A stretch of 40,761 bases of DNA. It comes from Bacillota bacterium (lineage in GTDB: Bacteria > Bacillota > Sulfobacillia > Sulfobacillales > Sulfobacillaceae). Numbering within the stretch: the first letter of the stretch is position 1; each line of letters opens with the position of its first letter. A program made the translations under genes and the position numbers. The DNA lies in NCBI GenBank assembly GCA_021797675.1, contig JAJZZH010000133.1:1-40761 (forward strand), read 5' to 3'. Under the pieces are notes generated by a model that was not told the origin of the DNA, did no database searches, and worked only from the letters and a program-made list of their open reading frames with translations. Below are positions 1-40,761 of the stretch, in pieces.

Positions 1-114
1 CAGCTCTTGGCGGGGTTGAACGCGGAAGATCCCCGGCATCCTGCCGATCCGAACGTACATGTCCGATTCACGCTCAGAGCCTTACGACCGTTGAAATTTT
101 CAGTTAAACGCTAA
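1..114 (+). other. C-terminal end of an open frame entering from outside the window (unidentified)
   Basis: Frame 1 is open from the first base to a TAA at 112-114, giving a 37-residue basic tail that ends in FSVKR. It overlaps by a few bases the truncated recombinase on the other strand. The family cannot be recognised from this short piece. It may be the end of a transposon protein, given the neighbour, or chance. Confidence 0.2.
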
Positions 115-521
115 CCGGGGAAGTCTGTGTCTGCCTGGTGTTGCTGAGCCAGTTCCAACAGTTGATGCAGGCCCCGCCGCTTTTCATTGAGGCCACTGGC
201 CACGTCGGTCAAGGCGGCGATCACCGTCCAGTGTTGTTCTCCCGCAAACGTGGTCAGACGCCCGAGTTGGCGATCAAGATTCCCGGCTTCTTGTGGTTTC
301 TTCGTGGAGACACGCGCATACAGGAGACAGCGCGAAGCTTGACCGATTGCGGGCATCTCGGGGAGCAAAGCCTGCAAATCCGCCACCCGATAACGCCGTT
401 GATTCGTCAAGGTTCGCATCGGAATGAGAACACCCGCCGATTCCCAATGTCGCAAACCTTCAATGCTCATGCCAATCATCTTGGCCGCCTTGCCGATACT
501 CACGAATTGCTCGTCCATCAT
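111..521 (-). pseudogene. IS607-family serine recombinase (TnpA), truncated
   Basis: The translated product starts with a MerR-type winged-helix DNA-binding region (VSIGKAAKMIGMS, then LRHWESAG and RRYRVADL). The N-terminal part of a small serine recombinase domain follows, with LLYARVSTK carrying the nucleophilic serine. This order is that of the IS607 transposase, which catalyses transposition of IS607-type elements that often also carry tnpB. Family members are about 190-220 residues; this frame stops after about 136 (from the ATG at 521) without the C-terminal half of the catalytic domain, so it is probably dead. An upstream in-frame ATG at 551 is possible, but the one at 521 has an AGGTGATG-like Shine-Dalgarno sequence. 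Confidence 0.8.
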
Positions 522-1116
522 CTCATCACCTATGAACATGATACCATGCATTGTGATTCTTTACGAGCAATTAGTGTAGCAGTTACAACCTCCTTCTTTC
601 GGGGGTCGCCCCCGTCTCCTCGTGAACCGTGGGCGGAGCGGTGTTCCCCATCCGCCAGCACAACGATCAAGGCGTCATCACCCGAATCAGGCGACGACAG
701 TCCGCGCTCGGACCGCCCGGGCGGTCCACGCCGCAATCAGGAGGATCTTCCGGCGACTTTCACGCGGTGCGGGGAGATTTCACGTCCGTTTCGGTCTCTT
801 CCGGATAGACCTGAATAGGCAATTTAGCGTCGCAGATTCTCCCCCTGCAGGGACGACGAGGTTACGAACTGCAATACCGAATAATGTACGACCTGGCGGC
901 ATATTTTTGCAACTCTTCCGACTTTTGACGTTCGGCCCCACCGGGCACGTACCGCAAGACGGATTTGACCCTGGCAGAGGGAACCGGACCATGCCTGCAC
1001 CGGGGTTTGCCGCGCTAACCTACGCGGTTGGGGCTCGGACGGAGCCTTCGGGGAGCGGATGGAGAACACGCCACCGGCGTGCACCGACCCGCCCCGGCCT
1101 TGGCCGTGGGGAGTCG
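522..1116. other. non-coding stretch, no supported gene
   Basis: About 600 bases between the recombinase remnant and the MFS gene. Overlapping short frames exist on both strands but none has a recognisable domain or a good ribosome-binding site. A short stretch near 958 (CGGATTTGACC) recurs near 27045 upstream of ilvD. Both regions could be decayed transposon sequence, but this is unproven. Confidence 0.4.
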
Positions 1117-2310
1117 TCAGCCTTGCCCCAGCGCCTCATACACGATGTCGCTGCCGTTTTGTTCGAGCGCCATGGTTAGCACGCCGCCGCGCGTCAAAAG
1201 TCCGACGATGCCCACCAACAAAATCGCGGCGGCCACATAGAAGGGCACCGTCATTCCCCAACGCTGGCCGATCAGCCCAGAAATCAGCGGGGCCAGCGCG
1301 GCACCGGCCCAGCGGAGAAAATTATAGGCGCCCGAGGATATGGACCGGGAAAAGGGGGAGACCTCCATGGCCAAGGTGGTAAACAAGGCATTGGAGATAC
1401 CGCAGAAAAATCCCGTGATAACGATAATGTAGAGCAAGCGTTGACCGGGCATTAACCCGGCCAGGATAAACAGAACGAGCAGCAACGGTAAGTTCCACGT
1501 CAATATCGTCACCGGATGCATGCGGCGCAGGAGCCAGTTGACGACCAGCACGGAAGCAACGGCCACCAAAATGCCCCAGAAGAAATAGGTAATGCCAAGC
1601 GTAATCGCGGCGAGATGCGGGAGCGTCAACGGTGAATAGGCCAAAATCGTAAAGAACGCGTAGCTGTACGTCAAGCCAATTAGCGAATTGGTCAGCACCG
1701 CGCGGTTGCCCAAGGCCCGGAAAATGTCCCGGGCGGTCCGTGGCTGCTCTCTGCGGGCCGGCTCCTTAACCAGCCGCCACGTAACCAGCAACGCAATCGC
1801 CATGAGACTCGCCGTGCCAAAGAACGGATCGCGCCAACTCATGCTGCCCAGCACGCCCCCTAACAGCGGACCGGACGCAATACCGAGACCTAACGCCGCT
1901 TCATAGAGCGTAATGGCCGGGCCCATGCCTCCGGTCGACAAGCCGACGATAATGGATAATGCGGTCGACGTAAAAAAGGCGTTGCCCAGACCCCAGCCCC
2001 CGCGAAATAGGGCCAGCACGCCAATCGACGGGGACAAACCCGAAGCGGTCGCAAACACCACGACCATGCCAAGCCCTAACAGCATGGTGTGTTTGCCGCC
2101 AAGGCGGGTTCCGAGGACGCCAGAAATCAGCATGGCCAACGCCATCACGGCAATATAGGTGGTAAACAACAATTCAACTTGCGAAGGTGTCGCCCCCATC
2201 GCCCGGCCGATGAGGGGCAAAATCGGATCGACCACGCCGATTCCCATAAACGCGACGAAGGTCGCGAACGCCGTCGCCCAAACGGCTGGTGGAAAATGCT
2301 TCAGTGTCAT
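1117..2310 (-). CDS. MFS-family drug/metabolite exporter
   Basis: A 397-residue polytopic membrane protein with about 12 hydrophobic segments and the loop LGTRLGGKHTMLLG, a major-facilitator motif A region after helix 2. The overall look is of the DHA1 drug:H+ antiporter group (FMGIGVVDPILPLIG near the start). The ATG at 2310 is chosen because GAGGGGGC lies just upstream; an in-frame ATG 60 bases further up lacks such a site and lies across the promoter region. The gene diverges from a MarR-type regulator at 2565. A perfect 13-base palindrome at 2346-2358 sits just ahead of the start. By analogy with MarR/exporter pairs, the regulator probably represses this gene and is relieved by a transported compound. 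Substrate unknown. Confidence 0.85.
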   Translation of the reverse strand: MTLKHFPPAVWATAFATFVAFMGIGVVDPILPLIGRAMGATPSQVELLFTTYIAVMALAMLISGVLGTRLGGKHTMLLGLGMVVVFATASGLSPSIGVLALFRGGWGLGNAFFTSTALSIIVGLSTGGMGPAITLYEAALGLGIASGPLLGGVLGSMSWRDPFFGTASLMAIALLVTWRLVKEPARREQPRTARDIFRALGNRAVLTNSLIGLTYSYAFFTILAYSPLTLPHLAAITLGITYFFWGILVAVASVLVVNWLLRRMHPVTILTWNLPLLLVLFILAGLMPGQRLLYIIVITGFFCGISNALFTTLAMEVSPFSRSISSGAYNFLRWAGAALAPLISGLIGQRWGMTVPFYVAAAILLVGIVGLLTRGGVLTMALEQNGSDIVYEALGQG

Positions 2311-2345
2311 GTCCTGCCCCCTCTGGGAGAGTTCTGCGCCTTTAA

Positions 2346-2358
2346 TTGTATCATACAA
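2346..2358. promoter_or_regulatory. probable MarR operator (perfect inverted repeat)
   Basis: TTGTATCATACAA is a 6-1-6 perfect palindrome 36 bases upstream of the MFS start and inside the divergent MFS/MarR intergenic region. Its size and AT-rich arms are typical of MarR-family binding sites, and on the minus strand it overlaps a possible -10 (TATGAT or TACAAT). Assignment to the adjacent MarR protein is inferred from position. Confidence 0.55.
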
Positions 2359-2564
2359 CCAACTTCGCAAGGGATCTCTGGCACGCTGCGCGGGGAGCGA
2401 TGGCGGCCCCTACGGGACGGTATTCCGCACAGGCCTTCCCCTCCCATCCGCGCTATGGTGTCTGCCCAGGCACAAGGTTTCCGGCTGATTACTACGCCCC
2501 AGCCGGCATTTCGCGACAGCGCAAGCCTTTCACCGTGGTATGATAGAAGCAAGTCTCAAAAGGA

Positions 2565-3038
2565 GTGATCCGCATCGAGACCGACACCATTGCCTACGTG
2601 GAACACGAAGTGGCGGTCCTCGTTCGCCTACTGACTGCCACGCGTCCCCATAATCCCCAGGTCGTATCCTTGGATCGTTCCGCCTACCTCATTCTCTATG
2701 AAGTGCTGCACCACCGTGGACCAATGGGCTTGCAAGATCTTGCCGATCGGCTGCAGGTGGACCTGTCCACCCTGAGCCGCCAGGTCTCTGCCATGGAAGC
2801 CAAGGGATTGTTGCAACGCCACGATGCCCCGAACGATTCGCGAATTCATCTGGTGGCTGCTACCCAGGAAGGCATGCTTCGCTTTGCGGCAATGCGCACT
2901 GCCCGTCGCGACGTCTACACCGAAATCTTGGACGATTGGTCGGAGGCGGATCGGCAACGGTTAGCGGATCAACTCGAGCGCTTAAACGAGGCCATCCGTC
3001 AATACAAGCGCCGAACTGCTCACGGCAATCCTGCGTAG
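2565..3038 (+). CDS. MarR-family transcriptional regulator
   Basis: A 157-residue protein with the MarR winged helix: LILYEVLHHRGPMGLQDLADRLQVDLSTLSRQVSAMEAKGLL is the helix-turn-helix with recognition helix, followed by a beta-wing region with the usual D.R motif (DAPNDSRIHLVA). The flanking helices, including a C-terminal one (DRQRLADQLERLNEAIRQY), would form the dimer interface. The start is uncertain: the GTG at 2565 overlaps the AAAAGGAG ribosome-binding sequence, which would suit a codon 8 or so bases later. A TATGAT at 2539-2544 could be the -10. It diverges from the MFS gene and probably controls both through the palindrome at 2346-2358. Confidence 0.88.
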   Translation: MIRIETDTIAYVEHEVAVLVRLLTATRPHNPQVVSLDRSAYLILYEVLHHRGPMGLQDLADRLQVDLSTLSRQVSAMEAKGLLQRHDAPNDSRIHLVAATQEGMLRFAAMRTARRDVYTEILDDWSEADRQRLADQLERLNEAIRQYKRRTAHGNPA

Positions 3039-3044
3039 CTCCAC

Positions 3045-3078
3045 AAAAAAAGCGCCCTCCCGTTGGGGGAGGGCTGGC
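3045..3078 (-). terminator. Rho-independent terminator after rplA
   Basis: On the minus strand, an 8-bp GC-rich stem (GCCCTCCC/GGGAGGGC, loop of 5) is followed by seven T residues, directly after the rplA stop codon. It also lies at the 3' end of the convergent MarR gene. It marks the end of the ribosomal operon, with no rplJ-rplL behind it. Confidence 0.88.
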
Positions 3079-3081
3079 GTC

Positions 3082-3792
3082 TTAGCCCATCGCTTCGATT
3101 CGGTGGATGCCTCCGGGATTGATTCGAATGCCCGGACCCATCGTGGTCGAAATGGCGATGCTCTTCACATAGGTCCCCTTGGCCGCCGCCGGCTTCGCCT
3201 TTTGCAGGGCATCCATCAGGACCGCCAGGTTTTCTTCTAAGGCCTCCAAAGGAAAGCTGACTTTGCCGATGGGGGCATGAACGATACCCGCCGTCTCAGT
3301 TCGGTATTCGATTTTTCCCGCTTTGATGTCCTGAATGGCCCCCTTCAGGTCCATGGTTACCGTGCCCGTCCGCGGATTCGGCATGAGCCCCCGCGGGCCC
3401 AGAATTTTGCCCAACCGCCCCACCAGCGCCATCATATCCGGCGTGGCCACCGCGGTGTCAAATTCCAGCCAGCCGCTTTGGATGCGTTCCGCCAAATCCT
3501 CCGCGCCGACCACGTCCGCTCCGGCCTCTTCCGCCTCGCGGGCCTTGTCTCCCCGGGCAAATACGGCCACCCGCGCGGTTTTGCCCGTCCCGTTGGGCAA
3601 CACAACCGCTCCCCGTACCACTTGATCCGAATGGCGGGGATCGACCCCCAACCGGACCGCCACTTCCACCGTTTCGTCAAACTTGACCCGGCTCATCTGG
3701 CGAGCCAGGGCCAAGGCTTCCGTGACCTCGTACAAACGGTCCTTTTCCACCTGTCCCTCGGCTTCGCGAAAGCGCTTGCCGTGCCGCATCAT
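3082..3792 (-). CDS. rplA: 50S ribosomal protein L1
   Basis: A 236-residue protein matching L1, which binds 23S rRNA at the E-site stalk and in many bacteria also its own mRNA as a translational repressor. Diagnostic segments are [34 protein letters not shown], and [19 protein letters not shown]. The ATG at 3792 follows AGGAGGA; a TTG one codon upstream and a second ATG at 3789 are alternatives. It is the last gene of the rpmG-secE-nusG-rplK-rplA unit, 45 bases after rplK, and is followed at once by a strong terminator. In most Firmicutes rplJ-rplL come next; here a MarR/MFS pair does. Confidence 0.97.
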
Positions 3793-3839
3793 CAATTCCT
3801 CCTGTGGTGTTGACGGCTTCTCGGCCTCCCACCAAACTT

Positions 3840-4268
3840 TTACTCGGCCGCGATATCTACGCCCATACTACGCGCCGTGCCTTCGATCATACGTATCGCG
3901 GCGTCAATACCATTGGCGTTCAAATCGGGCATCTTCAGTTCTGCGATCTCCCGCACCTGATCGCGGGTCAAGGTTCCGACCTTCTTCACGTTGGGGTTGC
4001 CGGACGCGGTTTCCACTCCCAGCGCCTTTTTGATCAGCACCGCGGCAGGGGGCGTCTTGGTAACGAACGTGAACGAGCGGTCCTCAAACACGGAAATTTC
4101 TACGGGAATAATCAATCCGACCTGGCCCTGGGTTCGCTCATTGTACTCTTTAACGAAAGCCATAATGTTGACCCCATGCTGCCCGAGCGCAGGACCAACG
4201 GGCGGAGCCGGCGTAGCCTTACCCGCGGGGATCTGAAGTTTAATTACCCCAGCAACCTTCTTTGGCAC
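3840..4268 (-). CDS. rplK: 50S ribosomal protein L11
   Basis: A 142-residue L11, the usual length. The N-terminal domain carries the conserved proline-rich helix region ([27 protein letters not shown]), and the C-terminal rRNA-binding domain contains [18 protein letters not shown]11 sits at the GTPase-associated centre with L10/L12 and is the thiostrepton target region. The start is a GTG at 4268 preceded by GTGAGGG; an ATG two bases upstream is out of frame. The gene lies 34 bases after nusG and 45 before rplA, in the same transcription unit. Confidence 0.97.
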
Positions 4269-4302
4269 AGCATTCCCTCACTTCTCGACCGCCGTGGCGA
4301 CA

Positions 4303-4839
4303 TCACGCCATTTCGGTCACCTGCGTAAATTCTAGTTCCAACGGTGTTTCCCTGCCAAACATGGATACCGTCAACCGTACTTTTCCTCGGTCGTTCAACA
4401 CTTCTTCGATGCGCCCGGAAAATCCCTCGAAGGGGCCATCGGTTACCAACACTTCTTGCCCGACGGCTAGGTTGATCTTCGGCAATTCTGGAACCCCTGA
4501 CAGATCCCTCCCCAGGATCATATGAATCTCGTGTTCCTGCAAAGGAATCGGTCGCGGTCCCGAACCCACGAATCCTGTAACGCCGGGCGTGTTTCGGACC
4601 ACATACCAAGAATCATCGGTCATGATCATCTCTACCAGCACGTAACCGGGAAAGACCTTCTTCTTGACCAGTTTCTTCTTGCCGTCCTTGACTTCATATT
4701 CCTCTTCCATGGGGACCATGATCCGAAAAATCTTATCTTCCATCGCCATGGAAGCGACCCGGCGTTCGAGATTGGCTTTGACTTTGTTCTCATACCCGGA
4801 ATAGGTATGGATAACAAACCAGTCTTTTTCCACACTCAA
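4303..4839 (-). CDS. nusG: transcription termination/antitermination factor NusG
   Basis: A 178-residue NusG. The NGN domain (WFVIHTYSGYENKVKANLERR, then FPGYVLVEM and the NTPGVTGFVG segment) contacts RNA polymerase. The KOW domain follows (VGQEVLVTDGPFEGFSGRIEEV). It modulates pausing and termination and couples transcription to translation. The first codon is a TTG at 4839 with GGAGAAGG six bases upstream; a GTG at 4833 is a less well spaced alternative. It is between secE and rplK, the standard bacterial order. Confidence 0.97.
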   Translation of the reverse strand: MSVEKDWFVIHTYSGYENKVKANLERRVASMAMEDKIFRIMVPMEEEYEVKDGKKKLVKKKVFPGYVLVEMIMTDDSWYVVRNTPGVTGFVGSGPRPIPLQEHEIHMILGRDLSGVPELPKINLAVGQEVLVTDGPFEGFSGRIEEVLNDRGKVRLTVSMFGRETPLELEFTQVTEMA

Positions 4840-4902
4840 CGCCTTCTCCCCACAAAAAATGCGTCTGGCCGGCGTCAGGTGATACGGGCTGGAGGCGCTC
4901 GG

Positions 4903-5121
4903 TTAGCGGATAAAATGGTTTAACCCAAAGTTGAACACGGTGTCGGCGGCCATAATGATCGCCCCCACCACGATGGTCATAAACACGACAAACCCCGTAT
5001 ACGAGAGAGTTTGTTTCGGTGTCGGCCACACGACCTTTTTCAGCTCGGTTTGAACGCCCTTCAGGTACCGTATTGACCGTTCGCTCGCCGACCCCGTGAC
5101 GGCATTGCCTTTGGCTTGCAT
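4903..5121 (-). CDS. secE: preprotein translocase subunit SecE
   Basis: A 72-residue SecE of the short Gram-positive type. It has the amphipathic helix with the hallmark LKKVVWPTPKQT and one C-terminal transmembrane segment (FVVFMTIVVGAIIMAADTVF). SecE clamps the SecY channel in the plasma membrane. It lies between rpmG and nusG as in most bacteria. The ATG at 5121 has only a loose GTGGGG ribosome-binding sequence. Confidence 0.95.
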   Translation of the reverse strand: MQAKGNAVTGSASERSIRYLKGVQTELKKVVWPTPKQTLSYTGFVVFMTIVVGAIIMAADTVFNFGLNHFIR

Positions 5122-5154
5122 AAACTTTCCCCACTTTCACCCTGCTACCCAGGG

Positions 5155-5304
5155 TTACCGCGTCTCTCGGTGAACGGTATGGGTCCTGCACCAACGGCAA
5201 TACTTCTTGCGCTCGAGCCGATTGGCGTCGTTTTTCTTGTTCTTCGTCGTCGTGTAGTTCCGCCGCCGGCATTCTCCACACGCGAGCGTAACAATCGTCC
5301 GCAT
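5155..5304 (-). CDS. rpmG: 50S ribosomal protein L33
   Basis: A 49-residue protein, the usual L33 size. It has two zinc-ligand pairs (CGEC and CRWC), the segment [22 protein letters not shown], and a start [12 protein letters not shown], so it is the zinc-binding form of L33. ATG at 5304. It is the first gene of the ribosomal/secE/nusG unit, 33 bases upstream of secE, and is read from a consensus-like sigma-A promoter at 5331-5359. Confidence 0.93.
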
Positions 5305-5330
5305 CGCTATCCCCCCATGCACGCCAAAAT

Positions 5331-5359
5331 ACTATACCACGCGCGTTGTTCCCTGTCAA
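5331..5359 (-). promoter_or_regulatory. sigma-A promoter of rpmG-secE-nusG-rplK-rplA
   Basis: On the minus strand, TTGACA at 5354-5359 and TATAGT at 5331-5336 are separated by exactly 17 bases. The match is near consensus and starts transcription about 20 bases before the rpmG ATG. The -35 box overlaps the last codons of the upstream methyltransferase gene, so the ribosomal unit has its own start. Confidence 0.85.
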
Positions 5360-6246
5360 TCCGCCGATTCCAGCCGCAATTGATCGACATACCCCTCAAG
5401 ACGCATCTTCATCACCCGTATCGCCTCGGCATTGCGATCGCCCAAGACGACGTTGCAATTCAGTTTCAAACCGGCTTCGCCCAAGGTGCCTGAACCCGCC
5501 ATAAAATCCGCGATCCAGTCCCCCGGGGACGTGAGCAATTCGACGAGTCGCAGCAGCAAGGCAAGCGGTTTTTGCGTCGGAAAGCCAAGGCGCTCCTTGG
5601 ACGTGATCCCGATAATAGGGATGTCCCACACGTCGTCAATAGGCAATCCCCGCTTCACCACATCGTCGATGAAAATGCGGTAGGCATGCGAGCGGCCGCG
5701 CCCGTTATGCCCCCAAATCCACTCGCGCCCATTTTCGTCGGTAAACACTCTTTTGCGTTTCATTTTAATGTAAGCTTCTCGATTAACCTCCTCGGCCAGG
5801 GGAGCCATCCGACTCAAAGAGGATCGAGCCCATACCAAGATCACGTCATGCTTCGAGTTGACCCGCTGCACGGCCGGCTGCCGACGGCCTTTATAGTGCC
5901 AGACGATTTCATTGCGAAAATTCTCGTAGCCAAAGATGCGGTCGCCCATGACTTTCAGGTAGTGGCTGGCATGGTGGTCGCAATGCAACGCAAAATAACC
6001 GTTGGGCGCCACCCTGACGGCCATGGCCCTCACCGTAGCCGCCATGCTTTGGAGATATTCGTCCAGGGATGGCCAGCGGTCGCTAAAGGCCGCCCGGTCT
6101 GCAACCTGCACCTTTCTCGAATAAAACGGAGGGTCGCAATAGATTAATTGAAACTTTTGCTCTTTAGGCAACTGGGCGAGCGTTTGCTCCACCGAGCCTT
6201 CCAATATCATTAATTGACGTCCTTGGCTGCCATCCGATGGATACAT
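5356..6246 (-). CDS. DNA methyltransferase, beta-class (N6-adenine or N4-cytosine)
   Basis: A 296-residue S-adenosylmethionine-dependent DNA methyltransferase. The catalytic motif IV (YCDPPFYSRK) is near the N-terminus. The SAM-binding FxGxG motif I comes late (DWIADFMAGSGTLGEAG), preceded by TQKPLALLLRLVELL. This permuted order defines the beta class. DPPF suggests N6-adenine methylation, but N4-cytosine cannot be excluded. The ATG at 6246 follows GGGAGGGG; the frame is open further up to 6309 without a site and across the terminator. No restriction endonuclease gene is adjacent, so it looks solitary. It is placed between a tRNA cluster and the ribosomal operon, an unusual position that suggests insertion, though its base composition does not look foreign by eye. 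Confidence 0.88.
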   Translation of the reverse strand: MYPSDGSQGRQLMILEGSVEQTLAQLPKEQKFQLIYCDPPFYSRKVQVADRAAFSDRWPSLDEYLQSMAATVRAMAVRVAPNGYFALHCDHHASHYLKVMGDRIFGYENFRNEIVWHYKGRRQPAVQRVNSKHDVILVWARSSLSRMAPLAEEVNREAYIKMKRKRVFTDENGREWIWGHNGRGRSHAYRIFIDDVVKRGLPIDDVWDIPIIGITSKERLGFPTQKPLALLLRLVELLTSPGDWIADFMAGSGTLGEAGLKLNCNVVLGDRNAEAIRVMKMRLEGYVDQLRLESAD

Positions 6247-6272
6247 TGCTTGCTGTCCCCTCCCCCGACCGC

Positions 6273-6295
6273 AAAAACCCCGGCACCTAGCCGGG
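6273..6295 (-). terminator. Rho-independent terminator of the tRNA cluster
   Basis: On the minus strand, CCCGGC, a 5-base loop and GCCGGG are followed by GTTTTTGC, 18 bases after the tRNA-Thr CCA end and just before the methyltransferase ribosome-binding site. Confidence 0.8.
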
Positions 6296-6312
6296 ATTGT
6301 CCGGAGCAAAAA

Positions 6313-6388
<76 letters not shown>

Positions 6389-6394
6389 CAAACA

Positions 6395-6471
<77 letters not shown>

Positions 6472-6472
6472 G

Positions 6473-6558
6473 TGGTGGATGGGGTTGGATTCGAACCAAC
6501 GTAGGCGCTAGCCAGCGATTTTACAGACCGCCCCCTTTAGCCACTCGGGCACCCATCC
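6473..6558 (-). tRNA. tRNA-Tyr (GTA anticodon)
   Basis: 86 bases with a long variable arm, as expected for bacterial tRNA-Tyr, and encoded CCA. The acceptor stem is GGATGGG/CCCATCC and the anticodon loop CTGTAAA reads GTA. First gene of the three-tRNA unit. Confidence 0.97.
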
Positions 6559-6613
6559 AGCGAACCCTTACACGTCCGCCAAACGAGGACATCGTGTAAC
6601 CGATTCGAGACTG

Positions 6614-6642
6614 ATTATGCCAGGATTCCACTACGCTGTCAA
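6614..6642 (-). promoter_or_regulatory. sigma-A promoter of the tRNA-Tyr-fMet-Thr unit
   Basis: Minus strand: TTGACA at 6637-6642, a 17-base spacer, then CATAAT at 6614-6619, about 55 bases before tRNA-Tyr. The leader contains a TTACACG/CGTGTAA inverted repeat (about 6568-6599), possibly a processing hairpin. Confidence 0.82.
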
Positions 6643-6694
6643 CCGCCGCGCGCGTTCGGTTTTCCAGACGAAAAACCGCTCGGTCATCCGTGGA

Positions 6695-7627
6695 TCAGGG
6701 TGGTTCCGGGAAAGGCGGCACGATCACCGTCACCAAGGAGCCAATGGGGTGACAGCTGATTTCAATGCGATCGCCGGGCACCAGATAGCGGGGCGGTCGA
6801 AAACTGCGGCCGACGCCGTCACCCGTTCCGGTCGCGATCACGTCGCCCGGCAAAAGGGTCAACGATCGAGACAATTCGGTGATGGTCCGCGGAATGTCGA
6901 AAATCATATCGCGGGTGTTCATCCGTTGACGCTCTTCGCCATTGACCGTTAACGCGATCGTCAGTTCGACGGGCCAAGAGACCTCGTCGGCGGTCACAAT
7001 CAACGGCCCGATGGGCCCGAATCCGTCGAGACTCTTGCCCAGAAACCATTGTTGATGTCGCTGCTGGAGGTCCCGGGCAGTGAGGTCGTTGATGAGCGTA
7101 TAGCCAAAGATATGCTCCCGGGCCCGATCGGCCCGAATTCCGGATCCTCCTTGGCCAATAATGACAGCCAGTTCCGCCTCGTAGTCGAGGGCCTGGGTAT
7201 TCGGGGGGGCCACCACTTCGCCGCCCGGCCGATTCCGTGTCGTCGTAGCCTTGGTGAAGAATATGGGGTATTCCTCATTGACCGAGGCGGCTACCCCTGA
7301 GCGCACGGCCTCCTGGGCGTGGCCGCGGTAATTTCGTCCGAGACAAAACACGTTGCGCCGAAACGTTATCGGAGCGTCCCACATCCTATCCCCCACAGCG
7401 CTGATCGGCACCCGTCCCTGCCCCAACCGGCGTTTCAATTCCGACAGCCAAGCCGCCGAGTCTCCGCTTTGAATGAGGGTGTCCAAAGACGTCGGCGCGT
7501 CTTCCCCCATCACATCGCGAAACCACACCAATGTCGCGGGGGATACCAACACCGCCGGCTCACCGGGCATATCCGCGCTGCGTTGTAACATCGCTAGTTT
7601 CATCGTTTTCGTTGCAGGCGGCGGCAC
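6695..7627 (-). CDS. fumarylacetoacetate hydrolase (FAH) superfamily enzyme
   Basis: A 310-residue protein with the FAH C-terminal catalytic domain: CLGRNYRGHAQE, DYEAELAVIIG (metal-binding acidic residues), GYTLINDLTARDLQ, and the diagnostic LLPGDVIATGTGDGVG near the end. The superfamily hydrolyses or decarboxylates beta-diketo acids using Mg2+ or Mn2+: fumarylpyruvate, 2-hydroxyhepta-2,4-diene-1,7-dioate, oxaloacetate, and 2,4-diketo-3-deoxy sugar acids. The substrate here cannot be deduced. The start is a GTG at 7627 with GGGAGGA eight bases upstream; an ATG at 7603 lacks a site. It stands alone between the tRNA promoter and a transposon-like region, but is within 4 kb of a sugar-type cluster. 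Confidence 0.88.
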   Translation of the reverse strand: MPPPATKTMKLAMLQRSADMPGEPAVLVSPATLVWFRDVMGEDAPTSLDTLIQSGDSAAWLSELKRRLGQGRVPISAVGDRMWDAPITFRRNVFCLGRNYRGHAQEAVRSGVAASVNEEYPIFFTKATTTRNRPGGEVVAPPNTQALDYEAELAVIIGQGGSGIRADRAREHIFGYTLINDLTARDLQQRHQQWFLGKSLDGFGPIGPLIVTADEVSWPVELTIALTVNGEERQRMNTRDMIFDIPRTITELSRSLTLLPGDVIATGTGDGVGRSFRPPRYLVPGDRIEISCHPIGSLVTVIVPPFPEPP

Positions 7628-7957
7628 GCCGCCATTCCTCCCTGGGGTTGCGGTCGCTCAACATCGTCCCGCGGCGCTTAATAATATTAATCGTATCACA
7701 ACCCGCCGGGATGGGCGCGATGCTGACACGCCTGACGAGAATACTTGCCAGTTTTTGGCTATCTCGGCTACGGAAGCAGGATATTTCGAGCCTGATTGCG
7801 AATAGGTATTCCGTGTAATCGATCACGTCAAGGCATTAATACTCTAATCGATAAAATCGGCGGACGGGACAAGCCCCCGCCAAACGACACGTATGGTAGG
7901 AGCGATGCGATTCGAAAACCCACGGCGGACGGCCGAGGAAACGGTTTCGGTCATAGG
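7628..7957. other. intergenic stretch, no supported gene
   Basis: About 330 bases upstream of the FAH gene. It contains an AT-rich palindromic patch (TTAATAATATTAA near 7678) that may belong to the FAH promoter, but no clear -35/-10 pair was found. No coding sequence is supported. Confidence 0.35.
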
Positions 7958-7977
7958 CCCCACGGCTAAAGCCGGGG
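7958..7977 (-). repeat. IS200/IS605-type right-end hairpin (copy 1)
   Basis: CCCCACGGCTAAAGCCGGGG forms CCCC-CGGC/GCCG-GGGG with a bulged A and a TAAA loop. The identical 20-mer is at 33536-33555. Read on the minus strand it resembles the CGGCTTTAGCCGTGGG hairpin that commonly ends tnpB-bearing IS200/IS605 elements. No intact tnpB lies on the minus strand to its right, so the element is decayed or only its end remains. Confidence 0.55.
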
Positions 7978-8035
7978 TATCGCGGCGAAATTCAGATGCA
8001 GGTCCGGTTTTGGGTCGGAAAGCCCGCCAGAGCGC

Positions 8036-8400
8036 TATGACCCGCCGCTGCACCAGAGCTGACGGATGCGGTGTACACCGGGAAATGCGGCAAGTTCCTG
8101 GCCTGTGGCCGGCGGTGAAGGGTGAGCGGGGGTGCAATGAGCAGTGCTGCACCCGCCTTTCCCAAGGTTGGCGAGGAGCGTCCCCGGGAGAGTCCGCTCG
8201 GGAACGACACCGTGCCTTACCGGCGGGGAGCAAGCCCCTCACGGCGGGCCACCACACCGAACCAAGAAAGAACGCGGTGCCCACCCCAGGAATAAATCCA
8301 GCGGCCTGCCCGGGGTGGGTTCGGTGAGGGGATTTCCCTAGGGCCGCGGGTGTCCGGCAGCCAACATCGGAGCCGCGGTTCACGCCTACCGGGCACCAAG
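8036..8400 (+). ncRNA. large structured non-coding RNA candidate (HEARO/omega-RNA-like)
   Basis: This stretch has no convincing reading frame but dense long-range complementarity on the plus strand. There is a hairpin at 8126-8136/8148-8156. CCCTCAC at 8236-8242 pairs with 8324-8330, and CACCGAACC at 8255-8263 pairs with 8318-8326. CCCACCCC at about 8280-8287 pairs with 8313-8319, and GGTGTCCGG at 8348-8356 pairs with 8389-8397 with one G.U. It begins just after an ATGA at 8037, and phrases such as GGCGAGGAGCG recall HEARO RNAs, the guide RNAs of IscB nucleases. No iscB gene follows, so it would be a stand-alone copy. The HEARO link rests on memory of the family; it could instead be a leader of the downstream transglycosylase. 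Confidence 0.45.
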
Positions 8401-8521
8401 CAAGTCCTTGGCCCCGTTCGCTGTCGGATACGCCTCCAGCATCCGGTCGGCGTCTTCCTGGCAAGCGTGCCCCGCGCCTACGCGCTGGGTCTCGAAAATT
8501 CAACAGGCAGGAGGCTCGGGA

Positions 8522-10006
8522 ATGTTGCGTCCCCCACGGTTTAAATTTGCCAGCGGCACCTGGGCAGTTTCCGTTGGCCTAATCGCCAGTGGTTGGTTGT
8601 TTGCCCTTTCTTTACCCGCTCGGGCCGAGGTTTCTCCCTTGGCGGGCATCGCGCATCTCGGCACGCGCGCCAAGCCCTTGCGGGCAGAAGAATTCGGCTT
8701 GCTCACCCACCGCTCGCGGTCAGGACAAAAGACGGCCAAGCCCGGAAACTCCCTGACCCACGCACGCCGCCGTGACTCCTTCCGAGCCCTCGGTCAGGTT
8801 AAAGGGTCTATGCAGGGGGTGCGCTCCCAACTCGGATGGTTGAACGAGAACATTATTGCCCAGGCCCAAGTCATCCGAAACAACCGCGTGCAGCTAGCGA
8901 AATTGCGCCATACGATTTTGGTCGATCAAATCACCCTGCAGCAAACCCGCCTGCGTTATCGAAATAATAACCTGGCCTTGGTCCAAACGAAGCAGCATCT
9001 GCGCGCCCATTTGGAGGTCTTTGATAATGAATTGCAATTTATCGAGCAGCACGGTAACGTATCGTATCTCTCGGTGTTCGTCAAGGTTCACAACTTTTCT
9101 CAATTTGTCAGCCGCCTGTTCTTGCTGGTTGAGGTTGGTCAAACACTGGGTCACCAGGTGCGCATCGTGCAGGGGATTGAGCATCGGCAAAAACTCTTGC
9201 GGACCAAGCTCTTGCACTCTCTCCACCACATCCAACGGCTGTCGACGGGCCTTCGACGTCAAGCCGCCGTACTCCAGGCGGCGAATCAGCACGATCTCGC
9301 CCACCAGGTCGCACTGACCCGGCTCCGCGCCCAAGCTCTTCAGGCGCTGCATCACAGCATGACCGAATCCATGCACTGGCGTACCTTGTGGAAATCGCGC
9401 CCTCACTTGCTCGCCACCCTGTCCGCCCGTTTGCACACAATTAATCAGGCGCTGGCGAATTTGATCAGCGCGGCCGACAGCGGGGCCATGGGCCGCCATC
9501 AGTTATACCAGTCGCTCTATCCCTTGGTGGCCCCGATTGCCAAAACGTTCGCCTTGCGCACGTCGCTCGTGATGGCCATTATTACCGAAGAATCGGGCGG
9601 GCAGCAAACCGCAGTCAGTCGGACCGGAGCCATCGGTCTCATGCAGCTAGAACCGGGCACCGCCCGCTGGCTGGGCATTGATCCCTACAATCCCAAGACC
9701 AATGTCCTTGGCGGCTGCCTCTACCTACACCAATTGTTGCAACTCTTCCATGGGCGTCTGGGCTTAGCCCTGTCGGCGTATAACGCCGGCCCCCAGGGCG
9801 TGATCCGTACGCAATCGGTACTGCCCGCTACCCGGATCTACGTCTCCCAAGTCCGTGCCCTCTATCAGACCTATCAAGCGATGGTGTATACCCCGACCCC
9901 TTTGCCCATCGCAACCAAGAAACCGCCAACCCGTGCCGCGTCGCCACCAGCGCCCCCCACACCGGTTGTGAAAAGCTGGGGCTTCATCCGTCCTTGGGGG
10001 CCGTAG
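8522..10006 (+). CDS. secreted lytic transglycosylase with coiled-coil N-terminal region
   Basis: A 494-residue exported protein. A signal peptide comes first (basic start, then VSVGLIASGWLFALSLPARA, cleavage after ARA). A long helical/coiled-coil region follows (about 90-300) with repeated Q/L/R heptads, then an SLT-type lysozyme-like domain at about 335-450. The SLT domain has ITEESGG with catalytic Glu near residue 357, GAIGLMQL, and ALSAYNAGP. A proline-rich tail ends the protein. It would cleave the glycan strands of peptidoglycan outside the membrane, for growth, sporulation or cell separation. ATG at 8522 with AGGAGG upstream; the frame is open to 8408 but without a site. The coiled-coil/SLT arrangement resembles CwlO-like plus transglycosylase proteins of spore formers. 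It converges on the spore protein gene. Confidence 0.88.
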   Translation: MLRPPRFKFASGTWAVSVGLIASGWLFALSLPARAEVSPLAGIAHLGTRAKPLRAEEFGLLTHRSRSGQKTAKPGNSLTHARRRDSFRALGQVKGSMQGVRSQLGWLNENIIAQAQVIRNNRVQLAKLRHTILVDQITLQQTRLRYRNNNLALVQTKQHLRAHLEVFDNELQFIEQHGNVSYLSVFVKVHNFSQFVSRLFLLVEVGQTLGHQVRIVQGIEHRQKLLRTKLLHSLHHIQRLSTGLRRQAAVLQAANQHDLAHQVALTRLRAQALQALHHSMTESMHWRTLWKSRPHLLATLSARLHTINQALANLISAADSGAMGRHQLYQSLYPLVAPIAKTFALRTSLVMAIITEESGGQQTAVSRTGAIGLMQLEPGTARWLGIDPYNPKTNVLGGCLYLHQLLQLFHGRLGLALSAYNAGPQGVIRTQSVLPATRIYVSQVRALYQTYQAMVYTPTPLPIATKKPPTRAASPPAPPTPVVKSWGFIRPWGP

Positions 10007-10043
10007 TTGTCTGGCGGCGCGGGGATTCCTCGGCGGCGCGCCA

Positions 10044-10074
10044 AAGACACCCTGGCTCTGCACTAGGGTGTCTT
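10044..10074. terminator. shared terminator hairpin between convergent genes
   Basis: A perfect 10-bp stem, AAGACACCCT/AGGGTGTCTT, with an 11-base loop, in the gap between the transglycosylase (plus) and the spore protein gene (minus). The T tract is short on both sides, so efficiency is uncertain. Confidence 0.65.
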
Positions 10075-10092
10075 GGTTGCTTCGCGACTGGG

Positions 10093-10314
10093 TTACAGAC
10101 GATTGCGATTCGCCATTTGTTGCTCCGCCATTTCAATCATCTTACGGACCATCTGGCCGCCTACGGCTCCACAATCGCGGGAAGGCACGTCTCCCCAGTA
10201 CCCTGAGTCGACGAGATGATCGAGTCCCAGTTCCCGGGCCACCTCGTATTTAAACTGGTCGAGGGCGCGCGAGGGCACCAGGGGACGATTGCCAGACATG
10301 TTTCCACGAGCCAT
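10093..10314 (-). CDS. small acid-soluble spore protein, alpha/beta type
   Basis: A 73-residue SASP with both family signatures: ALDQFKYEVARELG (helix 1 with the GPR protease site region E-LG) and GYWGDVPSRDCGAVGGQMVRKMIEMAE (helix 2 that binds DNA). These proteins coat spore DNA, shift it to an A-like form and are degraded at germination. The ATG at 10314 is eight bases after AGGAGG; the ATG two codons upstream is too close to the site. A sigma-G-like promoter lies upstream. It shows the organism forms, or descends from, endospore formers. Confidence 0.96.
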   Translation of the reverse strand: MARGNMSGNRPLVPSRALDQFKYEVARELGLDHLVDSGYWGDVPSRDCGAVGGQMVRKMIEMAEQQMANRNRL

Positions 10315-10347
10315 TTGCATCACCTCCTCGCTGACGGGAATTGCGGA

Positions 10348-10377
10348 TAGTGTGACCGTTAGAGGAAATTACTATCC
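10348..10377 (-). promoter_or_regulatory. sigma-G-like forespore promoter of the SASP gene
   Basis: Minus strand: GGATAG (10372-10377) and CACACTA (10348-10354) are 17 bases apart. The sigma-G consensus is roughly GHATR, 17-18 bases, CATWHTA; the -10 matches six of seven. The predicted start is about 25-30 bases before the SASP ATG. Confidence 0.55.
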
Positions 10378-10474
10378 TCCGACCGACGTCATAATTTTCT
10401 CCATGGGCTCGGACGGAAAATAGTGTTATGGTAGAAAGCGCATTCCAAAACGAGTCTGCAGGGAAGGTGACAGC

Positions 10475-11557
10475 ATGGAATTACGAGCGGTCGTGGTCGG
10501 CTGCGGAGGCATTGCGCAGGGAAAGCATCTCCCTGCGTTGGCCAAGATCCCCGACGTACAGTTGGTCGGCTTTTGCGATTTGGTCCGCGAGCGCGCAGAA
10601 AAGGCCGCCAAGGAATACGGAATCGACGGCGCGCGGGTATCCACGGATTACCGGGAAATCCTTGACATGGACGCTGACATGGTGTATGTGCTTACCACCA
10701 ATAACGCCCATGCAGAAATCACCATCGCCGCGCTCCAAGCCGGCAAGCACGTCATGTGTGAAAAGCCGATGGCGATTTCCAGCCAACAAGCCCAATCCAT
10801 GGTCGACGCGGCTCACGCCGCCAAAAAGATCTTGGCCATCGGTTATCAGAACCGGTTTCGCCCCGATGTTCAGTACCTTAAGCAGCTCTGTGAAGCCGAC
10901 GAGTTCGGCCATATCTACTTTGCTAAGGCGCTGGCCGTGCGCCGCCGCGCCGTCCCCACCTGGGGCAGTTTTCTCTCGAAAGCCAAACAGGGCGGCGGGC
11001 CCCTCATTGACATCGGCACCCATGCTCTCGACCTGACCCTGTGGATGATGAACAATTACCGTCCCCGCTCCGTCATGGGCACCAGCTACCGGGAGCTGGC
11101 CGACGAACCGCACCCGGCCAACACGTGGGGGACGTGGGATCCCAAGGAATTCACGGTCGAGGATTCAGCCTTCGGTTTCATTCAAATGGAAAACGGTGCC
11201 ACCATCATCCTAGAGTCGAGCTGGGCGCTGAACACGCTTCAGGTGGGCGAAGCCAAGACGGTGCTCTGCGGCACCAAGGCGGGTGCCGATCTGTTGGATG
11301 GGTTGCGCGTCAACGGTGAGCGCCTGGGGCGCCTGTACACCTTCCAGCCTGATCTCAAAACCGGTGGCGCCGCGTTTTTCACGGGTAACACGGATCAAGA
11401 TGCGGGGACAGCTGAGGCGTTGAACTTTGTCGAGGCGGTCAAAGGAGAAGCCGAGCCGGTGGTCAAGCCGGAAGAGGCCCTGATGGTGACCCGCATCCTC
11501 GAGGCCATTTATCAGTCGGCGGAATCTGGCCAACTGGTGTCCATGCACAACGCCTAA
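10475..11557 (+). CDS. Gfo/Idh/MocA-family NAD(P)-dependent oxidoreductase (copy 1)
   Basis: A 360-residue sugar or inositol dehydrogenase-type protein. The N-terminal Rossmann fold has VVGCGGIAQGKHLPAL, and EKPMA (the EKP motif whose Lys is catalytic) is near residue 97. The C-terminal alpha/beta domain carries GGGPLIDIGTHALDLTLWMM with the conserved D...H pair. These enzymes oxidise or reduce secondary alcohols of sugars. ATG at 10475 with AGGGAAGG upstream. A ThuA-like gene converges on it from the right. A second Gfo/Idh copy of clearly different sequence is at 16867. Substrate unknown. Confidence 0.92.
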   Translation: MELRAVVVGCGGIAQGKHLPALAKIPDVQLVGFCDLVRERAEKAAKEYGIDGARVSTDYREILDMDADMVYVLTTNNAHAEITIAALQAGKHVMCEKPMAISSQQAQSMVDAAHAAKKILAIGYQNRFRPDVQYLKQLCEADEFGHIYFAKALAVRRRAVPTWGSFLSKAKQGGGPLIDIGTHALDLTLWMMNNYRPRSVMGTSYRELADEPHPANTWGTWDPKEFTVEDSAFGFIQMENGATIILESSWALNTLQVGEAKTVLCGTKAGADLLDGLRVNGERLGRLYTFQPDLKTGGAAFFTGNTDQDAGTAEALNFVEAVKGEAEPVVKPEEALMVTRILEAIYQSAESGQLVSMHNA

Positions 11558-11577
11558 CCGCCTCAAATCGGAGCGAC

Positions 11578-11595
11578 GCCTGCCTTTCGGCGGGC
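11578..11595. terminator. hairpin between convergent Gfo/Idh and ThuA genes
   Basis: GCCTGCC-TTTC-GGCGGGC is a compact GC-rich hairpin (one T.G pair) 20 bases after the Gfo/Idh stop. It has no T tract, so its role as terminator is only suggested by position. Confidence 0.35.
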
Positions 11596-11648
11596 GCCGC
11601 GCCAATCTCTGCGCAAATCCTCAAACCGCTTGGCCAACCCGTCCGCCA

Positions 11649-12377
11649 TTAGCCCTGGGAATCGGCCGATGCCGACGCTATGGGCGCCGACCAGCCGAAT
11701 TTCGGGGCTGGTCCCGATCCAGGGGCCGCCCAGCGGACGGCGTTTCGCAAGACTGTCCGAATCTCTGAACGATAGTAGGTGGGAAAGGCCTCATGGCCGG
11801 GCCGAAAATAGAAGATACGGCCCCGGCCGCGATAAAAGCCGGCACCGCTGCGAAATACTTCCCCGCCGGCGAACCAACTGATGAAGACAAGTTCCTCAGG
11901 ATCAGGAATGTCAAACACCTCTCCATACATTTCCTCTTGCGGCAAGTCGATCCATAGAGGCAAATCGTCGGCCACCGGGTGGCCCGGATTCACGACCCAA
12001 ATTCTTTCCGGTAACCCGTCTTCCCGCCATTTGAGGTCGCACGTTGTTCCCATCAGCCGCCGGAAAATTTTCGACATGTGGCCCGAGTGGAGCACCACTA
12101 GCCCCATGCCTTCGAGCACGCGGCGTTGGACGCGATCGACGACGTCGTCGGCAACCTCTTCATGCGCCAGGTGCCCCCACCACGTCAAGACGTCCGTCCG
12201 CGCTAGCACGTCTTCGCTGAGCCCATGTTCCGGCTCGTCAAGCGTCGCCGTGCGAACGTCAAAATAGGGATCCAGTCCCTCCTTAATCGCCATGTGGATG
12301 CCATGAGGATACACCTGCTGAATTTCCGCTTGATTCCGTTCGTGTCGGTATTCGTTCCACACCGTGACGCGCGTCAT
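11649..12377 (-). CDS. ThuA-like (trehalose utilisation) protein, copy 1
   Basis: A 242-residue protein of the ThuA family, which has a class I glutamine-amidotransferase-like fold. Seen are [51 protein letters not shown], and the closing [19 protein letters not shown]. In rhizobia ThuA works with the Gfo/Idh protein ThuB in making 3-keto derivatives of trehalose and related sugars; related proteins act on 3-keto glycosides. The ATG at 12377 follows GGGAGG at 8 bases. Transcribed behind the LarA-like gene (194-base gap) and convergent with Gfo/Idh copy 1. Confidence 0.88.
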
Positions 12378-12571
12378 GATTGTAGCCTCCCTGCTGTTCG
12401 ACCCCCCGGTGCCTGCCACTGAATGGTTGCCTATGTTCCGCGGCCAAGGGGCCCCGTGACGAAGCCAAAGGCTCGTCGGGCCACCTATGGCGCGTTGATG
12501 GATCGCGATCCACGCCCCTATTATATCCGAGCCTTGCGCACCATCCGGCAACGCCTCAGCAAAGGAAGGGG

Positions 12572-13855
12572 CTAGCGCAGGGAGATTCCCGCCACCGACG
12601 GCAAGCTTCCATCGGCATCAAAACAGATGGGCTCCCACGGGCCGTGCGGTGTCAGCCCGAGTCGATCCGCCTCATCAGCCAATCCCTCCGAAATCGCGAA
12701 TTCCTCGACCGACAAGGTGTCTCGGATGACGACCACCCGGCCTTGTGCGGGGGTTCGCCCGTTAATCGCCCGAATGGCGGCCTCAACGGCTTGTCGGTCG
12801 TTTTCCAGCACCATCGGAATGCGCGCCCCGGCAAGTTCGGTGGAGGTCAGCCCATTGAGATAGGTCTTTTCCCAGTCGATGGATTCAAACAAATGGCGGG
12901 GAATCGTATCGGCGGCGCCCACTCCAATGGCGTTCCCGTGCGTTTCGGGAGTCAGGTTGAGCACGGTCAGCCGCGTCGCCTCTAGTCCTCCCGTAGCTGC
13001 CCGCGAAATCCAACGACCGGTGACATTGGGGTCCATTCCGGACCCGGACAGGTTCTTTCCCAACCGCCCCACCACCAACAGGTCCACGTGTTGAAAAGGC
13101 AGGCGTGCCATCCATTCGCGTGCTTCGTCCAGCAATGCGCGCTCTTCGGCGAGCATCAGAGCCTTAGGCAGGACTCGGATGCGTGCCGTCTCTTCCCGGC
13201 CGTTTTCGACCACCGCCACCCCACACGGCACCGGTACACGCCGCAAAAGGAGTTCGCCCGCCTCGGGCAATACGCGGTGAAATTCCGTGAATCCTCGCCG
13301 GTGGACCGAGGCGGCTCCCACGTGCTTGCCGAATCCGATCACCAGCATCTTGCAGAGCCCGCTTTCGTGCGGACCATGGAAATCGGTATGGGGTTTCACC
13401 CGATTAATGGGAATCACCCCGTCCCGAGACAGTGCGGCCCGGCTAAAATATAATGGCGTGCCGTCATTAAGTCGGGCCACTTCCTCCACCGCCATGTCGT
13501 CATCGATGGCCACGCCCATCGTCGCCTCCGTAATGCCCAACGCGGCCAACACTTCACGCTGCCCAGCCGCGGTGGCCCCCCCATGGGAGGCCATGGCCGG
13601 AATGATGACCGCGTCTGCCCCTTCGGCGCGGATCAAGTCGATGACTTGCTTGACGATGAGCGCGATGGATCGAATCCCCCGGCTGCCGACCCCCAGGGCA
13701 TACGTTTTGCCCGCCTTGATCTCCGTCCTGACGGTCGGCCACTGATCGACCACCGCCCGGGCCGGATCCACTTCCTGAAGCCCCTTCATGACCTGCGTGA
13801 CTCTGCGAAATTGTGGCCAAACGGTGGCTTCGCCTTCAATGCGGAGATTCCACAA
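12572..13855 (-). CDS. LarA-like (DUF2088) protein, possible nickel-pincer racemase/epimerase relative
   Basis: A 427-residue protein of the DUF2088/lactate-racemase-related family. N-terminal segments include [33 protein letters not shown] is the hallmark stretch; [31 protein letters not shown] holds the likely catalytic/pincer Lys and His residues. LarA uses a nickel-pincer nucleotide to racemise lactate; homologues act on other 2-hydroxy acids. This subgroup is diverged, and no larB/C/E cofactor genes are in the window. The TTG at 13855 is preferred: AGGGAGG lies 7 bases before it. A GTG at 13939 would add 28 residues without a clear site. It lies upstream of ThuA copy 1 on the same strand. 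Confidence 0.75.
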
Positions 13856-14534
13856 ACCATTTGCCTCCCTACCCAATTTTTCTGTCGCTTGAGGACCGTA
13901 GCATACGATAGATGCATTGGGAATTGGCGCGTGCCGCACCTAACCGTTCTTTCGACGCGCCTGATGTCCGATGGCCGACCCATTTCCTCGGCCACGGCCA
14001 GCTGACCGTCGACGCCCCAGGCCCTTTCGGTTTCGCACCGAATCTATTGTACAGGATCTTCGATCCGGGTGGTCCGTGGGATTGCTCCCATCGCCCCACA
14101 TGGCACTCCGATCGCCGACTGAACGCGACCGTCTTGATGACGTCGGCTGGCCTTCGGCCAGGTGCCATCGACACCCGTTTGCCCAGGGACGCTGGAAGCC
14201 CGTGGTCATGAAGTCCCGCGTCCGACGGATGCTGGGGGCCAACGATCCAACCCCCATCGAGAAACCGCTTGCGCGTCTAGTCGAAATCCTCGCCTTCAAG
14301 TACACTGGGATGTAGTGACAGGCACCGCCAGTATTCACCGGTTGGCCGGTGTCATGGGGTGTCAAGCGCGAAATCGCAACGCTCGTTAGTCTCTGCGCTT
14401 GCAAGGGAGCCGCTGAGGCCAACAAGCTGGCCGAACCCCCAGGCTCTATCGACCACTACTGTTAAAAGGATCTGGCAGGCGAGTCAGGGGGACCCGCCGC
14501 GAGGATTCCAGAGCGGAACCTCCGCCACGCACTG
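13856..14534. other. intergenic stretch, no supported gene
   Basis: Nearly 680 bases between the divergent LarA-like and MFS genes. Frames of about 100-160 codons exist on both strands but overlap one another, have no recognisable domain and lack ribosome-binding sites. It presumably holds the promoters of both flanking genes, though no near-consensus -35/-10 pair was found. Confidence 0.4.
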
Positions 14535-15788
14535 ATGATGAACGACAATCTCTATTCGGAGCACGAACCAGCCAATACGCGGATCAATGCGCTCAACGGA
14601 GCTGCCCAAGCGATCGCCCTCAATCTGGTCAATCCCTTTCTCGGCATTGACTTGATACGTTTGGGCTCCAACAATTTCGAGCTGAGTTTGTTGACCGCCT
14701 TGCCGCCGTTGGCGGTAACGGTTACCACGCTGCTCGGCGCCCGCTTGGTGGCCAGGACGCCCAGCGCCCATCGCGCGGCGGCCAAGCTCTTCTTCCTCGC
14801 CCGAACGTTTCCCCTCGCCTTCCTAATCGTCAACGGGATGCCGCACTCGCCGTGGCAGCCAATGCTGATGGTCATTTTGATTGGGGCCATGAATATTCCC
14901 ATCGCCGTTGCCAACCTCACCTGGCAGGCGATGATCACCGCCCTCTTCACCCCCCCGGCGCGTACTCGGGCGGTCGGACTGCGCAATGTGGCCACCAGCA
15001 TTGCAGGTATCATCACCTTGCTTTTGGCCGCCTTGGTCATGCAGAAGAACTCGGGAAACGTGGGCTACCTTTACGTCTTCGGTGCCGCGTTGGTAGCCGG
15101 CATGGTCGAAGTCTTCTGGTTCTTGCGGCTGCGCGGCGACCCGCCCGTACAGACGGCGCCCCCTCAATTCGGTGCGGCTTTACGCCGCATATGGGCCTAC
15201 GCCGACTTCCGGCGCTATGCCTTGGCCGGCATTCCCTTTTACCTGGGCTGGTTGATGGCGCAGCCGCTCTTCGTCCGTTACCAGGTCTCCTATGCGGGTG
15301 CGACCAACGCCTGGATCGCCCTATTCGCGGCGACCAACGCCCTGTTCAGCGCGATCACCACGCCGCTATGGGGAAGAGTTGGCCACCGGGTGGGGGCGCA
15401 GTACGCCCTCCCGCTGGCTTGTGCCCTGTTGTCATCGGTCCCCATGATTTACGCGCTGAACCTCGGCCTGCATGGCATTTTGCTTTCCAACGTGCTTGGC
15501 GGAGCTTTCGGTGCCGGAGTGAACATGTTTCTGTTGATCCGGTTGATGGAGGTCGCCCCGGTTGATGACCGCATCTTTGCCATTGGCCTGGCTAACACCC
15601 TGATCGGAACTGCAGGCGTCGCCGGCCCCCTGCTCAGCGTGGTGCTGCTCCACTACCTCCCTATTCCCGGTGTTTTCTGGATCCCCACCGCATTGCGTTG
15701 CTTTGGCGCGGCCGCTTTCTTGGCCACCATCCGGCCGGGGATCCGACGGCCCGTCCTCCCCCACTCTTGTACCGGCGGCAGCGCGTGA
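14535..15788 (+). CDS. MFS transporter, possible sugar or sugar-acid permease
   Basis: A 417-residue membrane protein with about 12 hydrophobic segments, for example LSLLTALPPLAVTVTTLLGARLV, AGIITLLLAALVMQ and ILLSNVLGGAFGAGVNMFLLIRL. It has a motif A-like loop between helices 8 and 9 (TTPLWGRVGHRVGAQ). The specific family is not recognised. Its position in a cluster with Gfo/Idh, ThuA and LarA-like genes suggests uptake or efflux of the pathway's carbohydrate. The start codon is ATG at 14535 or 14538, with a poor ribosome-binding sequence. Its stop is 22 bases from the convergent PRPP synthetase stop. Confidence 0.82.
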   Translation: MMNDNLYSEHEPANTRINALNGAAQAIALNLVNPFLGIDLIRLGSNNFELSLLTALPPLAVTVTTLLGARLVARTPSAHRAAAKLFFLARTFPLAFLIVNGMPHSPWQPMLMVILIGAMNIPIAVANLTWQAMITALFTPPARTRAVGLRNVATSIAGIITLLLAALVMQKNSGNVGYLYVFGAALVAGMVEVFWFLRLRGDPPVQTAPPQFGAALRRIWAYADFRRYALAGIPFYLGWLMAQPLFVRYQVSYAGATNAWIALFAATNALFSAITTPLWGRVGHRVGAQYALPLACALLSSVPMIYALNLGLHGILLSNVLGGAFGAGVNMFLLIRLMEVAPVDDRIFAIGLANTLIGTAGVAGPLLSVVLLHYLPIPGVFWIPTALRCFGAAAFLATIRPGIRRPVLPHSCTGGSA

Positions 15789-15810
15789 CGGAACCATCAA
15801 CGAGCTGGGC

Positions 15811-16764
15811 TCAGGGCAGCATTTCGCTGATGCTGAGCCGATGGTGAATCCGCCGGATCGCCTCACCGAACAACGGAGCGACCGAGAGGACTTCGATTTT
15901 GTCCGAGAAGGCTGCCGGCTGATTTTCGACGGTGTCGGTAATAAATAACTTGGCAATCGGGCTCTGGTCAATCTTGTCTACGGAGCTCTGGGTCAACACC
16001 CCGTGCGTAACGGCCGCATAAACGCCTTGGGCTCCCCGCTCCATCACCGCTTCCGCCACGTGCGTCAACGTGCCCCCTGAGGCGACGAAATCATCGACGA
16101 TAACGATCATTTTGTTCCGTACTTCCCCAATGATTTGCAACACGAGGGAATTCTCCGCATGATCGCGGCGTTCCTTGTCGGCGACGACGATGGTGGTTCC
16201 CAGGCACGACGCGTAGCGCCGTGCCTGTTTGGCAAACCCGACGTCGGGCGAAGCTACCACCAGATTTTCCAATCCCAAGGATTGAATCCGCTCGCAGATC
16301 ACCGGCAAGGCGTAGAGATTGTCAACCGGTTTGCGAAAGAAGCCCTGAATCTGCGGCGCGTGGAGATCCATCGTGACCACCCGATCAGCCCCCACCGCCT
16401 CGATGGCGTCTGCACACACCCGCGCTCGGATGGAGACCCGCGGTTCATCTTTTTTGTCCCCTTTAGCATAGCTAAAATAGGGAATCACCACGGTGACCGA
16501 ATCGGCGCCCGCGCGTTTGCAGGCGTCAATCCAAAACAGCAATTCCATGAAATGGTCATTCGTAGGGAAAATGGTTGACTGAACAAGATATACGGGCTGG
16601 CCCCGGACGTTTTGCAGAATCCGCACGAACGTGTTGCCGTCCGAAAATTGCAAGGTTTCGTTTTGTCCAGGGCGGATGCCCAAATAATCGCAAATCCGTG
16701 ACGTGAGCCGTAAACTCCCCCGACCCGCAAACACCAACATCGGTGCTGGTGAATACGTGCTCAT
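15811..16764 (-). CDS. ribose-phosphate diphosphokinase (PRPP synthetase), variant type
   Basis: A 317-residue PRPP synthetase that makes 5-phosphoribosyl-diphosphate from ribose 5-phosphate and ATP. Seen are NVRGQPVYLVQS, the catalytic flexible loop region YFSYAKGDKKDEPRVSI (in place of the usual YARQDRK), DLHAPQIQGFF, and the ribose-phosphate-binding loop VDDFVASGGTL (usually VDDIIDTAGT). The changes mark it as a non-canonical subgroup; a standard prs for nucleotide synthesis is probably elsewhere. ATG at 16764 with GAAGGAGG upstream. It lies 102 bases behind Gfo/Idh copy 2 in the same direction, suggesting ThuA2-Gfo/Idh2-prs is one unit. Confidence 0.88.
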   Translation of the reverse strand: MSTYSPAPMLVFAGRGSLRLTSRICDYLGIRPGQNETLQFSDGNTFVRILQNVRGQPVYLVQSTIFPTNDHFMELLFWIDACKRAGADSVTVVIPYFSYAKGDKKDEPRVSIRARVCADAIEAVGADRVVTMDLHAPQIQGFFRKPVDNLYALPVICERIQSLGLENLVVASPDVGFAKQARRYASCLGTTIVVADKERRDHAENSLVLQIIGEVRNKMIVIVDDFVASGGTLTHVAEAVMERGAQGVYAAVTHGVLTQSSVDKIDQSPIAKLFITDTVENQPAAFSDKIEVLSVAPLFGEAIRRIHHRLSISEMLP

Positions 16765-16866
16765 CTCCCCCCTCCTTCCCCGACCACCCGGAATGGGTTC
16801 CACTTCCCCCTAGGGTACCGGTCGATGGGACGCAAAGCAGCCGCTGCCCGCGCCTGCGCAGGTCGC

Positions 16867-17958
16867 TTACCGATGGGGCAGCGCATCGGGATGCATCGGC
16901 ATCGCCGGCGGGCGTTCCGGACGGCTGAGGATGTCCTGGTGACGCCCTGTTTGGGAAGAAACCAAAAGCGCCTCCATGACCTCCAAGACATGCTGGGCAA
17001 TGACGCCATCAGCGCGGGCCATACGGTTTTCGGCAACCGCCGCCGCCAAGTCCACCGCCCCCAGACCGCGGGCGTTTTCGGTTGGGCCCGCCAGCAGCGG
17101 CACGGAACTCCATTCCCGGGCGTCAAATCGCCGGATTTCCACGGGTCCGCCGAACGTATTGGGATCGGGCACGGACAAGGTGGCTTCACTGCCGTAGATC
17201 TCGATCCGCGGCAACCGCGCATGCCAGACGTCGAAACTGGTGATCAGGGTCGCCACCGCCCCGGTGTGAAACTCCAAACTGCCGGCGACATGCGTGGGCG
17301 TGCGCACGGTAATCCGTTCTCCGCGGTGAGGCGCACTGCCGATGAGGCGCTCGGCGAAGGTCTGGACAGCGATGGAGGTCACGCGGCGCACCGCGCCCAT
17401 CAATTGGAACAAAGCGCTGAGATAATACGGCCCCATATCAAACAGGGGCCCACCCCCAGGCTGGTAGAAAAATTCCGGATCGGGATGCCAGTTCTCATGA
17501 CCGTGGCTGGTCATGAAAGCGGCCGCGGCCACCGGCTCGCCAATCCAACCGTCATCAATCATCTTGCGAGCCGTCTGGATGCCCGCCCCGAGCACGGTGT
17601 CGGGGGCGGATCCGATGCGGCGTCCCTGGCCTTGGCTAACGTCGATCAACCGGCGTCCTTCGGCAGCGGTAAGCGCCAAAGGCTTTTCCCCGTATACATG
17701 CTTACCCGCCTCCAGCGCGGCCAGGGAGACGGCGCCGTGCGCGGACGGCACGGTGAGATTGATCACCATGTCAATCGTGGCGTCCGCCAACAACTGGTCG
17801 ACGGAAAGCGCCTTGACCTCATACTGCGCCGCCTTCGCCTGGGCCCGCTCCGGAATTTGGTCAGCCACCGCGGTGACCTGCATGTGCGGCACTCCCGAAA
17901 GATTCTTGAGGTAAATATCACTGATATTGCCACACCCAATAATTCCCACCCGCATCAT
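16867..17958 (-). CDS. Gfo/Idh/MocA-family oxidoreductase (copy 2)
   Basis: A 363-residue dehydrogenase-type protein. It has a Rossmann start (MRVGIIGCGNISDIYLKNL), the EKPLALT motif near residue 95, and a C-terminal domain with GGGPLFDMGPYYLSALFQLMG. In the position where many family members have a DxxxH pair it reads D...Y, a difference from copy 1. The ATG pair at 17958/17955 is preceded by GAGGAGG. The first ATG overlaps the TGA of the ThuA gene (ATGA), so the two are translationally coupled. ThuA-ThuB coupling of this sort is known for 3-keto-sugar formation; the substrate here is unknown. Confidence 0.92.
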   Translation of the reverse strand: MMRVGIIGCGNISDIYLKNLSGVPHMQVTAVADQIPERAQAKAAQYEVKALSVDQLLADATIDMVINLTVPSAHGAVSLAALEAGKHVYGEKPLALTAAEGRRLIDVSQGQGRRIGSAPDTVLGAGIQTARKMIDDGWIGEPVAAAAFMTSHGHENWHPDPEFFYQPGGGPLFDMGPYYLSALFQLMGAVRRVTSIAVQTFAERLIGSAPHRGERITVRTPTHVAGSLEFHTGAVATLITSFDVWHARLPRIEIYGSEATLSVPDPNTFGGPVEIRRFDAREWSSVPLLAGPTENARGLGAVDLAAAVAENRMARADGVIAQHVLEVMEALLVSSQTGRHQDILSRPERPPAMPMHPDALPHR

Positions 17959-18656
17959 CGACCTGCCTCCTCTGCTCTTCGGGTGGCGAACAGCATCCCC
18001 CGGCGCATCAGCGTCCGTATCGGTTCCTGGCTTACAATTTCCGGACTGTGTCCGAGCGAACAATAAAATACGCGACCCTGACCAAAGGTCTTGGTCCACG
18101 CTACCGGCATGACCACGTCAGCAAATCGCGTGGTCGCCAGGACCTGATTCGCGGGATCGACCAACATATAATATTGTTCGGTCACCACCGTGAAATCCTT
18201 CATGCCTCGCGTCAATGGATGGGATGGATCGACGATATGCACCGAATAGGGAATTTCTCCACCCGGATGGCCCATGAATTGGCCGCCTACCATCCATTGA
18301 TATGCCAGCCGGCATCGAAAGGCATCGCCCATCCCCCCGTGCAGGCCGGCGATCCCGGTACCCGCGCGCACCGCCTGAGTCAAAGCCGCCAATTCCGCAT
18401 CGCCAATTTCGCCCATCGTCCAATTAGGAACCAAGAGATCCACCGATGCTAATCGTTCGGAGTCAGCCAAGACGTCCAAACGGTCAAAGCTCTCCACCGC
18501 AAATCCCTCGCCGCGAAGTTCTTCGGCGACCATGGCCCCCACCTCCTGGGGGCGATGGCCTAGCCAACCCCCGTTAAAAATCCATGCTCGGCCCGTACGC
18601 ACTACGCACCCCCCATTTCCCCAACTGAGCTCGACTGCGTCAAGCCATGGCGCCAT
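17955..18656 (-). CDS. ThuA-like protein, copy 2
   Basis: A 233-residue ThuA-family protein distinct from copy 1. It has WIFNGGWLGHRPQEVGAMVAEEL, the typical GIAGLHGGMGDAFR (the glycine/histidine turn of the family), GGQFMGHPGG, and GRVFYCSLGHSPEIV at the C-terminus. AAGGAGG lies 4 bases before the ATG at 18656. Its stop overlaps the start of Gfo/Idh copy 2, so the proteins very likely act in one pathway, probably on keto-sugars. First gene of the minus-strand unit that also includes the PRPP synthetase. Confidence 0.9.
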   Translation of the reverse strand: MAPWLDAVELSWGNGGCVVRTGRAWIFNGGWLGHRPQEVGAMVAEELRGEGFAVESFDRLDVLADSERLASVDLLVPNWTMGEIGDAELAALTQAVRAGTGIAGLHGGMGDAFRCRLAYQWMVGGQFMGHPGGEIPYSVHIVDPSHPLTRGMKDFTVVTEQYYMLVDPANQVLATTRFADVVMPVAWTKTFGQGRVFYCSLGHSPEIVSQEPIRTLMRRGMLFATRRAEEAGR

Positions 18657-18835
18657 TTTACCTCCTTATCGGGGGGATCGCGGCATCTTTTTCTTTGAAA
18701 TCCGAGCGACTTCCCGCGGCTGGATCGCCCCGAAACCGCTCACCCGTGGCCCGACGCCCTCGACAGCGCCGGCTGGGCTACCACGTGCGGGAATGTTTCC
18801 CCGAACTTCAATGATCGCAGCGACCCATATTTCGG

Positions 18836-18841
18836 TATAAT
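18836..18841 (+). promoter_or_regulatory. -10 element for the TPP riboswitch transcript
   Basis: A perfect TATAAT about 35 bases before the riboswitch. The sequence 17 bases upstream (GATCGC) is a poor -35, so the promoter may be weak or helped by an activator. Confidence 0.5.
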
Positions 18842-18871
18842 GGAGGTGGAAACTAAACTCATCAAATGGTG

Positions 18872-18960
18872 CTAGGGGTGCCTTGAGGCTGAGAAGCGGC
18901 TGGACCGCCGCTAACCCTTTCAACTCGACCTGGGTAATACCAGCGGGAGGAAAGTGCCGA
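18872..18960 (+). promoter_or_regulatory. TPP (thiamine pyrophosphate) riboswitch, THI element
   Basis: The conserved THI-box blocks occur in order: GGGGTGCC, GGCTGAGA, then TAACCCTTT, CTCGACCTGGGTAATACCAG and CGGGAGGAAAGTG. GGCTGAGA binds the pyrimidine and the CTGGGTAATACCAG arm the pyrophosphate. It lies about 90 bases before ykoE, whose ribosome-binding site could be sequestered. TPP would switch off the importer genes. Confidence 0.95.
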
Positions 18961-19052
18961 GACAGAAATTCAGCCTTTCTGCGCAATACGTGGCGAGGCT
19001 TTTCTGTCGTGACCCACCCCTCACCCTTTGCCACCTGAGGAGGGTGAGATGA

Positions 19053-19622
19053 ATGAAGTGGAATCTCCGTGATATCGTCATTACGGCGGTCTTAGCGACG
19101 GCCTGTGGAGCCATCTATCTAGCCTGGGATCTCCTCTATAAATTCTTGCCGACGGGACTTAGTCCCGTGGCCGCAGCCAGTTTTAACGGCTTGTGGTGGA
19201 TCGCCGGCGCCATTGTGCCCTACATTATCCGCAAACCTGGAGCGGCTTTGCTGGCCGAGTCGATTGGCGGTTTTGTGGAATTTGCCCTCGGCAGTCCTTA
19301 CGGAATCCAGGCCTTTACCATCGGCATCGCGCAGGGCCTGACTATCGAGATGGGATTTGCGCTTGGCGGCTACAAGCGTTACGGTCTGCCCTGGATGCTG
19401 TTCGCCGCATCGTTGGGAACCGTAGGCAACTACGTTTACTCCTATTTTTATTACGGCGTCAATCAATACACGGCGCTCGAACAGATTGGGTATTTTGTGG
19501 TCACGCTCATCAGTGGCGCCGTCTTGGCCGGACTGCTTTCCAAGTGGGTGGGTGACGCGCTGAAGCGCACGGGAGTTCTCCGCAACTTTGAAATTTCCCG
19601 GTCGACAGCGAGTTCTCGATGA
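19053..19622 (+). CDS. ykoE: thiamine-precursor ECF transporter S component, YkoE type
   Basis: A 189-residue, largely hydrophobic protein with the YkoE pattern: DIVITAVLATACGAIYLAWDLLY, SFNGLWWIAGAIVPYIIRKPGAAL, GGFVEFALGSPYG, and a YFYYGVNQY loop. YkoE is the substrate-binding membrane subunit that captures thiamine or its hydroxymethylpyrimidine moiety for import. ATG at 19053 with GAGGAGGGTGAG upstream, downstream of the TPP riboswitch. The stop overlaps the next start (ATGA at 19619), tying it to the ABC/EcfT fusion. Confidence 0.93.
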   Translation: MKWNLRDIVITAVLATACGAIYLAWDLLYKFLPTGLSPVAAASFNGLWWIAGAIVPYIIRKPGAALLAESIGGFVEFALGSPYGIQAFTIGIAQGLTIEMGFALGGYKRYGLPWMLFAASLGTVGNYVYSYFYYGVNQYTALEQIGYFVVTLISGAVLAGLLSKWVGDALKRTGVLRNFEISRSTASSR

Positions 19623-22006
19623 TCCAGGATGTTTCCCTCCGACGTGACGACGCGGCCGCTTCCGATCAGCGTCAGGCTCCCCGTTCCGGGGAGCCCCCGC
19701 TGGTTCGCTTGCATCAGGTTTCGGTGACGTATTCCGAGAACAGTCCGCCCGCCTTAAACGCGGTGGATTTTGCTCTTGCCCGCCATGACGCGGTCCTTGT
19801 CATCGGTCCCAGCGGCTCAGGCAAGTCGACCCTTGCCCTATTGCTGGCGGGATTAATCCCCGATTCCGTCGCGGCCACGGTGACGGGAGACGTGGAGCGG
19901 GATCTCCAGTTGCTTCAGCCCGGTGCAGTCGGCATCGTTTTCCAAGACCCTGAATCGCAGTTTTGTCAACTGACGGTGGACCAGGAAGTGGCGTTTGGCT
20001 TGGAGAACATCGGATACGCCCCGGATGGCATGCCGCCAGTGATTAAGGATGCGTTACAGGCCGCCGGTCTGAGTGTAGAGCTGGATACTCCGGATTACGC
20101 CCTTTCGGGCGGCATGCAACAAAAATTGGCTTTGGCGGCCGCCCTGGCCCCAAGCCCTCACCTGCTCATCTTTGACGAACCGACCGCGAATCTCGATCCC
20201 GAATCTACGGGCCAGGTGTTTTCGCAAATTGCCCAGTTGGTCCGTGACCGGCACAGCGTCGTGGTGATTGAGCATAAGTTCCGACCGTTGCTCGACATCA
20301 TACCGCGGGTCGTACTCTTTGATCACAACGGACAGATTCACCGAGATGGCCCCACCCCCACCGTGATTCACGAGGAATGGAGGTGGTTGGTTCGCCAGGG
20401 ATTGGTTGAAGAAACGCCCGATATCCTCGCGGACCATCGCCCCGCGGTGACCGGCCCCCAACTGCTGGCAGCCGACCAGGTGCGCTTCACCTATGCTAGC
20501 CGCCGCCAAGCACGTCAGCTGACCCGGAATCATATCCCCGTCACGTATGCCTTGGAGGACATTTCGATCGCCATCCGAGGCGGGGAATTGGTCGCTATCG
20601 TGGGCCCCAACGGGTCGGGGAAATCGACCTTACTCAGCTTGCTAGGCGGTCTACGTTCCCCTTCGGCCGGCGTGCTGAGGCGACCCCAGCCTCGCCCCGG
20701 CATCGCCGTGCCGGTCGCCTTCGGGTTTCAAAATCCGGAGTATCAGTTCATCTTTGAGCGCGTTGGCGATGAATTGGCGAACCGCTATATCGAGGGCGCC
20801 ATCCCGGAGAACGTCCAACGACTGCTCGAAACATTTTCCTTGCAAGGTCATGCCTACGATAGTCCCTTTGCCCTGAGCCAGGGTCAAAAACGCCGACTTT
20901 CGGTGGCCGTCATGATCCGGGACTCGCACGACGCGTATCTCCTCGACGAGCCCACCTTCGGTCAGGATCAGGCCACCCAGCGCACCATTATGCAACATTT
21001 ACTGGCGCTCGCCGCAGACGGTCGGGCCGTGGTAATCAGCACCCACGACATGGACCTGGTGTACCGCTATGCCACCCGCGTCGTCGTCCTCGTCGACGGA
21101 CACATCCGGTTCGACGGAACTCCGCAGGCGTTATCCCAAAATGCTGACATCCTGCGAGAGGCCAAGCTGACGGTGTCCACCGAAGCAAACTCCGCCGGCG
21201 CCGGGACACCGCAGATACCGGACCGACCTTCGCGCTTTATTCAGGTCGACCGGCGCCAAGCCCTCTCGCCCATCGGTCGCCTGAACCCGGGATGGAAACT
21301 GATCACCACCGTCAGTGCGATGATCGTAGCCATGATGGCCCACACGGTGCTGCAAGGCGTGCTGCTGGTTGCGCTGCCGCTTTGCTTGCTGTGGGCGGGG
21401 GCCCGGCTAACGGGTCTGCAGATCGCCAAGCGCATGGCCCCTTTCCTCGGGTTTTTCGTCCTGTATACCTGGACGCTCACCGCGTATTCGCGGGTTGGTC
21501 CCCATACTCCCACGCTGTACTGGCTATGGTTTCGCCTGAGCTGGACGGGTTTTCTGAGTGGACTGGTGCTGGCTTTGCGAATGCTGGCCTCCGTGGCATT
21601 TGGCGTGTTATACGTCTCTACGACCGACGTTACCCAACTGGTCGTCAGTCTCACCCGAAACTTTCACGTCCCGCCCAAATTCAGCTACGGAAGTCTGGCC
21701 GGTATCCGTATGTTTCCGTTTTTTGAACAAGAGTGGACCAAAATACGCCAAGCCCGCATGTTGCGTGGTAAAGAGATTCAGCGCTCCCGATGGACCCGGA
21801 TCATCACCTATGCGTTGCCCCTGTTGACGCAGGCCATCCGCGTCGGCGAGCGTGTGGCGGTGGCCATGGAAAGCCGCGGATTTCGGAAAGAGGTTGCCGT
21901 CGCTCCCAAGGCTCGATCCTACTACCTCGACACGCCGGTCTCGCTGTGGGACTTTTTCTTCTTGGCCATCGTGCTTGCCGCTTCAATTCTGGCGATTCAG
22001 ATCTGA
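19619..22006 (+). CDS. ECF transporter energising module: two ATPases fused to EcfT (YkoD-YkoC)
   Basis: A 795-residue single chain. ABC domain 1 has Walker A GPSGSGKS at 63-70, LSGGMQQK and LLIFDEPTANLD. ABC domain 2 has GPNGSGKST at about 331, LSQGQKRR and YLLDEPTFG. From about residue 540 comes a membrane EcfT domain with several helices and the coupling motifs ARMLRG and AMESRGF. In Bacillus YkoD already has two ATPase halves but YkoC (EcfT) is separate; here all three parts of the energising module are one polypeptide. With YkoE it would import thiamine precursors, driven by ATP. The start overlaps the ykoE stop. Confidence 0.92.
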   Translation: MIQDVSLRRDDAAASDQRQAPRSGEPPLVRLHQVSVTYSENSPPALNAVDFALARHDAVLVIGPSGSGKSTLALLLAGLIPDSVAATVTGDVERDLQLLQPGAVGIVFQDPESQFCQLTVDQEVAFGLENIGYAPDGMPPVIKDALQAAGLSVELDTPDYALSGGMQQKLALAAALAPSPHLLIFDEPTANLDPESTGQVFSQIAQLVRDRHSVVVIEHKFRPLLDIIPRVVLFDHNGQIHRDGPTPTVIHEEWRWLVRQGLVEETPDILADHRPAVTGPQLLAADQVRFTYASRRQARQLTRNHIPVTYALEDISIAIRGGELVAIVGPNGSGKSTLLSLLGGLRSPSAGVLRRPQPRPGIAVPVAFGFQNPEYQFIFERVGDELANRYIEGAIPENVQRLLETFSLQGHAYDSPFALSQGQKRRLSVAVMIRDSHDAYLLDEPTFGQDQATQRTIMQHLLALAADGRAVVISTHDMDLVYRYATRVVVLVDGHIRFDGTPQALSQNADILREAKLTVSTEANSAGAGTPQIPDRPSRFIQVDRRQALSPIGRLNPGWKLITTVSAMIVAMMAHTVLQGVLLVALPLCLLWAGARLTGLQIAKRMAPFLGFFVLYTWTLTAYSRVGPHTPTLYWLWFRLSWTGFLSGLVLALRMLASVAFGVLYVSTTDVTQLVVSLTRNFHVPPKFSYGSLAGIRMFPFFEQEWTKIRQARMLRGKEIQRSRWTRIITYALPLLTQAIRVGERVAVAMESRGFRKEVAVAPKARSYYLDTPVSLWDFFFLAIVLAASILAIQI

Positions 22007-22511
22007 CCGAGGCACTTTGGAGACGCTGAGAAACGCCCTGTTGACCACGCTGCCACCTTTCTCGAAAACGGGGCGGACGACTTGCCGATGGCCAAGCCCG
22101 CCTGGACCAGACGCAGATTGTCGCGGCGGATAACGCCGGGCGTGATTCCTGCCGAAACGACTGGGCCGTTTTTTTGACGATCCGGCGCGCGTGGTCCCTA
22201 TCTCGATCGACGACGTCGGAGTCAACCCAGCAAAAATCCTAGCGGCCGCGCAGTTCCCGACCCCACCGGCGCCGTCCACTCCATCGGCGACCCCGCTCGA
22301 AGGTCGCGCCATGCCGGGCGCTCGGATGGCGGTCCAAGTCGTCGCCGTGGGCCAGCGGTTCCTGCGGGTGACCATCACCGCCTCGCGCTTGGCTTGGAGG
22401 CGGCTTTGGGCGGCCATCGCCGGCGAGTCGGCGGAGCCCGCAGTGCGGGCCTCGAGCCTGGCCCGCCCAGAACGGAAATGATGCAGGTTGACGATTTTCC
22501 GTCGAGGCCCG
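22007..22511. other. intergenic stretch, no supported gene
   Basis: About 500 bases after the thiamine transporter. A minus-strand frame spans most of it (21983-22597) but runs into the 3' end of the transporter gene, lacks a recognisable domain and has low-complexity stretches. It may be decayed coding sequence. GCCGTTTTTTTG near 22170 could be part of a weak terminator, but no clean hairpin precedes it. Confidence 0.35.
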
Positions 22512-22540
22512 TTGCATCGTCGTAAACCATTGCGTATAAT
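22512..22540 (+). promoter_or_regulatory. sigma-A promoter of dabB-dabA
   Basis: TTGCAT (22512-22517), 17 bases, then a perfect TATAAT (22535-22540). The transcript would start near 22547, leaving about 180 bases of leader to the ATG at 22729. Confidence 0.8.
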
Positions 22541-22670
22541 GAACTGCGACAAAAAAGTCATGATACAAGAGTCGTATCTTGATCGGGCCAACACCATGCC
22601 ACAGTGCTGGTCAAGGCCGTCGGCAATGGTCGACGGTGGTGCTTGGTCTGCCCATTCACCGATTAGGGAA

Positions 22671-22725
22671 GATAGGTCTTGAGAAGATAGGTCTTGAGAA
22701 GGTAGGTCTTGAGAAGGTAGGTCTT
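22671..22725 (+). repeat. 15-base tandem repeat before or inside the start of dabB
   Basis: Four copies of GRTAGGTCTT separated by GAGAA (period 15) end three bases before the ATG at 22729. The period is a multiple of three and the frame is open, so if translation began upstream (TTG at 22579) it would encode repeats of GLEKI/V. If it starts at 22729, the repeats are leader and each carries a GAGAAGGTAGG-like ribosome-binding sequence. Confidence 0.85.
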
Positions 22726-22728
22726 GCG

Positions 22729-24390
22729 ATGCCAGAGTTCCCCAGTCCGATTACCTCAGCACTCATGCTGATAGCGCCTTTGCCCTCACTCCTGGCAGGT
22801 CTGGTGGTAGGCATCCGTGCCGACCGTCACCCCCGACGCATGAGGGGATGGACCATGCGGGCCGCTGGGATCGCTTTGGTGGGTGCGGTCTTGGCGGCAG
22901 GGACCTATTTCATGGGCATGACCGACTCAAAAACCTACCTTTCCGTACCGTTGCCAGCCAAACTGGGCCTGCTAGGGATCCGTGCCGAGGTTAACCCTCT
23001 CACCGTGTTGATGCTGTTGCTGGTAGCTTTGGTCGGGATGATCGTCGCGCGCTATGCGGCTACGCATCTGATTGGCGACCCCCATGAAGGACGTTTTCAT
23101 CGGTGGCTCAGTCTCACCCTGGGGTCATTCTTCATGCTCATCTCGTCTGGCAATCTCTGGGAGTTCCTGATCTTTGGGGTCGCCACCAGCCTGTTCCTGC
23201 ACCCGTTGCTGGCGTTCTATCGCGAACGCCCCGTCGCGGTGCTTGCCGCCCGGAAGAAATATCTGCTCCAGCGGATTGCGGATGCCAGCCTGTTTGCGGC
23301 CTTCGTGCTCATCGCCCGCACCCTGCATACGTCGCAATTCGCCGGCATCGCCCCCGCACTCGCCGGGATCCATGGATCGCTGCCGGTATCCTTGCAGATA
23401 GCTAGCGGGCTCCTCGTTTTGAGTGCGGTCCTCAAGAGTGCGCAATTTCCATTCCATGGCTGGTTGGTTCAAGTGATGGAAGCGCCGACACCGGTATCGG
23501 CGTTGTTGCATGCCGGAATTATCTACACCGGCGCGTTTTTGCTGCTGCGCGTGGCTCCCCTCATGTCGCGAGTGGTGTGGACCGGGGATGCGTTGGTGCT
23601 GATGGGACTGGTTTCCGTCGCCACAGCTGCTCTGATGATGATGACCGCGACGAATATTAAGGGGTCCCTTGCCTATTCAACCTGTGCACAAATGGGTTTC
23701 ATGCTGATGGAATGCGGGCTTGGCCTCTACAGCCTGGTGTTGTTGCATATTGTCTCGCACTCGGTCTACAAGGCCCATGCGTTCCTCTCGTCGGGTAGCG
23801 TGGTCGACCATTTCCGCGTCCCGGCGTTACCGACGCTACCCCGTACCGCGACCCTGTGGAAGACGGTAGGAAGCCTGAGCATTGCGGCACCGCTAGTCAT
23901 CGCAATAGGAGTCGTTTTTGGGGTACCGTTGCTCCAACCGCCCCGGTGGATGGTTATGGAAATCATCCTGACGGTGGCTGTCGCTCACTTCCTGCTGCAA
24001 GCGCTAAACCTGGGCAAACGTGCCGGGAGAGGGTTCCTCTGGACGCTCATCGGCCTCAGTGCGCTGATTTCCACGGCCTATTTCGGCCTGAACATCCTGT
24101 TTACCACGCTATGGGGCACAACGTTGCCCGCGACCCAAGGATCAGCGGGGGTGGTCCATGATGGGCTTTGGGGACTGATCAGTTTGGTGTTTGTGGGTTT
24201 CCTGCTGGTGCAGCAGATGCTGCCTTGGATCCTGCGTCGCCCACTTGGGCAGGCGATCTATGTGCATCTTTACAACGATCTGTACCTCGACATGATCTTC
24301 ACTCGGTTGGTCCGGAGATTCGGGCCGCCCAACCCGGCGGAAGCATTGCCGCCCGCCGGCGAAGATCAATTCGGGGAGATGATATCATGA
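22729..24390 (+). CDS. dabB: DabB: proton-channel-like membrane subunit of the DAC inorganic-carbon transporter
   Basis: A 553-residue polytopic protein of the NuoL/MrpA (proton_antipo_M) family: FPFHGWLVQVMEAPTPVSALLHAGIIYTGAFLL, YSTCAQMGFMLMECG, and HIVSHSVYKAHAFLSSGSV with conserved Lys and His on broken helices. Paired with a DUF2309 protein it is the DabB membrane partner, thought to let cations drive CO2 hydration and bicarbonate accumulation. It is much shorter than NuoL, lacking the long C-terminal lateral helix, as DabB proteins do. The start at 22729 is preferred because the protein begins MPEFPSPITSALMLI there; the frame is open upstream through a tandem repeat to a TTG at 22579. 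Stop and dabA start overlap (ATGA). Confidence 0.9.
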   Translation: MPEFPSPITSALMLIAPLPSLLAGLVVGIRADRHPRRMRGWTMRAAGIALVGAVLAAGTYFMGMTDSKTYLSVPLPAKLGLLGIRAEVNPLTVLMLLLVALVGMIVARYAATHLIGDPHEGRFHRWLSLTLGSFFMLISSGNLWEFLIFGVATSLFLHPLLAFYRERPVAVLAARKKYLLQRIADASLFAAFVLIARTLHTSQFAGIAPALAGIHGSLPVSLQIASGLLVLSAVLKSAQFPFHGWLVQVMEAPTPVSALLHAGIIYTGAFLLLRVAPLMSRVVWTGDALVLMGLVSVATAALMMMTATNIKGSLAYSTCAQMGFMLMECGLGLYSLVLLHIVSHSVYKAHAFLSSGSVVDHFRVPALPTLPRTATLWKTVGSLSIAAPLVIAIGVVFGVPLLQPPRWMVMEIILTVAVAHFLLQALNLGKRAGRGFLWTLIGLSALISTAYFGLNILFTTLWGTTLPATQGSAGVVHDGLWGLISLVFVGFLLVQQMLPWILRRPLGQAIYVHLYNDLYLDMIFTRLVRRFGPPNPAEALPPAGEDQFGEMIS

Positions 24391-26951
24391 CCCTCATGGA
24401 GGCAGACGAATCGCACCTGATGGAGAACGTGGAGGCAGCCTGCCGGCGTATTGCGCCGGCGTGGCCGCTCAAAAATTTTGTCGCGGTGAACCCGTATTTT
24501 GGTCTCCGTCATCAATCGTTTTGGCGGGCCCACGAAACCCTTGAACGCATCACGGGCACGGGCCTGTGCATGCCCCGTGCCTACTACCATGAGCACATTG
24601 CGCGTGGCCGAATCACGCGGGCCGATTTGGCGGAGGCACTACAAGCGCTAGGAAGTCGGTGGGACGTGTCCACCTTTGAGCAAGTGCTGGCCCGTGACGC
24701 TCCGGCATCGGTAACGCCACGCAATCTGGTCACGGACGTGCTGGGAGAACTCGATGGGCAGGACTGGTCGCATTTTGTCGTGGAGCGAGTCAGTCGGTAC
24801 TGTGCGGCGTATTTTGACCAAGGGCAAGCGCTATGGGCGATGCCTTGGAAAGACACATCGCTCTATAGGGGCTGGCTCGCGTTCACCCGATTGGACAAGA
24901 GCCCTCGGATGATGGGAGTACGCGGTGTGCGGCGGGCGGTGACCGCGTGGCCCAATACCGCCCAAGGTGCGATCGTTTGGGCGTTACGACAATTGGAGAT
25001 GCCGCCCGAGGCCGTTGACGACTATCTCTACGCAGCGTTGTTGAGCGTCGGTGGTTGGGCGGGATGGACACGTTACCTGCGTTGGCAGGCAACACGGCAA
25101 GGCGGTCACGATGATTCGATACGGGATCTGCTCGCCATACGTCTTGCGTGGGACGCCTTGCTCTATAAATTGTGCCATAGCGCAGCGCTTGAAACCCATT
25201 GGCGTCAGTCCGTGGCGGCAATGGCCCAACCCGTCGGCCATGCCGATGTCGGACTCCATCTTGACGCGGTATGTCAAACGGCCTTCGAGGTCGGTTATCA
25301 AAGACGACTGGCGAGGTCCTTGATCAGCGCCCAAGGCGCCGCGCCGTCGAACGAACCCGCCGACGTGCAGGCGGTGTTTTGTATTGACGTGCGTTCGGAG
25401 GTCTACCGACGGGCATTAGAAACGGTTACCCCCAGGGTTCAAACCCTGGGTTTTGCCGGATTTTTCGGTATCCTCATGGAATACCTCCCGTTTGGCGCCG
25501 CACAGGCCCGGGGGCATCTTCCCATATGGTTCAAACCCACCTATTGCATCGGTGAGGGCTTAGCGCGTGCGAATGCAGAAGAGGCGGATACCCAGATGGT
25601 TCGGCGACACACCCGGATGCGGGTGGCCAAGGCCTGGAAAACCTTCAAAACCTCGGCGTCCTCGGCGTTTGCGTTTGTCGAAGCGTCCGGTTTATGGTCG
25701 GCCCCGAAGCTCCTTAGCGACAGCATGGGGTGGACCCGGCCCGCACCGCCCCCAGACCGCGTAGGTCTCCCGGCTCGGGTCCACAATCGGTTGAGACCGG
25801 TGCTGTCCCCCGGGGAAGGTGGGTCAGCCGCGTGCACGAACGGCGGGCTGACGGGTATTCCCGAGGCCGAGCGCCCTTCGGTCGCGGAGTTCGTGTTGCG
25901 GAATATGGGCTTGATCCAGGACTTCGCGCGGTTGGTATTGTTCGTTGGCCATGCGAGTACCACCGCTAATAATTCACAGGCGACCAGCCTGGATTGTGGA
26001 GCTTGCGGCGGCCAGTCTGGCGAGGCTAGCGCCCGCATTGCGGCGGCGTTGCTCAATGACCCCTTGACCCGCCGCGATCTCGTGCCCAAGGGGATTGAAA
26101 TCCCTCCCGATACGGTCTTCCTGGCTGGGCTACATGATACCACCACCGATGAGATGCAGTTATTTGACGCCGATGACGTGCCGTCGTCACACGCGGCCGA
26201 CGTGGCCCAATTACGCCGGTGGCTGGCCGCCGCTGGACAGATGACTCGCCTGGAACGAGCGACTCTTCTAGGAATCGGCGATTTACCGATGCCAAGCATC
26301 CACGCCGACATGCGTCGGCGCACTCGCGACTGGGCGCAGTTACGGCCCGAATGGGCGTTGGCCGGGAATGCCGCTTTTATCGCGGCCCCGCGTGCCCGTA
26401 CGGTGCACTGTGACCTGACTGGCCGCACATTTCTGCATGAGTACAACTGGCACCATGACGCCAACTTTGACACGCTGCAACTGATCATGACGGCGCCCAT
26501 GATGGTCGCCCATTGGATCAATATGCAGTACTACGGGTCCGTGGTCGATCATCGGCGATTCGGCAGCGGCAACAAAGTCCTGCACAATGTGGTGGGCGGT
26601 TCGATTGGCGTGCTGGAAGGCAACGGCGGAGACTTGCGCGTGGGTTTGGCGTTGCAGTCGCTGCACGACGGAGCACGGTGGATGCATGAGCCAATGCGCC
26701 TCAATGTCCTCATTGAGGCCCCGCAATACGCCATCGATGACGTGATCGCCCGACATAACAGGGTGAGGGAACTGGTGGACCACGGCTGGATTCACCTTTT
26801 TCAGATCGATACGGATGGCAACATGCATCGTCGCGGCACCGACCAGCAATGGCGTCGGAGCGCAGCCACCGGGATTGGCCGCAAGGACCCTACTGAACGC
26901 GACCCCCGCCGCCCGACGACGGCAAAGCACGTCGGGAAGAATCAGCCCTGA
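24387..26951 (+). CDS. dabA: DabA: DUF2309 zinc protein of the DAC inorganic-carbon transporter
   Basis: An 854-residue DUF2309 protein. The start region LKNFVAVNPYFGLRHQSFWRA is the family hallmark. The predicted beta-carbonic-anhydrase-like zinc site is visible: C332 and D334 in FCIDVRSE, H522 in FVGHAS, and C537 in DCGACGGQSG. Spacing matches the C-D-H-C site known for Halothiobacillus DabA (H to C 15 residues apart). Later WINMQYYGSVVDHRRFGSGNKVLHNVVGG is also typical. DabA would hydrate CO2 one way at the inner membrane face, giving bicarbonate for carboxylases. The ATG at 24387 overlaps the dabB stop. No cbb or carboxysome genes are in the window. Confidence 0.94.
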   Translation: MTLMEADESHLMENVEAACRRIAPAWPLKNFVAVNPYFGLRHQSFWRAHETLERITGTGLCMPRAYYHEHIARGRITRADLAEALQALGSRWDVSTFEQVLARDAPASVTPRNLVTDVLGELDGQDWSHFVVERVSRYCAAYFDQGQALWAMPWKDTSLYRGWLAFTRLDKSPRMMGVRGVRRAVTAWPNTAQGAIVWALRQLEMPPEAVDDYLYAALLSVGGWAGWTRYLRWQATRQGGHDDSIRDLLAIRLAWDALLYKLCHSAALETHWRQSVAAMAQPVGHADVGLHLDAVCQTAFEVGYQRRLARSLISAQGAAPSNEPADVQAVFCIDVRSEVYRRALETVTPRVQTLGFAGFFGILMEYLPFGAAQARGHLPIWFKPTYCIGEGLARANAEEADTQMVRRHTRMRVAKAWKTFKTSASSAFAFVEASGLWSAPKLLSDSMGWTRPAPPPDRVGLPARVHNRLRPVLSPGEGGSAACTNGGLTGIPEAERPSVAEFVLRNMGLIQDFARLVLFVGHASTTANNSQATSLDCGACGGQSGEASARIAAALLNDPLTRRDLVPKGIEIPPDTVFLAGLHDTTTDEMQLFDADDVPSSHAADVAQLRRWLAAAGQMTRLERATLLGIGDLPMPSIHADMRRRTRDWAQLRPEWALAGNAAFIAAPRARTVHCDLTGRTFLHEYNWHHDANFDTLQLIMTAPMMVAHWINMQYYGSVVDHRRFGSGNKVLHNVVGGSIGVLEGNGGDLRVGLALQSLHDGARWMHEPMRLNVLIEAPQYAIDDVIARHNRVRELVDHGWIHLFQIDTDGNMHRRGTDQQWRRSAATGIGRKDPTERDPRRPTTAKHVGKNQP

Positions 26952-27259
26952 ACCGAAAGCGCAGGCGCCCAGGCATTTCTGAGGGCTGCGGAGTTCTCCA
27001 GCTTTGTGGGCGCCGCGTCTTCATTTAGACTGAACCGCGGAGGCGGATTTGACCTTAGCCCCCGCAGGGCTTGCGGGCAGGCTATGCGACGAGAGCTCCA
27101 CCCCCAAGGCAGACGCTTCATCACCGACGTTGCGACAGGGGCTACGGTGCGAGGTCGAACGGAATCCAACGTCCGCAGGAAGGCGGGTCAACCGCGCCAC
27201 CGTCTGTCCGATGTCCGCAAGGCAACCCTGCTCCCAACTTGACGAAAGGATGACACGAC
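26952..27259. other. intergenic stretch upstream of ilvD, no supported gene
   Basis: Just over 300 bases. A plus-strand frame at 27006-27242 has no recognised domain. The stretch shares CGGATTTGACC with the non-coding region near 958. No T-box core (GGTGGNACCGCG) was found, though ilv genes of Firmicutes often carry one; only ACCGCG occurs, near 27034. Confidence 0.35.
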
Positions 27260-28951
27260 ATGGAACAAAAAACCCTAAGCGACCTGCGAATTCGCAGCAC
27301 GGTGATTAGCGAAGGAGAAAACCGCGCCCCCAATCGGGCCATGCTTCGGGCCGTCGGATTTACCGACAAGGATTTCAATAAGCCGATGATCGGTATTGCC
27401 AGCACGTGGAGTGAAGTGACTCCGTGCAACATACATATCGACAAACTGGCGTTGCAAGCCAAGGCAGGTGCGAACGATGGCGGCGGAAAGCCCATGATTT
27501 TTAATACGATTACCGTCTCCGACGGGATCTCCATGGGCCATGAAGGCATGCGCTATTCCCTGCCCAGCCGTGAAGTGATTGCCGATTCAATCGAAACCGT
27601 AGTCGGTGCAGAGCGACTTGACGGACTCGTGGCCATTGGTGGCTGTGACAAAAATATGCCGGGATGTCTGATCGCCATCGGGCGCTTGAACATTCCATCG
27701 GTCTTTGTATACGGAGGCACCATTTCCCCTGGGAAATCCAAAGAAGGAAAAGATATTGACATCGTTTCGGTTTTTGAGGCGGTAGGCCAGTATAATGCAG
27801 GTGATATTGACCGCGAACAACTGCATGATATTGAGTGCCGCGCTTGTCCAGGTGCCGGTTCCTGCGGCGGGATGTATACGGCAAATTCCATGGCCTCTGC
27901 CATTGAAGCCATGGGAATGAGTCCGCCGGGAAGTGCTTCACATCCCGCAGAAACTTCGTTAAAACTCGATGACGGTTATCAGGCGGGATGGATGGTCGTC
28001 GATCTGCTTAGAAAGGGAATCTACCCCCGAGACATTATGACGAAACAAGCGTTTGAAAATGCGATTACCATCGTCATGGCGCTCGGGGGCTCAACCAACG
28101 CATTCCTTCACCTATTAGCCATGGCGCATTCCGTTGACGTTGAACTTACGCTGGATGATTTCGAAAGAATTCGCCAAAGGGTCCCCTACCTAGCCGACCT
28201 GAAGCCCAGCGGACGGTACGTTATGGAAGACCTCTATCAAGTCGGTGGGGTTTCCGCCGTAATGAAGTCGCTGTTGGAAGCCGGGCTGCTGCATGGCGAT
28301 TGCTTAACCATTACCGGCAAGACCCTTGCCGAAAACCTCTCGGCTCAGCCTTCGCTTAAAGAAGGTCAAGACATAATTCGTCCGCTGAACAATCCCATTC
28401 TGGCAACCGGTCCGCTATTTGTCTTGAAAGGCAATTTGGCACCCGAAGGGTCGGTTGCCAAAATGTCCGGCTTAAAATTCAAGCGATTTACCGGGCCCGC
28501 CCGCGTGTTTAACACGGAAGAAGACGCGACGGACGCGGTTTTAACGAATGCGATTAATCCGGGAGATGTTCTGGTAATCCGCTATGCAGGGCCCAAGGGT
28601 GGGCCTGGAATGGCGGAAATGCTCTCCATTACCGCCATTATTATCGGCAAGGGTCTAGGGGGAAAGGTAGGGTTGATTACCGATGGGCGCTTTTCCGGTG
28701 GTACCTATGGTTTGGTGGTGGGGCACATTTCACCGGAAGCGCAAGTAGGAGGGCCCATTGCACTTCTGAAGGACGGTGACCTGATCACGATTGATAGTGA
28801 AACGCAGGAACTTTCCGTAGCCGTATCTGATGAAGAATTGTCTGACCGATTGAAAGCATGGAAAGAACCCCCGCTTCGTTATCGCCGGGGAATCTTAAAT
28901 AAGTATGCAAGATTGGTGTCGTCGGCGTCTAAAGGTGCGGTGACGGATTGA
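27260..28951 (+). CDS. ilvD: dihydroxy-acid dehydratase
   Basis: A 563-residue IlvD. It dehydrates 2,3-dihydroxy-isovalerate and -methylvalerate to the 2-keto acids of valine, isoleucine and leucine. Fe-S ligand candidates are C56 (VTPCN), C129 ([10 protein letters not shown]) and C202 ([16 protein letters not shown]), a three-cysteine pattern like that of [2Fe-2S] members. [21 protein letters not shown] near the C-terminus is the family signature. ATG at 27260 with AAAGGATG upstream. It stands alone without other ilv genes, and by eye its codons are more AT-ending than those of dabA. A sugar-acid dehydratase is a less likely alternative because the sequence follows true IlvD closely. Confidence 0.95.
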
Positions 28952-28970
28952 TCACTCCACGGCAACGCCG

Positions 28971-29036
28971 GAACCGGGCGATCGTGGTCCCCCCATTTCC
29001 CGACGGGTACGGGGGACCACATTTGGCGCCCGGTTC
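28971..29036. repeat. nested double inverted repeat just after ilvD
   Basis: The outer arms GAACCGGGCG (28971-28980) and CGCCCGGTTC (29027-29036) enclose the inner arms GTGGTCCCCC (28984-28993) and GGGGGACCAC (29011-29020). Both pairs are perfect over 10 bp. It could fold as a long hairpin with an internal loop, 20 bases after the ilvD stop. There is no T tract, so it may be a 3'-end stabilising structure, a transposon end or a structured RNA. Confidence 0.75.
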
Positions 29037-29511
29037 ATACGGCATTGATGACGGCGGCTTGCACCATCCCCCATGGCCGCAGATCTCTGGACGTCGGCTG
29101 CAGGAGATGACGATCTGCCCGGAGAAAACATGCCGGATACCGATCCGTGAGGGGGTCTTGGGATCCACCGAACCGGCAAGGATTGCACGCAAATCTGCGA
29201 ACCCTAACCGATGGCCCCGATCATTACAGCAATTGGCGTAAAGCACATTCGTCGCGATCCGCAACCCATGATGGCAGGAGTGACACTCATGCCCACGGGG
29301 TTCAACCAAACCATGCGGTCGGCCACCCGTTGGATCGCACGGGGGGAAGGGGAGAACCTGTCCGATCCAGCAACCCCGGCACCGGGAAATGACACAGTAG
29401 GCGGATCCGACCCCCTCCCAACGGTAACCACACGCTCATGCTCTGAACCCGTGGACACCTTCAGCCGATGTGGGCTGAAATCTGTAGCATCAGAAGAAAG
29501 GAGCCCAGCGC
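29037..29511. other. intergenic stretch between ilvD and thyX, no supported gene
   Basis: About 475 bases. Short frames on both strands overlap and none resembles a known family; one minus-strand frame has several CxxC/CH pairs (near 29280) but no recognisable fold. A GAAAGGAGCCCAGCGC ribosome-binding region for thyX lies at its right end. Confidence 0.35.
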
Positions 29512-30228
29512 ATGAAAATTCCTGTTCTCGATCACGGTTATGTGCGACTGGTTGACCACATGGGGTCTGACCTTACCGTGGTCAATGCTGCCCGGGCCAG
29601 TTTTGCCAAACAATCACAATGGGTAAGGAACCAGCCAGGGAACCTGTCCAAGAAGGACCAACGGCTTATTACCTACTTGACCCAGCATGGTCACCTTTCA
29701 CCATTCCGCCATGTCACCATCCAACTAGAAGTTAAAGCTCCGCTCATGGTAGCGCGCCAATGGTGGAAATACGTGGTGGGGGGCGACCATACGATGGATG
29801 GATGGAACGAGACTTCACGGCGCTACGTGGCTGCGGAGCCGGAATTTTATATCCCAGCCCAGTGGAGAAGGGCTTCCGAAGATAAGAAACAGGGCTCGGG
29901 CGCTCCGATTGACGGGCCAGTCTCAGAAGCCCTAACCAATCAGCTGAGATCCTTCCAACAGGATGCGGCCAAGTTATATGACCATACCCTCGCTTTAGGC
30001 GTCGTAGCGGAGCAAGCGCGTCTGTTTCTACCAATGTATGGATTATATACCTCGTGGTTTTGGACAACCTCACTGCAAGGTGCAGCCCATTTTCTGCGTC
30101 AACGCTTAGATGACGAAGCGCAGGTAGAAATACAAGTCTATGCGAAAGCGGTTCACGACCTGCTAAGCACCGGATTGCCAGAATTACAGCACTCCCTGGC
30201 AGCGTTGATCGACCTGTCGCCGGGTTAG
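29512..30228 (+). CDS. thyX: flavin-dependent thymidylate synthase (ThyX), divergent motif
   Basis: A 238-residue ThyX, which makes dTMP from dUMP using FAD, NADPH and methylene-tetrahydrofolate. HGHLSPFRHVTIQLEVKAPLMVARQWWK (residues 59-86) and WNETSRRYV (98-106) align with the family core HxSPFEH...RQW(F/x)RHR...NExSxRY. The canonical RHR triad is replaced by WKY (85-87), and the gap to the NExSxR part is a few residues longer, as in a subset of phage-like ThyX proteins. ATG at 29512 after GAAAGGAG. It follows a long non-coding gap and is read alone. No thyA is in the window. Confidence 0.88.
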   Translation: MKIPVLDHGYVRLVDHMGSDLTVVNAARASFAKQSQWVRNQPGNLSKKDQRLITYLTQHGHLSPFRHVTIQLEVKAPLMVARQWWKYVVGGDHTMDGWNETSRRYVAAEPEFYIPAQWRRASEDKKQGSGAPIDGPVSEALTNQLRSFQQDAAKLYDHTLALGVVAEQARLFLPMYGLYTSWFWTTSLQGAAHFLRQRLDDEAQVEIQVYAKAVHDLLSTGLPELQHSLAALIDLSPG

Positions 30229-30259
30229 GCCTGGGCTCCATAACAGTTCTCCGGGCGAC

Positions 30260-30589
30260 ATGGTGGTGGCACCTCGCAGCATGAAACTTAGGGACTGGCA
30301 TCGAAGCGGGAGCCGCTCTGGTGACGGTTGTCGCTCCCGTGCGACCCCGCCATTCGTGGATCCCGTGCCCACGGGCAGCGAGCAGCGTAGCAGGCAGTCC
30401 TCGTTGGCAAGTGGCAGGGTTTCATGGGGGCCGGGGCCGACCAACCTTTCTCCCCGGGGAGAGCCGGGAACGGGCAAAGCATTCCCAGACCTGCACCGAA
30501 GGACAGAAGCCGCTCGCCCCAAGGTCCCGGCGGCCGAGGCTGGTCATAGCTTGGGCTTACCAGCCCCCCGCGGTAGCCGTGGGGAATGA
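30260..30589 (+). pseudogene. possible 3' remnant of a tnpB gene (IS200/IS605 group)
   Basis: A 109-codon frame rich in Arg, Pro, Gly and Ser whose last codons overlap the hairpin at 30566-30584. This arrangement is characteristic of tnpB 3' ends, which overlap the omega-RNA and the element's right end. No zinc-ribbon cysteines or RuvC motif remain, so the identity rests mainly on the hairpin and its orientation. It may be non-coding. Confidence 0.3.
30566..30584 (+). repeat. IS200/IS605-type right-end hairpin (copy 3, opposite orientation)
   Basis: CCCCGCGG-TAG-CCGTGGGG is an 8-bp stem with one G.T pair. Its reverse complement, CCCCACGGCTACCGCGGGG, is close to the 20-mer shared by 7958-7977 and 33536-33555. 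It lies at the 3' end of a plus-strand tnpB-like remnant, the expected side. Confidence 0.5.
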
Positions 30590-30639
30590 TTTCCGAATAG
30601 CGGGATATAGGGTTTGCGTCTCCCACCACCCCCAAAAAT

Positions 30640-31236
30640 CTAGGTGTGGCCCAAGGCGTTGATCACGGTTTCGGTCGATCGCACGCGACCAATTCGGCTC
30701 AAAATAGCCTGTATTGCGAAGGCGTGGCTTTCCGCCGAACGTGCGGTACAAGCATCTTCGACGAAGACTTGCTCATACCCGCGCTCATACGCGTCGCGAG
30801 CCGTGCTTTCCACGCCAAAATTGGTTGAGATCCCACACAGAACAATCGTCTTAATCCCGCGCCGGCGCAATTGCAAATCGAGGTCGGTCCCATAAAAAGC
30901 GCCCCATTGTCGCTTGCGTACGACGTGGTCGCCCTCGCGAGGTCCCAATTCGGGCACAATCTCGTCCCATCCGGGAAGCGGGGGCGACCACTCGCCCGCA
31001 TTGTCGGCCAGGGGTTGTACGCGATCCTTGCCGTCTTTCGAAGGCCCCACATGAACCAAGACCACGAAGGCTCCGACCTGACGAAAAGCGTCCGCCAGGC
31101 GGCTGGCCCGCTGAACAACCGAAGCTGAGGAATGGGGACCTGCCGGCAAATTGACAATGCCACGTTGCAGGTCAATGACCACTAACGCCGTCGTCTTCGG
31201 ATCTAAGGCCAAATCGTTGTTGTCGCTCATAGTCAT
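30640..31236 (-). CDS. isochorismatase-family cysteine hydrolase
   Basis: A 198-residue protein with the isochorismatase/nicotinamidase-like fold. The catalytic triad is visible: D22 in LVVIDLQRG, K108 in VRKRQWGAFYGT, and C134 in IVLCGISTNFGVESTARDA. The cis-peptide before the cysteine region (GIST) is conserved. Members hydrolyse isochorismate, nicotinamide, carbamates or biuret; the TNFGVESTARDA stretch fits the generic hydrolase group rather than nicotinamidase. Start at 31236 or 31230; the nearest GGGAGG is about 19 bases upstream, too far, so the start is uncertain. It lies 53 bases behind the Nudix gene, in one probable operon. Confidence 0.88.
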   Translation of the reverse strand: MTMSDNNDLALDPKTTALVVIDLQRGIVNLPAGPHSSASVVQRASRLADAFRQVGAFVVLVHVGPSKDGKDRVQPLADNAGEWSPPLPGWDEIVPELGPREGDHVVRKRQWGAFYGTDLDLQLRRRGIKTIVLCGISTNFGVESTARDAYERGYEQVFVEDACTARSAESHAFAIQAILSRIGRVRSTETVINALGHT

Positions 31237-31289
31237 CAGCGGTTGACAAACCGCGCCTCCCTTTTTCGTCCGTCTACTGCCTGTTTGGC

Positions 31290-31886
31290 CTAAGGGCCTG
31301 CACTAAGGTCCAACCCTTCTCCCCTGGCCCCTCGCGGGTTATGGGCCCCAAAATTCCGGTCTTTAGCCAAAAAATATCCCATGGCAGAGAACATATGCGG
31401 GGCTTCGCCGCTACCAATCATCGCCCCCCAGGTCTCGAAGGCCAGCAACTTCACCACCATATCTTCGGTGGCATCGCGATGGGGTGCCACCGCGAGCTTT
31501 GCATCCGGTATCAGGAAGGTGGTGACCAGGTTGTCGGAATTCGCCGGGTTTGGAAAAAACTCCCCTAATACCACGGGAGCACGTGGCGAACGGTACCCGG
31601 TTTCTTCGGCGACTTCCCGGATGATCGCGTCGATGGGGCGTTCATTGGCATCGACCATGCCCCCAGGAGTTTCTAGGGAAAAGCATCCCGTTCCATGACG
31701 GTACTGTTCTACCAAGACCACCTGGAACTCGGGCGTCAACACGACCGCGTTGACCCAGTGGGTATATTCGTGCACATGGATCTCGATGACTTGCCCCCCG
31801 GGGAGCCGGCAACGGTCACGGCGGGTCCGAAGATAGGGAGGATTGTCAATCACATACTCCCGGGACAAAACCGTCCATTTTTCCAT
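31290..31886 (-). CDS. Nudix hydrolase (ADP-ribose pyrophosphatase-like)
   Basis: A 198-residue protein with a complete Nudix box, GGMVDANERPIDAIIREVAEETGY (G-x5-E-x7-REVxEExGY), which binds Mg2+ and cleaves nucleoside-diphosphate-linked substrates. The preceding HWVNAVVLTPEFQVVLVEQYRHG and following GEFFPNPANSDNLVTTFLI resemble ADP-sugar/ADP-ribose pyrophosphatases. The ATG at 31886 is chosen at MEKWTVLSREYV; the frame is open upstream but the ribosome-binding sequence GGGGGGAT fits this ATG. Upstream of the isochorismatase-family gene in the same direction; the two could act in nucleotide/cofactor housekeeping. Confidence 0.9.
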   Translation of the reverse strand: MEKWTVLSREYVIDNPPYLRTRRDRCRLPGGQVIEIHVHEYTHWVNAVVLTPEFQVVLVEQYRHGTGCFSLETPGGMVDANERPIDAIIREVAEETGYRSPRAPVVLGEFFPNPANSDNLVTTFLIPDAKLAVAPHRDATEDMVVKLLAFETWGAMIGSGEAPHMFSAMGYFLAKDRNFGAHNPRGARGEGLDLSAGP

Positions 31887-31991
31887 TGTTCGATCCCCCC
31901 GTTTCGATTTATTGTACTGCATGGCAAAAGAAATGCCACCCGGATTAGGTTCCCGTGGTCCGACGCCCCCCACCCCCTTATATTGTCAGCG

Positions 31992-31997
31992 TATAAT
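31992..31997 (+). promoter_or_regulatory. -10 element of rmuC
   Basis: TATAAT 32 bases ahead of the first rmuC ATG. The expected -35 position (31969-31974) has no match to TTGACA. Confidence 0.5.
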
Positions 31998-32034
31998 GAC
32001 ATCAAGCACTTAACCATGGTTGTGAGGGATGCCG

Positions 32035-33507
32035 ATGATACTCGAGTTGATGGTTGCGGTATGCATCATGTTGAACGCTATCGTGCTCATCCTGCTGTTC
32101 CGCCAAAATCTGCCGGATAAACTCCAAGATTTCCTCACCGGCAAGGTTCACGGCTTGGAAGACGCTCAGGATCGATTGCAAAAAACGCTCCGCGAAACGC
32201 TGACCGAATCACGTGAGGAGACCTTGCGGACCTCACAGCGAGATCGTGAGGAGCTGACCCGTCTTTTCCGCCAACTGGCCGACGGTTTAGACCGCAGTAT
32301 GGGCCAACAGGTTGAACGCTGGCGGGAACGCCAAGCCTTCGCCGCCGAACGCTGGCAGGAAATGACCGCGGCAGACAACGACCGGTTCGCCGCTATTGCG
32401 CGCGATAATCAGGCTCACCATCAACATACCTTGGAATTCCTGGGGGAGGCCTTTCGCCGCCAGTCCGCTCTGCTTGACGCCTTCGCCAAACAATTTGCCG
32501 AGTTGACTACCATCAATGAACGCCGATTGGAATCCATGCGACAGACGGTGGAAACCAAACTCAGCGAGTTGCAGGCCGATAACACCACCAAGTTGGAACA
32601 GATGCGGGCAACGGTCGACGAAAAACTGCACCAAACGCTGGAACGGCGCTTCGGCGAATCCTTTCGCTTGGTGAGCCAGCACTTGGAGCAGGTCCAAAAA
32701 GGTCTGGGCGAGATGCAGACGCTGGCGGCAGGAGTTGGCGATCTCAAGCGCGTGTTGGCCAACGTGAAGATGCGGGGCACCATGGGAGAAGTGCAGTTAG
32801 AGGCCCTGTTGGAACAGATCATGACACCCGAGCAGTATCGGCAGAGCGTCGCTACCACACCGGCCGGCCGTGAGCGGGTGGATTTTGCCATTTGGATGCC
32901 AGGTGGACCCGATCGCGGCCAAGGGGTCTGGCTGCCTATTGACGCCAAGTTCCCCTTGGAAGACTATCAACGCCTGCTGGATTCCGAAGAGGCGGGAAAC
33001 CAAGTGGGAATGCAGGATGCCGCCAAGCTGCTGGAAGCCCGGGTCCGGCAAGAAGCCAAGAGCATTCGCGACAAATATGTGCATCCTCCTTTTACCACCG
33101 ATTTCGCCATCCTGTTCGTACCGATAGAGGGGTTGTTTGCCGAAATTCTCCGCCGGCCGGGTTTGTGGGATGCCATCCAGCGCGATTACCGAGTCATTAT
33201 CACCGGTCCCACCACGATCAGCGCCCTCTTGAATAGCTTGCAGATGGGGTTCAGGACGCTCGCGATCGAGCGGCGCTCTAGTGAAGTGTGGACGTTGCTC
33301 GCCGCGATCAAGGAAGAGTTTGGCAAATTTGGCGACATTCTTGAGCGCACTCAAAAGAAGCTGCAAGAAGCCAGTTCAACAATTGACACCGCAGCCGTAC
33401 GCTCTCGGGCCATCGAACGCAAGCTCCGTTCCGTCGAAACCCTGCCCCCGGAATCCACGGATCCAGCCTTCAGCCACCAACGCATCGGCGAGGAAGCGGA
33501 TGGCTAA
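32035..33507 (+). CDS. rmuC: RmuC-family protein
   Basis: A 490-residue protein. An N-terminal membrane anchor (LELMVAVCIMLNAIVLILLF) comes first, then a long coiled coil (about 35-220) rich in Glu, Arg and Gln. The RmuC domain with a PD-(D/E)xK nuclease-like core follows at about 245-430: KMRGTMGEVQLEALLEQI, VDFAIWMPGG, WLPIDAKFPLEDYQRLL, and TDFAILFVPIEGLFAEIL. RmuC limits recombination at inverted repeats in E. coli, presumably as a nuclease. The ATG at 32035 is six bases after GAGGG; the ATG at 32029 is too close to it. Confidence 0.93.
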   Translation: MILELMVAVCIMLNAIVLILLFRQNLPDKLQDFLTGKVHGLEDAQDRLQKTLRETLTESREETLRTSQRDREELTRLFRQLADGLDRSMGQQVERWRERQAFAAERWQEMTAADNDRFAAIARDNQAHHQHTLEFLGEAFRRQSALLDAFAKQFAELTTINERRLESMRQTVETKLSELQADNTTKLEQMRATVDEKLHQTLERRFGESFRLVSQHLEQVQKGLGEMQTLAAGVGDLKRVLANVKMRGTMGEVQLEALLEQIMTPEQYRQSVATTPAGRERVDFAIWMPGGPDRGQGVWLPIDAKFPLEDYQRLLDSEEAGNQVGMQDAAKLLEARVRQEAKSIRDKYVHPPFTTDFAILFVPIEGLFAEILRRPGLWDAIQRDYRVIITGPTTISALLNSLQMGFRTLAIERRSSEVWTLLAAIKEEFGKFGDILERTQKKLQEASSTIDTAAVRSRAIERKLRSVETLPPESTDPAFSHQRIGEEADG

Positions 33508-33535
33508 CTCGGTCGCTCCGGATGGCTGAACCCCT

Positions 33536-33555
33536 CCCCACGGCTAAAGCCGGGG
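33536..33555 (-). repeat. IS200/IS605-type right-end hairpin (copy 2)
   Basis: CCCCACGGCTAAAGCCGGGG, identical to 7958-7977 and in the same orientation. It lies just past the 3' side of the minus-strand tnpB remnant, where the right end of such an element is expected. Confidence 0.65.
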
Positions 33556-33631
33556 CGGTTCTAAAAACCTAAACCGTCACCTTCTCGGTGCCTTTCACGG
33601 GTGCGTGCCCCCAGCATCGGCAGTCTTAGGT

Positions 33632-33973
33632 TCAGGCAGGAATGCTTTCTCGGGCGACCCGCTCTGACTCGGACCACTGAAAAAGCGGCCAAAAGAGCCT
33701 CGACTCGCAGGTTGGTTTTGGGTGGCTTGCCACCAAGCCGTCCCCCGTCGGGGACTTCCAAGGGTCGTCGGCAGGAGCGATTCCGCACCTGGCCAAGACT
33801 CGGAAGCCCTGGGCGGCTTGGAGGGTATCGTCACGCACCAAGCGGGCCCAATAGGCGCTGAAGAGATCGCGTTGCATCACCACGCCCCAGACACCGGTTT
33901 GCGATAAGGCCGTCGTCCGGGGGTTGCCGCTCACCCCCCAGCGACCCTGGTGATTGGATGCGCCACGTATCAC
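33632..33973 (-). pseudogene. tnpB remnant (C-terminal part, IS200/IS605 group)
   Basis: The minus-strand frame contains VVMQRDLFSAYWARLVRDDTLQAAQGF, resembling the stretch after the zinc ribbon in many TnpB proteins (QRDLFSAFL..HV..D.L). Upstream codons shift frame, the RuvC catalytic residues and the zinc-ribbon cysteines are absent, and the frame ends 75 bases before the right-end hairpin. TnpB is an RNA-guided nuclease, ancestor of Cas12; this copy is not functional. Confidence 0.5.
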
Positions 33974-34070
33974 CGGGAAAATATCTCGCTAGCGGGCCAC
34001 GACGGCGAGGCTGCGGTGGGGCCACCCATCTCTGGGCCCCCCGCGGACCGTGTCCGCCTGGCGTTTGCCT

Positions 34071-34114
34071 TCCATATGCAGTTCATATGCAGTTCATATG
34101 CAGTTCATATGCAG
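34071..34114 (+). repeat. 11-base tandem repeat, four copies
   Basis: TTCATATGCAG repeated four times head to tail (the first copy has TCC for TTC). Each unit contains the palindrome CATATG (half of ATGCAT-like symmetry), so the array gives evenly spaced sites at one helical turn (11 bp). It is AT-rich within GC-rich surroundings. Confidence 0.9.
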
Positions 34115-34172
34115 TTTTCCGCCGTCCCGACGGACACGGCATTTGACCGTATCCTAGAAGCCGACCCGGCAA

Positions 34173-34484
34173 GTGGATCGCCAAGAACAGAACGATATCG
34201 CAGCCCTTACTCTCGGGTTTAGCGGGCGTCAACTTTCCCCGGAACAGACTGCCCAAGGGTTGGGGGTGTTGGAAACGACCGAGCTCCTACGGACCGTCGA
34301 ACGGAATGCCACGAAAAAAGGATGCGAGGAACGGACTGTAGAAATTGGTGAAGGGATGCTGGTTGTCGGAGACCGTGTGGAGAAAGTCGTGACGATCACC
34401 AGACTTGCACGAGACGTGAGCCAACCCCGTACCTTCGGCTGGGATCGTGGTGCAGCAATCGCCTTCGTGACGGAACCCATCTAG
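34173..34484 (+). CDS. hypothetical protein (weak)
   Basis: A 103-codon frame from a GTG at 34173. The composition is protein-like (SGRQLSPEQTAQGLGVLETTELL, VEIGEGMLVVGDRVEKVVTI), but there is no recognised family and no good ribosome-binding site. It starts 58 bases after the tandem repeat. It could be a fragment of a larger lost gene. Confidence 0.25.
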   Translation: MDRQEQNDIAALTLGFSGRQLSPEQTAQGLGVLETTELLRTVERNATKKGCEERTVEIGEGMLVVGDRVEKVVTITRLARDVSQPRTFGWDRGAAIAFVTEPI

Positions 34485-34724
34485 CCACCGGGGAGTTCCT
34501 GGTCGACCCGTACCCATCGGTCCCGCCACCGATCGCCGGCGACCGGAACCTTGCCATGCTCCGCCCGATAGATGACGCAACTATCACCGGCCGCGGCGCC
34601 ACCCACGGATACGGCATGCTTGCCGCGAACCGGGCTGTCCCATTTTTCGCAATTTACCTTTGCCGAAGACTTGTCCTCATGTGCCCAGAATATTGATGCC
34701 GTTCAGGTGATTTCTGAACAGGCT

Positions 34725-36557
34725 CTAAGGCAACCCAAGCCTGAGGTTCTGCGTTTGGTAAAAGGACTGATGGTAGGCGCCGTCATTCACCGTCACGGTC
34801 TGTGCAAACATCCCCGGCTGCTTTTGAATAGTCAGTCGGTGCACATTAGTCCCCGGCGGCAGCGTGTAGACCAAGGTGGCGCTGGCGGACGGGGCAGGCG
34901 CGGAAAGAGACGACCGCGACGGAATGTAGACGCGAAATCCTAGCAACGTCTTGTTCAGCGACCGATTCTGCGTCACCCGCACGCCCGTTTGAGGCGTAAT
35001 GGCGGCCGACACTAGCTTCGATCCATACGGCACATAGAGGTCAATCCACCCGTAGTAAGGCACAACCAGCCAACCATGGGACACTTTGGGCATGGTCCAC
35101 CGCATCGTCGTGGTTTGCTGGACCGATCCGTTGGCAACATGGGTAATGGACGTCGAAACGCTGGTCTGCAAGAAGAAGTTATCTTTATGGGCCCCCAAAT
35201 TGTCGTTGACAACCGACAGGTAGTCACCACCAACGTGCTTGGGAACGTTACCTGCGGCTCCCCACTGACGCGCCAAGGCCTCTTCCCGAGGATTGTTAAA
35301 ATAAAAGGCCATATGCCCGGCTTTAAGCCCCTCCTGGAGGACACCGAGCATGGCCGTCAGGAGACCGCCGGAGGCGTGCAAAAACCTGCTCCGCAATTCG
35401 GACATCAGTGTCCCCAGGAAGGCCTTGTCCTGGGCTTGACGGACCGCCAACCGCTCGGCCACGTATTCCAGCGTCTGGTTGGCATGGTGTGCGGTGATCT
35501 TCACGTTGCCATACTGTGAGCCCAGGTGCAGCGCACCAGATTTGCGAATCAAGCTATCCGCCATCCAGGTATCCACGAAGACCACGCCGGCAATCGGCCG
35601 ATGGTGAGGAACCGCATCGTAAAATCGTTCGATGACGCGGGCATTCGTCGGCATGTCAGGAGACAGGGCACTGTCGCGAACCCCCCAGTATTGCAGTTTG
35701 GGCCAAAAACTGTCAATCGGCCACGGAGTCGGGGGATGGTATTGGGTCTGCTTTTGCAGCACCGAGATTGCGCGGATGTCGGCATGGCGTTGCGGTACGC
35801 CGTTTTTCAGCGTCAGGTAGCCATAGGCGGTAATAAATCCGCCGCCGGCGCGCAGTTCACCATTATTTTCCAGGATAAGTAAATAGCGTTGAGGTCCATT
35901 CATCCCCAACATGTTACGCACCAAGCTCTGATGGCGAACCATCGCTTGCAATACGGTGATGCCAGCATCCAGTTCTGGGCGGTAGCGCTCCATGGGCTTG
36001 AGCATCTTCAGACTCGCCGGCAGCGCGGTAAAGTCCACGCGGTCGAGGGCTTTTCTCGCCGCCACCAAGTTCGGCAACGCGCGATCGAGCGAAGGCCACA
36101 ACGTTGGAAACCGGTTGAGAAAGGTTGCCAGTCCCACGGCGTGCGAATGCTGATGGTGCGACAGGAGCAGTGGCTTTAGCCCCATCGACAGCTGATCGCC
36201 GGCCTTGACCGCATCATACGCGGTGGCCACCAAATCACGCGCATCGTTAAACGGTCGCCCAACACCGGGGATCCAGGCTAAGTACCCCAGGCGATTCACC
36301 GCCGTCTGCGTTTCGCTGAGGCTCGTGGTCAGCGCGGGCAATCTACGCACCAAGTCGCCATAGTCTCGGTGCTGCAGATCCTGACGCACCGAATCCGCCA
36401 GAACATGCAAGCGGGGAACCGCAGAGCTCACCGTGAGCACCGGCCCTACGACAAAGTAATATAACAAAAAGGTCCCCGCTGTCCCACCACCGAACCACCA
36501 CCATCGTCGCAACGATCCTTTGGCGCTAACTTTTTGGGCTCGACTATTAAGAGCCAT
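34725..36557 (-). CDS. DUF4012 membrane-anchored protein
   Basis: A 610-residue protein with a basic N-terminus and one transmembrane anchor (FGGGTAGTFLLYYFVVGPVLTVSSA), then a large extracytoplasmic region. DUF4012 hallmarks are GPQRYLLILENNGELRAGGGFITAYG and the RDSALSPDMPTNARVIERFYDAV block, followed by AGVVFVDTWMADSLIRKSG. The C-terminal part is rich in beta strands (TTTMRWTMPKVSHGWLVVPYYGWIDLYVPYGSKLV). The family occurs near exopolysaccharide and cell-envelope genes in Gram-positives, but the biochemical role is unknown. ATG at 36557 with AAGGAG upstream. It is alone here, followed by non-coding sequence. Confidence 0.88.
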   Translation of the reverse strand: MALNSRAQKVSAKGSLRRWWWFGGGTAGTFLLYYFVVGPVLTVSSAVPRLHVLADSVRQDLQHRDYGDLVRRLPALTTSLSETQTAVNRLGYLAWIPGVGRPFNDARDLVATAYDAVKAGDQLSMGLKPLLLSHHQHSHAVGLATFLNRFPTLWPSLDRALPNLVAARKALDRVDFTALPASLKMLKPMERYRPELDAGITVLQAMVRHQSLVRNMLGMNGPQRYLLILENNGELRAGGGFITAYGYLTLKNGVPQRHADIRAISVLQKQTQYHPPTPWPIDSFWPKLQYWGVRDSALSPDMPTNARVIERFYDAVPHHRPIAGVVFVDTWMADSLIRKSGALHLGSQYGNVKITAHHANQTLEYVAERLAVRQAQDKAFLGTLMSELRSRFLHASGGLLTAMLGVLQEGLKAGHMAFYFNNPREEALARQWGAAGNVPKHVGGDYLSVVNDNLGAHKDNFFLQTSVSTSITHVANGSVQQTTTMRWTMPKVSHGWLVVPYYGWIDLYVPYGSKLVSAAITPQTGVRVTQNRSLNKTLLGFRVYIPSRSSLSAPAPSASATLVYTLPPGTNVHRLTIQKQPGMFAQTVTVNDGAYHQSFYQTQNLRLGLP

Positions 36558-37344
36558 TTTGATCGGTCTCCTTACGGGCACGGTCAGAACCCACCGAAAC
36601 AAGACGTTGGGCCCCTCCGGCCACACCGGTATGCCCAACGCACCAACGCACAACCTATTCCATTTCCGATTGCTGTTTGTCGATGTTTCTTATTGCTATC
36701 TGTCATTACGATCTATTGTAACGATTTCATCCCTCGAGAGGAAACTCCTCTTGGGTCGCGGTCGCCTAGGGCAATTTCGCAACCATTTACCTACAATATA
36801 TTGGTATGTTCGAGGAACTCAGTGTCACATATTGTCTTGCATGAGGTCCGCATCCAGCGGATGCCACGGGCACGCAGAGGACTTTGTGGACAGGCGATCA
36901 ATATATCGTATCGCTGTGGGTTAATGGCCCTATATACAGCATATCAAGTAGCTAAAAAGCTACTTAATTTCTCTGCCATCCGCCAGAGCCTCGGGGGGGG
37001 GGGTTGCATTCAACCAAGGGACAAACCCCCACCCCCGAGGTGAAGGAGCTTGCTAGAACCCTTGACACAAACCCTACTGGTGAACCTTCTTCGTCGGTTT
37101 CGCCGGGTTCAATGGAAGGGCCCCAGCCTTGCGGGCTACTGATGACCTACAGAGCCTCGATGGCCTCCACATCCGTGCGGGAGGGGATGCGTTTTCCCGG
37201 CAATGTGTGTTAAACGAGCCGGCCGCGCCACCTTCCCGCGCACCGACCATCCGCGAACCACGGTCGGCGACGACCTCAAAGGTCCATCCCTGGCGAGCGA
37301 TTATCGTTCCAAGACTTAAGACTGGTCGGGGCGCGATACGCGGG
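36558..37344. other. AT-rich intergenic stretch with hairpins
   Basis: Upstream of the DUF4012 gene. Composition drops from GC-rich to AT-rich around 36600-36980. It holds a perfect 8-bp hairpin, AAGTAGCT/AGCTACTT, at 36946-36965. A CCTCGGGGG/CCCCCGAGG inverted repeat lies at about 36990-37040 around an 11-base G run (36993-37003) and a small GGTTG/CAACC stem. No gene is supported; the hairpins may be insertion-sequence ends. Confidence 0.45.
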
Positions 37345-37506
37345 CATAGGCCACGGTTTGGCGAGGCCACCGCTGCCGTCTGGCAGCGCGAGCTCGCCGC
37401 TCCGACCGTGGCTGGCCCGGCTCGCAAGGTCTTGGCCACGATCCAACGCCAATGGCAGGGGTTGACCCTCTTTCTCGACCATCCCGAAATTCCTCTCGAT
37501 AATAAT
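37345..37506 (+). pseudogene. IS66-family transposase (TnpC) C-terminal fragment
   Basis: The segment PARKVLATIQRQWQGLTLFLDHPEIPLDNN matches the end of the DDE transposase core of IS66 (W..L..FL..PE.PLDNN, where the final acidic residue and Asn pair precede the usual AER). The AER-ALR continuation and all upstream catalytic residues are lost. About 55 residues survive. Confidence 0.75.
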
Positions 37507-37892
37507 CCACATTTGGCACCATTTATTACCAAATCAAGTCGTAGTGCGGGTCCGTGCTATCAGTCGTGAGATGTTATCGCACGTGGTATGTTTTTGGGTG
37601 CTTCGTTATTCGGGCGGCTGTTTGCCGAGAACGGTCCCGGACGATCAAGCATAACCAAGTCAGAAGCAGGGCAGACGGTCTTGGTCATTATCCTCGGCTC
37701 TTGCGCCTGGTAACGCCGTGGGACGCCATCTTCGTTTGGCCAAGGTCCCGAAGCAACTCACCGCCAGGCTTTCAGCGCTCAGCACCGCCATGCACGATGC
37801 CTGATTTCTCCCTCCCGGTGACGTCGACCCTAAGCGGCCACCAAACGCTCATAACGAAAAAACCCTGCAACCCAAACAGAGATTGAAAAAGA
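37507..37892. other. intergenic stretch, no supported gene
   Basis: Between the IS66 fragment and the tRNA-Phe half. A 110-codon plus-strand frame (37554-37886) has no recognisable features. It is probably the original sequence downstream of a tRNA-Phe gene, plus insertion-sequence debris. Confidence 0.3.
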
Positions 37893-37937
37893 TGGTGCCG
37901 CAGGGCGGAATCGAACCGCCGACACGAGGATTTTCAG
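37893..37937 (-). other. 3' half of a tRNA-Phe (anticodon loop to CCA): probable attachment-site scar
   Basis: On the minus strand the 45 bases read from CTGAAAA (loop with anticodon GAA) through the 3' anticodon stem, the variable loop and T arm (GGCGGTTCGATTCCGCC), then a 3' acceptor strand and CCA. This is tRNA-Phe positions 32-76 exactly. The bases before it (37938 on) do not complete the anticodon stem, D arm or 5' acceptor. Integrases of the tyrosine family commonly use this half as att core. The missing 5' half means the integrated element lies to the right. Confidence 0.8.
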
Positions 37938-38223
37938 ATCTTGGGTAAGGGGTCTACGGCAATGCTGATGTCGCTGGAATCCGCTCAGGACGTGGGTTTC
38001 CGCGATACCGAGTGTCTACGACGTTGCTGCAATATCCCCGTTTCCAGACGCTCCTGGTGACGCGTGACGCCGATTCTCCCGACGCGGATGCCCATTAAGC
38101 CAGGTCGACTATGCCTTCATCCTACTGTTGTGATCATTATCCTGAGACCGGGTGGGTATTCCGTCTAGCCTGAAGACCCTCAGCGCAGCTGACAAGGAAT
38201 CAACGGATCCGTCCGATGATCGA
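37938..38223. other. island-side flank of the att scar, no supported gene
   Basis: Nearly 290 bases without a gene. No integrase gene is adjacent; if one exists it lies at the other end of the element, outside the window. Confidence 0.35.
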
Positions 38224-38258
38224 AAAAGGTCAGTGCGAGTTGTTCGCACTGACCTTTT
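38224..38258. terminator. strong bidirectional terminator hairpin
   Basis: A perfect 15-bp stem, AAAAGGTCAGTGCGA/TCGCACTGACCTTTT, with a 5-base loop. There is a T run on the plus strand (TTTTCTT) and a matching A run (AAAAA) for the other strand. No complete gene ends at it on the plus side, so the gene it served is lost or on the minus strand (brnTA, 170 bases to the right). Confidence 0.85.
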
Positions 38259-38423
38259 CTTACGCACTCGATAAGCCGTTGCCCTCAGCTCCACCATTTC
38301 AGCTAATACGATAGCGTTCTTGGCCTAAGGGCTGTGCACTCGGTGAGATGGACGAGGTCGCCGGTTCATCGCCACGGGGACTCAGAGTATGCTGACTCTA
38401 ACGGAGATCCGGCAACCCCAGAC

Positions 38424-38699
38424 TTACGGGGTACGATGCCGCTGCTGTGCTTCCATATACCGACGCAAAACAGCGTTCATGCGGCGTTGATAACCGGGCC
38501 CTTGGGTCCGAAAAAACTCCAGTACATCCGCATCGATCCTGAGCGTAATTTGATGTTTAGGTTCCGGCACAAAGACCGCCTCCTGCCAGAACGTCTCATC
38601 CAATTCGGGTGATTCGGCATCTACCAAGTCCGAGTCCCCCAGTTTATCGACGTCGTCCCAGTTGGTCCGGGACCTCTCGCCAGTATCGTGCTTGCTCAC
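38424..38699 (-). CDS. brnA: BrnA-type antitoxin (ribbon-helix-helix)
   Basis: A 91-residue protein whose C-terminal half matches BrnA: HQITLRIDADVLEFFRTQGPGYQRRMNAVLRRYMEAQ. This is the ribbon-helix-helix DNA-binding fold, preceded by the usual D-E-TFWQEA stretch. BrnA neutralises BrnT and represses the operon. The start is a GTG at 38699 with AAGGAGG at 10 bases; it overlaps the end of brnT by about 56 bases. Confidence 0.88.
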   Translation of the reverse strand: MSKHDTGERSRTNWDDVDKLGDSDLVDAESPELDETFWQEAVFVPEPKHQITLRIDADVLEFFRTQGPGYQRRMNAVLRRYMEAQQRHRTP

Positions 38700-38937
38700 G
38701 CGAATTCGCCCTCCTTAAGGAAATAATCCGATAGTGTGAGCCAAGGATCGTGTAGACACATACACAAACACGCCCCGCAATCAAGCCGATCGCCACACGT
38801 CGCTCTTCGCCATAGTCTCGGCGTTTGTCGCGCCACTCAAACCGAGAACTCGAGAAAAACTCGGTGGCATCAGCAAAGTCGATCCGATGCTTTTCCCAGT
38901 TCTGATTTCGTTTCGCCTCATCCCATTCCAGGTTCAT
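38644..38937 (-). CDS. brnT: BrnT-type toxin (ribonuclease)
   Basis: A 97-residue protein with the BrnT pattern: MNLEWDEAKRNQNWEKHRIDFADATEFF, a DYGEERRVAIGLI centre, and IISLRRANSREQARY (the conserved IISAR-A--E---Y C-terminus). BrnT is a RelE-like RNase that slows growth when free of BrnA. The toxin gene precedes the antitoxin gene, the normal order for this family. ATG at 38937. On the proposed tRNA-Phe island it would act to stabilise the element. Confidence 0.9.
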   Translation of the reverse strand: MNLEWDEAKRNQNWEKHRIDFADATEFFSSSRFEWRDKRRDYGEERRVAIGLIAGRVCVCVYTILGSHYRIISLRRANSREQARYWREVPDQLGRRR

Positions 38938-39373
38938 ACCTCATTACATCCTATTCGTAGCTACAAACGTAGGGCTAAGGATCTGGGCGGCATGTTTTTT
39001 GAGACTATCCTGCTCATTAGTGCATGAGGGTGCGGATTTTAGAGTACATCGACACTGGTCGTTGCGTTCACTGGGGTCGCGGCAAAAAGAAATCCCTGCC
39101 TGTGACTTCCGATCAATCATGTCGTCGGTTTTCTCTTCCGCTGGCTCTCCCATGGGTTCCTTCATCTTCATCATAAACGGCAATTCATCCGAATTCAAAA
39201 ATCGGCAAGCCGTGTTCCGGTGGGAATGTCTGCTGCCAATGATGCGATTTGGGACACTCATGCTCGATCGACTGGGCAGTATGCCATGAAATTTCAGGGG
39301 GGCTCAACCAGGGCAGGGTTGAGCGCACGAGCCATGGCGCCATAATTGGAACATCCTCATCGCCCAAACCACT
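38938..39373. other. intergenic stretch, no supported gene
   Basis: About 435 bases upstream of brnT. Two opposing frames of about 100 codons (38944-39261 minus, 38999-39289 plus) overlap and neither has recognisable features. CTACG repeats near 38957-38975 could be a BrnA operator, but symmetry is poor. Confidence 0.35.
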
Positions 39374-39670
39374 GTGGAAAGAACCGTGTCGGGCGATCAG
39401 TGGACACAAGACGGGACACGGTATATTTACAACCACTGGGGGAAAACGACCGTACCTTTTATGAACGGGTTCGTTTTAATACAAGGTGTGGTCAATGGCG
39501 AGAATGCCACAGGTTCTGCGAATCTCCAAGGTAAAGGCCCAGGTTCTGTGATTACGGCCCATCCGGTCTATGGGGACTACAAATCGGGCTACCGATGTGG
39601 GCGGGCTGGGAGTAGCATAGTACCCTGGTGGATCAACGATGGGGACTACACCAGGATGTACATGAAATAA
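39374..39670 (+). CDS. hypothetical protein fragment
   Basis: A frame open from 39323 to TAA at 39668, with no ATG; a GTG at 39374 gives 98 codons. The translation is rich in Gly, Tyr, Trp and Asn (TRYIYNHWGKTTVPFMNGF, HPVYGDYKSGYRCGRAG), like the end of an exported protein, but no family is recognised and no ribosome-binding site precedes it. Probably a remnant on the island. Confidence 0.3.
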   Translation: MERTVSGDQWTQDGTRYIYNHWGKTTVPFMNGFVLIQGVVNGENATGSANLQGKGPGSVITAHPVYGDYKSGYRCGRAGSSIVPWWINDGDYTRMYMK

Positions 39671-39945
39671 CAACGACATCACAAGGATGTGAATCACATG
39701 AATAACTTTCGGCACTGGACGATGCGCGTCTGTCCTCCGCGACAGCGGGTCGCATACTGACTTCGACGCCCAAAATCGGTCCGAGATCTCCCATGCCTGA
39801 TTGGACTGTCGCGCGAATACTACGGGAACACCCCAATGGTGTCAGGTTAAGCAAATAGCCGAACAGTCATTCTAAACGGAATATCCCGATCTGTGCAATT
39901 CACTACGTTAGTGAGATAAAGTAAGATTCAATATATCTATGGACA

Positions 39946-40665
39946 ATGGGAAAAACCCGACCTTTACAATTCGCCGCGATAGCGAGCGAAAGCAAAGGTA
40001 GCGTGCCAAGTGTCGATCTCAATGAGACCCTGGTCCGCCATTGGTATGCGGCCAACGATTATACCGTCATTGGGGGGAGGATTCCCGTGGCGATCGATGG
40101 GAGCACGTTAGAAATTCCGAATACAGCCAAACTCCGCGAGGTCTATGGTGAAACCGGAGGAAAACAGGCTCCGGGGCTGGCGCACGCCCAAATGTCCCAC
40201 GCCTATGATGTGGCAAATGGGATCTGTCTCAGTGCCGTGCTGGATCGGTATGACGCGTCCGAACGGGATCTTGCCTTGCGGAACATGCAGGCCGTTTACG
40301 GCCTGGTTCCTCAGTCGCTGCCGATCTCATGGCTCTTCGACCGCGGCTATCCGGGATTAGCCTTCTGCATGCAGATCGAGCAGATGGGAGCCCAGTTCTT
40401 GATGCGGGTCAAGGAGAGCTTTTACCTTGAAGAGTTTGCCGCGGTGGCCAAGGACGGCTGGATAACCCTCGTGGTCACCAAGCGCCGGGCCCAAGAATTG
40501 GCCCGCGCGGGCAATCCCTTGCCCGTGGGCACGGTCCTGCGTCTGCGCGTGATCAAGATCACGTTGGCCAATGGGAACCAGGAAATTTTGATTACCAATG
40601 TGCCGGCCACATTGCTGGCCTATAAGCAAGCCGAAGCGGTGTACCATTTGCGCTGGGGCGTCGGC
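39946..40665 (+). mobile_element. IS4-family transposase gene, N-terminally short and interrupted at its 3' part
   Basis: A translated frame with the IS4-type DDE core. The first Asp is D51 in IPVAIDGSTLEIPNT and the second D132 in WLFDRGYPG. The start of the third block, YHLRWGV, should be followed by E (Y..R..WGVE...K..K). Exactly there the sequence leaves the family and a group II intron-like 5' end begins, so the catalytic Glu lies beyond the intron. Only about 50 residues precede the first Asp instead of about 100, so the N-terminus is probably also lost or starts at an unrecognised codon. An element without its start could still be mobilised by relatives. Confidence 0.8.
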
Positions 40666-40761
40666 GTGTCCAGGTAAGGACACAACATCTAGTCGGTGCA
40701 AGTCCGACCGGGAGCAAAAGACTTGCCTGCCTCCCGTAGCCTGAGAGGCACCGTGAAGTGA
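40666..40761 (+). ncRNA. group II intron, 5' end (runs off the window)
   Basis: Starts GTGTCC, within one base of the GUGYG 5' consensus, and forms the first hairpin GTGTCC-AGGTAA-GGACAC. AGTCGG-TGCAAGT-CCGAC, the typical early domain I stem-loop with a GTGCAAGTCC loop, follows, then CGGGAG...CTCCCG. The split lies in the transposase codon for the conserved Glu. The splice point could be up to three bases earlier. The maturase and 3' end are outside the window. Confidence 0.65.

Follow-up and report, generated by a model that had tools for sequence, protein, structure and literature searches.

Positions 7950-8327 of the DNA analyzed here (+ strand, ∼378 nt) very probably hold an old IscB (HEARO) element copy that is non-autonomous, IS200/IS605-like, and stripped of its iscB gene, a reading to which we assign a probability of roughly 0.87. 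We are equally confident of the layout of this unit, which runs from a left end through an omega-RNA-like region and a short spacer to a right end, and of its divergence past recognition by the Rfam HEARO model. The window, that is, the whole stretch analyzed (40,761 nt), is contig C162 of a 4.06 Mb source genome assembly; in it the element sits between a fumarylacetoacetate-hydrolase-like gene and, ∼195 nt downstream on the same strand, a lytic transglycosylase gene. The reading draws on homology to other copies, on absence of the segment at the orthologous locus, and on ends that match those of iscB elements. HEARO and IscB are the same nuclease family, with the guide RNA in the 5′ region (PMC9755519). 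We regard the element as an ordinary mobile-element relic and not as a new RNA. It resembles the palindrome-associated transposable elements (PATEs) of Haloquadratum, which are core-deleted IS605-type elements with near-terminal palindromes (PMC3119063); it was presumably mobilized in trans, is now decaying, and is probably not functional at present.

Using BLAST against a set of fetched loci, we observed that the window aligned from 7949/7950 to ∼8331 with copies on contigs C49 (63% identity, E 2e-31) and C138 (64%, E 6e-31); on a genome-wide scale, these alignments had E values of ∼1e-16. Copies on C43 and C55 were homologous to parts of the same segment. The homologous copies that the original prediction had called for therefore exist and align end to end, and they move the extent from the 8036-8400 first proposed to 7949/7950 through 8327-8331. 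The proposed search with the Rfam HEARO model (RF02033), on the other hand, gave no match up to E 5 in window positions 7700-8600, and a direct Rfam search of the region to the same E value returned one chance match only. Of 23 RF02033 matches in the source genome, just 3 exceeded the cut-off, and the window was not among the 23. Against a gathering threshold of 83 bits, even the nearest paralogs matched weakly, at 34.7 bits (C49) and 35.4 bits (C55). Full-length homology to the C49 copy and partial homology to the C55 copy nevertheless tie the window to HEARO despite the failure of the model, and we take the segment, on these alignments, to share homology with HEARO elements and to derive from them, while not being an RF02033 member by score. 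The suspected likeness to a HEARO/IscB omega-RNA thus survives through homology to weak HEARO matches and through ends common with iscB elements, but not through any score of the model in the window. In total, ∼7 solo copies are dispersed in the source genome, including one newly found at C79:15919 in a search with R1, a covariance model of the 3′ part of the solo copies. Since they are strongly diverged (∼63-72% identity), the solo copies have not been recently active.

The left end and the RNA-like core retain recognizable HEARO features. The P1 helix (GUCA.../...UGAC) pairs a 5′ arm, GGTCATAG at 7949-7956 (+), with its perfect complement, CTATGACC at 8035-8042 (+), and these arms are common to other HEARO copies here. 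The rest of the omega-RNA-like core (8043-8176, +) was delimited by BLAST alignment to the C49 and C55 copies, which are themselves the weak RF02033 matches over the aligned segment; it ends in GGTTGGCGAGG, like the 3′ end of the HEARO consensus (GGCGAGG, 8170-8176). The candidate had been described as starting right after an ATGA; in fact, TATGA at 8036-8040 lies within the P1 3′ arm, so the ATGA is inside the RNA and is not an insertion target. The adjacent IS200/IS605-type hairpin, by contrast with that start, was correctly recognized: the near-terminal palindrome CCCCACGGCTAAAGCCGGGG is present as an exact pattern match at 7958-7977 (+), in the form CCCCACGGC-TAAA-GCCGGGG. With up to 3 mismatches allowed, the pattern matched 4 times in the window versus 0.01 expected in shuffles, and it is identical at many element ends in the source genome and in related genomes. 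A compensatory variant, CACGCC-TAAA-GGCG, occurs at C7, C196, C214, and a second element on C55, so that left-end palindromes vary yet still pair (CACGGC/GCCG versus CACGCC/GGCG). By analogy with IscB omega-RNA, the flank just beyond the left end (7931-7949, +) would be the candidate guide portion if an omega-RNA were expressed.

Other copies of the palindrome lie elsewhere in the window. A second exact copy at 33536-33555 (+) falls within 33517-33960, probably an element from the same superfamily that has decayed; positions 33524-33896 share 84% identity with part of contig C115 (L034). Diverged copies were seen at 1092-1111 (-, 2 mismatches) and 30565-30584 (-, 3 mismatches). The window also holds a TPP riboswitch at 18864-18969 (+, 71.1 bits) and three consecutive tRNA genes at 6316-6558 (-) that are conserved in a same-genus genome.

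At the other side of the element, an inverted pair, CCCACCCCAGG at 8280-8290 with CCCGGGGTGGG at 8309-8319 (91%), forms a right-end palindrome (CCCACCCC ... GGGGTGGG, 8280-8319, +) located where iscB elements also have theirs, and it is followed by a terminus, TTCGGTGA (8320-8327, +), that matches the (A)TTYGGTGA ends of those elements. We searched 34 genomes of the family with R1; the model was built from six solo copies, and its matches to those six are by construction. Partial matches, confined to model positions ∼116-162, fell at the 3′ ends of iscB elements or remnants (C57, C59, C196, and G008:C139). More iscB loci with this right-end layout emerged from a pattern scan; among them was the C193 element, whose terminus ATTCGGTGA resembles the one reached at 8327 in the window. 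Each copy was folded to compare the outer and inner stems of the right ends, given that the MAFFT alignment slid the stem registers; the stems differ in sequence and still pair (GCCGCGC/GCGCGGC, GCCCGC/GCGGGC, GCGGCGT/ACGCCGT, and the pair found in the window). The partial R1 matches, the layout, the terminus, and the pairing stems together mark 8280-8327 as the right end of an IscB-type element, which in turn makes 7950-8327 a complete non-autonomous unit.

Between the core and the right end lies a module of ∼100 nt (8177-8279, +) that is common to the solo copies, as seen in alignments A2 and A4 and in R1. It contains a hairpin (CCCGGG 8183-8188/CTCGGG 8198-8203) and a conserved AACGACAC, it falls outside RF02033, and among the fetched elements it was seen beside no iscB gene. 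An IsrB-type explanation of the longer RNA was considered and rejected: the 3′ module adjoins no fetched RRXRR gene. The module shows conserved patches and mixed folding energies. In the covariation analysis that had been proposed, RNAalifold gave 3 of 17 pairs changed on both sides and an unfavorable covariation term (+1.36), so there is no firm covariation here. The module may derive from an extinct autonomous ancestor, or it may mark a guide-only lineage.

Folding energy did not single out the region. The stretch 8036-8400 folded at -165.5 kcal/mol versus -164.4 kcal/mol in dinucleotide shuffles (z -0.17), and the corrected element, 7950-8327, gave a z of -0.36. The claim of a large structured RNA with long pairings consequently stands in one half only: inverted pairs do exist (the one above and CCACACCGAACC at 8252-8263 with GGTTCGGTGAGG at 8318-8329, 92%), but folding is no better than in shuffles. 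Thermodynamic stability is uninformative as a test of structure in this GC-rich DNA, and with folding unremarkable, our support rests on homology, not on energy.

The view that the region lacks coding potential and a nuclease gene of its own held up: its open reading frames gave no Pfam family above its cut-off, and tblastn with four IscB-type proteins found zero iscB pieces in the window, so there is no complete OMEGA system here. Many iscB genes are nonetheless present elsewhere in the source genome, as a proposed check confirmed, with 22 matches to RRXRR (the IscB N-terminal family), several iscB open reading frames of intact length, and a complete iscB on C193, the protein of which carries RRXRR and HNH. 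With the same four queries, iscB grades from complete in C193, through C196, where all that remains is short pieces from the first and last 20-28 codons, and C105:14827, reduced to the last 42 codons, to none in the window, C49, C138, C43, C55, and others. Internal deletion would yield just such a graded series. On C81, C193, C228, C7, and C196, HEARO matches end at or close to a contig end; assembly breaks in near-identical iscB elements probably lead to underestimation of the iscB copy number. Y1 TnpA genes are also present in the genome, and none of the fetched TnpA loci had clear copies of the ends of the element.

The locus was then compared with that of a same-genus genome (G001; locus L087, to which its locus L168 is 100% identical). 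Homologous flanks extend to 7938 on the left and resume from 8509 on the right, with the transglycosylase gene kept, and the gap between them is 203 nt in the ortholog versus 570 nt in the window; with 378 nt taken out, the interval in the window has a length similar to the 203 nt. Left homology is traceable to ∼7948, and the right junction in L087 is too diverged for base-level placement. As removal of the same length at neighboring positions aligns about equally well, the alignment demonstrates the absence of the insert and not its exact edges. Two further copies have empty sites in the same relative, at C105 (301 nt here versus 61) and C138 (378 versus 43), so that none of three tested solo copies is retained there. 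Absence in one relative alone cannot separate insertion from loss; insertion is the simpler account, given three dispersed copies with matching ends. At the empty site for the C105 copy (G001:C24 4872-4932 versus L150 ∼1430-1670), GGTTGA is already present, and the right end of the element reads GGTTCGTTGA, a hint that (G/T)TGA at the terminus may be part of the target or TAM and not of the element.

Of the roles suggested in the original prediction, that of a trans-mobilized element agrees best with these data: both ends are present, seven solo copies are dispersed with empty sites at three of them, and neither a transposase nor a nuclease gene lies between near-terminal palindromes that are exact on the left and supported on the right by model, terminus, and position relative to iscB elements. 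We propose that an iscB-bearing ancestor gave rise to the element through an internal deletion. Deletion from one of the fetched iscB elements, as a simple and recent event, does not explain the window copy, because the 8177-8279 module is found in solo copies and in no fetched iscB-bearing element. From what is known of IS200/IS605 elements, the copy would have moved as single-stranded DNA, its folded end palindromes recognized by a Y1 TnpA encoded elsewhere. Early on, the omega-RNA of the element could have served an IscB from another copy in trans, for cutting the emptied donor site and so favoring retention. It would have arrived between the two flanking genes after the split from the same-genus relative, or else have been lost from that relative, and would later have diverged beyond the Rfam model, probably to no function.

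The module leaves some room for a different history, which we consider rather unlikely, in which the solo copies make up an omega-RNA lineage of their own, set apart by a conserved 3′ module, that spread as guide-only elements parasitizing the TnpA and IscB of full-length copies. Under this reading, many guides would have shared a single nuclease in trans. Less probable still is a trans-acting guide RNA that remains in use, with solo copies being kept as a domesticated or symbiotic omega-RNA set for IscB encoded elsewhere. The intact P1 helix and left-end palindrome, the intact-length iscB open reading frames, and the conserved stretches of the 3′ module common to seven solo copies would all suit such a role, but the copies vary by core deletions (the P1 3′ arm, along with other parts, is missing from C138 and C105, and part of the 3′ module from C55), a consensus search found no promoter-like site for the element, the flanking 19-mer has no exact second genomic site as a target (the best other match has 2 mismatches), and folding stability is not in excess. 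Absence from all three tested sites of the same-genus genome speaks against either domestication or a leader role. The latter, a structured 5′ untranslated region acting in cis on the lytic transglycosylase gene, is very improbable: the position upstream on the same strand is suggestive, and several other solo copies also precede a same-strand open reading frame, but the same-genus gene keeps both flanks without the segment, the more distant orthologs in G014 and G010 have no similar DNA upstream of the gene, and copies are located near unrelated genes. Chance pairings in a GC-rich intergenic stretch, with which folding z-scores of ∼0 would agree, are refuted by full-length homology at dispersed loci, the empty sites, the exact left-end palindrome, and the matching right end.

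Overall, our analyses support the idea of a decayed, iscB-less element, and indicate that guide-only relics of IscB elements, once diverged, go undetected by the Rfam HEARO model and can pass for orphan structured RNAs; the right-end palindrome and empty sites settle such cases. The complete-to-none iscB series of this genome should also be useful for studying the decay of OMEGA elements to non-autonomous forms. With HEARO/IscB elements (OMEGA; RF02033 plus iscB), the window element shares the left-end palindrome, P1, an omega-RNA layout ending in GGCGAGG, and the kind of right-end palindrome and terminus found in the iscB-bearing copies of the source genome; it differs in having no iscB, in an RNA too diverged for the Rfam model, and in the extra 8177-8279 spacer module seen in solo copies only. 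Altae-Tran et al. in 2021 reportedly described stand-alone omega-RNA copies in Ktedonobacter racemifer. In both cases, a genome with several iscB genes also holds omega-RNA sequence that has no iscB next to it, whereas the copies described here look decayed. Like PATEs, the window element has no transposase, and its near-terminal palindromes match those of IS605-type elements in the source genome that do carry genes; its copies are dispersed, a close relative has empty sites, and internal deletion is the probable origin. Unlike PATEs, its copies are strongly diverged and not recently active, and it would derive from IscB rather than TnpB elements and retains an omega-RNA-like core.
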